Of a stretch of 46,460 bases of DNA, positions 1 to 46,460 are shown one piece after another. The stretch is from NCBI GenBank assembly GCA_023269545.1, contig JAHFTB010000018.1:1-46460 (forward strand), read 5' to 3'. The first letter of the stretch is position 1; every line of letters starts with the position of its first letter. The position numbers were made by a program, and so were the translations under genes. The notes under the pieces were generated by a model that saw only the letters and a program-made list of their open reading frames with translations, searched no databases and had not been told where the DNA came from. The DNA comes from Verrucomicrobiota bacterium (GTDB lineage: Bacteria > Verrucomicrobiota > Verrucomicrobiia > Chthoniobacterales > Xiphinematobacteraceae).

Positions 1-1
1 C

Positions 2-100
2 TTCGATAATATTTTGCGGGGCATGATCAACTCCCATCGCATCGAGGGCGATTCTCATGGAATGAAGAAAGCGTTAGAGATTGGTTTGGAAATAAATTGA
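2..100 (+). CDS. C-terminal end of an unidentified protein (partial)
   Basis: An open frame runs in from the left edge and stops at TGA 98-100, giving 32 residues that begin FDNILRGMINSH and end ALEIGLEIN. The ending resembles the last helix of Gfo/Idh/MocA-type oxidoreductases, where a glycine-rich turn precedes an Ala-Leu-Glu-Ile helix, but 32 residues are too few to assign a family. It converges on rpmF. A hairpin follows directly after the stop. Confidence 0.4.
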   Translation, partial: FDNILRGMINSHRIEGDSHGMKKALEIGLEIN

Positions 101-127
101 GAGCACTTTCTCATGGAAAGTATGCTC
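101..127 (+). terminator. Hairpin directly after the first gene, possible terminator
   Basis: GAGCACTTTC pairs with GAAAG-TA-TGCTC around a 5-nt loop, with a 2-nt bulge. It begins one base after the stop codon of the partial gene. There is no clear T tract, so it may be a 3' end-protecting hairpin rather than an intrinsic terminator. The rest of the gap to 328 holds a small GC hairpin (TTGCCCGAGGGCAA) and no gene. Confidence 0.35.
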
Positions 128-328
128 CATTTATCACGAATTCCCGCCCTTGGGCTTGCCATCGTTCTTTCGCTGAAACACATATTCCTGGCAACATCGT
201 ACGTCATTTTAATGAGAAAATGCTCCAATAACCCGAAGTCTTAATACTCTGTAGCTTGCCCGAGGGCAACAGATTAGAGCATTTATTTTTAATGCCCGTA
301 CCAAATCTTCGCAACGTGATTGAGGGCT

Positions 329-514
329 TTAAGCCGACGCCTCAACTGTGAGGACTTGCCGATTCTTATAGTATCCGCAACCAGAACATGCGGTATGGGG
401 CACAATCTTTTCTCCACATTGTGGACAAGAAGCAAGCTGGGCGGCTCGCCAGCGATTTGCCGCTTTGCGAGTACGCAAACGCATCTTGGAAGTTTTTCTC
501 TTTGGGACTCCCAT
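329..514 (-). CDS. rpmF: 50S ribosomal protein L32 (bL32)
   Basis: The 61-residue protein begins MGVPKRKTSKMRLRTRKAANRW, the standard bL32 opening. It carries a zinc-ribbon pair CPQCG (near residue 30) and CSGCGYY (near residue 44), so it is the zinc-binding (C+) form. bL32 is a small protein of the large ribosomal subunit. It is the last gene of guaA-coaD-yceD-rpmF and starts 6 bases after yceD ends. The yceD-rpmF pairing is widely conserved in bacteria. Length and motifs are normal. Confidence 0.95.
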   Translation of the reverse strand: MGVPKRKTSKMRLRTRKAANRWRAAQLASCPQCGEKIVPHTACSGCGYYKNRQVLTVEASA

Positions 515-520
515 AATTTA

Positions 521-991
521 TTAGGAATTCTTTTTTAGGTTCAAGTTCTTTAGTGCTTCCCATGCCGTCTGGGATGTATCCCTTTCGCTTTCAACGGCCT
601 TTGCCTCTGTCGGAAATGTGGCCGGACAGGATAGTTCAGACGTAGAGTCGCATCTCGGATATAACGGAAGAGCAAGTAGAATATCCTCTCGGACGAGCGG
701 GGTCAAGTCTACGATTTCTCTTCCTTCTAATTCTGTTTGAATGGCCACATGATCCACCTGTATTTTGTATTCAAAAAAACAGAGACAAGCAACGCATTGC
801 AGTTGCACTTTCAAGCTCAAACTACCTACTGCAAAAAAACCGTCATTTGAAATTCCCCCTTCCAAACAATAGCTTAGAGGGCCGATTGGGAGAGCCCCCA
901 CCTCGGATAAGCCGAAAATGTGAGGGTCCTCTTCCCCCTCCCATTTACCGCCTGTGAGCGGGATTTGATGAAGATGAATTTTCAAAGGCAT
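521..991 (-). CDS. yceD: YceD/DUF177 family protein
   Basis: A 156-residue protein of the DUF177 family, whose members sit upstream of rpmF and are linked to 23S rRNA accumulation. Visible family features are the central LxVxLxCxxCL segment (about residues 60-72), the DLTPLVREDILLALP stretch (about 95-110) and the following cysteine-containing YPRCDS...SCP, then a C-terminal TSQTAWEALKNLNLKK. Its ATG overlaps the end of coaD (the coaD stop TGA lies within the second and third codons), so the two are translationally coupled. The exact biochemical role of the family is not settled. Confidence 0.88.
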   Translation of the reverse strand: MPLKIHLHQIPLTGGKWEGEEDPHIFGLSEVGALPIGPLSYCLEGGISNDGFFAVGSLSLKVQLQCVACLCFFEYKIQVDHVAIQTELEGREIVDLTPLVREDILLALPLYPRCDSTSELSCPATFPTEAKAVESERDTSQTAWEALKNLNLKKNS

Positions 992-1473
992 GGAGTATAA
1001 ATTTTTTTCAGTTTAGTGGCTACGGCGGGAGGAACAAACTTAGAAATATCCCCTCCCAGTCGAGCGACTTCTTTCACCAGACGAGAGCTGAGGTAAGTAT
1101 AATCCTCTTGTGGAGTGAGAAAAACGGTCTCCAGTTGAGGGTGCAGGTGACGATTCATCAGGGCCATCTGAAATTCAAATTCAAAATCCGAAACGGCTCG
1201 CAAACCGCGAATCACTACGTTGATTTGATTTTTTTTTGCAAAGTCCGCCAGCAATCCATCTAAAATCAACACTTGGACGGGGATATCGTTCCGCAAGGAT
1301 TTCCGAACAGATTCCACTCTTTCCTCCGTAGAAAATAGCGGAGTCTTAGAATCATTTTCCGCAATGGCAACGATTAATTCATCAAATAATTCGATAGCCC
1401 GATAAATCACGTCTATGTGACCATTGGTAACAGGATCAAAACTTCCGGGATAAAGGGCGCGTCTCATTCCCAT
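982..1473 (-). CDS. coaD: Phosphopantetheine adenylyltransferase
   Basis: CoaD transfers AMP from ATP to 4'-phosphopantetheine, the fourth step of coenzyme A synthesis. The protein opens with [20 protein letters not shown], containing the nucleotidyltransferase signature (SFDPxTxGHxD), and has the family's [20 protein letters not shown] segment near residue 93 and [16 protein letters not shown] near residue 130. Length 163 is typical. Two starts are possible, ATG at 1473 and ATG at 1467; the second overlaps the guaA stop as ATGA and would give [10 protein letters not shown], the usual family start. coaE, the next CoA-pathway enzyme, lies at 12.3 kb. Confidence 0.95.
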
Positions 1474-3035
1474 TCAATGGTGGCAGGTGGCTTGCTAGAG
1501 ACATCATAACAAACCCGATTCACTCCTTTGACTTCATTAATAATTCTCGAAGAAATCATTGCGAGTAACTCATATGGAAGGCGCACCCAGTCCGCGGTCA
1601 TCCCGTCTCGGCTTTCTACCATCCGTAATGCGATAGTATTCTCATAAGTACGTTCGTCACCCATCACCCCAACTGAACGCACAGGGAGTAAGACTGCAAA
1701 AGATTGCCATACTTTGTAATACCACCCGGAAGCTTTCATTTCTTGAATGACAATCGTATCGGCTTCGCGCAAAATGCGCAAACGCGTACGTGTGACATCG
1801 CTCAAAATTCTTACTGCCAATCCGGGGCCCGGAAAAGGCTGTCTATTCACCACTTCCTTTGACAACCCTAGCTTTACTCCCACTTCTCGAACTTCGTCCT
1901 TAAAAAGCTGGCGCAGCGGCTCCACCAGCTCAAATTTCATCCACGAGGGAAGCCCCCCTACATTATGGTGGCTTTTGATTAAGGACGCAGGATTTCCGGC
2001 AATCGATATGCTTTCGATCACATCGGGATAGAGAGTTCCCTGAGCTAAAAATCGGAAGGGATGTTTGGAAGAAGCCCGACTCTGGAGTTGTTTGGCAGTG
2101 GATTGAAAAACCCGCACAAATTCATTCCCAATAATTCTCCGTTTCCTCTCGGGATCCGTCACCCCTTTGAGCCTCGAAATAAAGCTCTGGGCGGCATCCA
2201 CAGTTTTGAGGCGGATGTGAAAATTACCGGAAAAGAGTTCTTTCACCGCACGACGCTCCCCCGTACGCAAAAGCCCATTGTCCACAAAAATACAGGTCAG
2301 ACGATCTCCAATAGCGCGGTCTAACAAAGCGGCTGCCACGGTAGAATCCACTCCTCCACTGAGCCCAAGAAGGACGCGTCCCTCCTGTACTTGATCTTGA
2401 ATGGCTTTGCAACTCCGTTCAATAAAGGATTCCACGGTCCAATTCGGAATGCATCCACAGAGATTAATTGCAAAATTTTCGAGAATATTTTTTCCAAGGG
2501 GAGTATGGCCGACTTCAGGGTGAAACTGAAGGCCGTAAATGTTTTTTTCTGGAAAGCCGATCACGGCATGAGGAGAATTTTCCGTCTTTCCAAAAACGCG
2601 AAACCCTTTTGGAAGCGAAGTCACCTGGTCTCCATGACTATTCCAAACGTCAATTTTAAGTGGCAAGCCACGGAACAAAAGGCATTTCGGATTCAGATGC
2701 AAAATACCGGCTCCGTACTCGCGGTGAGAGGATTGCTCCACCTTCCCCCCAAAATCCTTGGCTACGAGTTGGGTTCCATAACAGATTCCCAGGATGGGAA
2801 TTCCCAATTTGTAAATCCCTTTATCCAATTTGGGGGCTTTGGGAGAATAGACGCTGGCTGGACCGCCGGAGAGAATAATCCCAGCGGGAGCTGCCGCGCG
2901 GACTTGAGCCGCGCTAATGTGGTACGCACTGATTTCAGAGTAAATACGGCATTCTCGGATGCGCCGAGCAATTACTTGAGTATACTGTGAACCGAAATCA
3001 AGAATGAGAATTTTAGAAGTAGAATCCGGCGGCAT
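1464..3035 (-). CDS. guaA: GMP synthase (glutamine-hydrolysing)
   Basis: GuaA converts XMP to GMP using ATP and ammonia from glutamine. The N-terminal class I amidotransferase domain begins [21 protein letters not shown] and has the nucleophile in GICYGTQ and the FHPEVGHT histidine/glutamate. The ATP-pyrophosphatase domain shows the PP-loop [14 protein letters not shown] near residue 226. The C-terminal dimerisation domain has [12 protein letters not shown] and ends KPPATIEWE, the conserved C terminus. Length 523 is normal. It is the first gene of the four-gene minus-strand operon; its last bases overlap coaD. Confidence 0.97.
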
Positions 3036-3070
3036 TACGATAATGGGTAGTGGTATGAGATTAACTATGG

Positions 3071-3183
3071 GCTGCCCAGGCGCTGGGCCTTCATTGGTCG
3101 AGTGCGTAGTGAGTGGTTCACAGAATCCGCAGCTTTTTTAGGCCATTGGATTCTACGAACCACCCACCACCAACTACGAACTA
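3071..3183 (+). repeat. Dispersed repeat R2, copy A
   Basis: Member of a dispersed family seen also near 10.90, 13.38, 15.97, 22.17, 28.29 and 34.73 kb. Shared blocks are a leading CCTGGGAACCGGGCTT-like box, a variable middle, then GCAGCTTTTTTAGGC, then a tail TCTACGAACCAC...AACTACGAAC. Copy A fills the divergent gap between guaA and aat, so the promoters of both genes must lie in or next to it. Confidence 0.7.
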
Positions 3184-3192
3184 ATTTAGCAA

Positions 3193-3804
3193 GTGACAAC
3201 AAAGATTATCCCTCCCGAACTTCTTCTTGAGGCTTATCGTCAGGGTTTATTCCCAATGGCAGTAGAACCCGGTCATATTGAGTGGTTTTCCCCTAAATAT
3301 CGCGGAATCCTTCCACTCAACGAATTTCACATTCCCCATGGCCTTCGCCGCAGCCTCAAAACACAACCGTGGCATGCTACCATCGACATGGCCTTTCGGG
3401 ATGTCATGGTCGCCTGTTCAAAACGAGAAGAGACATGGATCGACGACATTATCTTAGCCACCTATTGCCATCTCCACAATCTGGGCCATGCACATTCCTT
3501 GGAAATTTGGTGCAACGAGGAATTGGCAGGAGGATTGTATGGAGTGGCAATCGGAGGAGTTTTTTTTGGGGAATCCATGTTCCATCGGAAAACAGATGGC
3601 TCCAAAGTTGCTTTAAAGGCGCTAGTGGATACATTGAATGCCGGGGGATTTCTCCTACTGGATACCCAATGGATCTCCCCGCATTTGGAGCAATTCGGAG
3701 TCCGGGAAATTCCGCGATCCGCTTATATCCATCTTTTGGAAAATGCCCTGAATATTTCCGCACATTTTCCTAAAAAAGGAGTGATTGATATGTTAAAATG
3801 CTGA
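3193..3804 (+). CDS. aat: Leucyl/phenylalanyl-tRNA--protein transferase
   Basis: Aat adds Leu or Phe from aminoacyl-tRNA to N-terminal Arg or Lys of proteins, marking them for ClpS/ClpAP in the N-end rule pathway. The 203-residue product shows the family pattern LLLEAYRQGLFPMA (about 10-23), WFSP (about 32), GHAHSLEIW (about 99), GGLYGVAIGGVFFGESMF (about 112-129) and a C-terminal LLDTQWISPHLEQFG. The only in-frame start giving the normal N terminus is GTG at 3193. It directly follows repeat R2 copy A, and the HPt gene begins 11 bases after its stop. Confidence 0.93.
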   Translation: MTTKIIPPELLLEAYRQGLFPMAVEPGHIEWFSPKYRGILPLNEFHIPHGLRRSLKTQPWHATIDMAFRDVMVACSKREETWIDDIILATYCHLHNLGHAHSLEIWCNEELAGGLYGVAIGGVFFGESMFHRKTDGSKVALKALVDTLNAGGFLLLDTQWISPHLEQFGVREIPRSAYIHLLENALNISAHFPKKGVIDMLKC

Positions 3805-3815
3805 TATTCAATTGA

Positions 3816-4193
3816 ATGAAAAAAACAGACTCCTGTGATTCGGAAGATCCTCGAAATAATCTGGATTGGACTCAGTTTGAAGCTATCACCTGCAGCCTTT
3901 TACCGGAATTTATCACAGTCTACCGAGAATTTGAGAGGGAGCTCCCTCAACTTTTAAAAGACCTGCGGGCAGCCATCGCCGATGCCTCCTCCCAAAAAGT
4001 TGCCAGCTTAGCGCATCAAATCAAAGGAAGTGCCGCTAATTTTGGATTTGTCGGCACCAGCCAAAAAATGAATGAACTCGAATGCGAAGCCCAAAAAAAA
4101 CTGCTTCAGCATGCCGAAAAACATCTCATCGCAGCACAAGAAGCTTTTGAACAGGCACGGCTGGAAGTGAATCGTCGTCTTCAGGGCATATAG
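3816..4193 (+). CDS. Stand-alone HPt (histidine phosphotransfer) domain protein
   Basis: A 125-residue, helical protein with the HPt core motif LAHQIKGSAANFGF; the presumed phosphorylated histidine is near residue 67. HPt proteins shuttle phosphate between receiver domains in multistep phosphorelays. No kinase or receiver gene is visible within 40 kb, so its partners are elsewhere. It lies 11 bases downstream of aat and is probably co-transcribed with it. A lysine/alanine-rich helix (about 95-125) ends the protein. Confidence 0.8.
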   Translation: MKKTDSCDSEDPRNNLDWTQFEAITCSLLPEFITVYREFERELPQLLKDLRAAIADASSQKVASLAHQIKGSAANFGFVGTSQKMNELECEAQKKLLQHAEKHLIAAQEAFEQARLEVNRRLQGI

Positions 4194-4301
4194 CGAAATT
4201 CCGATAAAATGATCTCGTCGGTGACGCATGTCTTGCGTTCCCTTTTTGCTTTGACACCTGACATTCATAGCTTATCCAGTTGTATGTAAGTTAATTACAT
4301 A

Positions 4302-5237
4302 ATGCCACCATTAGTTTACGAAGCACTGGAAACAGACTGGAAAGCCTCCTTTTCCGAGGAACGACAGAAAGAAAGCCTCCATCGCCTGGAAGAGGGTTTT
4401 GTCATTCTTTTCCCTCGCCTCAATTTCACTTTATCAGAGGAAGAAAAAGAATTTCTGAGTCCACACGTGGTAGGAAAATCCAAAAACGTATGCTACAACA
4501 TTGCCAATAGGCAAATTGGCGGCACGATTCTCAAAGAAAATGCTGGTTCCCGGTTAGGGAGACTGATGCATCGGTTTGCGGATCATACTCGCCATCTCCT
4601 TCATAACCTTTTGCCTAAATACCAAGGATGCCTCAAACAGGGCCGAACCAGTTTTCGACCCGTGGAAGTGGCAGGACGTGTCACCTCCTGGCGTAAGGAC
4701 GATACTCGGTTGCATGTCGATTGTTTTCCTTCCACCCCCTTGCAAGGAAAACGAATTATCCGCGTCTTCAGCAACGTGAACCCAGAGGGATGCCCTCGTT
4801 CCTGGCGGGTCGGAGAACCATTTCCAGATGTGGTGGCACGCTTCTTTCCCAAATTGAAAGCCCCGATTTTTGGCACTCCTACTCTGTTGCATTTACTCCG
4901 AGTCACCAAAGCCAAACGTAGTGAATACGATCATTACATGCTCCAGTTGCACGACCAAATGAAACAAGATCTGGAATATCAGAAAAATGTTCAACAAAGC
5001 ACCCTGCACTTTCCGGCAGGCGGAACTTGGGTGGTCTATACGGATCAAGTTTCACACGCAGCCACAGCGGGGCAATTTCAATTTGAACAAACCTTTTATT
5101 TGCCGGTCTCCGCAATGGAACGTCCTGAAACTTCACCACTGAAAATTCTTGAAAGGATGGCAGGACGGGACTTGGTTCGCGGTATCGCCACAACCCGTTA
5201 TGTCGAAAGTCCTATAGCGAAATTCCTCTATAAATGA
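4302..5237 (+). CDS. kdoO: Kdo hydroxylase family protein (Fe(II)-dependent dioxygenase)
   Basis: Resembles the Kdo 3-hydroxylase KdoO, which hydroxylates the 3-deoxy-D-manno-octulosonic acid of lipid A/inner core lipopolysaccharide. Family marks are TSFRPVEVAGR (about 118-128), the HVD iron-binding motif in RLHVDCFPSTP (about 136-146), RVFSNVNPEGCPRSWRVGEPF, then SEYDHYMLQLHDQMKQDLEYQ, and the distal histidine in YTDQVSHAATAGQF (about 244-257). The 311-residue length fits. The gene is alone on the plus strand after a gap of about 110 bp; a TTGACA at about 4253 is a weak promoter candidate. It implies the cell makes Kdo-containing LPS. Confidence 0.88.
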   Translation: MPPLVYEALETDWKASFSEERQKESLHRLEEGFVILFPRLNFTLSEEEKEFLSPHVVGKSKNVCYNIANRQIGGTILKENAGSRLGRLMHRFADHTRHLLHNLLPKYQGCLKQGRTSFRPVEVAGRVTSWRKDDTRLHVDCFPSTPLQGKRIIRVFSNVNPEGCPRSWRVGEPFPDVVARFFPKLKAPIFGTPTLLHLLRVTKAKRSEYDHYMLQLHDQMKQDLEYQKNVQQSTLHFPAGGTWVVYTDQVSHAATAGQFQFEQTFYLPVSAMERPETSPLKILERMAGRDLVRGIATTRYVESPIAKFLYK

Positions 5238-5293
5238 GCAGGAATTTTACCGCATCAAACAAGGAATCCTCGATAATTTCCTTTTTCAAGAGC

Positions 5294-6637
5294 TCAAATT
5301 TTCTTCCCTGACCATGGCTTTTGCGTAAGTCCCGATATATTACGCAATCCAGTTAGGAGTAATTCCGCATTAGTTTGAGTGGCTTGTATATTTTGGGTAA
5401 GGATCTGCATTGCTTCCAGGGCTGGCAGTACCGAGAGTTGTTTGCGCAGGTGAATAATGCGCTGATATTCGTCGGGATGGTAAAGAAGATCTTCTCTCCG
5501 AGTGCCAGACTTTAAAATGTGAATAGCAGGGAAAATGCGCTCTTCAGCAATAGTACGATCCAGATGGATTTCCATATTGCCTGTACCCTTAAATTCTTGA
5601 AAGATCAGCTCATCCATCTGGCTATGGGTTTCCACTAAAGTGGTGGCAAGAATGGTGAGGCTTCCGCCTTCTTCTGTATTGCGCGCCGCGGCAAAGAATT
5701 TACGGGGACGCACTAGCAATTTGGAATCCACTCCACCGCTCATGGTTCTCCCCTTGGCAAGGTGTAGGTTATTGTAACCGCGTGCCATGCGGGTGATGCT
5801 ATCTAAAAGAATCACGACATCTTTTCCTAGTTCAACGAGACGTTTGGCGCGTTCAGCAACCAGTTCGCAGACCTGAATATGGCGGTCAACAGCCTCATCA
5901 AAGGTGGAACTAATAATATCCGCAGAGATTTCACAACGAATGTCAGTGACTTCCTCAGGGCGTTCATTGACGAGTAGAAGAATGAGGTGAACTTCGGGGT
6001 GATTGTCGCCGATCGCCTTTGCGATTTCCCTCAATAACATCGTTTTTCCTGATTTGGGAGGAGCGACAATCAATCCGCGCTGTCCCATCCCTAGTGGAGC
6101 TATCATATCCACGATTCGTGTTCCGTACGTGGGACAACCTCTGTTTTCCAAGAGAATGCGACGCAGCGGAAAGCAAGGGGTGAGTTTTTCAAAGTCCTTA
6201 GTCATTGCCCGCTTTGTATGAGGAATGCCTTCGATTGCAGAGATGCTTTCCAGTATCAGACCTTGTTCTTTTTCCAAAGGAAGTCGGATATTTCCAGAGA
6301 TCTTTAAACCCGCCTTGAGTCGATATTGTCGAAGGAAAACGGCAGGAACCTGAACGTCTTCTGCTCCTGGTTTGAAATTGAAAACAGGGAAACGCAAGAT
6401 TCCTTCTTCCCCGCTGAGTTCTAATATCCCTTCAGCCGTTACGATTTTGCCTGTTGCGAGATAATAACGGGCCAAATTCAAAATCAATTGACGCCGAGAA
6501 GCATCCCTCCGTGGACGAATCTCTTTTCCTTGAGCCATTACCATTAATTCTCGCAATGATTTTTCCTGAAGGAAATTTAATGAAATAAAATGAGCATTTA
6601 TCCAAGCGGAGTGTCCATGTTCTGAGAAGGGTTCCAT
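5294..6637 (-). CDS. rho: Transcription termination factor Rho, first copy (rho1)
   Basis: Rho is the hexameric RNA helicase that ends transcription. Visible parts are a Rho_N-like helical start (SLRELMVMAQ), a CSD-like RNA-binding region (about 70-130) that lacks the usual GFGFLR string and reads EEGILR, the P-loop GLIVAPPKSGKTMLL (about residue 185), the Walker B region [16 protein letters not shown], the Q-loop [11 protein letters not shown], and [14 protein letters not shown]. Length is 447. A close paralogue lies at 11.0-12.3 kb on the same strand. This copy has an extra N-terminal segment (MEPFSEHGHSAWINAHF) and is not next to coaE. Catalytic motifs are intact in both copies. Confidence 0.93.
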   Translation of the reverse strand: MEPFSEHGHSAWINAHFISLNFLQEKSLRELMVMAQGKEIRPRRDASRRQLILNLARYYLATGKIVTAEGILELSGEEGILRFPVFNFKPGAEDVQVPAVFLRQYRLKAGLKISGNIRLPLEKEQGLILESISAIEGIPHTKRAMTKDFEKLTPCFPLRRILLENRGCPTYGTRIVDMIAPLGMGQRGLIVAPPKSGKTMLLREIAKAIGDNHPEVHLILLLVNERPEEVTDIRCEISADIISSTFDEAVDRHIQVCELVAERAKRLVELGKDVVILLDSITRMARGYNNLHLAKGRTMSGGVDSKLLVRPRKFFAAARNTEEGGSLTILATTLVETHSQMDELIFQEFKGTGNMEIHLDRTIAEERIFPAIHILKSGTRREDLLYHPDEYQRIIHLRKQLSVLPALEAMQILTQNIQATQTNAELLLTGLRNISGLTQKPWSGKKI

Positions 6638-6988
6638 GGGAATTTGATAAGTGGCTAGTGAAACTTGTAGTCGCTTAAAAGGTGGCGATTGTTTGCGAGA
6701 AACCTCCTCTTCTCTGGACCGAATATGATATTATGAGAGGGGCAAAAAAATAGCGAAGTTTCTTGTCAAAGGCATTGTAATTCAATGCTAAAGCAAAAAC
6801 TAAAAAAGACCTGACAACTAGCAAAAGATACAATGGAAGAAGTAGGAATTCCAGAATTTAATAGCAGAAAAAATAAGAAATTTTGTATCTACTCAGCCCC
6901 TCAGTGGGGAGAAGGCGGTGAAGATCAGTGAAAATGGGGATGAGGAAGCGGAGCCGAAGAAGGTTTTTCGCGCAGAAGAATCAGTAAG
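6638..6988. other. Gene-free gap upstream of rho1
   Basis: About 350 bases between rho1 and an inverted-repeat element, with no credible reading frame on either strand. It is A-rich and should hold the rho1 promoter and leader. I could not place a convincing -35/-10 pair. Rho leaders are often autoregulated, but I see no specific structure. Confidence 0.4.
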
Positions 6989-7080
6989 AGCCTGTCCAAA
7001 AAGACAGCGGATATTAGCCGAGCCTCCCTAAGCAGAAAAACTTCTGGCAACGCCCCCGCAATAGTCTTTTTGGACAGAGC
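6989..7080. repeat. Inverted-repeat element, possible MITE or IS-end derivative
   Basis: TGTCCAAAAAGAC at 6993-7005 is exactly matched in inverse by GTCTTTTTGGACA at 7064-7076, and flanking GAGC/GAGCTC extend the match. The 58-bp middle has no reading frame. Paired short ends around a non-coding centre fit a small non-autonomous element or a long hairpin. No clear target duplication is visible, and no second copy is in the window. Confidence 0.5.
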
Positions 7081-7090
7081 TCCAACAGAG

Positions 7091-7164
7091 TGGAGCGGGT
7101 AGAGGGAATCGAACCCTCCTGGCCAGCGTGGAAGGCTGGAACTTTACCACTAAGCTATACCCGC
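7091..7164 (-). tRNA. tRNA-Gly (anticodon TCC)
   Basis: The reverse complement folds as a full cloverleaf. Acceptor arm GCGGGTA pairs with TACCCGC, the D-arm holds AGTGGTAAAG, anticodon stem CCAGC/GCTGG carries loop CTTCCAC (anticodon TCC, reads GGA/GGG), and T-arm GAGGG-TTCGATT-CCCTC follows. The discriminator is T and the 3' CCA is encoded. Length is 74 with CCA. Confidence 0.96.
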
Positions 7165-7224
7165 ATGAGGAAACCGAGTGGATGAATTAAAGCGTAGGAA
7201 GGGTGATTAGTCAACTCTCGGGAT

Positions 7225-7767
7225 TTATCCCACTCGGGGAAGAAGGTGCCCGCTGATCATCCGATCAATGGAACCTCGTCCTCCGCCCAAGACTACCAGG
7301 GCCAGACCCGCTCCACAGAGCACCACTACGTATTCTATCAGACAACTGTGTTCCATTTGGCCTGGCGTCTGGTAGCTAAATATTGCTAAAACGACTGTTA
7401 AGATCGCCCATATTCGGGTGAAAAACCCGAACAGCAAACCGATCACCAAAACAATTCTTGCGATTACAAATGGAGTAATCAGCAAAGGAAGAGAATTATT
7501 GGAAAACGCCCGGAGAATGGAATCCCATTCTCCTTGCCAATATATCATCCCTGAGGGCCAGAACATAGCCCTCGCAATTTCTAAAAGCAGGGCTACTGCA
7601 AGAGTCCAACGCAGCATTGAAGGGGCAATACTGCGTGAAGAAGAAAATAGCATGTAAATAGGGTTACTGCTCACAAAAGAAAGAGTATCAGAGAGGTTGG
7701 CGCATAAGAAAGGCAACCCTTCGATGAAGGGAGAAGACTTTTTTAACAGACTGTGAAAGAATTTCAA
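7225..7767 (-). CDS. DoxX-like membrane protein
   Basis: A 180-residue protein with four hydrophobic segments (about 50-68, 93-112, 113-131 and 140-160), short loops, and a pattern close to DoxX/DoxD-like four-helix proteins (for example LLITPFVIARIVLVIGLLFGFFTRIWAI). The first 45 residues are not typical and the true start may be a later Met (MLFSSSRS, about residue 39, or MLRWTL, about 51). Function is not predictable; DoxX relatives are linked to redox or quinone-associated membrane roles. It is divergent from mgtE across a gap of about 100 bp. Confidence 0.65.
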   Translation of the reverse strand: MKFFHSLLKKSSPFIEGLPFLCANLSDTLSFVSSNPIYMLFSSSRSIAPSMLRWTLAVALLLEIARAMFWPSGMIYWQGEWDSILRAFSNNSLPLLITPFVIARIVLVIGLLFGFFTRIWAILTVVLAIFSYQTPGQMEHSCLIEYVVVLCGAGLALVVLGGGRGSIDRMISGHLLPRVG

Positions 7768-7872
7768 CTATACGATAAGGATCCCAGGACATTTTCTTCA
7801 CGAGGAAGGGGTTTCCAACCGCAATAGCAAGCTTGAGAATCCTCCCCAGCATGCTCTATGGGTGAAGGCATC

Positions 7873-8859
7873 ATGGCAGAAAATTTTTCCGAGCACCTCA
7901 AAAAGTCAGTTAAGAACTTCGCTAAAAACGAATTTTCTCTGCTGCTGGAAGAAAATACTGTAGCCAATACACTGGAGACGATTCGCAGGGAGGGCCTTCC
8001 AGACGGAGTGGTTTATTTTTATGTTGGGGATGCGGAAGGACGGTTAGTGGGCGTCCTTCCTTCTCGCCGGCTACTCACTGCCGCTCCGGAAAAAAAACTT
8101 TGCGAACTCATGATCCGGAGGGTCATTTCTGTTCCGGAAAGAGCTTCACTTCTAGATGCTTGTGAGCTTTTTGTGCTCTACAAACTTTTGGCAATTCCTA
8201 TTGTGGATACAGAGAGACGGTTGACAGGTATTGTGGATATCAGCGTCTTTACAGAGGAAATACTTTCGTTTGACGACAAACCCAGTACGGACGAAATTTT
8301 TCAGACCATTGGTTTTCATGTGGGAGAGCTGAAAAATGCTTCTATATGGAAATCATTTCGTTACCGGTTTCCTTGGTTGCTCACTACCATTGGCGGCGGA
8401 ATACTCTGCGCGGCGGTTTCTAATCATTTTGCCTCGACACTGGAGAGCCGTATTATTTTAGCGCTGTTTATGACACTGGTCTTGGGGCTCGGGGAAAGTG
8501 TTTGCGCTCAGTCTATGGCTCTTGCATTACAACAGTTGCATGGAGGCCAAGTCACTGGAAAATGGTTTCTCACCGCGTTGAAGAAAGAATTTTTTGCCGC
8601 TTTATTACTTGGTCTTTCGTGTGGGGGACTTGTTGGAATGGTGGTGTGGCTGACTAAGGGAGACACTCCAGCTGCTTGGGCCATAGGGAGTTCCGTTCTA
8701 GCCTCCGTCGTTTTCGCATGTCTTATTGGCTTGAGCATTCCGTCATTTTTTCGGAGTCTCCATCTGGATCCGCGCGTGGCATCGGGGCCTTTGGCACTCG
8801 CCCTAGCTGATGTGTGCACATTATTTTGTTATTTCAGCGTCGCCCAATCTGTGCTTTAA
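7873..8859 (+). CDS. mgtE: MgtE-type magnesium transporter lacking the N domain
   Basis: Two CBS motifs (about residues 20-130, with GVLPSRRLL and AIPIVDTERRLTGIVDISVF) are followed by the MgtE membrane region with about five helices, from SFRYRFPWLLTTIGGG to the end. The metal-site aspartate is kept in LDPRVASGPLALALADV. Canonical MgtE is about 450 residues and begins with an acidic N domain; here only about 328 residues exist and that domain is absent. The usual GGNAGxQS motif in helix 2 reads GESVCAQS. Start ATG 7873 has GTGAAGG just upstream; ATG 7858 is also in frame. Mg2+ or another divalent ion is the expected substrate. Confidence 0.85.
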   Translation: MAENFSEHLKKSVKNFAKNEFSLLLEENTVANTLETIRREGLPDGVVYFYVGDAEGRLVGVLPSRRLLTAAPEKKLCELMIRRVISVPERASLLDACELFVLYKLLAIPIVDTERRLTGIVDISVFTEEILSFDDKPSTDEIFQTIGFHVGELKNASIWKSFRYRFPWLLTTIGGGILCAAVSNHFASTLESRIILALFMTLVLGLGESVCAQSMALALQQLHGGQVTGKWFLTALKKEFFAALLLGLSCGGLVGMVVWLTKGDTPAAWAIGSSVLASVVFACLIGLSIPSFFRSLHLDPRVASGPLALALADVCTLFCYFSVAQSVL

Positions 8860-8874
8860 TTTACAATTACCTTT

Positions 8875-10668
8875 ATGCAGTCTCATCCCAATTCTTCCCC
8901 TTCTCACGATACCTCCGCTCACAGGGAACACCTGGTGGATGGCGGGTGTTTAATGAATGGCGCGGAAATTCTTGTCCAATGCTTGGAGCGCGAAGGCGTA
9001 GACACTATTTTTGCTTATCCCGGAGGAGCCTCCATCCCTCTCCATCAAGCCCTGACGCAATCTCAAAAAATTCGAGTGGTACTTCCTCGTCATGAGCAGG
9101 GAGGAACTTTCGCAGCGGAGGGTTATGCCAGGGCAACCGGGCGCCCTGGAGTGTGTATGGCCACCTCCGGCCCGGGAGCCACTAATTTACTTACAGGTAT
9201 TGCAGATGCGTTTATGGACTCTGTGCCTTTGGTCGCTATTACCGGCCAGGTGCCACAGGCAATGATTGGGCGAGGCGCATTTCAGGAAACGGATATCTTT
9301 GGCATGACGCTACCAGTAGTGAAGCACAGTTATTTAATTTGCGACATCAGTGACATTCCTCGGATTGTCAAAGAAGCTTTTTATATTGCTCAATCTGGCA
9401 GACCGGGGCCGGTGTTGATTGATCTTCCGAAAAATATTCAGATTCAAAAAACCTGTCCCATCTATCCTCAAGAGATTGCTCTTCGTGGATATCATCCCGA
9501 ATTGAAGGCGGAAGACAGCGCACTACGAGAGATCATCGAACTGATCAAGGGAGCGGAATATCCGATGATTTACTGTGGAGGTGGAGTGATTTCGGGCAAT
9601 GCCAGTCAAGAATTGTTGGAATTTGTGGAACGTACGCAAATTCCGGTAGCTACGACTTTGATGGGCGTGGGTGGTTTTCCGGAAACTCATCCTCTCTCTC
9701 TAAAGTGGTTGGGCATGCACGGTACTGTTTATGCTAATAATGCCGTGAATGAAGCGGACCTTTTGCTTGCTATTGGAGTACGCTTTGACGATCGCGTCAC
9801 CGGAAAGTTTGAAGAATTCTGTAAGCATGGATTTATTGTTCACATCGATATTGATCGGTCTGAAATTAATAAAAATCGTCTCGTTCGGCTCCCTATTCTC
9901 AGTGATCTCAAATACGCGCTGAAAAAGACCAATGAGATGCTTCATGAAGATGGCTATCAGCGAGTTACTGATAAATTCACACGTTTTCCAAAATGGTATG
10001 CGCAAATTGATTCCTGGAAGGCAAAGCATCCTCTCACTTTTCAGGATACCCCTGATATCATCCAACCTCAGTATGTTATTCAGCTATTGCATGAAATGAC
10101 TCAGGGAGATGCTATTTTGACCACCGGTGTGGGACAGCATCAGATGTGGGCCGCCCAGTATTATCAATTCCGCCATCCTCGCACACTTCTCACATCCGCT
10201 GGTTTAGGAGCCATGGGCTTTGGCTATCCAGCAGCGTTGGGCGCAAAAATTGCTCATCCGGAAAAGCAGGTGATTGATATTGATGGAGACGGATCTTTTT
10301 TGATGAATATACAGGAGCTTGCAACAGCTCATATTGAAGGAATTGCTGCAAAGGCCATTATTCTGAACAACCAACATCTGGGTATGGTGGTGCAATGGGA
10401 AGATCGTTTCTATAGTAGCAACCGTGGACATACCTTCCTTGGCGATCCTAAAAACCTGGACCGCATTTATCCTGATTACATTGAAATTTGTAAGGGCTTT
10501 GGAGTGAAGTGCGAACGTGTGATTCATAAAAAAGATCTTCGGGCTGCAATTCAACGCTTGTTGGATTGTAAGGAAGCCTATGTTTTGGATGTCATGGTGC
10601 CCTATACGGAACATGTGCTTCCCATGATTCCGGCAGGTATGACCTATAAGGATATTATTACTGAGTGA
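8875..10668 (+). CDS. ilvB: Acetolactate synthase, large (catalytic) subunit
   Basis: IlvB condenses pyruvate with pyruvate or 2-oxobutyrate using ThDP, the first common step of branched-chain amino acid synthesis. Marks are AEILVQCLEREGVDTIFAYPGG, the catalytic glutamate in LPRHEQGGTFAAEGYAR, the ATSGPGATNL motif, and the ThDP motif IDGDGSFLMNIQELATA...ILNN. Length 597 from ATG 8875; an internal start at 8953 (MNGAEILVQ) would remove an unconserved 26-residue lead. No ilvN follows. The stop codon TGA is formed by the left end of repeat R1 copy 1; the pre-insertion gene would have ended with the same residues and TAG. Confidence 0.95.
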   Translation: MQSHPNSSPSHDTSAHREHLVDGGCLMNGAEILVQCLEREGVDTIFAYPGGASIPLHQALTQSQKIRVVLPRHEQGGTFAAEGYARATGRPGVCMATSGPGATNLLTGIADAFMDSVPLVAITGQVPQAMIGRGAFQETDIFGMTLPVVKHSYLICDISDIPRIVKEAFYIAQSGRPGPVLIDLPKNIQIQKTCPIYPQEIALRGYHPELKAEDSALREIIELIKGAEYPMIYCGGGVISGNASQELLEFVERTQIPVATTLMGVGGFPETHPLSLKWLGMHGTVYANNAVNEADLLLAIGVRFDDRVTGKFEEFCKHGFIVHIDIDRSEINKNRLVRLPILSDLKYALKKTNEMLHEDGYQRVTDKFTRFPKWYAQIDSWKAKHPLTFQDTPDIIQPQYVIQLLHEMTQGDAILTTGVGQHQMWAAQYYQFRHPRTLLTSAGLGAMGFGYPAALGAKIAHPEKQVIDIDGDGSFLMNIQELATAHIEGIAAKAIILNNQHLGMVVQWEDRFYSSNRGHTFLGDPKNLDRIYPDYIEICKGFGVKCERVIHKKDLRAAIQRLLDCKEAYVLDVMVPYTEHVLPMIPAGMTYKDIITE

Positions 10669-10745
10669 TGTGACGCAAAAAAGGAAACCTTGTAGGCTAA
10701 AATGGTTTTTTTGCTCCCAGAGCTCCTCAAAGTGCGTCACGTCAG
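10666..10745 (+). mobile_element. R1 MITE, copy 1
   Basis: 80-bp element with inverted ends TGATGTGACGCA and TGCGTCACGTCA, plus an inner pair (GCAAAAAAGGAAACC against GGTTTTTTTGC). It is flanked by direct repeats TTACTGAG (10658-10665) and TTACTGAA (10746-10753). Insertion fell on the ilvB stop codon. Three further copies are at 13.28, 23.92 and 37.45 kb, all in the same orientation and nearly identical. Confidence 0.88.
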
Positions 10746-10900
10746 TTACTGAATAGGAACGGCGTTGTCGCGTAAGCGTCACGTGGAGGTTCGCCGTGAA
10801 AAGCTGCGGAAAATCCAACGGGAGGAGATATAGCGGACGGGACGTCACTGTTTTCCGGACAATAATTCCCAAAACCTGCTAAATCTTTGCCGCGTTGCCG

Positions 10901-10996
10901 CCTGGGAAGTGGGCTTTCTTTAGGGAAAGCATTGCGTTATGCATTCTCGGTTTTTGGGAACCATTTGTAGTTTTTTAGGCTGTGGGATCTACGAAC
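10901..10996 (+). repeat. Dispersed repeat R2, copy B
   Basis: Contains the leading CCTGGGAAGTGGGCTTTCTT box with a GCTTTC...GGAAAGC hairpin, a variable middle, TAGTTTTTTAGGCTGTGGG and the tail ATCTACGAAC. It ends a few bases outside the rho2 stop codon. Between R1 copy 1 and this repeat (10754-10900) I see no gene. Confidence 0.7.
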
Positions 10997-11001
10997 GGCC
11001 G

Positions 11002-12300
11002 TTAAAGTCCTCGCAATCCGGTTAATAGTAATTCAGCATTTGTCCGTGTTGCTTCGAGGTTGCGGGCGAGAATTTCCATCGCTTCAACCGCTGGAATTTC
11101 AGAGAGTTGCCTTCGGAGGAGGGTGACTCGTTGATATTCGTCGGGATGATAGAGAAGGTCTTCTCTGCGGGTACCAGATTTAACAATATGAATGGCAGGG
11201 AAAGTACGTTGTTCAGCGATGGCTCGGTCTAAATGTACTTCCATATTGCCCGTCCCTTTGAATTCTTCGAAGATCAGATCGTCCATCCGATTTTGAGTTT
11301 CAATCAAGGCTGTGGCGAGAATAGTGAGGCTTCCGCCTTCCTCAGTATTTCTTGCTGTTCCAAAGAATTTTCGGGGGCGAGTGAGAGCTTTGGAATCCAC
11401 ACCGCCGCTCATGGTTCTCCCTTTGGCAGGTTGAAGGTTGTTATAGCCTCGTGCCATACGAGTGATGCTGTCTAATAAAATCACTACATTTTTCCCCAAT
11501 TCCACCAGACGTTTTGCCCGTTCGGAAACTAGTTCGCAGACCTGCACATGGCGGGCTATGGGTTCGTCGAATGTGGAACTAATGATTTCCGCCGAAATTT
11601 CGCGGCGCAAATCAGTCACCTCCTCAGGCCGTTCATTTACGAGCAGGAGAATGAGGTGAATGTCGGGATGGTTGTCCCGAATTGCCTTGGCAATGTCCCT
11701 CAATAGCATGGTTTTTCCTGACCTTGGAGGAGCTACAATCAAACCACGTTGTCCCATTCCTAATGGGGCTATAATATCTACGGCGCGAGCCCCTTGAGTG
11801 GGTTTTGTTTTGCTCTCCAAAATAATACGTCGCTGCGGAAATAAGGGGGTGAGTTTTTCAAAGTCCTTGGCGACCTGCCAATCTGAAACCACGGTATCTT
11901 CAATCGTAAATACATTTTCAAGCACAAGTCCCCGTTCTTTTTCTCCCGGGAGACGAATGCTTCCGGAAATCTTGAGTCCCGGTTTCAATTGATATTGTCG
12001 AAGGATGGAGACAGGAACCTGGACGTCTTCGACTCCTGGTTTGAAGTTAAAGTATGAGGAACGCAAAATCCCCTGTTCACCATTAAGTTCCAGAATTCCC
12101 TCAACAGATACGGCTTGTCCCGAAGCTAGGTAAGATCGGGCCAAATCTAAAACCAGATGGTGACGCGAACCTTCCGCTCGTAGGCGGATGTTTCGCTCTT
12201 TGACCATCGCAGTCAATTCAAGCAAGGATTTTTCTTGCAGAGAATTTAATGAGAGGGAGTTCTCCTGAGAGGAATGCGCTTGGGAAGATTTTTTATCCAT
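11002..12300 (-). CDS. rho: Transcription termination factor Rho, second copy (rho2)
   Basis: A 432-residue Rho, closely similar to rho1 along its full length. P-loop [15 protein letters not shown], Walker [18 protein letters not shown]-loop [13 protein letters not shown], and [14 protein letters not shown] are present. The CSD-like region again lacks GFGFLR (GEQGILR). Its start codon overlaps the end of coaE, so coaE-rho2 form an operon, which makes this the more likely ancestral copy. The N terminus is a short polar lead ([14 protein letters not shown]) followed by the [16 protein letters not shown] Rho_N-like helix. Confidence 0.93.
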
Positions 12301-12892
12301 AACGCTCGACGAAATAATTTGCAGTCAAATCAGCTTGTTCTATGAGGAGTTCCTCCGGGCCGTCGTTCCATATGACTAAGTCCGCTCGCCGAATCTTGTC
12401 TTCCGTAGAAATCTGGCTTTTGATGATTTTGTTGGCGAACGGCTTTTCCAGTCCCCGAGAGGAGGTCAGCCGTTCGAGTTGGGTGGCTAGCGAACACGCC
12501 ACGACTATAACGAAATCACAAAATGTCTCGCCTCCGGTTTCATATAAGAGAGGAATTTCTACTAGAAACCGACTTTTCGTCTCTGCACAATCTGCCGCTC
12601 GTTTTCTCCAGATCGCTTGAATTCGGGGATGGAGAATCCCCTCCAGTTTCTTACGAGCTTCGGGATGAGAGAAAATCCGCGTACGCATTTGTTCCTTATC
12701 CAATCGTCCTTCCCGATAGACTGTCGGAGCAAATGTTTCTTCGATTTCCTGACGGACCTCTTCTGAATGGTCCATAAATTCGGCGACCGCAGCGTCGGCA
12801 TCAAAGGGTTCTGCATTCCATCGAGAGGAAAGATATTGTCGAAAGGCGGTCTTGCCGGAGGCAATTCCGCCTGTAATTGCAATGGTGGGCAC
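12293..12892 (-). CDS. coaE: Dephospho-CoA kinase
   Basis: CoaE phosphorylates the ribose 3'-OH of dephospho-CoA, the last step of CoA synthesis. The protein has the P-loop ITGGIASGKTAF at its start, the DADAAV segment (about 30), an LVEIPLLYETG motif (about 113-123) and the family's C-terminal WNDG segment. GTG 12892 gives MPTIAITGGIASGK, the normal N terminus; TTG 12922 would add ten hydrophobic residues. The last bases overlap rho2. Upstream to 13283 I see no credible gene. Confidence 0.92.
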   Translation of the reverse strand: MPTIAITGGIASGKTAFRQYLSSRWNAEPFDADAAVAEFMDHSEEVRQEIEETFAPTVYREGRLDKEQMRTRIFSHPEARKKLEGILHPRIQAIWRKRAADCAETKSRFLVEIPLLYETGGETFCDFVIVVACSLATQLERLTSSRGLEKPFANKIIKSQISTEDKIRRADLVIWNDGPEELLIEQADLTANYFVERYG

Positions 12893-12922
12893 GGTAAAAA
12901 AAGATATTGGTATAAAAAGCAA

Positions 12923-13283
12923 TATTTAGCAACCAGACGCCTTTACAGAAGAATATCTAAAAAAGGCAACAACTGTTTAGGGGAGCCCCATATCATTTTA
13001 AATCATGAAAGGTGGAGAACAAATTCGAAAAGAGCTTGGGCGATTGAGATGTTGCCGTCAAATTTAGTGCATAAATTTATACAAAGGGATCAAAGGAGTT
13101 GGGTGGTGTGTGAATGATGAGGTGGATCTAAATGCTACCAAGACGCCAGCCTCGCACTTCAGTGCGCGGGCACCCGGCCAAGATAAAACTAAGAAAAGTA
13201 AGAACTCTGGGATAACCACCGTAAGCTACCAGAAGTCGGAGCAGAATGCGACCGATCTTTTGGAGCATTTTTGAATTATTGCG
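12923..13283. other. Gene-free gap upstream of coaE
   Basis: About 360 bases between coaE and R1 copy 2. It holds a short perfect hairpin (CGCACT-TC-AGTGCG near 13153-13166). A minus-strand frame through 13128-13349 crosses R1 and has no recognisable features, so I treat it as non-coding. Confidence 0.4.
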
Positions 13284-13364
13284 TGATGTGACGCAAAAAA
13301 GGGAAGCTTTGTAGGCTAAAATGGTTTTTTTGCTCACAGAGCTCCTCAAAGTGCGTCACGTCAG
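13284..13364 (+). mobile_element. R1 MITE, copy 2
   Basis: 81 bp, about 95% like the other copies by eye, with ends TGATGTGACGCA and TGCGTCACGTCA. Flanking 7-mers (TTATTGC left, TGATTAC right) agree only at 5 of 7 positions, so the target duplication is eroded or absent. This is the one copy not touching a gene end. Confidence 0.85.
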
Positions 13365-13382
13365 TGATTACATTCTTGAGGG

Positions 13383-13415
13383 CGATTCGCAGCTTTTTTA
13401 GGCTGTAGGTTCTTC
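13383..13415 (+). repeat. Dispersed repeat R2, partial copy C
   Basis: Only the right half of R2 is present: CGATTCGCAGCTTTTTTAGG, then CTGTAGGTTCTTCGAA. It lies 18 bases after R1 copy 2 and runs directly into a 27-bp tandem array. Confidence 0.6.
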
Positions 13416-13496
13416 GAAGAGGCTTATTTGGGCGATCTTTCCGAAGAGGATTATTTGGGTGGTCTTTCCGAAGAGGCTTATTTGGGTGGTCTTTCT
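13416..13496 (-). repeat. Three tandem 27-bp units at the 3' end of the second secretin gene
   Basis: Units start at 13416, 13443 and 13470 with two or three differences between them (core GAAGAGGCTTATTTGGG). The last unit overlaps the TAG stop of the minus-strand secretin. Read in that gene's frame beyond the stop, each unit encodes a nine-residue block like KDHPNKPLR with no further stop in the array. Confidence 0.85.
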
Positions 13497-16008
13497 AATT
13501 GGAAAGTGCTCCTAATATTTCTTGAGGGTTTCTGATTTCCTCTTTTTCTTCCTCAGGACGAATCGGGTTTCCCTGCGCATCGATCAATCGGGCAGTAACA
13601 AAAATAATCAAATTGTCTTTGATTTTTTGCTCTGAATAAGAACGGAATAAGCGACCCATGAGAGGAATATCACCCAAAAAAGGAATTTTATCTTCCACTT
13701 TTTGCGTATCCTCCCGCATCAGTCCCCCAAGGGCGACGGTTTGACCATCCCAGATACTCACACTAGTAGTCACTTTCCGGGTACTAAAAATGGGTTGATG
13801 AATAGTATTCTCTGTAAGCACGGTAGGAGCAGGAATACCGGTTACGGCTTGATTCACGATACCCAAGATGGGTACGCCATAGTTTATGAAACCATCGAAC
13901 TCCACTACTTCTGGCGAAAGATTCAGATCAATGGTCATGCCATCGGGGCCAACTATCGGTTCCACCTCCATGGTAACGCCTGTGTTTCGGACTTCAAAGC
14001 GGGAAGGCGTTGTGGGGGTGACTATTTGCGACACAAAGGCATTGTTTGTCAGGACCTCTTTTGGAGCGACGATTCCCTTTTGAGGAATTTGCGGAGGATG
14101 GAATTCTGTGGGGTAGGGAAAAGTGCGAATAATTTTGATAGTCGCCTTTTGTCCACTACGTGCTGTCACTTTTGGAGCGGAAACAAGGTCTACGCCTTTA
14201 GTTTGGCTGAGAGCACGGATAACCATTTGGAATTGGGGACGGGTAAAGATGCCGGAGATCCCAAAAACAGAGGCAGCTCCTCCCCACTGAGCGCCAAGAC
14301 TTTGAGCAATGAGGGAGCTAATGGAATGGGTCGATATAGCCGACTTCGGGCCGCCGCCGCTTCCAGCACGGAGATTATCGGTAACCGGATTTCTCCCGAT
14401 TGGAAATCCGGTAGCGGGGTTTACCATCGGATAATGAGCTGCGTGAGTGCGAGAGGCTCCTCCCCCACTCAAAGCAAGATGGGTAGGAAGAGAGACTGGA
14501 CCTAGCAACCAGTCAAATCCCATTTCTTTCAAATTATTTTGTGAAATATTTATAAATTTGGATTCGATCTGAACCTGTAGTGGAGCTGCCCTATTAGCGG
14601 CAGCTACAATGGAATCAATCAAATTCAAAGCATCGGGAGTGTTGCGAACGATGAGGCGACTGCCAGCGGATACATAATTTGCAGAAGCACCATTTGGAAA
14701 GGGCACTCCCTGGGATTGGAGATATTCCTGTGCGCCCATACGAACCCAGATTTTCTTTTTTTCATTTGTGAGATCGAAGGCTGCTTTGACTGGCTGAGCA
14801 GGAAGAAAACTTGGTAGAATGCGATATTCCTTAGTCAAAAACTGGTCTCCCGACATGGATGCGGGGACGATCGAAACTGCATAGGGCTCAATGTTAAGCT
14901 TTAAACCTGCTAGTTCACTGACGTAACGCAGGGCTTCATATAGAGGAATATTAGTGAGGGTCAGGTCAATTTTTGTGGAGGGAAAAGAAATGTTTTCTTG
15001 TGTTGGCTTACCTGCGGAATGGGTGGAAAGCGAAGGCCCCACTTTGGCGTGCTTCAGTACGATATTAATTCCCTTACCGCCTGGTGTGGAATCCAGCTCT
15101 TTGGCACGCTGTTTCAAAAAATCAATAGCCTCACTGACTGTCGTCTCGCGAAATTCCACCTTAGGAAGAAGTATTTTGTTTAATTTCGCGCGGATTTCTT
15201 CAGTACCGCTCGCATTTGAGTTTTGAAGAATTGCGTCCGAGTCGGTCTGAAGGAGGGGACGTTCCCAACTTCTGGTTACATTTCCCAAAAGATGGGATCG
15301 GTTCTCCAGAAAAGCGCGTTGATAATATACCTCTTTACGTCGATGAAGGCGTTTTTCGCCTTGCTTCGCCGCCATATTGTAGGGATCGATATGAAGAATT
15401 TCCTCATAGCGCTTTTGGGCAAGATCCAAGCGATTTGTGGAATAAAAGTCTTCTGCTTCGATTAAAAGACGAGCAATTTTATTTTGGTCTTCTGCAAAAT
15501 TTGGGATCAGCGCATGCTCAAAAGAATCATTTTTTTGTAATTTCGAAAGCAAGCGAATCGCAGATCGATCGTTGGGTTGGTATTGTGGAAGTAAGATGGC
15601 TGCCACTACTTTTTTAGCATCGGAATAACGGCTCTTTTGAATTAACTCATGAGCATATCGAATAGCAGCAGTACTCAATTTATCGATTGTTTGCTGACGG
15701 AGTTTAGCGGTGGCGGGAACTGCGGAAATCAAATCGAGCGCTTTCAGATAGGTTTGGGTTGCACCCTGATAATCCTTGTGCCGCATAGCTTGTTCTCCTT
15801 GAAGGACTAATTTTTGAGCGTCTATAATATTTTCTTTTCGTCGGACAATTGCCCGACTTTCGGAAGATAGCGGCGCTGCTGGTTGAGTCACCTCGGAAGA
15901 TTCCAATGAAAGTACGCTTCCCATAAGAAACACAGTGAGTTTCAGAAACACAGTGAGTTTTCTGCCTGGGAACCGGACTTTCTTTAAGGAGAGCACTGTG
16001 TAATTCAT
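13495..16008 (-). CDS. Type IV pilus-like outer-membrane secretin (Amuc_1098 family), second copy
   Basis: A large secretin-family protein (about 837 residues). A TPR-like helical region (about 45-235) precedes secretin N-type domains, and the C-terminal secretin barrel region has VGPDGMTIDLNLSPEV, GFINYGVPI, TVALGGLMREDTQKVEDKIPFLGDIPLMGRLFRS and a C-terminal NLIIFVTARLID. It is paralogous to the gene directly upstream. The start is uncertain: TTG 16023 or ATG 16008 precede a signal-like stretch KLTVFLKLTVFLMGSVLSLESS that contains a duplicated LTVFLK unit. The first codons lie inside repeat R2 copy D, so the N terminus looks rebuilt. It is the last gene of the six-gene pilus locus. Confidence 0.87.
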   Translation of the reverse strand: MNYTVLSLKKVRFPGRKLTVFLKLTVFLMGSVLSLESSEVTQPAAPLSSESRAIVRRKENIIDAQKLVLQGEQAMRHKDYQGATQTYLKALDLISAVPATAKLRQQTIDKLSTAAIRYAHELIQKSRYSDAKKVVAAILLPQYQPNDRSAIRLLSKLQKNDSFEHALIPNFAEDQNKIARLLIEAEDFYSTNRLDLAQKRYEEILHIDPYNMAAKQGEKRLHRRKEVYYQRAFLENRSHLLGNVTRSWERPLLQTDSDAILQNSNASGTEEIRAKLNKILLPKVEFRETTVSEAIDFLKQRAKELDSTPGGKGINIVLKHAKVGPSLSTHSAGKPTQENISFPSTKIDLTLTNIPLYEALRYVSELAGLKLNIEPYAVSIVPASMSGDQFLTKEYRILPSFLPAQPVKAAFDLTNEKKKIWVRMGAQEYLQSQGVPFPNGASANYVSAGSRLIVRNTPDALNLIDSIVAAANRAAPLQVQIESKFINISQNNLKEMGFDWLLGPVSLPTHLALSGGGASRTHAAHYPMVNPATGFPIGRNPVTDNLRAGSGGGPKSAISTHSISSLIAQSLGAQWGGAASVFGISGIFTRPQFQMVIRALSQTKGVDLVSAPKVTARSGQKATIKIIRTFPYPTEFHPPQIPQKGIVAPKEVLTNNAFVSQIVTPTTPSRFEVRNTGVTMEVEPIVGPDGMTIDLNLSPEVVEFDGFINYGVPILGIVNQAVTGIPAPTVLTENTIHQPIFSTRKVTTSVSIWDGQTVALGGLMREDTQKVEDKIPFLGDIPLMGRLFRSYSEQKIKDNLIIFVTARLIDAQGNPIRPEEEKEEIRNPQEILGALSN

Positions 16009-16056
16009 TGAGTTCTTGGGCAATGCGCGGATTTTTTAAGGCTGTGGAGGCTACTC
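15965..16056 (+). repeat. Dispersed repeat R2, copy D, overlapping a gene start
   Basis: CCTGGGAACCGGACTTTCTT, a variable middle, GCGCGGATTTTTTAAGGCTG and a diverged tail. About the first 45 bases lie inside the coding start of the second secretin (antisense to it), encoding its MNYTVLSLKKVRFPG lead. Confidence 0.7.
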
Positions 16057-16081
16057 AATGTTTTTTCATAAGGAGACGTTC

Positions 16082-18562
16082 TTATGGAAGAAGCCAAGCT
16101 TCCGGTTGATTTGTTTTAGGAAGCTGTGGTGAGGATGGCTCTACTTCACTCAGAAGCGTGGGCTGTCCACCAGGGTCAATTAAGTGAGCTGTAACAAACA
16201 TAATCAGATTTGTTTTTATGCGGCGTTCGGTATTGGAGCGAAAAAGCCGACCAAGCACAGGAATATCGCCTAGGATGGGAGTTTTATCCTGTACCTTTTG
16301 GATCTTTTCTTGAATTAAGCCTCCTAAGGCAATGGTCGATCCATCGGTAATCGTAAGCTGTGTGCTCGCTTCACGTATACTGAATACGGGTTGATGAATA
16401 GTATTATCCGAAAGCTTAACTGTTGCGGTGGCGCCCGTAGATAGACCTAATGCACTGCTAATAGGAGCAACCGTATCAATTTGACTTCCATAATTGATGA
16501 ATCCCTCAAATTCCGTCACCTTCGGTTGCAAAATTAAATCGATAGTAGTGCCATCAGGTCCTACTGTGGGAGTGACATCTAATTCGATGCCGGTGTTTTT
16601 AGTTTCGAATGCCGTTGGAGTGGTAGGAGTGAGTGGACTGATACCAAAAGTTTGTGTGGGGGGAATTTGAGGGGGGTCAAATTGTGTGGGGTAGCGAAAC
16701 TCGCGGACAATTTGAATTCGGGCCGCATGACCACTTTTCGTAATAACGCTCGGAGCCGTCATAAGGTCCACGCCTTTTTTTTGGTGAAGTGCGCGAATGA
16801 CAAGCTGAAATTGAGGGTTTGTAAATACGCCCGCTAGCGCAAAGACGCCAGGGGTAATAGCGGCACTTGCTCCGCCTAATAAAAGCGCATCCATCGCATT
16901 GAGTTGAATAGCAACACTGCCACTGCGATTGGCTCCCGTCAGTCTGCCAGCACCGGTTTTCGACATTCCTACCGGCGTCCCTTGTACATCTTGAATGGGA
17001 AAATTTTGAGCGCCTTGAGAGAGTCTGCCGCCCGGAGTATCGTCACTTCCTCCACTCCCATAAATTCCGGAACCAAAAGGCAATCGGAATTCTCCCAAAA
17101 GCCAGTCAAAACCCAATTCCTCCGCATTGTCCTGCGTGATTTCCAGAAATTTGGCTTCGATATTTACCTGTTTTGAAAATGAGCTCAGAGAGGGTTCGAC
17201 CAGGGAATCGATCAAATCCAAATTTGTTTGTGTATTCTTCACTACCAGCCGACTGCTACTTGGCAGATAGTTAGCACTGGCTCCTGGTGGAAAAGTAACT
17301 CCTTGTGCTTGGAGAAATTCCTTGGCACCGGAGCGGGCGATAAGAGCAGGTTGGGATCCTTGTGCCAGGGAATGGCCCACCGAAGGATATGATTGCTCGG
17401 GCAGCGAGGCATCTAATGCTGGCAACTGTGAAATAAAAGAAGACGTGACCTGGTATTCTTTGGTAATCAAATTTTCCGTGGATTCGGAAAACGGAACCGC
17501 AAGAATAGCATAAGGCTCAATTTTAAGTTTCATATTTGCTCCTTCCATTAAATAGATGAGGACATTACGAAGGGGAACTTCCGTTAATTGAAGTGTGATA
17601 GGAATGTGAGCCTGATCGCTTTCGGGAGCAGCTTTTAGAATAATATTCACCCCTTTTCGAATAGGATCGGATTCTTGAACATCCAAAGCTGCCGCGCGCT
17701 GACGCAAATATTGCAAGGCTTCTCGCAGAGGAGTATCGCGGAAATTAATTTGAGGGATAATAATTTCATCCAGCTTCCGATGAATGGCGCTGGTGCCTTG
17801 AGGTTTTAGTGGGACCTGTTCCATGATCGGCGGAACTTCCGTATGTAATTTGCGTATAGGTCGTTCCCATGCTTGGTCCACATCGACAATCATTTGCCCT
17901 CGCCTCTCTTTATAAGCTTCTTCGGTATCACGCGAACGAGCCCGCTCGACTGCTGCCTGTCCTTGACGAGCTGCCACATGATATTTGTCAAGATGCAGAA
18001 TTTGTTCGTACCGTTTCAGAGCAAGGTCATATTTTCCGGCATGGTATAACTCCTTTGCTTCATGTAGAAGCTGGTTTACTTTGTCCACCTGCATGGTAAC
18101 TTCCGGCGTGAATGTTTGGTGAGACAGCTGACTCTTTATTAATTGCTGTTTTATGGCTAATGCACGTGAATGCTTCGGACAATATTGAAGTACCAACTGA
18201 GATAAGAATTGCGCCTTCTGAAAACAACCTTTCGAGATTTGTTGTTGCGCTAATCTTATAACAGTTCGAGAAAATTTCTGAAGCACCGAGGTTCTTAACT
18301 TTGCAGTGGCACTTCCTCCGGAGGGGAGCCCCTCCAGAGCGTTCCGGTATAAAATGAATGCCTTGTCATAATCTTTTTTGGAATAGGCTTCTTCGCCTTT
18401 TTTGACGATTTCTTTTACCTGTTCTGCTGCTGCTATGGATTCTTTCTCTTTCCGTTCTACAAGGGCCTGGATTTCCGAAGACTGGGCAATATCGATCACA
18501 AAGACAGACGTCCATACAGCAGCGATAATAATTTGTCTGTTGTTTCTTAATGGTGGATTCAT
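16082..18562 (-). CDS. Type IV pilus-like outer-membrane secretin (Amuc_1098 family), first copy
   Basis: An 826-residue secretin. ATG 18562 gives MNPPLRNNRQIIIAAVWTSV, a signal-peptide-like start; GTG 18571 is three codons longer. A TPR-like region follows (about 40-210, with KKGEEAYSKKDYDKAF and AKELYHAGKYDLALKRYEQIL), then an INFRDTPLREALQYL secretin N segment. The barrel region carries VGPDGTTIDLILQPKV, GSTIALGGLIQEKIQKVQDKTPILGDIPVLGRLFRS and NLIMFVTAHLID. It forms the outer-membrane pore of the complex built with the genes upstream. It starts 36 bases after the Amuc_1099-like gene. Confidence 0.9.
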   Translation of the reverse strand: MNPPLRNNRQIIIAAVWTSVFVIDIAQSSEIQALVERKEKESIAAAEQVKEIVKKGEEAYSKKDYDKAFILYRNALEGLPSGGSATAKLRTSVLQKFSRTVIRLAQQQISKGCFQKAQFLSQLVLQYCPKHSRALAIKQQLIKSQLSHQTFTPEVTMQVDKVNQLLHEAKELYHAGKYDLALKRYEQILHLDKYHVAARQGQAAVERARSRDTEEAYKERRGQMIVDVDQAWERPIRKLHTEVPPIMEQVPLKPQGTSAIHRKLDEIIIPQINFRDTPLREALQYLRQRAAALDVQESDPIRKGVNIILKAAPESDQAHIPITLQLTEVPLRNVLIYLMEGANMKLKIEPYAILAVPFSESTENLITKEYQVTSSFISQLPALDASLPEQSYPSVGHSLAQGSQPALIARSGAKEFLQAQGVTFPPGASANYLPSSSRLVVKNTQTNLDLIDSLVEPSLSSFSKQVNIEAKFLEITQDNAEELGFDWLLGEFRLPFGSGIYGSGGSDDTPGGRLSQGAQNFPIQDVQGTPVGMSKTGAGRLTGANRSGSVAIQLNAMDALLLGGASAAITPGVFALAGVFTNPQFQLVIRALHQKKGVDLMTAPSVITKSGHAARIQIVREFRYPTQFDPPQIPPTQTFGISPLTPTTPTAFETKNTGIELDVTPTVGPDGTTIDLILQPKVTEFEGFINYGSQIDTVAPISSALGLSTGATATVKLSDNTIHQPVFSIREASTQLTITDGSTIALGGLIQEKIQKVQDKTPILGDIPVLGRLFRSNTERRIKTNLIMFVTAHLIDPGGQPTLLSEVEPSSPQLPKTNQPEAWLLP

Positions 18563-18598
18563 GACAGCCACTCATTACTGAGTCCATCTGGCAAACGA

Positions 18599-19684
18599 CT
18601 ATTCATGGCTTTCCGGAGAAAGTTTGGAAATACGATGCTTTTTACCTGTTGCAATATCTTCTATTACGGCATCGGTTTCCGTGATGTCCACGAGTTTGTA
18701 TAGATATTCCTGCCATTGTGGCAGTACAAATATCTCTCCTTTTTTCACTATCAGCTCTGAGTCATTTCCAAAAATTTTAAATGCCGACGAGGAGCTGGGA
18801 AAATTAGTTTCCTTGTCTAAATAGAGCACAATGGTTTCTTTATCGTTTTCAAGAATCAGTTCGCTGACATCTATTTCCAGTCCACTGTCTTTCACATATG
18901 TTTTGTGGTGATAGGTTTTTAACAAATACGAAGTATTTGCGATTTGAAATGATTCTCCCAACTTTAGGAATTGAGTCCGCCCAAAGGGTACATCCACGGT
19001 ATTCAGAGCAAAGGTTTTTCCGTCATCAGGGGTTCCGCTAAATTTAATACGGAACGGAGTATGAATCACTTTATGCAACCGAAGTTTAATGTAAGGGGGA
19101 GCATGGGTATTGGGATCGGTGGGATGGGTATCTGTTTGATAATTCTCAAGCACCGTAAAGCCGTCTCCTTTGAGATCCGCGTGCGGAAGATCTGGTCTTC
19201 CATAGTCCAAGCGATATTTTATCAGCCACCAATTAGGGATGGGGGAATGGAGATTTTCGGAATTTTCAAATGGATCAATTAATTTGTTTCTCTTACAAAC
19301 ATACGGATGTGGAACAAATAGGGATCGGGATTTCCAGAATTTTCCAGTTGCCACCTGCTGCCTAGCTGTTCGAATGGCCTCGATATCGAAAACCATGTCC
19401 TTTCTTAATGGAAACATAGGATTGGAAACATCCTCGGTTTTTCCATCTTCTAATGGTATTCGTTCTTTCGAACGGATGAGATCTCTCAAAAAAGTATCAA
19501 CCGAAAGGATGGGATGCATAGGATCCGACAAATTTGAGTCCTCCAATGGAAAACATTGTTGCAAATTCCGGGGGAGGCTTAAGTGCCTTGTAGAAATAAA
19601 TATAAGATATGTCGAGGAAGTTGCAAGGAGGAGGGAAGAAAATGCTAAGAAAATTTTGTCGAAAATTGATGAAATGGTTTTCAT
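18599..19684 (-). CDS. Amuc_1099-family pilus-like system protein
   Basis: A 361-residue protein with one N-terminal membrane anchor (about 8-30, KIFLAFSSLLLATSSTYLIF). A central PNWWLIKYRLDY segment (about 152-163) is followed by a DLKGDGFTVLENYQTDTHPTDP calcium-loop-like stretch that is characteristic of this Verrucomicrobia family. The rest looks beta-rich. Its ATG overlaps the stop of the Amuc_1100-like gene by four bases (ATGA). Role is inferred from synteny: a periplasmic, inner-membrane-anchored part of the pilus-like complex. Confidence 0.85.
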   Translation of the reverse strand: MKTISSIFDKIFLAFSSLLLATSSTYLIFISTRHLSLPRNLQQCFPLEDSNLSDPMHPILSVDTFLRDLIRSKERIPLEDGKTEDVSNPMFPLRKDMVFDIEAIRTARQQVATGKFWKSRSLFVPHPYVCKRNKLIDPFENSENLHSPIPNWWLIKYRLDYGRPDLPHADLKGDGFTVLENYQTDTHPTDPNTHAPPYIKLRLHKVIHTPFRIKFSGTPDDGKTFALNTVDVPFGRTQFLKLGESFQIANTSYLLKTYHHKTYVKDSGLEIDVSELILENDKETIVLYLDKETNFPSSSSAFKIFGNDSELIVKKGEIFVLPQWQEYLYKLVDITETDAVIEDIATGKKHRISKLSPESHE

Positions 19685-20571
19685 GGGAATATTCCGTTCT
19701 TTTTTTCAGGCAGTGTCAAAATGAGCATCGCCATACGAATGGTGATCATTAACCTTTCTTTTCCAAAGAGGAGTTTGATTTCTTCTTTGTTACCAAGTGC
19801 AATGTCTGTGCTATTAACAGTTAATTTTTGTTTCGCATCGTCCTTCCCAATATTGGTATCGCCCTCTTTTTTGGCAGGAATTTGAGATTCCGAATGAATG
19901 ACTTGTAGCGCTTCGATACTGAGAAGATGCGGAAACTCCGGAATAGTATTCCATACGTTTCGAAATGCTCGCTGATCAGATACAAAACAAATATCAAAAA
20001 TTTTCTTTTTTATTTTTTTTAACGGACCAGGAATTTGCGGAAATGAGGCCGGTTCCTCGCGTGAAGAAAAGCGATGAATGGTCGAAATACTTAATATCTG
20101 AAATTCAATGAACTTACTGATCAAACCATATATTACTTCTAACTCTTGCTCTAATTCAGTAGCAATCGTTTGCGGAGGCAGTGCCGATCGATATTCATCG
20201 AAACCGAAGTAAAATTTAGGCGGCAAATGTACGTTTGCGTGATTTGCTTTTTCAATGAGCGACGAAACCCTATCACGTAGTTTATCCTGAAATGATTGAG
20301 GGGTGACTATAACTACTTGCAGTTGAAGTTTGCGAAGCGCATCCACCCATTGTGCAGCTTCGTGAATATATATCTGCTTCTCTTCTTCGAGTTGATCAAG
20401 ATCAGCGGAAGTGACTCCTTGATTCTGCAAATCTTGGAGATCGTGGGCGATCTTGCCTAACTGCCTGGATACCACTTGGTCATTGCGATAAGCCAAAAAA
20501 GTACCGGTTCCCTCTATAATGAGTAGCAAAACTACAAAAATCGCAGGGGAAAATGGACTTTCTCGATTCAC
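19681..20571 (-). CDS. Amuc_1100-family pilus-like protein
   Basis: A 296-residue protein with an N-terminal anchor (about 8-25, PAIFVVLLLIIEGTGTFLAY), a coiled-coil stretch (about 30-85) and a mixed domain. Position and shape match Amuc_1100, the Akkermansia membrane protein related to PilO/PilN-like pilus components. GTG 20571 is chosen because it lies one base after the PilM-like stop and gives MNRESPFSPAIF; the longer frame upstream is antisense-like overlap. The stop overlaps the next gene as ATGA. Sequence conservation in this family is low, so identity rests largely on order and architecture. Confidence 0.82.
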   Translation of the reverse strand: MNRESPFSPAIFVVLLLIIEGTGTFLAYRNDQVVSRQLGKIAHDLQDLQNQGVTSADLDQLEEEKQIYIHEAAQWVDALRKLQLQVVIVTPQSFQDKLRDRVSSLIEKANHANVHLPPKFYFGFDEYRSALPPQTIATELEQELEVIYGLISKFIEFQILSISTIHRFSSREEPASFPQIPGPLKKIKKKIFDICFVSDQRAFRNVWNTIPEFPHLLSIEALQVIHSESQIPAKKEGDTNIGKDDAKQKLTVNSTDIALGNKEEIKLLFGKERLMITIRMAMLILTLPEKKNGIFP

Positions 20572-20572
20572 T

Positions 20573-22195
20573 TCATTGTGGAGGAGGGAGTGGCAGGAGC
20601 AAGGTATATCGATAGGCCCAATGTTCCCCATCCGGGGTATCTCGTACACGAATGACCTTCGCTTTATCGGGAATCGTAAAAAAAGAGGATTGAGAAAGAT
20701 TGTGGACAAAATCATCCACGACTGTCGCTTGTCGGGGATTTTCCAAATAGAGACCTTCGATTAATAATTGATGCTCTTTCTGAGGAGCCATCCACTTTCT
20801 TCTTTTATTCCATTCTTCAGGAGCAGGTAAAATGGGGTGACTTCCGGCGATAGGTTCTAATCGAGTCATCCAAATAAACTTTGAAGGCAAACTGGTTTCG
20901 AGCGTGTGAATAAGAGTGGGCCATATCGTACGATCCGCAAGGGCAAGGACAAGAGGGAGGAGATCGGTCTTAAGCTGTTCATTTTGACTGGATAGTGTTT
21001 GTAGTCGATGAGTATCGATATCCAGTCGAGATGCTTGATTTTTACTCCTCTCTAAGAGAGCTGCCTTTATGGCAGCGGTACGAAAAAAATACAACCAGCT
21101 GCTAGCCAAGGAAAAAATAAGACAAATACTGGCAATTGCTAATAGTAATTTTCTCCGAGCTAAAGCTGCTTCGTGAATCGCTTCCGGAGAAAGAAGTTGA
21201 ATTTCGAGCGGAACATTCTTTAATGCGTGAGTTGCCAGTCCTACGACTTCTCCAAGTGTGTGCATCTGAGCTTTCGCAGCCGTCTCGGAGGTGGATTGCA
21301 CATTCCGCAAGGGATTAAAATCCTGTATTTGTAATCGATCATTAAAGATTTCCTGCGGATGCGCGCTTCCATAAAATAATATCTGTTGAGGAGGGCTCCC
21401 TCCTTGATGACTACAATAGAAAGAAATGGAGCGATCGATTTCCGTGCGCAGTCGTTTTATTTCAGGACAAAGGGGAATTGTTGCTTTGTATGCAAGTGGA
21501 GGTTCGACATTCTGTGACTCTTGATATTTTTCTCCTCCATGGGGGGGCGTGATTTTTTGGGAAAGGATGGAAGGAATGGTTCGGATAAAAACTTTTTCTT
21601 CTTCGGAAAAGATAAGATTTGTCGAGTGAGTTCCTATATTAATAATTAAGGTGCAGCCTTTGTTTTCGGAATAGTTATAACGAAAAGCATTATAGAGGGC
21701 CGTAGGCGCAGTATCTGTTCTTTCTAATAAGAAGCCTGCTTCCATAATATCTCTTCTTAATGCGGCGAGTGGGACTTTTTTCGTGGCAACCAGTACGACG
21801 TCCCAATGTCCCTTCACCGAAGAGCCAATGATTTGGTAGTCCCACACCACCTCGCTCAGAGGAAAAGGAATATTTTGTTGAGCTTCGAAAGCTATGATGT
21901 GGTGAATATCTTCGCATCGAGTACCGGGTAGTTTTAAAAAGCGCGTCAATACCATTTGCGAAGGTATGGCTATGGTCAACCGTGCCCTCTTTTTAATTTT
22001 TCTCCTTTGTCGCCATGTACGCAGTATGGTTTTTAGTTGTCCCCATTTGTTTGCCGAGGAATCCGTGAGGAGCTTTTCTTGTGTGAAAGAATGAAGCATG
22101 AGACCTCCTTCGGAAATCATCTTGAATTCCGCAAGGGACACGATGGGGAGTCCCAGATCGGCTACATAGAGAGTTCGTAGTTCGTCATTCGTCAT
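20573..22195 (-). CDS. PilM-like pilus complex protein (Amuc_1101 family)
   Basis: A 540-residue fusion-like protein. Residues about 8-340 are PilM/actin-fold-like (LYVADLGLPIVSLAEFK start, AFEAQQNIPFPLSEVVWDYQ, TLIINIGTHSTNLIF). A membrane helix follows (about 358-376, LLLAIASICLIFSLASSWLYFF), then a coiled coil and a periplasmic domain like PilN. PilM proteins are cytoplasmic ATP-binding scaffold parts of type IV pili. The start codon and the residues MTNDELRT come from the tail of repeat R2 copy E, so the native start was probably changed. Next gene starts one base after its stop. Confidence 0.87.
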   Translation of the reverse strand: MTNDELRTLYVADLGLPIVSLAEFKMISEGGLMLHSFTQEKLLTDSSANKWGQLKTILRTWRQRRKIKKRARLTIAIPSQMVLTRFLKLPGTRCEDIHHIIAFEAQQNIPFPLSEVVWDYQIIGSSVKGHWDVVLVATKKVPLAALRRDIMEAGFLLERTDTAPTALYNAFRYNYSENKGCTLIINIGTHSTNLIFSEEEKVFIRTIPSILSQKITPPHGGEKYQESQNVEPPLAYKATIPLCPEIKRLRTEIDRSISFYCSHQGGSPPQQILFYGSAHPQEIFNDRLQIQDFNPLRNVQSTSETAAKAQMHTLGEVVGLATHALKNVPLEIQLLSPEAIHEAALARRKLLLAIASICLIFSLASSWLYFFRTAAIKAALLERSKNQASRLDIDTHRLQTLSSQNEQLKTDLLPLVLALADRTIWPTLIHTLETSLPSKFIWMTRLEPIAGSHPILPAPEEWNKRRKWMAPQKEHQLLIEGLYLENPRQATVVDDFVHNLSQSSFFTIPDKAKVIRVRDTPDGEHWAYRYTLLLPLPPPQ

Positions 22196-22290
22196 TCTCG
22201 TAGACTCCGCAGCCTAAAAAAGCCGCGAATTTCCACAGAAACTGGATGGAGTGACTCCATGTGCTTTTTAAAGAAAGCCCAATTCCTGGG
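22171..22290 (-). repeat. Dispersed repeat R2, copy E, supplying a gene start
   Basis: On the minus strand it reads CCCAGGAATTGGGCTTTCTT, a variable middle, ATTCGCGGCTTTTTTAGGCT, then GAGTCTACGAGAATGACG and ACGAACTACGAACTC. The ATG of the PilM-like gene lies within the tail. Same orientation as the operon. Confidence 0.75.
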
Positions 22291-22306
22291 TCAAAGGTGG
22301 TGGTGC

Positions 22307-22915
22307 TCAGTTGTGTTCTGATCGAATTTGCTCGTAATCTTCCCATAGTAAAGGTGCGAAAGGAGTCTGATTTTTATTCAGAATAAATCCTGAAAGTGGC
22401 GAATATTTTTCCCACCATGGGCCTTGTCCTTTCCAGCTCCGAAGTGCCACACATCGGCCTTCTTTACTGATCGTGACTCCAATATCATATACGATTTGAG
22501 CCACGCTTGAAAGAACACGACCTTGAAAAAAACGATCCAAGGTGGAAGGCGCCACATACATTACAGACCGACGCTCTCGCCGAGCGCAAATCGCATCGTG
22601 CATCACCGACCCCATGAGCAAAATTCCATTAGGATGCTGAAGAGACCGTACATTCAAAAGAAGGTAGTAAGTGAATAGCAGTTGGTCCATATACCGATCT
22701 GCCTCGGTTTTTGGTTGGTAAGAAAACTCCACCTCCAATGCAAGAAAGCAGGAGTTGCCATGATTGCGAAGGCTGGGAGCAGGCCCTCCCGCGTACTGAT
22801 ATTCTGGCACACTTACAAGCTTCGAAACGATCTTTTGTATGGAAAAGTTTTCGCCTCGAGCCATGCTCAACGCCACCACGATGGTGAGCAAAATGAGTGT
22901 CGAAGCACGGGCCAC
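22307..22915 (-). CDS. Amuc_1102-family pilus-like protein
   Basis: A 202-residue secreted protein with a signal peptide (MARASTLILLTIVVALSMARG). The mature part begins ENFSIQKIVSKL and contains the family's EFSYQPKTEADRYMDQLLFTYYLLL region. It is the first gene of the pilus-like locus, as Amuc_1102 stands at the other end of the Akkermansia cluster. Repeat R2 copy E separates it from the PilM-like gene. No catalytic motif is visible; structural role inferred. Confidence 0.83.
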   Translation of the reverse strand: MARASTLILLTIVVALSMARGENFSIQKIVSKLVSVPEYQYAGGPAPSLRNHGNSCFLALEVEFSYQPKTEADRYMDQLLFTYYLLLNVRSLQHPNGILLMGSVMHDAICARRERRSVMYVAPSTLDRFFQGRVLSSVAQIVYDIGVTISKEGRCVALRSWKGQGPWWEKYSPLSGFILNKNQTPFAPLLWEDYEQIRSEHN

Positions 22916-22956
22916 TGAGCAATATACGCTATCCTCATCCTTGCTCAGAAAAAATT

Positions 22957-23859
22957 TTAGAATACTGAAGCTCTTGGATGGAATTTACGGTGCACCTCGT
23001 GGAGGGCGCGCTGATCCACATGGGTATAGATTTGGGTGGTAGAGATATCGGTATGGCCGAGCAGTTCCTGAATAATTCGTAGGTCGGCGCCATTACTCAA
23101 AAGGTGAGTGGCGAAGGAATGGCGAAAAAGATGCGGGTAGACATTGGAGTCAATTCCTACTCGGGCGGCGTATTCTTTAATGAGTTGCCAAATACGCTGT
23201 GGGGTGAGTTTTTTGCCTCGGATGGAAAGAAAAATGTGAGTTCCCGTCCGTGCAGTAACTAACTGTGGTCGGCCGGAATGGAGATAGCGAGTCATGGATT
23301 CTTTGGCTTTGGAGCCGACAGGGATGAGCCGCGTTTTGTTACCTTTTCCGGTTACTCGCACAAAGCTCGCTTCGAGATCCAAGTTTTCCAGACGAAGGGA
23401 GCAGAGTTCAAAGACTCGCAGACCACAGGCATAGAGCAGCTCCAGCATTGCACGGTCACGAAGTCCCAAAGGAGAGAGAGCATTTGCGCTTTCCAAAAAC
23501 CGCTCCATGGAGGGGGGGGTAAGCGTTTCCGGAAGATATTGTTCGATTTTGGGAAGGACCAGAAATCGTGCGGGATCTTGAGGAATATGACCGCGTGTAG
23601 TGAGAAAACGGAAAAAGATGCGCAGGGCTACGGCTTCGAGTTTGAGGGACGCTGCTGCCAATGCTTGGGATTTACGGTGAGCCAGGTATTCCGTGAGGTG
23701 CTGAGGATGCACATCGGTTGTCTTCTGAAGACTATGGAATTCTTTGAGCCAACCAGCGAAGGATTCCAAGGAATGGCGTGTGGAAAGTTGGTAGTTTGTG
23801 GAGAGTCCGCGCTCAGTGGCAAGGTGTAAAAGGAGCAACTCGATGTCGTTTTCCATCAA
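22957..23859 (-). CDS. xerD: Tyrosine recombinase XerC/XerD
   Basis: A 300-residue integrase-family protein. The N-terminal SAM-like DNA-binding domain spans about 1-90 and the catalytic domain about 108-290. It has the active residues Arg in YACGLRVFELCSL, Lys in VTGKGNKTRLIPV, HxxR in YPHLFRHSFATHLL, His in LGHTDISTTQ and the nucleophile in QIYTHVD. Length and start (MMENDIELLL) suit a chromosomal XerC/D resolving dimers at dif; C versus D cannot be told by eye. It ends 41 bases before the Amuc_1102-like gene and may be co-transcribed with it. Confidence 0.92.
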   Translation of the reverse strand: MMENDIELLLLHLATERGLSTNYQLSTRHSLESFAGWLKEFHSLQKTTDVHPQHLTEYLAHRKSQALAAASLKLEAVALRIFFRFLTTRGHIPQDPARFLVLPKIEQYLPETLTPPSMERFLESANALSPLGLRDRAMLELLYACGLRVFELCSLRLENLDLEASFVRVTGKGNKTRLIPVGSKAKESMTRYLHSGRPQLVTARTGTHIFLSIRGKKLTPQRIWQLIKEYAARVGIDSNVYPHLFRHSFATHLLSNGADLRIIQELLGHTDISTTQIYTHVDQRALHEVHRKFHPRASVF

Positions 23860-23914
23860 GCGTGTGTTCTCCGATTATCTATCGATGAGGCAGAGCACAT
23901 TTTTTCTTAAATAC

Positions 23915-23998
23915 GTGATGTGACGCAAAAAAGGGAAACCTTGTAGGTTAAAATGGCTTTTTTGCTCCCAGAGCTCCTCAAAGTGTGTCACGTCACAG
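23915..23998 (+). mobile_element. R1 MITE, copy 3
   Basis: 84 bp with ends TGATGTGACGCA and TGTGTCACGTCA and a two-base longer right end. Exact 8-bp direct repeats TTAAATAC flank it at 23907-23914 and 23999-24006. The right repeat ends one base from the purC stop codon. Confidence 0.88.
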
Positions 23999-24007
23999 TT
24001 AAATACT

Positions 24008-24886
24008 TTAAACCTTCGAGCCGGTTAATAGTGTGTATGCTTCTCGATATTTTTCGGAAGTTTTGGCGACAATAGTTTCAGGAAGAGAAGGAGCGGGAGG
24101 CATTTTATTCCAAGGAATATTCTCCAGATAATCGCGCACGAATTGTTTGTCGAAGCTCGGTGGAGAGGAATCCGGGTGATAAGAGCCGGCAGGCCAAAAA
24201 CGAGAGGAATCCGGCGTCAGACACTCGTCGACTAGGAGTAACTGATCGTCGATCAAGCCAAATTCGAATTTGGTGTCCGCTACCAGAATTCCTCGCGTGG
24301 CTGCATAGGCTCTGCCATATTCGTAGAGTTCAATGGTCCAATCGCGAACTTGTTGAGCGATATCTTCACCGAGAAGAGCTCGACACTCTTTCCAGCTCAT
24401 ATTTGTATCATGGCCGGCAGTGGCCTTGGTGGTGGGGGTAAAGAGAGCGGTAGAAAGTCGATCAGATCGGTGCAGCCCCTGCGGGAGACGTTGTCCGCAA
24501 ACAGTTCCTGATGCTTGATATTCCGCCCAAGCTGAACCGGCCAGATAGCCCCGCGCAATGCATTCTACGGGGAGAGGAACTGCTTTTTTTATCAGCATGG
24601 AACGGCCGGAGAGGATTTCTACGTAGGGATGCAAGGATTCGGGGTAGCTTTGTACGGAAGAGGTCAGAAAGTGGTTGGGGACAAAATCAAGTTTTTGAAA
24701 CCAGAATGAGGAAATTTGAGTCAGGACTTTTCCTTTATCAGGAATGGGGTTGGGAAGGATACAGTCAAAAGCGGAGATTCTATCAGTGGCGACCAGCAAT
24801 AAATTTTCACCCACATCAAAAATTTCACGGACTTTTCCGCTGGCGATTTTTGGGATTCCGGGCAGTTCGCAAGTGAGCATGTCCAT
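24008..24886 (-). CDS. purC: Phosphoribosylaminoimidazole-succinocarboxamide synthase (SAICAR synthase)
   Basis: PurC joins aspartate to CAIR with ATP in purine synthesis. The 292-residue protein (a longer variant than the 240-residue form) shows GKVREIFDVGENLLLVATDRISAFD at 18-42, PNPIPDKGKVLTQIS, PVECIARGYLAGSAWAEYQ (about 101-119), the DTKFEFGL motif (about 205-212) and VDECLTPDSSRFW (about 219-231). Start ATG 24886, with an alternative ATG two codons in. It lies 75 bases downstream of the release-factor gene on the same strand. R1 copy 3 sits against its 3' end. Confidence 0.95.
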   Translation of the reverse strand: MDMLTCELPGIPKIASGKVREIFDVGENLLLVATDRISAFDCILPNPIPDKGKVLTQISSFWFQKLDFVPNHFLTSSVQSYPESLHPYVEILSGRSMLIKKAVPLPVECIARGYLAGSAWAEYQASGTVCGQRLPQGLHRSDRLSTALFTPTTKATAGHDTNMSWKECRALLGEDIAQQVRDWTIELYEYGRAYAATRGILVADTKFEFGLIDDQLLLVDECLTPDSSRFWPAGSYHPDSSPPSFDKQFVRDYLENIPWNKMPPAPSLPETIVAKTSEKYREAYTLLTGSKV

Positions 24887-24961
24887 GGCTAATGAATAGG
24901 GAAGGAGTGTAGAAAGAGCGAATGATCTTAAAAGACTATTTTATGGGGCTGCTTGCGCTGT

Positions 24962-25339
24962 CTACTCCTTGATATCCCGGTTGCGTTTGGTTTCAGCACG
25001 AATGCGCTTCTCCCGGAGCATATTTTCCTTAGTTTTGAAGGATCGACGAGCTGTTTGGCGCCGTTTTTTGGAGGTGAGTGCTCGTTGGTTTTGGAGGGTT
25101 TGTTGGCGGAGTATTTGGATGCGTTCGATCAGGGCTTTATAGGCAAAAAGCCGATTGCAGTGTAAGGAGCGGGATGCCCGTCCTATGGCGGTGAGACCGG
25201 TGGGGAGATGGTGGAGACGTACGGCGGTGGAGACTTTGTTGACATGCTGTCCGCCTGGTCCCGAGGAGCGAGAAAATTTTTCCTCAAAGTCTTTGGGATT
25301 TAAGCTATGGGTTTCCAACAAATCTTGGATAGGGTCCAT
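24962..25339 (-). CDS. arfB: ArfB-like peptidyl-tRNA hydrolase / short release-factor protein
   Basis: A 125-residue protein with the catalytic release-factor motif SSGPGGQHVNKVSTAVRLHH (about 25-45) and a lysine/arginine-rich C-terminal tail (KKRRQTARRSFKTKENMLREKRIRAETKRNRD). It lacks the codon-recognition domain of RF1/RF2. Proteins of this form (ArfB/YaeJ) enter stalled ribosomes with the basic tail and release the peptide. ATG 25339 is chosen; TTG 25345 would add two residues. It is divergent from the mutarotase gene across a nested palindrome. Confidence 0.85.
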   Translation of the reverse strand: MDPIQDLLETHSLNPKDFEEKFSRSSGPGGQHVNKVSTAVRLHHLPTGLTAIGRASRSLHCNRLFAYKALIERIQILRQQTLQNQRALTSKKRRQTARRSFKTKENMLREKRIRAETKRNRDIKE

Positions 25340-25377
25340 TGACAAGAAGCGTTCGGAAAGCTTTCCTAGCTTGTCAA
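25339..25377. promoter_or_regulatory. Nested palindrome between divergent genes
   Basis: TTGACAAG (25339-25346) is mirrored by CTTGTCAA (25370-25377), and a perfect 12-bp palindrome GGAAAGCTTTCC (25355-25366) lies between them. The outer arms look like -35 TTGACA boxes facing both ways, one towards each gene, although they are very close to the ArfB start. An operator or hairpin role is possible. Confidence 0.45.
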
Positions 25378-25413
25378 GGGTGTAAATAAGTTCTAGTGGG
25401 TTGCAACAGAAAT

Positions 25414-26337
25414 ATGCAATTTATATTCCAAGCCGGAAGGGATCTGGATATTTTAGAGGATCCGGAACGGGGCTTGCGGATCATGGTGTCGCGGATGGGA
25501 GCCGAGTTGATCAGTATAGCACGCCGTCATTCGAATGGTTCCTGGATGGGATTTCTTTGGCGTGATGGTATGGTGGCTGCGCCTGCAGCTGGTTGGGGAA
25601 GCCATGCGACGGTGATGGGATATTATCTTCATCGGCTTTGGAATCAGGAATCTCAGTATGGTCATGAGGTAGTGCGCGGAGGCAACCATGGATTTTTACG
25701 TAATTTTTTATTTGAGCCGCCTCGGGTGGATTTGGAGTCAGGTTCCCTGACGTACGAAGTGCCCGGAGAGCGCGTTCCCCGAGATCAATATCCTCGTCGT
25801 GTGGCGATGCAGTTGGAATATCGTTTAAAGCAGGGGATGCTACAGGTCACCTTTCGCTTTAAAAATGAGGAGAGTCATCGCAAAGCGCATGTAAGCTTTG
25901 GTCTCCATCCTGGATTTGCAGTCTCGAATGCTATGCGTTTGCTGCTTCCTCCCGGTTGGTATCGACGGTATATGGCGCCGAATAATTTTCTAAATGGAGA
26001 AGTTCGGGAATTCGAGTTTGAGGGAGGGGTCATGCCATGGCCCAAGCAAGAGTTGCCCGGCTCCTTTTTGATAGGACTGGAAGGTGTGGTGGATCGGCGC
26101 ATTGTTTTGGAAGATAGAGAAGAAGGACGTCGGGTGGATTTCGATTTTTCAGAGGTTCCTTTTTTTACATTGTGGAGTGATTTCTCCGGTTTTATTGCCA
26201 TTGAGCCCTGTTGGGGATTGCCGGATTCGGAGCCCCCGGTACCATTTGATCAAAAGCTTGGTATCCAAACTTTGGAGGTAGGAGGAGAGTTAATCAGATC
26301 GTTTAGTTTGTGCCCAAAAATGATGGAAGAAACATAA
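25414..26337 (+). CDS. Aldose 1-epimerase (mutarotase) family protein
   Basis: A 307-residue galactose-mutarotase-like beta protein. Family marks are the early histidine in GGNHGFLRNFLFE, the HPGF motif in VSFGLHPGFAV (about 165) and the glutamate in FIAIEPCWGLPDSE (about 270). Such enzymes interconvert alpha and beta sugar anomers; the substrate is not clear and subgroups act on glucose 6-phosphate. ATG 25414 gives MQFIFQAGRDLDIL; GTG 25396 is an in-frame alternative. The small membrane protein follows 7 bases later. Confidence 0.82.
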   Translation: MQFIFQAGRDLDILEDPERGLRIMVSRMGAELISIARRHSNGSWMGFLWRDGMVAAPAAGWGSHATVMGYYLHRLWNQESQYGHEVVRGGNHGFLRNFLFEPPRVDLESGSLTYEVPGERVPRDQYPRRVAMQLEYRLKQGMLQVTFRFKNEESHRKAHVSFGLHPGFAVSNAMRLLLPPGWYRRYMAPNNFLNGEVREFEFEGGVMPWPKQELPGSFLIGLEGVVDRRIVLEDREEGRRVDFDFSEVPFFTLWSDFSGFIAIEPCWGLPDSEPPVPFDQKLGIQTLEVGGELIRSFSLCPKMMEET

Positions 26338-26344
26338 CAGAGAG

Positions 26345-26533
26345 ATGAGGTGGCTTGGGATCACAGTAAAAATGCTCTTTTGGTTGGCTGGTTTTGCTGT
26401 GTGTACGTTCGTCTGGACGACTTGGATGGAATTCGGACATACTGGCTTCATAGCGGGTGCAAGACAGAACTTCGCTCTTTTTATTTTATATTGTCAGGAT
26501 ACGTGGAGGCATTTGTTGGGTTCGTCTTTTTAA
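26345..26533 (+). CDS. Small membrane protein
   Basis: A 62-residue protein with one strong membrane helix (about 7-27, TVKMLFWLAGFAVCTFVWTTW) and a polar tail. The start has a purine-rich ACAGAGAG 1-9 bases upstream, and the gene lies between the mutarotase and a TPR protein on the same strand. A longer overlapping frame (from 26350) reads through the same bases, but its first 75 residues look unlike protein. Function unknown; it may anchor or partner the TPR protein. Confidence 0.6.
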   Translation: MRWLGITVKMLFWLAGFAVCTFVWTTWMEFGHTGFIAGARQNFALFILYCQDTWRHLLGSSF

Positions 26534-26574
26534 AAGAGTATAATATCCTTGGTGTTTCCTCACCAAAATCGGAT

Positions 26575-27195
26575 ATGGCTATCACGCAGGAACAGGACCT
26601 TTCTCCACATCACCAAGCTATGTGGTTGAAAGCTATGAGTGCTCTGCAATTGGGCAATCCGGAATATACCATCCCACTGATGCAAAGCTTGTTGAGGGAA
26701 TATCCGGACTTTCTTGCTGGCCGGCGGTTGCTCCGTCAAGCCGGAATAGCCAAGTCTGCGGGACAAAGAAGTGTTTTTAGGAAAATCTATGATTTTCTAT
26801 ATTTTACCTTTAAGGCTCGGATGAAAAATCCATATGCTATTTTGGAAACAGTGGAAAAACTATTGGAGCACGACCCTTATCATAGGTATGCCAATTGGTT
26901 GCTTTATACGATCGCAAAAACTTGCAACATGCCGGAAACCGCAGCCTTCGCTTTGGAAACTCTCCTGGAAGGACATCCGCGAGATTTTAAGGGAATGTAT
27001 CAATTAGCAGAGCATTATGCTCAACAAAATCAACCTCAAAAAGCTGTTGAAATATATCACAGAATTCTGAAAATTGCGCCAACTGACATCATTGCGATAC
27101 AAGCCAGCAAGAATGCGGCAGCTCAAGCTTTTATGCAGTCCGGAAGATGGGACCAAGAAGAAACCACTTACCGTGATCTCCGGAAAGAGAAGTAA
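26575..27195 (+). CDS. TPR-repeat protein
   Basis: A 206-residue helical protein with TPR-like motifs: LKAMSALQLGNPEYTIPLMQSLLREYPDF near the start, and YQLAEHYAQQNQPQKAVEIYHRILKIAP near residue 150. No signal peptide or membrane segment is visible from ATG 26575. That start is chosen because it begins MAITQEQDLSPHHQAMWLKA, where the helical pattern starts. TPR proteins mediate protein contacts. It follows the small membrane protein by 41 bases. Confidence 0.75.
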   Translation: MAITQEQDLSPHHQAMWLKAMSALQLGNPEYTIPLMQSLLREYPDFLAGRRLLRQAGIAKSAGQRSVFRKIYDFLYFTFKARMKNPYAILETVEKLLEHDPYHRYANWLLYTIAKTCNMPETAAFALETLLEGHPRDFKGMYQLAEHYAQQNQPQKAVEIYHRILKIAPTDIIAIQASKNAAAQAFMQSGRWDQEETTYRDLRKEK

Positions 27196-27277
27196 AAAAG
27201 AGGGAAAATTGGATCGCTATTAATGAAGTCGAAAGGCTTTCTTATGAGTCTTTACGGTTTCGGTTGAATTTTAAACG

Positions 27278-27302
27278 ATCGAGATGATATTTCTATCTCG
27301 AT
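27278..27302 (+). promoter_or_regulatory. Hairpin just before the orphan gene
   Basis: ATCGAGAT and ATCTCGAT form a perfect 8-bp stem with a 9-nt loop, ending 6 bases before the ATG at 27309. No Shine-Dalgarno sequence is visible there, so the hairpin occupies the ribosome-binding region. It could be an operator or translational control element. Confidence 0.45.
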
Positions 27303-27308
27303 ACTATT

Positions 27309-28220
27309 ATGTCAACCCAAGCTATTTCCATAGGTTTTACAAATTCCTTCTCTTTACAGAAAACGGATTTTACTCAACGGCAGGTGCCTTCCGAAGATTT
27401 TTATGATGCAAAGTCTTATCGTAATAAGCGCGAAACTCATTCTTCTGATATCTCGGTATTAAATCAGAGAGTGGCGAGTGCTACTGCAACAAGATATGTG
27501 GATCCGAATATGGAAACACAAAAGCAGCAAGTTGTAGAGATGCTTGATAGCTATAGCTATGAAGATATTGATAGCGATAAACGATTTAATTCGGATCAAA
27601 AAATAATTTTTAAAGAGATAGCACCAAGGATGATTTACCCGCTAATCGATGACGCAATTGAAGAGGTTCAGCGCGCCACAAATTACAGAGAAATACTGGA
27701 AGTACTAGGGCGTCTGGAAAGACGCCTTTTATCAAAATTTAATACATCTGTCATGCAAAAAATTTTGCTACCACCGACGGTTTGGAATTTAAAGAACCGA
27801 ATCGCAGGGGCGCTGGATTTATTTTCAAGTGTCAACGGAGACGGCTCTCAATTGCTTCCCAAGCCTAGGTCATATTATATAGCGAACCTGAAATATATGT
27901 CAGAAGCTTTAGATACTTACAAAAACGCTCCCCGTGGAGATCTTTCTGAAGAGCAGATGCAAAAATTACGTTTGGTTTGTGATGAGTGCAAAGAGGTATT
28001 TTCTCAAATCGCTGTGGAAATCAGAGAGAATCCATCACACTCATCCAGCGAAGTGCGTCATACGTTTGCTGAAGGCACCAGAAAAATAAAAGTTATTATG
28101 GAAAAAATAGCTTCACTCATGAAGCTTCCGGAGCAGCAAAAAAAAGGTCTGCAGGAGCTCGTTTGGGAGCTGCCGACGACGATCATTAATAAGCTCCTTT
28201 CCAGTGGTCTTCCTTCCTGA
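27309..28220 (+). CDS. Orphan helical protein of unknown function
   Basis: I do not recognise this 303-residue protein. Residues 1-60 are polar and rich in Ser, Thr and Gln (MSTQAISIGFTNSFSLQKTD), without a signal peptide. The rest is predicted all-helical and charged, with an acidic stretch DSYSYEDIDSDKRF (about 79-92) and a lysine-rich middle. No membrane helix or catalytic motif is seen. Base composition is more A/T-rich than its neighbours, and it is monocistronic between a TPR gene and the convergent rpiB. A disordered N terminus plus helical body is seen in secreted effectors, but this is only a resemblance. Confidence 0.7.
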   Translation: MSTQAISIGFTNSFSLQKTDFTQRQVPSEDFYDAKSYRNKRETHSSDISVLNQRVASATATRYVDPNMETQKQQVVEMLDSYSYEDIDSDKRFNSDQKIIFKEIAPRMIYPLIDDAIEEVQRATNYREILEVLGRLERRLLSKFNTSVMQKILLPPTVWNLKNRIAGALDLFSSVNGDGSQLLPKPRSYYIANLKYMSEALDTYKNAPRGDLSEEQMQKLRLVCDECKEVFSQIAVEIRENPSHSSSEVRHTFAEGTRKIKVIMEKIASLMKLPEQQKKGLQELVWELPTTIINKLLSSGLPS

Positions 28221-28292
28221 ACAGTCCCCATTCCTATGAAATGAGTTCATGGTTTGTGGAAGTGTAGAAGTTGGTGGCAATTTCCATTTGTA

Positions 28293-28352
28293 TCTTGGGG
28301 AAATTCACAGCTTTTTTAGACTGTGGAGTCTACGAACCACGAACTACGAACG
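28293..28352 (+). repeat. Dispersed repeat R2, partial copy F
   Basis: Right half of R2: CTTGGGGAAATTCACAGC, TTTTTTAGACTGTGGAGTC, then TACGAACCACGAACTACGAA. The tail supplies the last codons and TAG stop of the minus-strand rpiB gene (ending Met-Arg-Ser). Confidence 0.7.
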
Positions 28353-28787
28353 CATTTCATACCGATCGATTTCGTCGATTCTGCGTTGGTGCCGACCTCC
28401 TGCAAAGGGGGTCTCCAACCAAATCCTGATGATTCTGAGGGCAATTTCGATAGAGACCATGCGTTGTCCGATGGAGAGGACATTTGAGTTATTGTGCAGG
28501 CGGGAGTATTCGGCTGTTTCGTCATTCCAGCAAAGGGCGCAGCGTATGCCTTTTACTTTATTAGCTGCCATAGCTTCGCCGTTACCGGAACCACCTACGA
28601 CAATGCCTCGTTCGGCTTCTCCTTTTATTACCGCTTCAGCTGCAGGGATAATATAGAGTGGGTAGTCCGTTGAATCGCTATTGTGAGTGCCCACGTCGAT
28701 GACTTGGTGGCCGAGCTCCTTGAGATAAGCGACGATACGTTCTTTATATTGAAAGCCGGCGTGGTCGGAACCGATAGAGATTTTCAT
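28344..28787 (-). CDS. rpiB: Ribose 5-phosphate isomerase B
   Basis: RpiB interconverts ribose 5-phosphate and ribulose 5-phosphate in the pentose phosphate pathway. The 147-residue protein has MKISIGSDHAGFQYKE, DVGTHNSDSTDYP (about 37-49) and GGSGNGEAMAANKVKGIRCAL (about 65-85). The last motif lacks the catalytic cysteine of the E. coli type and has the GSGNGE glutamate used as base in the mycobacterial type. Its ATG overlaps the bioB stop. The C-terminal residues come from repeat R2 copy F. Confidence 0.93.
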   Translation of the reverse strand: MKISIGSDHAGFQYKERIVAYLKELGHQVIDVGTHNSDSTDYPLYIIPAAEAVIKGEAERGIVVGGSGNGEAMAANKVKGIRCALCWNDETAEYSRLHNNSNVLSIGQRMVSIEIALRIIRIWLETPFAGGRHQRRIDEIDRYEMRS

Positions 28788-29758
28788 ATGGGAAGCGGAG
28801 TGTTGTTTTGGAAAGGAGCGGGTGTTAAATCCAGGAGTTTAAGGAGATAAAGATCTTCGTTTGCGGCGGGATTGGGAGTGGTGAGCAGCTTATTTCCATA
28901 AAACATGGAATTGGCGCCTGCATAGAAGCAGAGTGCCTGAGTTTCGCGAGAAAGGCCGGTACGACCTGCCGCAAGACGTACTTTGGAGGTGGGTAAAGCG
29001 ATTCGAGTGGTTGCAATGAGGCGTACAATTTCGAAAATATCGACTGGGGGCGATTCTTGCAAAGGCGTGCCAGAAATAGGAACCAAGCAATTGATGGGAA
29101 CGCTTTCCGGAGCGGGGTGAAAGTTACAGAGGACTTCTAGCATCCGGAGGCGATCTTTCACCGTTTCGCCCAAGCCCAAGATCCCTCCGCAACAAACGGA
29201 CATGCCGGCTTGTTGTACGGCGGCGATGGTATTGAGCCGATCTTGAAAGGTGTGGGTGGATACAATGTTGCTGTAGTGTTCAGGAGAAGTATCGATATTG
29301 TGGCTGTAAGCAGTGACGCCAGCGGCCTTTAATTTTTCAGCTTCGACGGGGCCTACTTGTCCGAGTGTGACGCAGACTTCCATTCCGAGTTGACCTACCT
29401 CGCGGATGATTTCCAACATCTGCTCAAACTTCTTGTCGCCGTCTCGGATGCCTTTCCAGGCTGCACCCATACAAAATCGTGTGGAGCCATTTTCCCGTGC
29501 TTTTTTGGCTTTTTCCAAGACATCTTCGATGCTCATGAGCTTTTCGGCTTGTACGCCAGTGGAATAGCGCGCGCTTTGTGCACAGTAAGAGCAATCCTCG
29601 CTGCATCCTCCTGTTTTTACGCTGAGGAGAGTGCAAAGCTGTATTTCCGTATGCGGCCAGTGGATTTTATGTACACTCCGAGCTTCGTGAAGAAGATCGA
29701 ACAGCGGCTGATTGTAGATGCGTTGAAGTTCGGCATAGGTCTGCTGAGTTAAATGCAT
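28784..29758 (-). CDS. bioB: Biotin synthase
   Basis: BioB is a radical-SAM enzyme that inserts sulfur into dethiobiotin. The cluster motif is CSEDCSYC in KTGGCSEDCSYCAQSARY (about 49-66), and further family residues appear in YSHNIDTSPEHYSNIVSTHTFQDRL and the RLAAGRTGLSRETQALCFYAGANSMFYG region near the C terminus. Start ATG 29758 (MHLTQQTYAEL) overlaps the end of the upstream HAD remnant by 10 bases. No other bio gene is in the window. Confidence 0.95.
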   Translation of the reverse strand: MHLTQQTYAELQRIYNQPLFDLLHEARSVHKIHWPHTEIQLCTLLSVKTGGCSEDCSYCAQSARYSTGVQAEKLMSIEDVLEKAKKARENGSTRFCMGAAWKGIRDGDKKFEQMLEIIREVGQLGMEVCVTLGQVGPVEAEKLKAAGVTAYSHNIDTSPEHYSNIVSTHTFQDRLNTIAAVQQAGMSVCCGGILGLGETVKDRLRMLEVLCNFHPAPESVPINCLVPISGTPLQESPPVDIFEIVRLIATTRIALPTSKVRLAAGRTGLSRETQALCFYAGANSMFYGNKLLTTPNPAANEDLYLLKLLDLTPAPFQNNTPLPI

Positions 29759-29988
29759 TTTTGTAAGGGAGAAGAATGTGGGAGGGAGGAAAGTGTGGCT
29801 TCGAACAGGTGATGTTGACGCCAATCATAGGTGAAACTTTGGAAGCCTGCCGCACGTGCACCTTCAATGTTTTCCGGCAGGTCGTCAATAAACAGGTTTT
29901 TTTCGGGAATGAGGCCAAAATGTTTGCTCACGATTTGATAGATGCGTGGATGTAGTTTCTTCAAAAATATCGCACCAAATTTCTATAA
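29749..29988 (-). pseudogene. Remnant of a HAD-superfamily hydrolase
   Basis: About 79 codons of open frame match only the C-terminal third of a HAD hydrolase: HPRIYQIVSKHFGLIPEKNLFIDDLPENIEGARAAGFQSF, with the metal-site FIDD and the ENIEGARAAG motif. The N-terminal half with the DxDxT nucleophile motif is absent; a stop and then the glycosyltransferase gene lie upstream. The only starts are non-ATG (TTG 29964). Its tail overlaps bioB. I read it as a 5'-deleted gene. Confidence 0.72.
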
Positions 29989-30027
29989 AATTTACGTCGG
30001 ATCAGGGCACTGATTTTGGAACGCATC

Positions 30028-31173
30028 TCAGGAGGATTGTATTTTTTGGGTAAGGATAAAATCGGCAATATTCAGGGCAGCATTCGGCTGGCTCAGAGAA
30101 CTAGCTGCGTGGAACCATTTTTTCCACAGCAAACCTTCTTCTGCAAAAGCCTCTTCCAGTTTTGCAATAATCTGGGGTCCCTTGGAAGCAAAAGTGCCCG
30201 CCCCATTTTCTAAAATCAATTGTCCATTTCCTTCTTCTTGTCCCGGAACAATTTGAGTGATGAGAAGGGGAGTGCGGCCTGCCAGTGCTTCTTGTACGGT
30301 AGCTCCTCCGGCTTTGCCAATCAGAACGTGACTTCGTCCAATGAGTCTGGGCATGTGTGGGGTCCAGCCATGGATTTCGAAAGGTTGTTGGGAGTGGGAA
30401 AGCTGGTTCAGGGTTTTTCCAAGAGCTTCGTTTTTACCTACAGTAACGGTGATTTCTGCGTTTTTTAAGGTCAATAAGCGTTTGGTCAGGGAAGGCGCAC
30501 GACGATGGGCGGCATTGACCATGTAGAGTATTTTCCATTTTTCTCCGGATAGAGGAGGCAGTTTGTGGGTGGAGATCTTTGAAAAAGTAGGAGAAACCGG
30601 AAACCCTAGCGGATGGATTTTGTGGCGTGGAATGCCTGCCTTTTCTAAAACGGCCGAGGTTTGCAGGTTTGGGGTGATGAAGGTGTCCGAATCACTTCGA
30701 TACCAAAGCGAATTGATAGTGATGGAATCGGTCAGAAGGGTAATATTCCAATAGGTTCTTTTCAGTCCCTTTTTATGAAGACTATCGAGTAAGATACCAT
30801 AGCCCGGGAAGGTATTAATGACCACAGTGGGCGTTGTTTCAAGGAGCAGGTCATGAAGTCGCTCGAGAGCTGTGGAGAATATTCGCGCGCTGGAGGATCC
30901 TATGGGCGTTTTGTCCATTACGTCAAAAACCTGGTTCCAAACTGCGGGAAGATGATTGATGAGGGCGCTATATCCCTTGCGAAGTATTTCGTGACGCCAA
31001 CCGTAGGATTCTTGAAAGACATCGTGTATTTCCACTCGGCTGGTGGGAGAACGTTCCAGAAGAGCTGTCCGTAAGTTTCGAGAGGCCGCGTTGTGTCCCT
31101 CGCCAAATGCAGCTGTTAAAATAAGGATGGAGGAAGGGTTGCGAAACGCGGGGCAATTATTTGAAGTGGTCAT
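30028..31173 (-). CDS. MGDG-synthase-like glycosyltransferase (GT28)
   Basis: A 381-residue protein of the MGDG synthase/diacylglycerol glucosyltransferase type. The N-terminal domain has ILILTAAFGEGHNAASRNLRTAL and SRVEIHDVFQESYG. The C-terminal GT28 domain has EIHGWTPHMPRLIGRSHVLIGKAGGATVQEALAGRTPLLI and PGQEEGNGQLI, which binds the UDP-sugar. Such enzymes glycosylate diacylglycerol at the membrane; acceptor and sugar are unproven. ATG 31173 (MTTSNNCPAF) overlaps the thiL end by 17 bases. Confidence 0.83.
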   Translation of the reverse strand: MTTSNNCPAFRNPSSILILTAAFGEGHNAASRNLRTALLERSPTSRVEIHDVFQESYGWRHEILRKGYSALINHLPAVWNQVFDVMDKTPIGSSSARIFSTALERLHDLLLETTPTVVINTFPGYGILLDSLHKKGLKRTYWNITLLTDSITINSLWYRSDSDTFITPNLQTSAVLEKAGIPRHKIHPLGFPVSPTFSKISTHKLPPLSGEKWKILYMVNAAHRRAPSLTKRLLTLKNAEITVTVGKNEALGKTLNQLSHSQQPFEIHGWTPHMPRLIGRSHVLIGKAGGATVQEALAGRTPLLITQIVPGQEEGNGQLILENGAGTFASKGPQIIAKLEEAFAEEGLLWKKWFHAASSLSQPNAALNIADFILTQKIQSS

Positions 31174-32023
31174 ATCCTCGGGCAAGGGGGGTGCTCCGTT
31201 TGGGATGTGCGGTCATGTATCCGATCTTGGTGAGTTTTAAGCGAGGAAAGGGCCACTGTTGGATGAGGAACGCTTCTTTTTTAGGAGGAATAGCGAAAAG
31301 CAGTTCATAGTCCTCACCATCCGAAATAGCTTGTTCCACAGAGCAACCGGGGGTCCTGGGAAGGAGTGTGGGTTGGATTTCAAAACCAGTACGACTGGCT
31401 TTAGCCATACGGGGCAGATCACTGCCAAGGCCATCGCTCAGATCCATCATCGCGTGAATCGGAATATGGGTGGCAAGCCAACGAGCCTCCATGAGCCGGG
31501 GGGTAAATTTAAGATGATGTTGGCGACGCAAACTTCCTCCCAAACGTCCTGTTACGAAAAGGGAATCTCCGGGATGTGCCCCCGAACGGAGAATGAGATG
31601 GCGACGCAACACAGAGCCAGTAAGGGTCACCGAAAGAAAAAAGGAACTTGGCGAGCGAGAGGATTCTCCACCAATGATCCCGATATCGAATTGACGAGCC
31701 GCCCGTTCGATACCGAGGTAAACAGATTGCAGTCGTCGCTGGGAAACGTCGGAGGGTGCAGCAAAGGTAATTAAGGCGTGGGTTGGGATTCCCCCACAAG
31801 CTGCTACATCACTGATCGCTCGGCAAAGCGCTTTCCAGCCCACCCACTTGCCGGGAGCGTTTTTTTCAAAATGAATTCCTTCTACAATGCAGTCGGTTTT
31901 CAAAAGTAAAAGCTCTCCTTTTTTGGGAGATTGAGTCACGGCGCAATCATCTCCGATGCCGACGATGGTATGGTATCCCTCAGGAAGAGAACGAGTCAAT
32001 TTATCAATGAGGGCATCTTCCAT
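31157..32023 (-). CDS. thiL: Thiamine-monophosphate kinase
   Basis: ThiL phosphorylates thiamine monophosphate to the diphosphate cofactor. Motifs are GIGDDCAV near residue 25, LLLKTDCIVEGIHFEKN, the SDVAACGGIPTHALI region, IGGESSRSP (about 124), MDLSDGLGSDLPRM (about 197-210) and ISDGEDYELLFAI near residue 235. Start ATG 32023 (MEDALIDKL) is chosen over an in-frame ATG at 32047. Length about 288 is slightly short but complete. Confidence 0.92.
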   Translation of the reverse strand: MEDALIDKLTRSLPEGYHTIVGIGDDCAVTQSPKKGELLLLKTDCIVEGIHFEKNAPGKWVGWKALCRAISDVAACGGIPTHALITFAAPSDVSQRRLQSVYLGIERAARQFDIGIIGGESSRSPSSFFLSVTLTGSVLRRHLILRSGAHPGDSLFVTGRLGGSLRRQHHLKFTPRLMEARWLATHIPIHAMMDLSDGLGSDLPRMAKASRTGFEIQPTLLPRTPGCSVEQAISDGEDYELLFAIPPKKEAFLIQQWPFPRLKLTKIGYMTAHPKRSTPLARGYDHFK

Positions 32024-32088
32024 GGCCTGAGGGAACAGACGAATCAAAAAAGAGTGGCAAGGTATGGGAGTACTGAAATGGCCATGCT

Positions 32089-32889
32089 CTAAAATTGTAT
32101 TTTGGATCCGAATATGGCGGCGAGGACGCCGATCAGATTAAAAAGCGCATGCATCACAATGGATACGAGAAGGCAACCCGTGGCTTCGTAAACCAGGCAC
32201 AAGGCGACTGCGAGAAGAAACAAGCCGGGGAAAGCAGCGAGGTGTTGGTGGATCGCAGCAAACAGGCAGGAGCTGACGAAGATTGCCGCAAGCCGTCCAG
32301 CGTATTTGCGCATTACCCCATACAGATACCCTCGAAAAATGAGTTCTTCTGTTAATGGGGCTACTATCACAGCAAGGAGACCTACTGTGATACGGTCGGA
32401 CAAATGCGAATTTTTGATCAGAAATTGCACCAATGGCTGAGGAGTGTCCAGGCCGGCTATATTTTCCACTCCGATTTGCACTAGGAAAATCAAGGGATAA
32501 AGGGCGATCAGCCAAAACGTCGCCATCTTAAGAATACGAATTCCAGACAACTTTTGGATTCCAAAAAGTTGAATGGGGTGAAGATGACGAAGGAGCAAAT
32601 AGCTGAGAATAATTAAATCCAGCAGAACGTAAAAAACCGTACCCATTTGAATATCTTTCAAAGTGAGCAGACGGTTTTCAGATGAAGAGGCCACTAATGT
32701 CAGAAAATAAATTCCCAAAATCAGACAAAAGAGGCTGTCCGGCCATCGATAAGGCTGCAGGGAAGGGTGCGTCGTCTGCCAAATTTGTTTTCCCAAACGG
32801 ATGTAAGCGACTAGGCCAACGATAGCAATGGCTGTGGTGACAAGGAAGACTAGCCAGGGCATGAGAGCATTTAACGGTAAGGGCTCCAT
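32089..32889 (-). CDS. CPBP family intramembrane metalloprotease
   Basis: A 266-residue protein with about seven membrane helices. The three Abi/CPBP motifs are visible: EELIFRGYLYG (EExxxR, about 180-190), FAAIHQHL (about 211-218) and HALFN (about 246-250). CPBP proteins (CAAX protease and bacteriocin-processing enzymes) cleave or protect against peptides in the membrane. It heads the minus-strand run that continues into thiL 65 bases later. Substrate unknown. Confidence 0.85.
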   Translation of the reverse strand: MEPLPLNALMPWLVFLVTTAIAIVGLVAYIRLGKQIWQTTHPSLQPYRWPDSLFCLILGIYFLTLVASSSENRLLTLKDIQMGTVFYVLLDLIILSYLLLRHLHPIQLFGIQKLSGIRILKMATFWLIALYPLIFLVQIGVENIAGLDTPQPLVQFLIKNSHLSDRITVGLLAVIVAPLTEELIFRGYLYGVMRKYAGRLAAIFVSSCLFAAIHQHLAAFPGLFLLAVALCLVYEATGCLLVSIVMHALFNLIGVLAAIFGSKIQF

Positions 32890-33136
32890 ATGGAGCGAGA
32901 AGAAACTTCGACTCGTCAGCTTGTTGCGGGCTCGCTATATGGCGGAATTCTTTTAAAGTGAGAACCGCTATACCAAAAACAATGACAATTCCATATCATT
33001 TCAGGAGGAATCCGTCATATTTGTGAGCTGGCTCCCCACCCCACGAAAGCCATCCGGACTCCTGCGGATAGAGGTTGTAAGAAAGAAAATTCCCCTTTCT
33101 TGCAAAAATTGGGGAGAGAATGCAGAATGCCCCTCC

Positions 33137-33586
33137 ATGGCATCTATTCGCATTGTCGAACAGCTGGCTCTTTTTGTTGAAAACAGGGTAGGTGCTTGGG
33201 CTGCTATCTGTGATTCCCTCGCGCAAGAACGTATGAATATTTACGGGCTTTCCATGTCGGATCCTATCGATCATGCTGTGGTACGTATGTTAGTAATTGA
33301 TGTCCAAAGAGCTTTGGCGATTTTCGAATCTTGTGAGATGCTGGTTTCGGAGAGTGATGTGCTCATGATTGAAAGCGGTAATCATCCGGTTGGTTTCTCG
33401 CGGATTGTTAAAACTTTGGCCGAGCAAAAGATGAATATTGAATATTGCTACTGAGCATCCTTACCTTCCACCCATAAAGAACTCCTGATTTTACGTGTGA
33501 AAAATGTTAAAAAAGCCATGGGGATGTTAGAAGATTTTTTCGGCAAAACTAAGTATTATTATGTGTTGCAGCGCTACCTCCATTGA
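33137..33586 (+). pseudogene. Tandem ACT-domain protein interrupted by an in-frame TGA
   Basis: From ATG 33137 a first ACT-like domain (IRIVEQLALFVENRVGAWAAI) and the start of a second (SGNHPVGFSRIVKTLAEQKMNIEYCY) are read up to TGA at 33452-33454. The same frame then continues for 43 more codons (ASLPSTHKELLILRVKNVKK... to a TGA at 33584-33586) that complete the second ACT domain. An upstream GTG (33023) behind an AGGAGG box would add 38 residues without ACT character. ACT pairs usually bind amino acids as regulators. It is either a nonsense-mutated gene or makes a shortened protein; ordinary genes here also use TGA as stop. Confidence 0.65.
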
Positions 33587-34718
33587 TTTTACGGGTCCCT
33601 ATGACGCTGCGCGTGTTGCCGAAGCAGTCAGTGGACTTCAGCGATCCTTGAATGCATCCGCGGATTTTGCGCTCGTTTTTCTTAGTTCTGATTACCTGCT
33701 CAAACTGGAAGAATTTACGGATATTGTTCGGGTGGATGGTCATGTGGTGGAATTAGTGGGATGCACTTCATTAGGGCGTACGTTTAATGGAGCGGAGAGA
33801 GAATCCGGTTCAGGTTTTTCTCTATTGGCAGTTCATGCGCCGGAAGTCCGGGTGGTGATCACGGAGCTTTCTCAGGAGAAGCTGGAAGGAACGGCAGTAC
33901 CTGGCGAATTGGGTCATAGTGCCGGCAATCCTAATGGGTGGATTGGTTTATTAAATCCTTTTGGTCTTTCTGTAGAACAGTTCTTGGGCGAATGGAATAC
34001 TGTCTTTCCTAAGATTCCCATGGCGGGAGCGCTTGCCAGTGGAGTGGACGAGAATTTGGCCGTATTTCGTAACAATGCGATTGTGCCGGGTCTGGCTTTA
34101 GGCTTGGAAGGAGCTCTCTCCATAGTGGCGGGAGTGAGTCCGGGTTGCCGCCCGATTGGAGAACCGCTGACCGTCACGCGTGCGGATAAAAATGTCGTGT
34201 ATTCCCTCGGTTCGCGGCCTGCTTATGAAGCATTGGAATCTGCATTTCAGTCTCTGAGTGATTTGGAAAAGGCCGGTGCGCAGGGCAATCTTTTTGCGGG
34301 TCTTGCCTCATCTGAATATGTAGATGAATTCGAGGCGGAACATTTTCTGGTACGCAGTATCTTGGGGGCGGATCCGACTTCCGGAGCGGTAGTGATTGGA
34401 GGCGTCCCTAGGGTGGGGCAGACTCTCCAGTATCAGATTCGAGATAGTGCCAGTGCCGATACCGCGATGCGAGCACATCTCAAACAGGCGGCTGGAATGT
34501 TTCAAACTCCTCTGGCTTCCATTCTGTTTTCATGTATGGAGCGAGGGAGTAAATTTTTTGGCATGCCAGATCATGACGCAGGTCTGCTGGAAACAGTGTG
34601 GGGCAAGCATCCTTCCATTGGCTTTTTTTGCGGCGGAGAAATTGGACCTGTCGCAGGCAAGAATTGTTTACATACGCATGCAGCGGCATTTGCTGCTCTG
34701 GTCGAAACCAAAAAATGA
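33561..34718 (+). CDS. FIST-domain signal sensor protein
   Basis: A 385-residue cytoplasmic protein with FIST_N (about 10-210: VELVGCTSLGRTFNGAERESGSGFSLLAV, LLNPFGLSVEQFLGEWN, IPMAGALASG) and FIST_C (about 225-375: PAYEALESAF, YQIRDSASADTAMRAHL, SILFSCMERGSKFFG, IGFFCGGEIGPVAGKNCLHTHAAAFA). FIST proteins are proposed small-ligand sensors coupled to signalling. Its ATG lies inside the read-through part of the ACT gene, so the two were once translationally coupled. No receiver or kinase is next to it. Confidence 0.87.
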   Translation: MCCSATSIDFTGPYDAARVAEAVSGLQRSLNASADFALVFLSSDYLLKLEEFTDIVRVDGHVVELVGCTSLGRTFNGAERESGSGFSLLAVHAPEVRVVITELSQEKLEGTAVPGELGHSAGNPNGWIGLLNPFGLSVEQFLGEWNTVFPKIPMAGALASGVDENLAVFRNNAIVPGLALGLEGALSIVAGVSPGCRPIGEPLTVTRADKNVVYSLGSRPAYEALESAFQSLSDLEKAGAQGNLFAGLASSEYVDEFEAEHFLVRSILGADPTSGAVVIGGVPRVGQTLQYQIRDSASADTAMRAHLKQAAGMFQTPLASILFSCMERGSKFFGMPDHDAGLLETVWGKHPSIGFFCGGEIGPVAGKNCLHTHAAAFAALVETKK

Positions 34719-34728
34719 GAGCTTCCCG

Positions 34729-34828
34729 CCTGGGAACCGGGCCTTCTTTAAGAAAGCGTTCCTCCTTTATCCATTCAGTCCTTGGGGCAATTCGCGGCTT
34801 TTTTTAGACTGTAGGGTGGTCTATGAGC
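34729..34828 (+). repeat. Dispersed repeat R2, copy G
   Basis: CCTGGGAACCGGGCCTTCTT, GAAAGC, a variable middle with CTTGGGG, CAATTCGCGGCTTTTTTTAG, and a diverged tail. It starts 11 bases after the FIST stop and ends where the left arm of another inverted repeat begins (34826). Confidence 0.7.
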
Positions 34829-34995
34829 TATAGCGAAGCCCGTATCAAATGAATTCGAATTTACCGTTATTTTTGCTCCCAACTTTGTTAGAAAACAGAG
34901 TCCGTCTCTTCAGATATGGCCTCTGTTTTACGCCTCGCTGGAATCAAAAATCCCGGGAAAATTCATGCTCATTTCATATGGGCTTCGCTATAGCT
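34826..34995. repeat. 27-bp inverted repeat around the 5' end of the glycosidase gene
   Basis: AGCTATAGCGAAGCCC (34826-34841) and the following bases to 34852 recur in inverse at 34969-34995 with two mismatches. The 116-bp centre has no recognisable gene. The right arm encodes the start of the signal peptide (MGFAIA) of the glycosidase. This may be an invertible or inserted segment. Confidence 0.6.
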
Positions 34996-35754
34996 ATTTG
35001 TTTTTTGGTGCTATTGAGCTCAACGGCTGATCTTTTTGCTGACTGGAAAAAAGTCTCCGCTTCTCCTCCGATACCTTTACCTGCGAATGCTTTTTTTCAT
35101 GAAGTGGAAGTGGAATCTTCGGGTGTGAAAGTGCGCATCTTTGCAGTTCTCTTTAATGAAGCGAAATGCCGTCTCCATGTAGTGGATAATCCTCCTTGGG
35201 TAGCCAACCATCTGGAGAATGCGATGATGCAACGAGGAGATTTCGCAGGGATCAATGGAGGATATTTTCAAATGGATTCTGCTCCCATAGGGTTGGTAAT
35301 TAGTGATCGAAGGATATTGAATCCCTTGGGAAAAGCGCGTTTGTTGAGCGGGATTATAGAAATTCGAAAGAATTCCATCCGTTTGGTTCGTTCAGCGGAA
35401 TTCTGCCTTTCCAAACAGGTGATGGATGCATTGCAGGGGGGGCCTTTTTTAGTGGAACATGGACGTGTCATACGAGGGTTGAACGATATTCGAGCTGCGC
35501 GGCGAACCATTGTGGCATCGGATAGCCACGGCAATTGGGCACTTATTTCAATGACTCCTCTGACACTCGCCCAAGCGGGGGAGTTGCTTGCAAAGCCAGA
35601 TATTTTTCCGAATTGGTGCACTTTCAATGCCTTAAATTTGGATGGAGGAAGCTCCACTGCTTTTTGGGTCGCCACAAAACCCACGCCGTTTGCTATTCAT
35701 GAATTTGGCATGGTCAGAAATTTTTTGGGACTCATTCCACAGAATATTCCCTAG
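34978..35754 (+). CDS. Secreted phosphodiester glycosidase (NAGPA) domain protein
   Basis: A 258-residue protein from ATG 34978, starting with a signal peptide MGFAIAICFLVLLSSTADLFA. The NAGPA domain follows, with INGGYFQMDSAPIGLVISDRR (about 88-108), LQGGPFLVEHGRVI (about 152), AARRTIVASD and NALNLDGGSSTAFWV (about 222-236). NAGPA domains remove N-acetylglucosamine-1-phosphate or similar groups from glycans; the bacterial substrates are mostly unknown, and the signal suggests periplasmic or envelope action. A longer in-frame start at 34849 would add 43 residues lying inside the inverted repeat; I consider it artefactual. Confidence 0.85.
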   Translation: MGFAIAICFLVLLSSTADLFADWKKVSASPPIPLPANAFFHEVEVESSGVKVRIFAVLFNEAKCRLHVVDNPPWVANHLENAMMQRGDFAGINGGYFQMDSAPIGLVISDRRILNPLGKARLLSGIIEIRKNSIRLVRSAEFCLSKQVMDALQGGPFLVEHGRVIRGLNDIRAARRTIVASDSHGNWALISMTPLTLAQAGELLAKPDIFPNWCTFNALNLDGGSSTAFWVATKPTPFAIHEFGMVRNFLGLIPQNIP

Positions 35755-35997
35755 AAACTGTTCATTATCGTGAAAAAACGATGATTTCTCCGAATTTTTC
35801 CGTAAACATACGGTATTTAAAATTTTCTCGGGTGTGTTAGTGTATTAATCGACAGGTTGTTGTTCTTTGGTATTCGGGCAATTTTTTGCACGAGTTCAAA
35901 CCGCAATAGGGATGGATGGGTGGGAAGCTTTATTTGGCTACCCATTCCCGTTCCGATAGCTGCCAAAGCACCTGTCTATAATATCTGAATATACCCC
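35755..35997 (+). promoter_or_regulatory. Leader of hpf with TATAAT close to the start
   Basis: No gene is seen in this gap. Two short hairpins occur after the glycosidase stop: ATCGT-GAAAAA-ACGAT near 35768 and CCGTA-AACA-TACGG near 35801-35814. A perfect -10 box TATAAT lies at 35977-35982, only 15 bases before the hpf ATG, which would give a nearly leaderless mRNA. No -35 stands out, so the promoter call is tentative. Confidence 0.4.
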
Positions 35998-36351
35998 ATG
36001 CAAATTCATCTCAGCCCGCGCCATTTAGTTTTAACTGCTGCAATACACTCGTATGTAGCGGACAAGATTTCCCATTTGGAAACGATGGCGGAAAACATTC
36101 TTGCCGCTCATATCGTCCTCCTACATGACGAGACACGAACAAAAAAACATGTGGTAAAAATCCATTTGGCGATACCTGGTCCGGATATTTTCGCCGAAGT
36201 TGCCGAGGACGATCTTTATGCCGCTATCGACAAAGTCATGGCAAAACTGGCTGCGCAGCTAAGAAAGCGCAAGACCAAGATCAAGGAACATACCAAACAC
36301 ATTTCGCGTCTTGCCAAGGAAGGCACCAAGCGAGGATACAAGCGGCGTTAG
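35998..36351 (+). CDS. hpf: Ribosome hibernation promoting factor (HPF/RaiA)
   Basis: A 117-residue short HPF-type protein. It begins MQIHLSPRHLVLTAAIHSYV, the beta1-alpha1 element that binds the 30S decoding centre, and has DLYAAIDKVMAKLAAQLRKRKTKIKEH (about 71-97), the typical alpha2. A basic tail (ISRLAKEGTKRGYKRR) follows. No C-terminal dimerisation domain of the long form is present. Such proteins put ribosomes into a resting state in stationary phase. Confidence 0.92.
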   Translation: MQIHLSPRHLVLTAAIHSYVADKISHLETMAENILAAHIVLLHDETRTKKHVVKIHLAIPGPDIFAEVAEDDLYAAIDKVMAKLAAQLRKRKTKIKEHTKHISRLAKEGTKRGYKRR

Positions 36352-36579
36352 TGGTGAATTCGTAGACCAAACGGACTGAAATTCTTGGTTCTTGGTTGGC
36401 AGTTTGTGATTCTTTGTTGGCAAGCAATATTTCATATGAGCAGTCTCCACTGCTAACCATCAGTTGCCGCGAACTATGAACTCATTATATTGGGGCATCC
36501 CTCCATTTGTGCATAAAACCTATGACCGAAATATTTTTATGCTCACATTGGGATAGTTTGCTATAGGTTTGAGTACGGT
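36352..36579. other. Gene-free gap between hpf and scpA
   Basis: No reading frame of note. Short matches to the R2 tail occur (CGTAGACC near 36361; GCCGCGAACTATGAACTCATT near 36466), so this may hold decayed repeat pieces. A direct repeat-like GGTTCTTGGTTGGC near 36389 is also present. Confidence 0.35.
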
Positions 36580-37317
36580 GTGGAACAAGATTATAAAGTA
36601 AGATTAGAGGTCTTCGAAGGACCGCTCGATTTGCTGCTTTATTTGATCAAGCGAGATGAAGTGGACATTTATGACATTTCCATCGAGCGCATTACTAAGC
36701 AGTATTTGGAATACATAGGTACCTTTCAGATCCTCAATATCGAACTGGCGGGTGAGTTCATCGTGATGGCGGCAAATTTGCTCTATATTAAAAGCCGTAC
36801 TCTGTTGCCAGTCGACCAACGTGCGGTTGAAGAAGAAGAGGAGGAAGAAGATCCGCGATGGGACCTCATTCGCCAACTGATTGAATATCGCAAGTTTAAA
36901 GAAGCCGCAGGGCAATTGCGCCTTCAGGAAGCATTGCGGGAATGTTTGTTTCCCCGGATTTCCGCCCTTCCAGAATTAGAACCCAAAGAAAATCTTCTCG
37001 TAGAGGAAGTGGGCATATTCGACTTAATTCACGCCTTTCAAAAAGTTCTCAAACGGCAGAAAAAGACCGAAAATTTACGGGAAATTTTTGAAGAAAATTT
37101 TAGCGTTGCGGATAAAATGGAACAACTCATGGCTGCCACCGCCCTGGGTAAAGACATTCGTTTTGAGGAACTTGTGGGAGAAACTGCGAGTCGAACGGAA
37201 ATCGTAGTTACTTTTCTTGCTTTATTGGAGTTGATTCGAATGAAACAATTACATGTCCGACAGGAAGAACGATTCGGAGAGATCTGGATTGTCAGAGTAT
37301 TTTGCTGTAGTGTATAA
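36580..37317 (+). CDS. scpA: Segregation and condensation protein A
   Basis: ScpA is the kleisin subunit that bridges SMC heads in the bacterial condensin. The 245-residue protein starts KVRLEVFEGPLDLLLYLIKRDEVDIYDISI, the classical N-terminal helical domain. An acidic loop (EEEEEEDPRWDL, about 88-99) precedes the middle, and a winged-helix C terminus follows (VVTFLALLELIRMKQLHVRQEERFGEIWI). GTG 36580 gives the conserved opening. R1 copy 4 has inserted between it and scpB. Confidence 0.93.
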   Translation: MEQDYKVRLEVFEGPLDLLLYLIKRDEVDIYDISIERITKQYLEYIGTFQILNIELAGEFIVMAANLLYIKSRTLLPVDQRAVEEEEEEEDPRWDLIRQLIEYRKFKEAAGQLRLQEALRECLFPRISALPELEPKENLLVEEVGIFDLIHAFQKVLKRQKKTENLREIFEENFSVADKMEQLMAATALGKDIRFEELVGETASRTEIVVTFLALLELIRMKQLHVRQEERFGEIWIVRVFCCSV

Positions 37318-37451
37318 ATATGTCTTACCGCCATTGGATGCGCTTGGCACCTGCAATTCAGTATTTTCCCTTGCGGAACTATCCGTGAGCTGTCGGGTGC
37401 GCGCAGTATTTTACACGTTATTTAAAGGGATGATTTGATTTACTTACATTG

Positions 37452-37531
37452 TGATGTGACGCAAAAAAGGAAACCTGGTAGGCTAAAATGGTTTTTTTGC
37501 TCCCAGAGCTCCTAAAAGTGCGTAACGTCAG
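37452..37531 (+). mobile_element. R1 MITE, copy 4, between scpA and scpB
   Basis: 80 bp with ends TGATGTGACGCA and TGCGTAACGTCA. Exact 8-bp direct repeats TTACATTG flank it (37444-37451 and 37532-37539). The right repeat runs directly into the scpB ATG at 37540, so the original upstream bases of scpB were moved 88 bp away. Confidence 0.9.
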
Positions 37532-37539
37532 TTACATTG

Positions 37540-38250
37540 ATGCCTGATTGCCCATTTTCTCTGACTTCCATAGTGGAGGCATTGCTTTTTGCTTCCCAGA
37601 AGCCTCTTTTGGAAAAGGAAATTTTGGCCGCCTTGCGATCTGCTGCCGAAGCCTATCCGGAAGATCCTTCTCCCAAAGCATTTGCCAAGGTTCCGCCCAA
37701 GGAATTGGCTGTCGCACTGAAAGAACTGGCGAATATTTATAAGCAAAGCGAACGTTCTTTTGAACTGAAAGAAACTGCGGCTGGTTGGCAATTAGTGACG
37801 AGGCCGGCCTTTGCTCAATGGCTTCGCCAACTATTTCCAGAGAGTCGTCCGGCTCGGCTGAGCGCTCCCGCTTTGGAAACTCTGGCAATCGTCGCATATC
37901 GTCAACCTCTGACCCGAGCAGAGATGGAAAAAGTGAGAGGAGTGGCTGTGGATGGAGTGGTGCAAACGCTTCTGGACCGTGGATTGATTCGCATCGCCGG
38001 CCGTGCGGAAATTCCCGGAAGACCACTGATGTATGAAACTACCCAGTATTTTTTAGAGCATTTTGGATTAAAATCTTTAGATGAATTACCTAATTCACAC
38101 GAACTGAGACGAATTGCTGCTGTCACTGCGGAGACGCCTGAAGCGACTGACGCGAAAGCGGAGGTTTTTTCTGATCAAACTTCGCAGATGGCCAATACTT
38201 CTTCCGAAGAAAAGGAAGGCTCGATTACCGAACAGACAGCAAATTGTTAA
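37540..38250 (+). CDS. scpB: Segregation and condensation protein B
   Basis: ScpB dimers bind ScpA in condensin. The protein has two winged-helix domains: SLTSIVEALLFASQKPLLEKEILAAL (about 7-32) and ALETLAIVAYRQPLTRAEMEKVRGV (about 110-134), then VQTLLDRGLIRIAGRAEIPGRPLMYETTQYFLEHFGL. The last 50 residues are acidic and poorly conserved. ATG 37540 directly follows the R1 target repeat, leaving no visible Shine-Dalgarno sequence. Confidence 0.93.
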   Translation: MPDCPFSLTSIVEALLFASQKPLLEKEILAALRSAAEAYPEDPSPKAFAKVPPKELAVALKELANIYKQSERSFELKETAAGWQLVTRPAFAQWLRQLFPESRPARLSAPALETLAIVAYRQPLTRAEMEKVRGVAVDGVVQTLLDRGLIRIAGRAEIPGRPLMYETTQYFLEHFGLKSLDELPNSHELRRIAAVTAETPEATDAKAEVFSDQTSQMANTSSEEKEGSITEQTANC

Positions 38251-38274
38251 AACGCGTTTTTTCAAGACTTGATT

Positions 38275-39171
38275 ATGACTGAACCTGCATCCACATCTCC
38301 CACTTACTATATTTCCCCCACGGAATCTCCAAGCGCCCAAAATACTTTAGCCGGGTTCAGAGCGAAAATTGACGTAATAGATTCGCAACTCCTCACCCTT
38401 CTCAATCAACGCGCCGTGATAGTGCAACAAGTAGGAGAGTTGAAAAAACGCGAAGGATTAGCCATTTATTCTCCCAGCCGGGAAGAACAGATGCTCCGTC
38501 GTCTGGAAGAACAGAGCAAAGGTCCCTTGCCGGGATTGTCAATTAGAGCTATATATCGTGAAATCTTATCGGCATCTCGAGCCGTGGAAAAAGAAGTCGT
38601 GATCGCTTGCTTTGGACCTGCCGGGGGAGTGACCCACCAAGCGGCCAGTAGGCGATTTGGCTCTAGTGTTAAATATATTTTCTTCAGGGAAACTTCGGAC
38701 GTTTTCAATCAAGTTGCCAAAAACGAGGCGGATTGCGGAGTGGTTCCAATCGAAACAGCCCAAGGGCTCGCAGCTCATAGTTTGGATGACTTGGCTGAAA
38801 CGGAATTGACTGTCTGTGCTGAAATTACCCTGGACGACCAAAATAAGGACGGGGCTGAAACAGGACGTTTTTTGGTGCTGAGCCGTACGCCCAATCCTCC
38901 TTCCGGATTTGATCGCACCTTAATTGCCTTGCGGGTGGAAGATAAGCCAGGAGCATTAGTATCTGCTCTGGAGCCATTTAAAGAGAACTCCATCAACTTG
39001 TCTCATTTGGCAAGCCGACCTGCTTCCAAGGGGAGCAAGGACCTCTTTTTCTTTGTGGAAGCCCAGGGTCACTCCAGAGAGTTACAGACGAGCGATGTTT
39101 TTCGCGAACTCTCCAAGCGATGCCGGGCAGTCAAGGTATTGGGTAGTTATCCTCAAGAAAAGCCGTTATAA
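38275..39171 (+). CDS. pheA: Chorismate mutase with a shortened prephenate dehydratase domain and ACT domain
   Basis: The N-terminal chorismate mutase domain is clear (FRAKIDVIDSQLLTLLNQRAVIVQQVGELK, about 24-53; YSPSREEQMLRRL). The prephenate dehydratase part begins FGPAGGVTHQAASRRFG and PIETAQGLAAHSLDDL, then jumps from VCAEITL to DDQNKDGAETGRFLVLSR. The stretch of roughly 60 residues between these is missing, ENS is replaced by ETA, and the catalytic TTRF motif reads ETGRF. A complete ACT domain follows (VEDKPGALVSALEPFKENSINLSHLASRPA). Full P-proteins are about 360 residues; this is 298. It probably keeps mutase and feedback control but not dehydratase activity. ATG 38275 is 24 bases after scpB. 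Confidence 0.85.
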   Translation: MTEPASTSPTYYISPTESPSAQNTLAGFRAKIDVIDSQLLTLLNQRAVIVQQVGELKKREGLAIYSPSREEQMLRRLEEQSKGPLPGLSIRAIYREILSASRAVEKEVVIACFGPAGGVTHQAASRRFGSSVKYIFFRETSDVFNQVAKNEADCGVVPIETAQGLAAHSLDDLAETELTVCAEITLDDQNKDGAETGRFLVLSRTPNPPSGFDRTLIALRVEDKPGALVSALEPFKENSINLSHLASRPASKGSKDLFFFVEAQGHSRELQTSDVFRELSKRCRAVKVLGSYPQEKPL

Positions 39172-39661
39172 AGTAGAGACGAGGAAGATGGGACGGTAAA
39201 AAAAGCCATGAAGTGGAAGAAAATAAGGGAGTAAAAGCAAACAGCGAAGGCGCAGAAAACAACGAAGGTATGGAAAACAACGAAGTTGTGTCTTGAAAGG
39301 CTCCTTTTTTATTCATACCATGCTGCCTTCCAGGTTTTCTGAAGGATGCAATACGGGAATGGCAAGTACTTAATAGCGTCCGCTGGCGACAAGAAATCAA
39401 CTATTGTCTTCGCCGAAGAACATTCGAGCCTTCCCTTGTTTTACGGTGTGGTTTTTTCCTTCATTATCCGATTTCTTTTCTTATTTAAGAAAATCGGAAG
39501 CCTGGTTAAAAGCAGCGCACCGGTTTTGAGGGCTGGGCACATGTGTTGTCCATCAGCCAAAAGAAACCGTTGCTTATTAACCGTTGCCAGTTGTCTACGC
39601 AGAAAAGTTTCTGCGTTCTCACATACGCGACAGCTCTGGCGGCAAATCAACCTATTCAAGC
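39172..39661 (+). other. Long leader upstream of the RRM protein
   Basis: About 490 bases without a gene on the coding side. 39180-39290 is purine-rich and holds a degenerate repeat (AACAACGAAG twice). A stem CCGATTT/AAATCGG is near 39469-39497, and a perfect hairpin CGCAGAAA-AG-TTTCTGCG is at 39598-39615. Long structured leaders are typical of cold-shock or RNA-binding proteins that regulate themselves; this is inference. Confidence 0.4.
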
Positions 39662-40210
39662 ATGTCATCTCATTCGTCCTATCCGTCAAAAAAACGGCCG
39701 TTCCGGCGTGGTTCTCCCCGCCGCCATCATCCATCCCGCAACCGAGAAAAAAGTGGCGAAAATTATCGCCCTCGCGAAGAAGCTCCTTCTCCTCCTTCTT
39801 CTCTCTGGCAGAAGATCTTAAAATTCTTTGGAGGAAAGAAAAAATCAAAAGAAACTCCCCCTATCCTTCAAAAGCCTTTTTGGCAGAAAGCCTCGGAGCC
39901 CGCTTCGCGTCCGGAAATCCGAAAACCGGAAATAGTGGAAGTGACTTCACCTCGTATCTACGTCGGGAATTTATCCTTTGACGCTACGGAAAGCGATTTA
40001 TTCGAATTGTTTAAAGGAGTCGGCAGCGTCCAAAATGTGGAAATAGTTTGCCATCGACAAACACTTCGATCCAAAGGATTTGCATTTGTCCAAATGCAAA
40101 CAGTGGATGAAGCGCGCCGCGGAGTTACGGAGTTGCACGACAAAGAATATATGGGCCGTAAATTGGTAGTCAGCGGAGCAAAAGCATTGGAAGAACGTCG
40201 GTTTGAGTAA
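39662..40210 (+). CDS. RRM-type RNA-binding protein with basic N-terminal tail
   Basis: A 182-residue protein. Residues 1-95 are low-complexity and basic (MSSHSSYPSKKRPFRRGSPRRHHPSR...). One RRM follows (about 100-175), with RNP2 IYVGNL and RNP1 KGFAFVQM. Small single-RRM proteins in this phylum and in cyanobacteria bind RNA and are often cold-inducible; the long disordered basic N-terminal half is unusual. The ATG 39662 is preferred; an upstream start at 39584 adds 26 residues. Its stop overlaps the miaA start. Confidence 0.83.
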   Translation: MSSHSSYPSKKRPFRRGSPRRHHPSRNREKSGENYRPREEAPSPPSSLWQKILKFFGGKKKSKETPPILQKPFWQKASEPASRPEIRKPEIVEVTSPRIYVGNLSFDATESDLFELFKGVGSVQNVEIVCHRQTLRSKGFAFVQMQTVDEARRGVTELHDKEYMGRKLVVSGAKALEERRFE

Positions 40211-41189
40211 CTCCCAGAAAATCTCCGAAAACTCTGACATCGTTTTTTTGGGAGGGCCCACAGGTGTGGGAAAATCTGAGTTCGCCCTCGAACTTGCCTC
40301 TCAAATTAACGGGGAAATCGTTGGAGCGGATGCTTTTCAGATTTATTCTGGCTTGAGATTATTGACCTCCCAACCGGGCCGAGAGGCATTGTCTCCAGGT
40401 GAGATCGTCCATTACATGGTTGCCTGCATCGAGGCACAAGAATCCTACCATGTGGAGCGTTTTTACCAAGAGGCTTCTCGCAGGATAGAGGAAATTCTGA
40501 AACGAGGTAAAATTCCCATCGTAGTGGGAGGAACAGGATTATATTTCCGAGCTCTGATTCAGAAATTAGATCCCTTGCCGGCCAGTGACCCCTTATTGCG
40601 CCGAGAACTCGAGCAACTTTCACTCTCGACACTTCAGGAACGCCTCATCCGAATCGATCCTACGGCGGAGGAGAGAATTGATATGCGCAATCCTCGTCGT
40701 GTCCTTCGAGCAATCGAAATCTGCGAACTCTCAAAAAGACCCCTGAAAGATTTTTATTCCAAGAAGCAGCCGATTGGTGCAGCACACGGGTGGTTTCTAT
40801 TACGAGAACGAGAAGAACTTTACCAACGCATCTCGCACAATGTAACGCGCATGTGGCAACAGGGAGTTGTGGAAGAAGTGAAAAAAATTCGGGACAAAAT
40901 TGGGCAAACCGCTTCGCGAGCCATTGGATTTCGTGAAATCCTGGCTTTCCTGGATGGCCAGATCACCGAGACTCAGTGCCAGGAAAAGATCGTAAGAGCA
41001 ACGTGCCATTATGCGAAAAGACAATTGACCTGGTTTCGGCATCAGACTACATTTACCCCATTGAACCTCTCTGTGTTTGATAGCACACGTTTAGCCGTAG
41101 TGGCGGTTGTAACCTGGTTGCAAAATCAGGCTCAATTACACGCTCCCCCTGATACATCGATAAATTCCGTTTCGCCTAAGAAACATTAA
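40203..41189 (+). CDS. miaA: tRNA dimethylallyltransferase
   Basis: MiaA adds a dimethylallyl group to A37 of tRNAs reading UNN codons. The protein has the P-loop FLGGPTGVGKSEFALELA (about 15-32), the ADAFQIYSGL segment, VVGGTGLYFRALI (about 105-117), MRNPRRVLRAIEI (about 159) and a C-terminal KRQLTWFRHQ motif. Length 328. The start is TTG at 40203, overlapping the RRM stop, with GGAAGAA about 10 bases upstream. hflX follows 8 bases later, a common pairing. Confidence 0.94.
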   Translation: MSNSQKISENSDIVFLGGPTGVGKSEFALELASQINGEIVGADAFQIYSGLRLLTSQPGREALSPGEIVHYMVACIEAQESYHVERFYQEASRRIEEILKRGKIPIVVGGTGLYFRALIQKLDPLPASDPLLRRELEQLSLSTLQERLIRIDPTAEERIDMRNPRRVLRAIEICELSKRPLKDFYSKKQPIGAAHGWFLLREREELYQRISHNVTRMWQQGVVEEVKKIRDKIGQTASRAIGFREILAFLDGQITETQCQEKIVRATCHYAKRQLTWFRHQTTFTPLNLSVFDSTRLAVVAVVTWLQNQAQLHAPPDTSINSVSPKKH

Positions 41190-41197
41190 AATTTTTC

Positions 41198-42487
41198 ATG
41201 AACAAGGCTTCTTCTCGCCCACAAGAAAAGGCGATTTTGGTCGGATTGGAACACGGGAAAACCACTCGATGGGATGTAGAAGAATCCCTGGAAGAATTGC
41301 GTCAACTTGCCGCAACCGCCGGAGCAGTCATTGTAGATACCTGCATACAACGTTTGGAACGGCCCACAGCTCCCTACTACATTGGAAAAGGGAAAGCAGA
41401 AGAAGTGGCGCGACAATGCGAAGAAAAAGAAGTCACTTCGGTCATTTTTGACGACGAACTTTCTCCAGCCCAAGGAAGAAACCTGGAACTCGTTACAAGC
41501 CGCAAGGTTTTAGACCGCACCCAATTGATCTTGGATATTTTCGCCCAGCGAGCTCGGACTCGCGAAGGACGACTGCAAATTGAACTGGCACAACTACAGT
41601 ATTTGCTTCCGCGCTTGACGCGCATGTGGACCCATCTTTCCCGACAAACGGGTGGCATCGGTACTCGTGGCCCCGGAGAAACTCAGTTGGAAGTCGATCG
41701 ACGACGAGTTCAAGAGCGAATTGCCAAATTGGAAAAAGATCTTAGCGCCGTTCGGAAGAATCGTTCGATTCAGCGCGAGGGACGTCTCAGAAGAAATTGG
41801 CCCGTGGCAGCCGTTGTAGGCTATACCAATGCAGGAAAATCTTCGCTGCTGAACCGCTTGACTGGCTCGGAGGTCATTGCAGAAGACAAACTCTTTGCGA
41901 CGCTCGATCCCACTACCCGCCAAATGATTCTCCCCAACCGCCAAAAAGTCCTCCTGACTGATACCGTGGGTTTCATTCGCAAACTGCCCCACACTGTAGT
42001 GGAATCATTTAAAGCCACTCTCGAAGAAGTTCAATTAGCGGATCTGCTCATTCATATTGTAGATATCAGTCATCCTCAATATCACGACCAAATGGTGGTA
42101 GTGGATGCCACTATTAAAGAATTAGGAGCCAGTGGAAAACAAACCGTCCTTGTCTTTAATAAGATGGATTGTGTCCACGATCGAGAACTCGTTCAATCGC
42201 AACTGCAACGTTATCCCGGGAGTGTGGCAATTTCCGCTCGGACCGGGGAGGGAATAAACGCCTTCTTTGAGCAACTAGAACTGGATTTGCGCGCGTGGCG
42301 GTTGAAAGGCGAATATCGAATTCCACTTACGGAGTCTGCTCTCTTTGCTGAAATTCATCGAGTGGGACATGTCCTCTCTCTTCACTATGAAGGAGACCTG
42401 GCTCATGTGACCGCACACATTCCGCCTCGCCTACAGCATCGCATGGCTCCCTTTGAAACAAAGGGTTCCTCTGACATGCGGTCTTAA
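41198..42487 (+). CDS. hflX: GTPase HflX
   Basis: HflX is a ribosome-associated GTPase that splits stalled or heat-stressed 70S ribosomes. The N-terminal domain has CIQRLERPTAPYYIGKGKAEEV and IFDDELSPAQGRNLE, followed by the coiled linker with GGIGTRGPGETQLEVDRRR (about 150-168). The G domain shows G1 GYTNAGKSSL, G3 DTVGF, G4 NKMD and G5 SARTG. Length 429. A hairpin GCAAC-AAA-GTTGC lies just after the stop (about 42494). Confidence 0.95.
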   Translation: MNKASSRPQEKAILVGLEHGKTTRWDVEESLEELRQLAATAGAVIVDTCIQRLERPTAPYYIGKGKAEEVARQCEEKEVTSVIFDDELSPAQGRNLELVTSRKVLDRTQLILDIFAQRARTREGRLQIELAQLQYLLPRLTRMWTHLSRQTGGIGTRGPGETQLEVDRRRVQERIAKLEKDLSAVRKNRSIQREGRLRRNWPVAAVVGYTNAGKSSLLNRLTGSEVIAEDKLFATLDPTTRQMILPNRQKVLLTDTVGFIRKLPHTVVESFKATLEEVQLADLLIHIVDISHPQYHDQMVVVDATIKELGASGKQTVLVFNKMDCVHDRELVQSQLQRYPGSVAISARTGEGINAFFEQLELDLRAWRLKGEYRIPLTESALFAEIHRVGHVLSLHYEGDLAHVTAHIPPRLQHRMAPFETKGSSDMRS

Positions 42488-42509
42488 AAATAAAGCAACA
42501 AAGTTGCTC

Positions 42510-42539
42510 TGAAGTGGTGCCGAAAAGGTGGACAGGGGA
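42510..42539 (+). mobile_element. Solo IS3-family end
   Basis: The 30-base end TGAAGTGGTGCC...GACAGGGGA matches the IS3 terminal repeat at 46271-46300 with a single difference and in the same orientation. No transposase sequence follows here. It marks the left border of the accessory island. Confidence 0.75.
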
Positions 42540-42597
42540 GATAACCTAAAAAGAACCGTGAACACCAAAGAAAATCTCAGAAGAAGACCCTGGGCTG

Positions 42598-42852
42598 ATG
42601 GAGAGAATGCAGGCTGCTTGGAATGCTTCCTCTAAAGAACAGCAAGAGCAGTGGTTTCAAGAGATGGGGAATAACTCTTTTTTTACCCATCTAAGGCCAA
42701 CAGACAAGAGGCCTATGGGCCCGTTTTTTGCATTACGATTACGAGAAATCTTAGAACCATCCCTACCTGGAATGGAGCCAAATATCGTTTTACCTATTTC
42801 GCCCAACAGAAAGCCTCTCCAAAAACCTTTGCAATTGGTCAAACCCATATAA
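42598..42852 (+). CDS. Small hypothetical protein
   Basis: An 84-residue frame from ATG 42598 (MERMQAAWNASSKEQQEQWFQEMG). It is hydrophilic at first and proline-rich at the end (LPISPNRKPLQKPLQLVKP). In-frame coding continues a few codons upstream before a stop, so it may be the 3' end of a gene cut by the IS event. No family recognised; coding status uncertain. Confidence 0.4.
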   Translation: MERMQAAWNASSKEQQEQWFQEMGNNSFFTHLRPTDKRPMGPFFALRLREILEPSLPGMEPNIVLPISPNRKPLQKPLQLVKPI

Positions 42853-42905
42853 GGGTCATATGTTTCCTAACTAGGATCATCAAGCCGCTACTATCCTGAG
42901 TGTGT

Positions 42906-43481
42906 TTACGCAGGACACTTGAGCCGAGCAAGGGTTTCAATCAACGTGGTGCGCTTGACACCAAAATTGCGGCACACAGCTGCCTTAGACATGCCGCTAT
43001 TCAGCGCGGAGATGATGGCGTCCAATTTCTCACCAACAATGGCTGGCGGGCGTCCGCCAATCCGCCCACGCCGTTTGGCAGCAGCCAAGCCCGCAACAAC
43101 ACGCTCTTGAATCAAGGCACGCTCGTACTGCGCAAGTGCACCAAATATATGGAACAGCAGCTCACCAGATGCTGTGGTGGTATCCATACCTTCGGTGAGC
43201 GAACGAAAAGCCACTTGCTGATCTTTCAGTGTAGTCACGATGGCGAGCAAGTGTGACAGCGAACGGGGCCAAGCCGATCCAGCTTCCAAACTACCAGTAT
43301 GTCACCAGAGCGCACAAATTCCAAGGCTTGTGCCAAGCCAGAGCGATCGTCCTTGGCACCCGAGGCATGATCCTTGAATAAATGGCGGGCATCGACACCT
43401 GCTGCCAACAGCGCGTCGCGTTGCAAATCAGTGCTCTGCCGGTCGGAATCCGACGAAACGCGCAATATAGCCCACTAGCAT
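42906..43481 (-). pseudogene. Serine recombinase (resolvase/invertase), frameshifted
   Basis: The parts of a Tn3-type resolvase are spread over three frames: start MLVGY (ATG 43481), then MRVSSDSDRQSTDLQRDALLAA to VVWKLDRLG, then RSLSHLLAIVTTLKDQQVAF to the HTH end (KAAVCRNFGVKRTTLIETLARL). One extra base near 43468 and two extra bases (CC) near 43270 break the frame. The catalytic serine region RVSSDSD and the helix-turn-helix are both still recognisable. No res site was identified. Confidence 0.85.
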
Positions 43482-43623
43482 AGACGGATAACAATTAAAA
43501 TAGGTTCCCGTATAGTACCGCATTGCGACAATGTTTTCCGCACATTTTTTTAAGGCTTCAACTGAGATTTTTGCCGGGCCTTTGCTAACGTATCGCAAAA
43601 CATATGTTTTACGACACTACCAA

Positions 43624-43655
43624 AATGATATCATTTGTGCTATAATGAGATCATT
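43624..43655 (+). promoter_or_regulatory. Promoter with twin palindromes before the fitA-like gene
   Basis: A -10 box TATAAT lies at 43641-43646. Two near-identical 12-bp palindromes, AATGATATCATT (43624-43635) and AATGAGATCATT (43644-43655), have centres 20 bp apart on either side of it. This is the expected arrangement for an RHH antitoxin operator that represses its own operon. Another palindrome AAAACATATGTTTT lies near 43597-43610. Confidence 0.6.
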
Positions 43656-43679
43656 GATATTTATCAAATTAGTAAATCA

Positions 43680-43919
43680 ATGGCATCCGTCACTGTCCGC
43701 AACCTACCTGATGAAACGCACCGAGCCTTGCGCGTGCGTGCCGCTATGCATGGCCTAAGTACCGAGGCTGAAATCCGGGAAATCCTCGAAAATGCTGTTC
43801 GTCCCGAAGGCCGGATCAAACTCGGCTCCCTGCTCGCCGAAATTGGCCGCGAAGTAGGCGGCGTCGAACTTGAAATCGAACGAGATAGGAGACCTTCCAA
43901 TCCGGTGAATTTTGAATGA
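43680..43919 (+). CDS. fitA: FitA-like antitoxin (ribbon-helix-helix)
   Basis: A 79-residue protein starting MASVTVRNLPDETHRALRVRAAMHGLSTEAEIREILENAV, the FitA/Arc-type ribbon-helix-helix that binds DNA as a dimer. The C-terminal part (GRIKLGSLLAEIGREVGGVELE) should wrap the toxin. ATG 43680 is chosen from the conserved start; the promoter palindromes lie just upstream. Its last bases overlap the toxin start as ATGA. Confidence 0.9.
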   Translation: MASVTVRNLPDETHRALRVRAAMHGLSTEAEIREILENAVRPEGRIKLGSLLAEIGREVGGVELEIERDRRPSNPVNFE

Positions 43920-44344
43920 TCCTAGTCGATACCAATGTTATTTCTGAGCCGTTAAGGGCATCTGGAGATATGAACGTTCTTGCTTGGATTGACGCGCAGA
44001 TCATCGAAACACTGTATCTCTCAACCATCAGCCTTGCGGAACTGCGTTTTGGTATCGCTGTGCTCCCAGAGGGAAAACGCCGGGATACGCTTCATTCCAG
44101 TCTTGAGCAGCGCGTCTTGCCGTTGTTTACTGGACGCATCCTGTCATTCGATGCTATAGCGTCGCAAGCATATGCAACGCTGCGTGCCAAAGCTCGGGCC
44201 GCCGGACAGGCAATTGCGGCCACAGACGGCTATATCGCTGCTATTGCAGCGACGCATGGTTTCTCGGTAGCTACGCGTGACACATTTCCTTTCGAGGCCG
44301 CCGGATTAACTGTCATCAACCCTTGGACATGGAAGGCACATTAA
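43916..44344 (+). CDS. fitB: FitB-like PIN-domain toxin
   Basis: A 142-residue PIN ribonuclease. The acidic active site is seen as VDTNVISE (Asp near 4), SLAELRFG (Glu near 42), ATDGYIAAIA (Asp near 104) and VATRDTFPFEAAGL (Asp near 122). FitB/VapC toxins cleave RNA, often tRNA, and are neutralised by FitA. A broken second copy of this pair lies at 45.8-46.3 kb. The pair looks horizontally acquired. Confidence 0.92.
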   Translation: MILVDTNVISEPLRASGDMNVLAWIDAQIIETLYLSTISLAELRFGIAVLPEGKRRDTLHSSLEQRVLPLFTGRILSFDAIASQAYATLRAKARAAGQAIAATDGYIAAIAATHGFSVATRDTFPFEAAGLTVINPWTWKAH

Positions 44345-44424
44345 TGCCAACAAGCTGGAAAAGGGTGGCTGGTAACACGACTGCTGTTCCCCTCTGAAGC
44401 ACCGCAACACATCTACATGGGACG

Positions 44425-45066
44425 TTAGATTCGTCTCTGATTTTTTGGGTCTTTTCCGCGCTCGGAAGATGTAGGACGAGCTATTGAGCGACGACAAGGC
44501 TCAAAGTAACGATAGATTTCGGCAAGGCCAGCAGTCATCATCTGAAGAATTTTTTCGCGTTTTTCGGGTGGGATTGGATCTGGACGCATTTTAGGGTCCG
44601 GATCGTGCTCATGGGCTAACATCATAATCGGTACTAACGCCCCGCCGCGTTCTTCATCATCGATAAGGTCCGACCAAATCGACGAGCCAGACTGAACTGC
44701 ACACATAAACCCTTTCGCCCAATCATTCCCATAAGCAATACCATCTTCATTTTCCAGTAATACGGGAAGATACACATTATCCTTTTCCAAAGTTTCTAAC
44801 AGTTTAAAGGCAATCGTATTCCAGTGCCGCATCATTAAACTAATGATGGCAGTTGCTTGCTCCGCAGTATCAAAAACATGTTCTTCTCCAAGCACATGCG
44901 GAAAATACCGGCTAGGTCCTACAGTATCCGGGCTACTGATCAATGCTGCGAAGTAGCCATCAAGCATTTCCAGATTCATCACAGCGGAGCCTCTTCCATT
45001 TAGAAAGTCGGCAAGTTGCTTAAGTTCTCCGTCATCGAGAGGAAAATTGATGAGGACATCACTCAT
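44425..45066 (-). CDS. UPF0149 (YecA/YgfB) family protein
   Basis: A 213-residue protein with the family's LDGYFAALISSPDTVGPSRYFPHVLG region (about 34-59) and WAKGFMCAVQSGSSIWSDL (about 115-133). The SEC-C zinc tail found in many YecA proteins is absent; it ends with a basic RPTSSERGKDPKNQRRI. ATG 45066 gives the family N terminus. It is 40 bases downstream of the VapC-like gene. Function unknown. Confidence 0.82.
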   Translation of the reverse strand: MSDVLINFPLDDGELKQLADFLNGRGSAVMNLEMLDGYFAALISSPDTVGPSRYFPHVLGEEHVFDTAEQATAIISLMMRHWNTIAFKLLETLEKDNVYLPVLLENEDGIAYGNDWAKGFMCAVQSGSSIWSDLIDDEERGGALVPIMMLAHEHDPDPKMRPDPIPPEKREKILQMMTAGLAEIYRYFEPCRRSIARPTSSERGKDPKNQRRI

Positions 45067-45106
45067 CATGGTAGTATTTCTAAAATAGCGCTTCCCACTG
45101 AGTATG

Positions 45107-45508
45107 CTACCAGCCGATGAGCTTGAGTCCTTCCACTTCTTGAAAGTGCGCATCGCGAGTAGCTAATGGCATGTTACATTCCAGAGCTACGGCTGCAATC
45201 CAAACGTCATTCTCCGGAATGGGATGGCCTTTGCGTTTGAGTTGAACAGCTACTTTGGCGTAGACCTCAGCAGTGGCTGAATCAGGATGCAGCAACCCTG
45301 CAATTGAGAGGAAGTCGTCTACGCGGTGTCGATTATGTTCAGGACGGGTGGAAGAAAGTGCTCCTTTGTAAAGTTCCCCAAGGACTACCAAGGATATAAA
45401 TAAGGATGTTTCAGTCGTTGTCGTTAAAGCAAGTACATTAATATCGCCTCGCAGATGTGCTACAACAACGCTGGTATCCAGTAGAATTTCGTTGAAACGT
45501 TCAGTCAT
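45107..45508 (-). CDS. vapC: VapC-like PIN-domain toxin
   Basis: A 133-residue PIN protein with LLDTSVVVAHLRG (Asp near 10), LVVLGELYKGAL (Glu near 44), NDVWIAAVALE (Asp near 101) and LATRDAHFQEVEGL (Asp near 119). ATG 45508 overlaps the antitoxin stop by 8 bases (ATGACTGA). It is a typical type II toxin gene with RNase role. Unrelated in detail to the FitB copy nearby. Confidence 0.9.
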   Translation of the reverse strand: MTERFNEILLDTSVVVAHLRGDINVLALTTTTETSLFISLVVLGELYKGALSSTRPEHNRHRVDDFLSIAGLLHPDSATAEVYAKVAVQLKRKGHPIPENDVWIAAVALECNMPLATRDAHFQEVEGLKLIGW

Positions 45509-45713
45509 GCACTTCGATCCGTCGGGAATCATCGAGCGCTTCCTGAAACGCTTTGGCATCGGCTTCATCTAAGCACCCATGCGTGCGGCGCAGTACCTCA
45601 ACACGCTCTTGTTGAGCTGTGGTGTCGAGCCGGTAAATGTGACTTACTATTTCAACTTGCTGAGGCAACGTCAGCTTTTGGACACCCCGCATGATAGATT
45701 CAAGCAAAGTCAT
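45501..45713 (-). CDS. Antitoxin of the VapC-like toxin
   Basis: A 70-residue protein directly upstream of, and overlapping, the VapC-like gene. It has a helical N-terminal half (MTLLESIMRGVQKLTLPQQVEIVSHIYRL) and an acidic C terminus (EADAKAFQEALDDSRRIEVHD). It is likely an antitoxin by position; the DNA-binding fold is not obvious from the sequence. Confidence 0.72.
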   Translation of the reverse strand: MTLLESIMRGVQKLTLPQQVEIVSHIYRLDTTAQQERVEVLRRTHGCLDEADAKAFQEALDDSRRIEVHD

Positions 45714-45818
45714 AAAAATAAAGTAATACAGCTATAAGGAAAAGCGAGCCCGGAAAGGAAATTAAGGTTCCAATGCCCAGTTGAATGCCACAAATTTGAA
45801 TACCAATAGGTTACATCA

Positions 45819-46293
45819 GAATTCCTCGAAAATGCTGTTCGTCCCGAAAGCCGGATCAAACTCGATTCCCTGCTCGCCGAAATTGGTTGCGAAGTGGGCG
45901 TCTGGAGATATGAACGTGCTTGCTTGGATTGACGCGCAGATCATCGAAACGCTGTACCTCTCAACCATCAGCCTTGCGGAACTGCGTTTTGGTATCGCTG
46001 TGCTCCCAGAGGGAAAACGCCGGGATACGCTTCATTCCAGTCTTGAGCAGCGCGTTTTGCCGTTGTTTGCTGGACGTATCCTGTCATTCGATGCTATTGA
46101 GTCGCAAGCATATGCAACGTTACGCGCCAAAGCTCGAGCTGCCGGACAGGCAATTGCGGCCACAGACGGCTATATCGCTGCTATTGCAGCAGCGCATGGT
46201 TTTTCGGTAGCCACACGCGATACATTTCCTTTCGAGGCAGCCGGATTGACTGTCATCAACCCTTGGACATTGAAGTGGTGCCGAAAAGGTTGA
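45819..46293 (+). pseudogene. Deleted second copy of fitAB
   Basis: 45819-45900 match the middle of fitA (43779 onward), and 45901-46270 match fitB nearly base for base. Relative to copy 1, about 100 bp are missing at the junction, removing the end of fitA and the first 17 residues of fitB including the catalytic VDTN aspartate. The fitA start is gone. The 3' end is replaced by the IS3 end, turning the toxin's PWTWKAH ending into PWTLKWCRKG. It is presumably non-functional as a toxin. Confidence 0.88.
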
Positions 46294-46460
46294 CAGGGGA
46301 ATATAGTTTAAATTGGAAAGTTGTTAATTAAATTTTGAAGTTTGATGGATTTGAGTGATTTTTCGTACTGAGCCGGGGATAGATAATCGAGAGCGCAATG
46401 GAGGCGAGAGGGATTATAAAAAGTTTCGATATAATCGAAGATGAGCCTATCAGCCTCAGC
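46271..46460 (-). mobile_element. IS3-family insertion sequence, partial at window edge
   Basis: The terminal repeat begins TGAAGTGGTGCCGAAAAGG at 46271 and is followed inward by the 3' end of a transposase gene on the minus strand. The IS cut the 3' end of the fitB copy. The other end lies beyond the window. Confidence 0.8.
46308..46460 (-). CDS. IS3-family transposase OrfB, C-terminal end (partial)
   Basis: The last 50 residues of an integrase-core transposase: ADRLIFDYIETFYNPSRLHCALDYLSPAQYEKSL, the IS3-type ending with FYNxxRxHxALxYxSPxxYE. Stop TAA is at 46308-46310. The DDE core itself is outside the window. Confidence 0.88.
   Translation of the reverse strand, partial: AEADRLIFDYIETFYNPSRLHCALDYLSPAQYEKSLKSIKLQNLINNFPI

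Follow-up and report, generated by a model that had tools for sequence, protein, structure and literature searches.

Within a 46,460-nucleotide stretch of Verrucomicrobiota DNA (the window; contig JAHFTB010000018.1), the gene at positions 38275-39171 of the forward strand is that of a P-protein, with the domain order chorismate mutase (CM), prephenate dehydratase (PDT), and ACT, from which one lobe of the dehydratase (lobe II) has been excised and in which the dehydratase site has been lost. Its product of 298 aa plus stop, defined by an open frame, its translation, and its retention in relatives, is likely to be a monofunctional CM derived from a P-protein by the loss of lobe II, with the dehydratase function passed to another gene. 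Proteins with this CM, half-PDT, and ACT organization are hereafter designated as gutted P-proteins. The same excision is conserved in tens of genomes, and chance is therefore excluded.

Architecture of the gutted P-protein

The reading frame starts with ATG, and an upstream TTG at 38269 is a possible alternative start. The AroQ-type CM domain (residues 25-106; 38347-38592, + strand) is complete, as indicated by its invariant residues and by matches to Pfam CM_2 (PF01817; 88.1 bits, profile positions 2-80 of 80, cut-off 27) and NCBIfam TIGR01807 (CM_P2; 84.7 bits, above the cut-off of 69.55). It is followed by the first part of PDT lobe I (residues 108-190; 38596-38844, + strand), identified by a fold match of the AF2 model and by a Pfam PDT match (PF00800) covering only positions 1-78 of 181, with 51.8 bits against a cut-off of 25.2. 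Based on alignment, the former catalytic PIENS site now reads I-E-T (residues 159-161; 38749-38757, + strand). Comparison with 69 full-length P-proteins places the absence of about 78 lobe II residues at the junction QNKD (residues 189-192; 38839-38850, + strand), after which alignment identifies the returning strand of lobe I (residues 193-206; 38851-38892, + strand), with TGRF (residues 196-199; 38860-38871) standing for TRF. The ACT domain (residues 210-293; 38902-39153, + strand) is suggested by a fold match and a Pfam score of 25.4 bits, slightly below the cut-off of 27. GALV and ESRP are the named motifs of the Phe-responsive ACT domain in a published description (PMC10845154); GALV is present in the window protein (GAL at 38950-38958), and the ESRP position is ASRP (39010-39021). 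The preliminary description of this DNA had considered the frame, the mutase, and the ACT domain to be clean, which holds for the first two and only partly for the ACT domain, where GAL is kept and ESRP is altered.

The protein alignment comprised 113 rows (44 gutted and 69 full-length), leaving out identical sequences and seven proteins that were contig-cut, fragmentary, frame-broken, or limited to the CM (L077, L144, L168, L050, L073, L076, and L119). The excised region appears as 77 columns occupied in 90% or more of the full-length rows but in no more than 10% of the gutted ones. Relative to L016, 78 residues are absent from the window protein and 76 to 85 from the 28 gutted rows examined, with endpoints lying within a few residues of two common points. 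The preliminary description was thus right in reporting an in-frame loss from the dehydratase, while its figure of roughly 60 residues was too low. The missing residues (ca. 78) correspond to one structural lobe of PDT, lobe II. With lengths counted from where the mutase begins, the proteins fall into two classes, 264-282 aa for the gutted and 350-361 aa for the full-length forms, the exceptions being a few fragments and contig-cut or divergent rows. Further reduction was also observed, with L073 (G017; 125 aa) and L076 (G027; 134 aa) consisting of the CM alone and L050 (G035) being a 187-aa frame with CM and half-PDT that lacks ACT.

The SHPQ motif is absent from 44/44 gutted proteins because it sits within the excised lobe. 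The catalytic Asn is lost in 43 of the 44 and the Thr of TRF in 42, L113 retaining both residues and L103 the Thr; the Arg of TRF is present in 42/44. Among the full-length rows, Asn and Thr occur in 69/69 and the Gln in 64/69. We take the Asn and Gln of the PDT motifs to be the dehydratase catalytic residues; in the window protein, Asn, the Gln of SHPQ, and the Thr of TRF are all absent (PIETAQG; TGRF), in agreement with the changes noted earlier at Asn and TRF. The mutase residues R29, R46, K57, R69, and E105 (window numbering) were found in 44/44 gutted proteins, and E70 in the window protein and 35/44, with Ala in the rest (9 of the 40 main-clade members). These residues presumably have the active-site roles of their counterparts in the E. 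coli enzyme, and their presence, together with the CM_2 score, supports at the sequence level the original suggestion of a chorismate mutase. In the ACT domain, GAL occurs in 34/44 gutted proteins and SRP in 24/44 (ASRP in 18, HSRP in 5, ESRP in 1); SRP is missing from some members, including both endosymbiont copies. The E of ESRP is present in 68/69 full-length proteins. With ESRP altered in all but one of the gutted proteins, their ability to sense Phe may have been modified or abolished.

The AF2 model of the window protein reached a pLDDT of 83.9. Its residues 108-298 match PDT structures with Z scores of 20-22 and an rmsd of 2.3 to 3.0 Å over 181 to 191 residues, and ACT-only structures match with Z of about 9-10. 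The preliminary description had allowed for a structurally complete active site; the model and the alignment to P-proteins instead predict a PDT fold in which lobe II is missing and the dehydratase site is incomplete. Among the best matches was 7alz, a crystal form of GqqA with 194 resolved residues, in which residues 86-170 had been removed by proteolysis while the remainder superposed at 0.76 Å and L-Phe was still bound (PMC8192741). According to alignments mapped by hand, the natural cut lies at about GqqA 91-168. The GqqA structure thus indicates that a protein gutted like this can fold and bind Phe, as the window protein, by analogy, may do. A second AF2 model, built for L113 from a set of four sequences, had a pLDDT of 67.8; its strands and helices follow one another as in the first model, but it is given little weight.

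Two genes precede the gutted gene, presumably scpA (36580-37317, + strand) and scpB (37537-38250, + strand), as judged from sequence; homology to the neighbours in relatives was tested directly. Homologues of the scpA-like neighbour lie beside both gutted and full-length pheA genes across the order, and the scpB-like neighbour displays equal synteny in the two kinds of loci. Based on this common scpA-scpB-pheA locus, gutted and full-length genes are orthologues. Downstream lie two overlapping ORFs (39346-39981 and 39584-40210), the second of which we assume, from its look, to encode an RRM-type RNA-binding protein, running into a miaA-like gene.

Pathway context and distribution across the order

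In the window genome (G000), PHENYLALANINE is made via a complete stand-alone PDT encoded on another contig (G000:C26:39402-39932), which has its own C-terminal ACT region, scores 149-150 bits with Pfam, and has intact IENSS and VTRF motifs. The genome also contains one strong TyrA-type match. Judging from sequence, the lost dehydratase step is supplied by this stand-alone PDT; of the two options raised in the preliminary description, another route to phenylalanine or its import, the former is borne out and the latter is not required as an explanation. A single CM_2 match (PF01817) was found in each of the genomes G000, G002, and G003, and no AroH-type CM (PF07736) in G000; the window protein is thus the only CM detected in G000, the possibility of a second CM of another class having been rejected with these two profiles. 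Many stand-alone PDTs of the order (e.g., L055, L063, L052, L058, and L066) carry VTHF, VTNF, or VTQF rather than VTRF, which possibly reflects a changed substrate or regulation; unlike these, the stand-alone PDT of G000 retains VTRF.

A survey of 117 genomes of the order (E 0.001; classes counted by hand from the rows) revealed 26 genomes with a gutted form, 43 with a full-length P-protein, 14 with a stand-alone PDT only, and 34 without a match; the 14 include genomes of family f13 whose gutted protein scores below the threshold of E 0.001. The deletion raised for comparison with relatives in the preliminary description is therefore shared by 26/117 genomes, full-length forms occur in other families, and the window copy is not a degrading one. 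A complete second PDT accompanies the gutted protein in 25 of the 26 genomes, the exception (G082) being possibly an assembly effect, and the full-length P-protein in only 2 of the 43 (G071 and G080). None of the 117 genomes combines a gutted with a full-length P-protein, the latter being found in 0/26 gutted genomes. In family f8 (e.g., G010, G020, G028, G036, G044, and G050), most genomes have no PDT match (PF00800) despite high completeness, and those scanned for CM_2 also had no match, possibly reflecting Phe/Tyr auxotrophy or another pathway.

The gutted gene has an intact frame in G002, the 915,884-bp genome of the congeneric Xiphinematobacter, which lives as a symbiont of nematodes, and the gutted protein is the sole CM detected in this symbiont as well. 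Two same-genus genomes of 0.9 Mb have kept the gutted gene, with scpAB gone from the neighbourhood examined. Both symbiont copies (L046 from G002 and L045 from G003) have lost SRP and one residue near GAL from the ACT domain. Xiphinematobacter americani is described in PMC4607532 as showing an enrichment of genes for the synthesis of aromatic amino acids; the missing SRP would be consistent with a supplier of amino acids having given up feedback. The Xiphinematobacter and Buchnera literature searched contained nothing on how pheA is organized.

Repeated excision within the phylum

Outside the main clade, gutted forms were identified in G040 (f6); in L113 and L119; in L114, L116, and G364 (f18); and in G177 (f34, from a different class of the phylum). 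The sampling of the phylum included 240 genomes with part of their matches listed, from which no frequency is derivable; members of f6 other than G040 are full-length or further reduced. Trees were computed on subsets of 85, 66, and 58 rows, and the AU tests compared groups named after the tree was seen and share the model's long-branch trouble. Under these terms, a single ancient excision for all gutted forms was rejected (p 2.8e-6; p 0.015 in an earlier test with fewer rows), as were one clade uniting the main clade with L113, L114, L116, and L195 (p 3.3e-5) and one uniting L113 with L114, L116, and L195 (p 0.0047). Grouping the main clade with L196 (G177), which sits on a very long branch, was not rejected (p 0.117), and L036 (G040) adjoins the main clade in the gene tree; for L196 and L036, independence therefore rests on the family codes f34 and f6. 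Gene trees and genome families point to at least three independent excision events in the phylum, and probably to five, each of them at one and the same hinge.

Among the matches listed, a full-length P-protein occurs together with another PDT in G129, G071, G192, G202, and G321, as well as in G352, where the second match is partial. These genomes belong to the same families as gutted rows or lie close to them, and in G129 and G192 the full-length dehydratase has a damaged SHPQ. Such genomes suggest an order of events, as read from sequence, in which a second PDT was gained and decay or excision followed; L113, having Asn and Thr without lobe II, indicates that the lobe can also be cut out before point decay sets in. 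G128 and G137 carry the gutted gene and the stand-alone PDT as tandem neighbours. Long branches characterize the stand-alone PDTs of G040 and G130, which do not belong to a starred group formed by 31 others; different PDTs thus seem to have been recruited, tentatively in view of these branches.

The following course of events would account for the window protein as a monofunctional CM. A lineage would acquire a separate, complete prephenate dehydratase, making the P-protein's own dehydratase redundant. Lobe II (about 78 residues between two hinge points) would then be cut out in frame, joining lobe I to ACT. The gutted mutase would make all the prephenate in the cell, which the stand-alone PDT would convert to phenylpyruvate and TyrA would use for tyrosine. 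What remains, the half-PDT and ACT, would be a folded unit, probably a dimer, with a possible capacity to bind phenylalanine and to exert feedback on the mutase.

Role of the retained half and comparison with known systems

Selection was assessed in 10 gutted and 10 full-length pairs of hand-chosen close relatives, segments with dS of at least 1 being excluded from the pooled values. The pN/pS ratios for CM, half-PDT, and ACT were 0.080, 0.156, and 0.116 in the gutted pairs and 0.093, 0.053, and 0.132 in the full-length pairs. Gutted genes are thus under purifying selection in every segment, with CM and ACT constrained as before and the half-PDT, with a ratio about three times that of full-length genes, still constrained. 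Mean pairwise identity was 0.66 for CM in gutted and full-length proteins alike, 0.48 (37 main-clade rows) versus 0.71 (69 full-length rows) for the half-PDT, and 0.52 versus 0.60 for ACT.

The CM activity and dimerisation of the window protein are predicted from its sequence, and we regard Phe feedback on its mutase as an evenly balanced proposition, with lower expectations for members without SRP. With a pN/pS about threefold above that of full-length proteins, the half-PDT could be a mere linker, and the half-PDT and ACT together might be an inert linker or a dimerisation remnant attached to an unregulated CM, a reading that we consider possible although somewhat doubtful. It would explain why ESRP is altered in 43/44 gutted proteins, why SRP was lost from both symbiont copies, and why some lineages dropped everything but the CM. 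Yet ACT is as constrained in gutted (0.116) as in full-length genes (0.132), and GAL and SRP persist in 34 and 24 of the 44 proteins, respectively; moreover, the E of ESRP is likewise missing from several complete stand-alone PDTs and may thus not be needed in this group.

Lobe I and ACT could also serve as a docking module, through which the mutase and the stand-alone PDT would re-form a complex and channel prephenate from one enzyme to the other. PDTs dimerise, and in the GqqA dimer the ACT domains build a shared sheet (PMC8192741); 25/26 gutted genomes of the order also encode a second PDT, and the two genes are in tandem in G128 and G137. We nevertheless judge this unlikely, as metabolic need alone accounts for the co-occurrence and the two genes lie on different contigs in G000. 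Still far less probable is a pseudogene in decay, with the dehydratase damaged and the remainder being lost. Although the lower half-PDT identity of the gutted forms (0.48 versus 0.71) and the further reduced members (CM alone in G017, the 187-aa frame of G035, and a very divergent copy in G014) could be read in this sense, the gutted set holds one length class (264-282 aa), all its segments are under purifying selection, the frame is intact in a 916-kb symbiont genome, and the gutted protein is the sole CM detected. The preliminary description had likewise argued against plain decay, which the deletion common to relatives and pN/pS values of 0.08-0.16 in the three segments now confirm; on grounds of conservation and selection, a frameshift or an error of assembly was rejected along with a pseudogene. 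That the gutted protein alone has kept some dehydratase activity, residual or altered, for which the Arg of TRF in 42/44 might speak, is scarcely credible with lobe II and SHPQ gone in 44/44, Asn lost in 43/44, Thr lost in 42/44, and the putative PDT active site placed in the cleft between the two lobes (PMC8192741).

As a broader and tentative proposal, somewhat short of an even bet, gutted P-proteins would form a recurrent class: once a second dehydratase is gained, lobe II would tend to go at one hinge because lobe I and ACT are a self-standing, Phe-binding relay coupled to the mutase, so that subtraction would turn a bifunctional into an allosteric monofunctional enzyme, with independent occurrences in Alphaproteobacteria and in more than one lineage of Verrucomicrobiota. 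Gutted P-proteins amount to an experiment that nature has repeated, taking away one of the two lobes of a catalytic domain and sparing the regulatory domain beyond it, and comparing gutted, intermediate, and intact forms could reveal how ACT signals to the mutase in P-proteins and what part lobe I has in this signal. There is also a consequence for annotation: being above the PF00800 cut-off (51.8 versus 25.2 bits), the window protein could be labelled a prephenate dehydratase, whereas in these genomes, among them that of a nematode endosymbiont regarded as a source of essential amino acids, the dehydratase is another gene.

The open-access literature searched yielded no account of a gutted P-protein. 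By synteny and sequence, the window protein is orthologous to the P-protein (PheA, PRK10622), with CM, PDT lobe I, and ACT in equal order. In contrast to the P-protein, it has neither lobe II (about 78 aa) nor the catalytic Asn, Gln, and Thr, and its genome has a separate PDT. The exported CM-CDT fusions (PMC10520331) are likewise an unusual CM architecture in the Phe pathway; they are, however, exported fusions to a working cyclohexadienyl dehydratase and not the result of a loss. SeGqqA in 7ALZ lacks nearly the same lobe (86-170), with the rest of the fold unchanged and L-Phe bound (PMC8192741), but it is a proteolysis product in the crystal of a stand-alone PDT without CM, while the excision in the window is encoded and inherited.

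The Azospirillum "chorismate mutase" pheA (L190, WP_109331660.1; 290 aa; PRK06034) also has a CM followed by a half-PDT without the same lobe. PRK06034 ("hypothetical protein") spans the junction without the 78-aa gap, aligning window residues 18-214 to model positions 3-200 of 283, with a best score of 66.6 bits that is far below the NCBIfam cut-off of 349. A profile-profile comparison of the window and Azospirillum types without the CM part matched across the junction (probability 94.9, E 4.7e-8), whereas the full-length P-protein profile matched over 40 columns only. Such gutted P-protein-like sequences (L190-L194) were seen in Azospirillum and Methylobacterium; their neighbours, as far as annotation shows, include hisC, homoserine O-acetyltransferase, and metW. 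Unlike the window protein, the Azospirillum protein is far more diverged, with neither PDT nor ACT found by Pfam, and its gene adjoins hisC and not scpAB.
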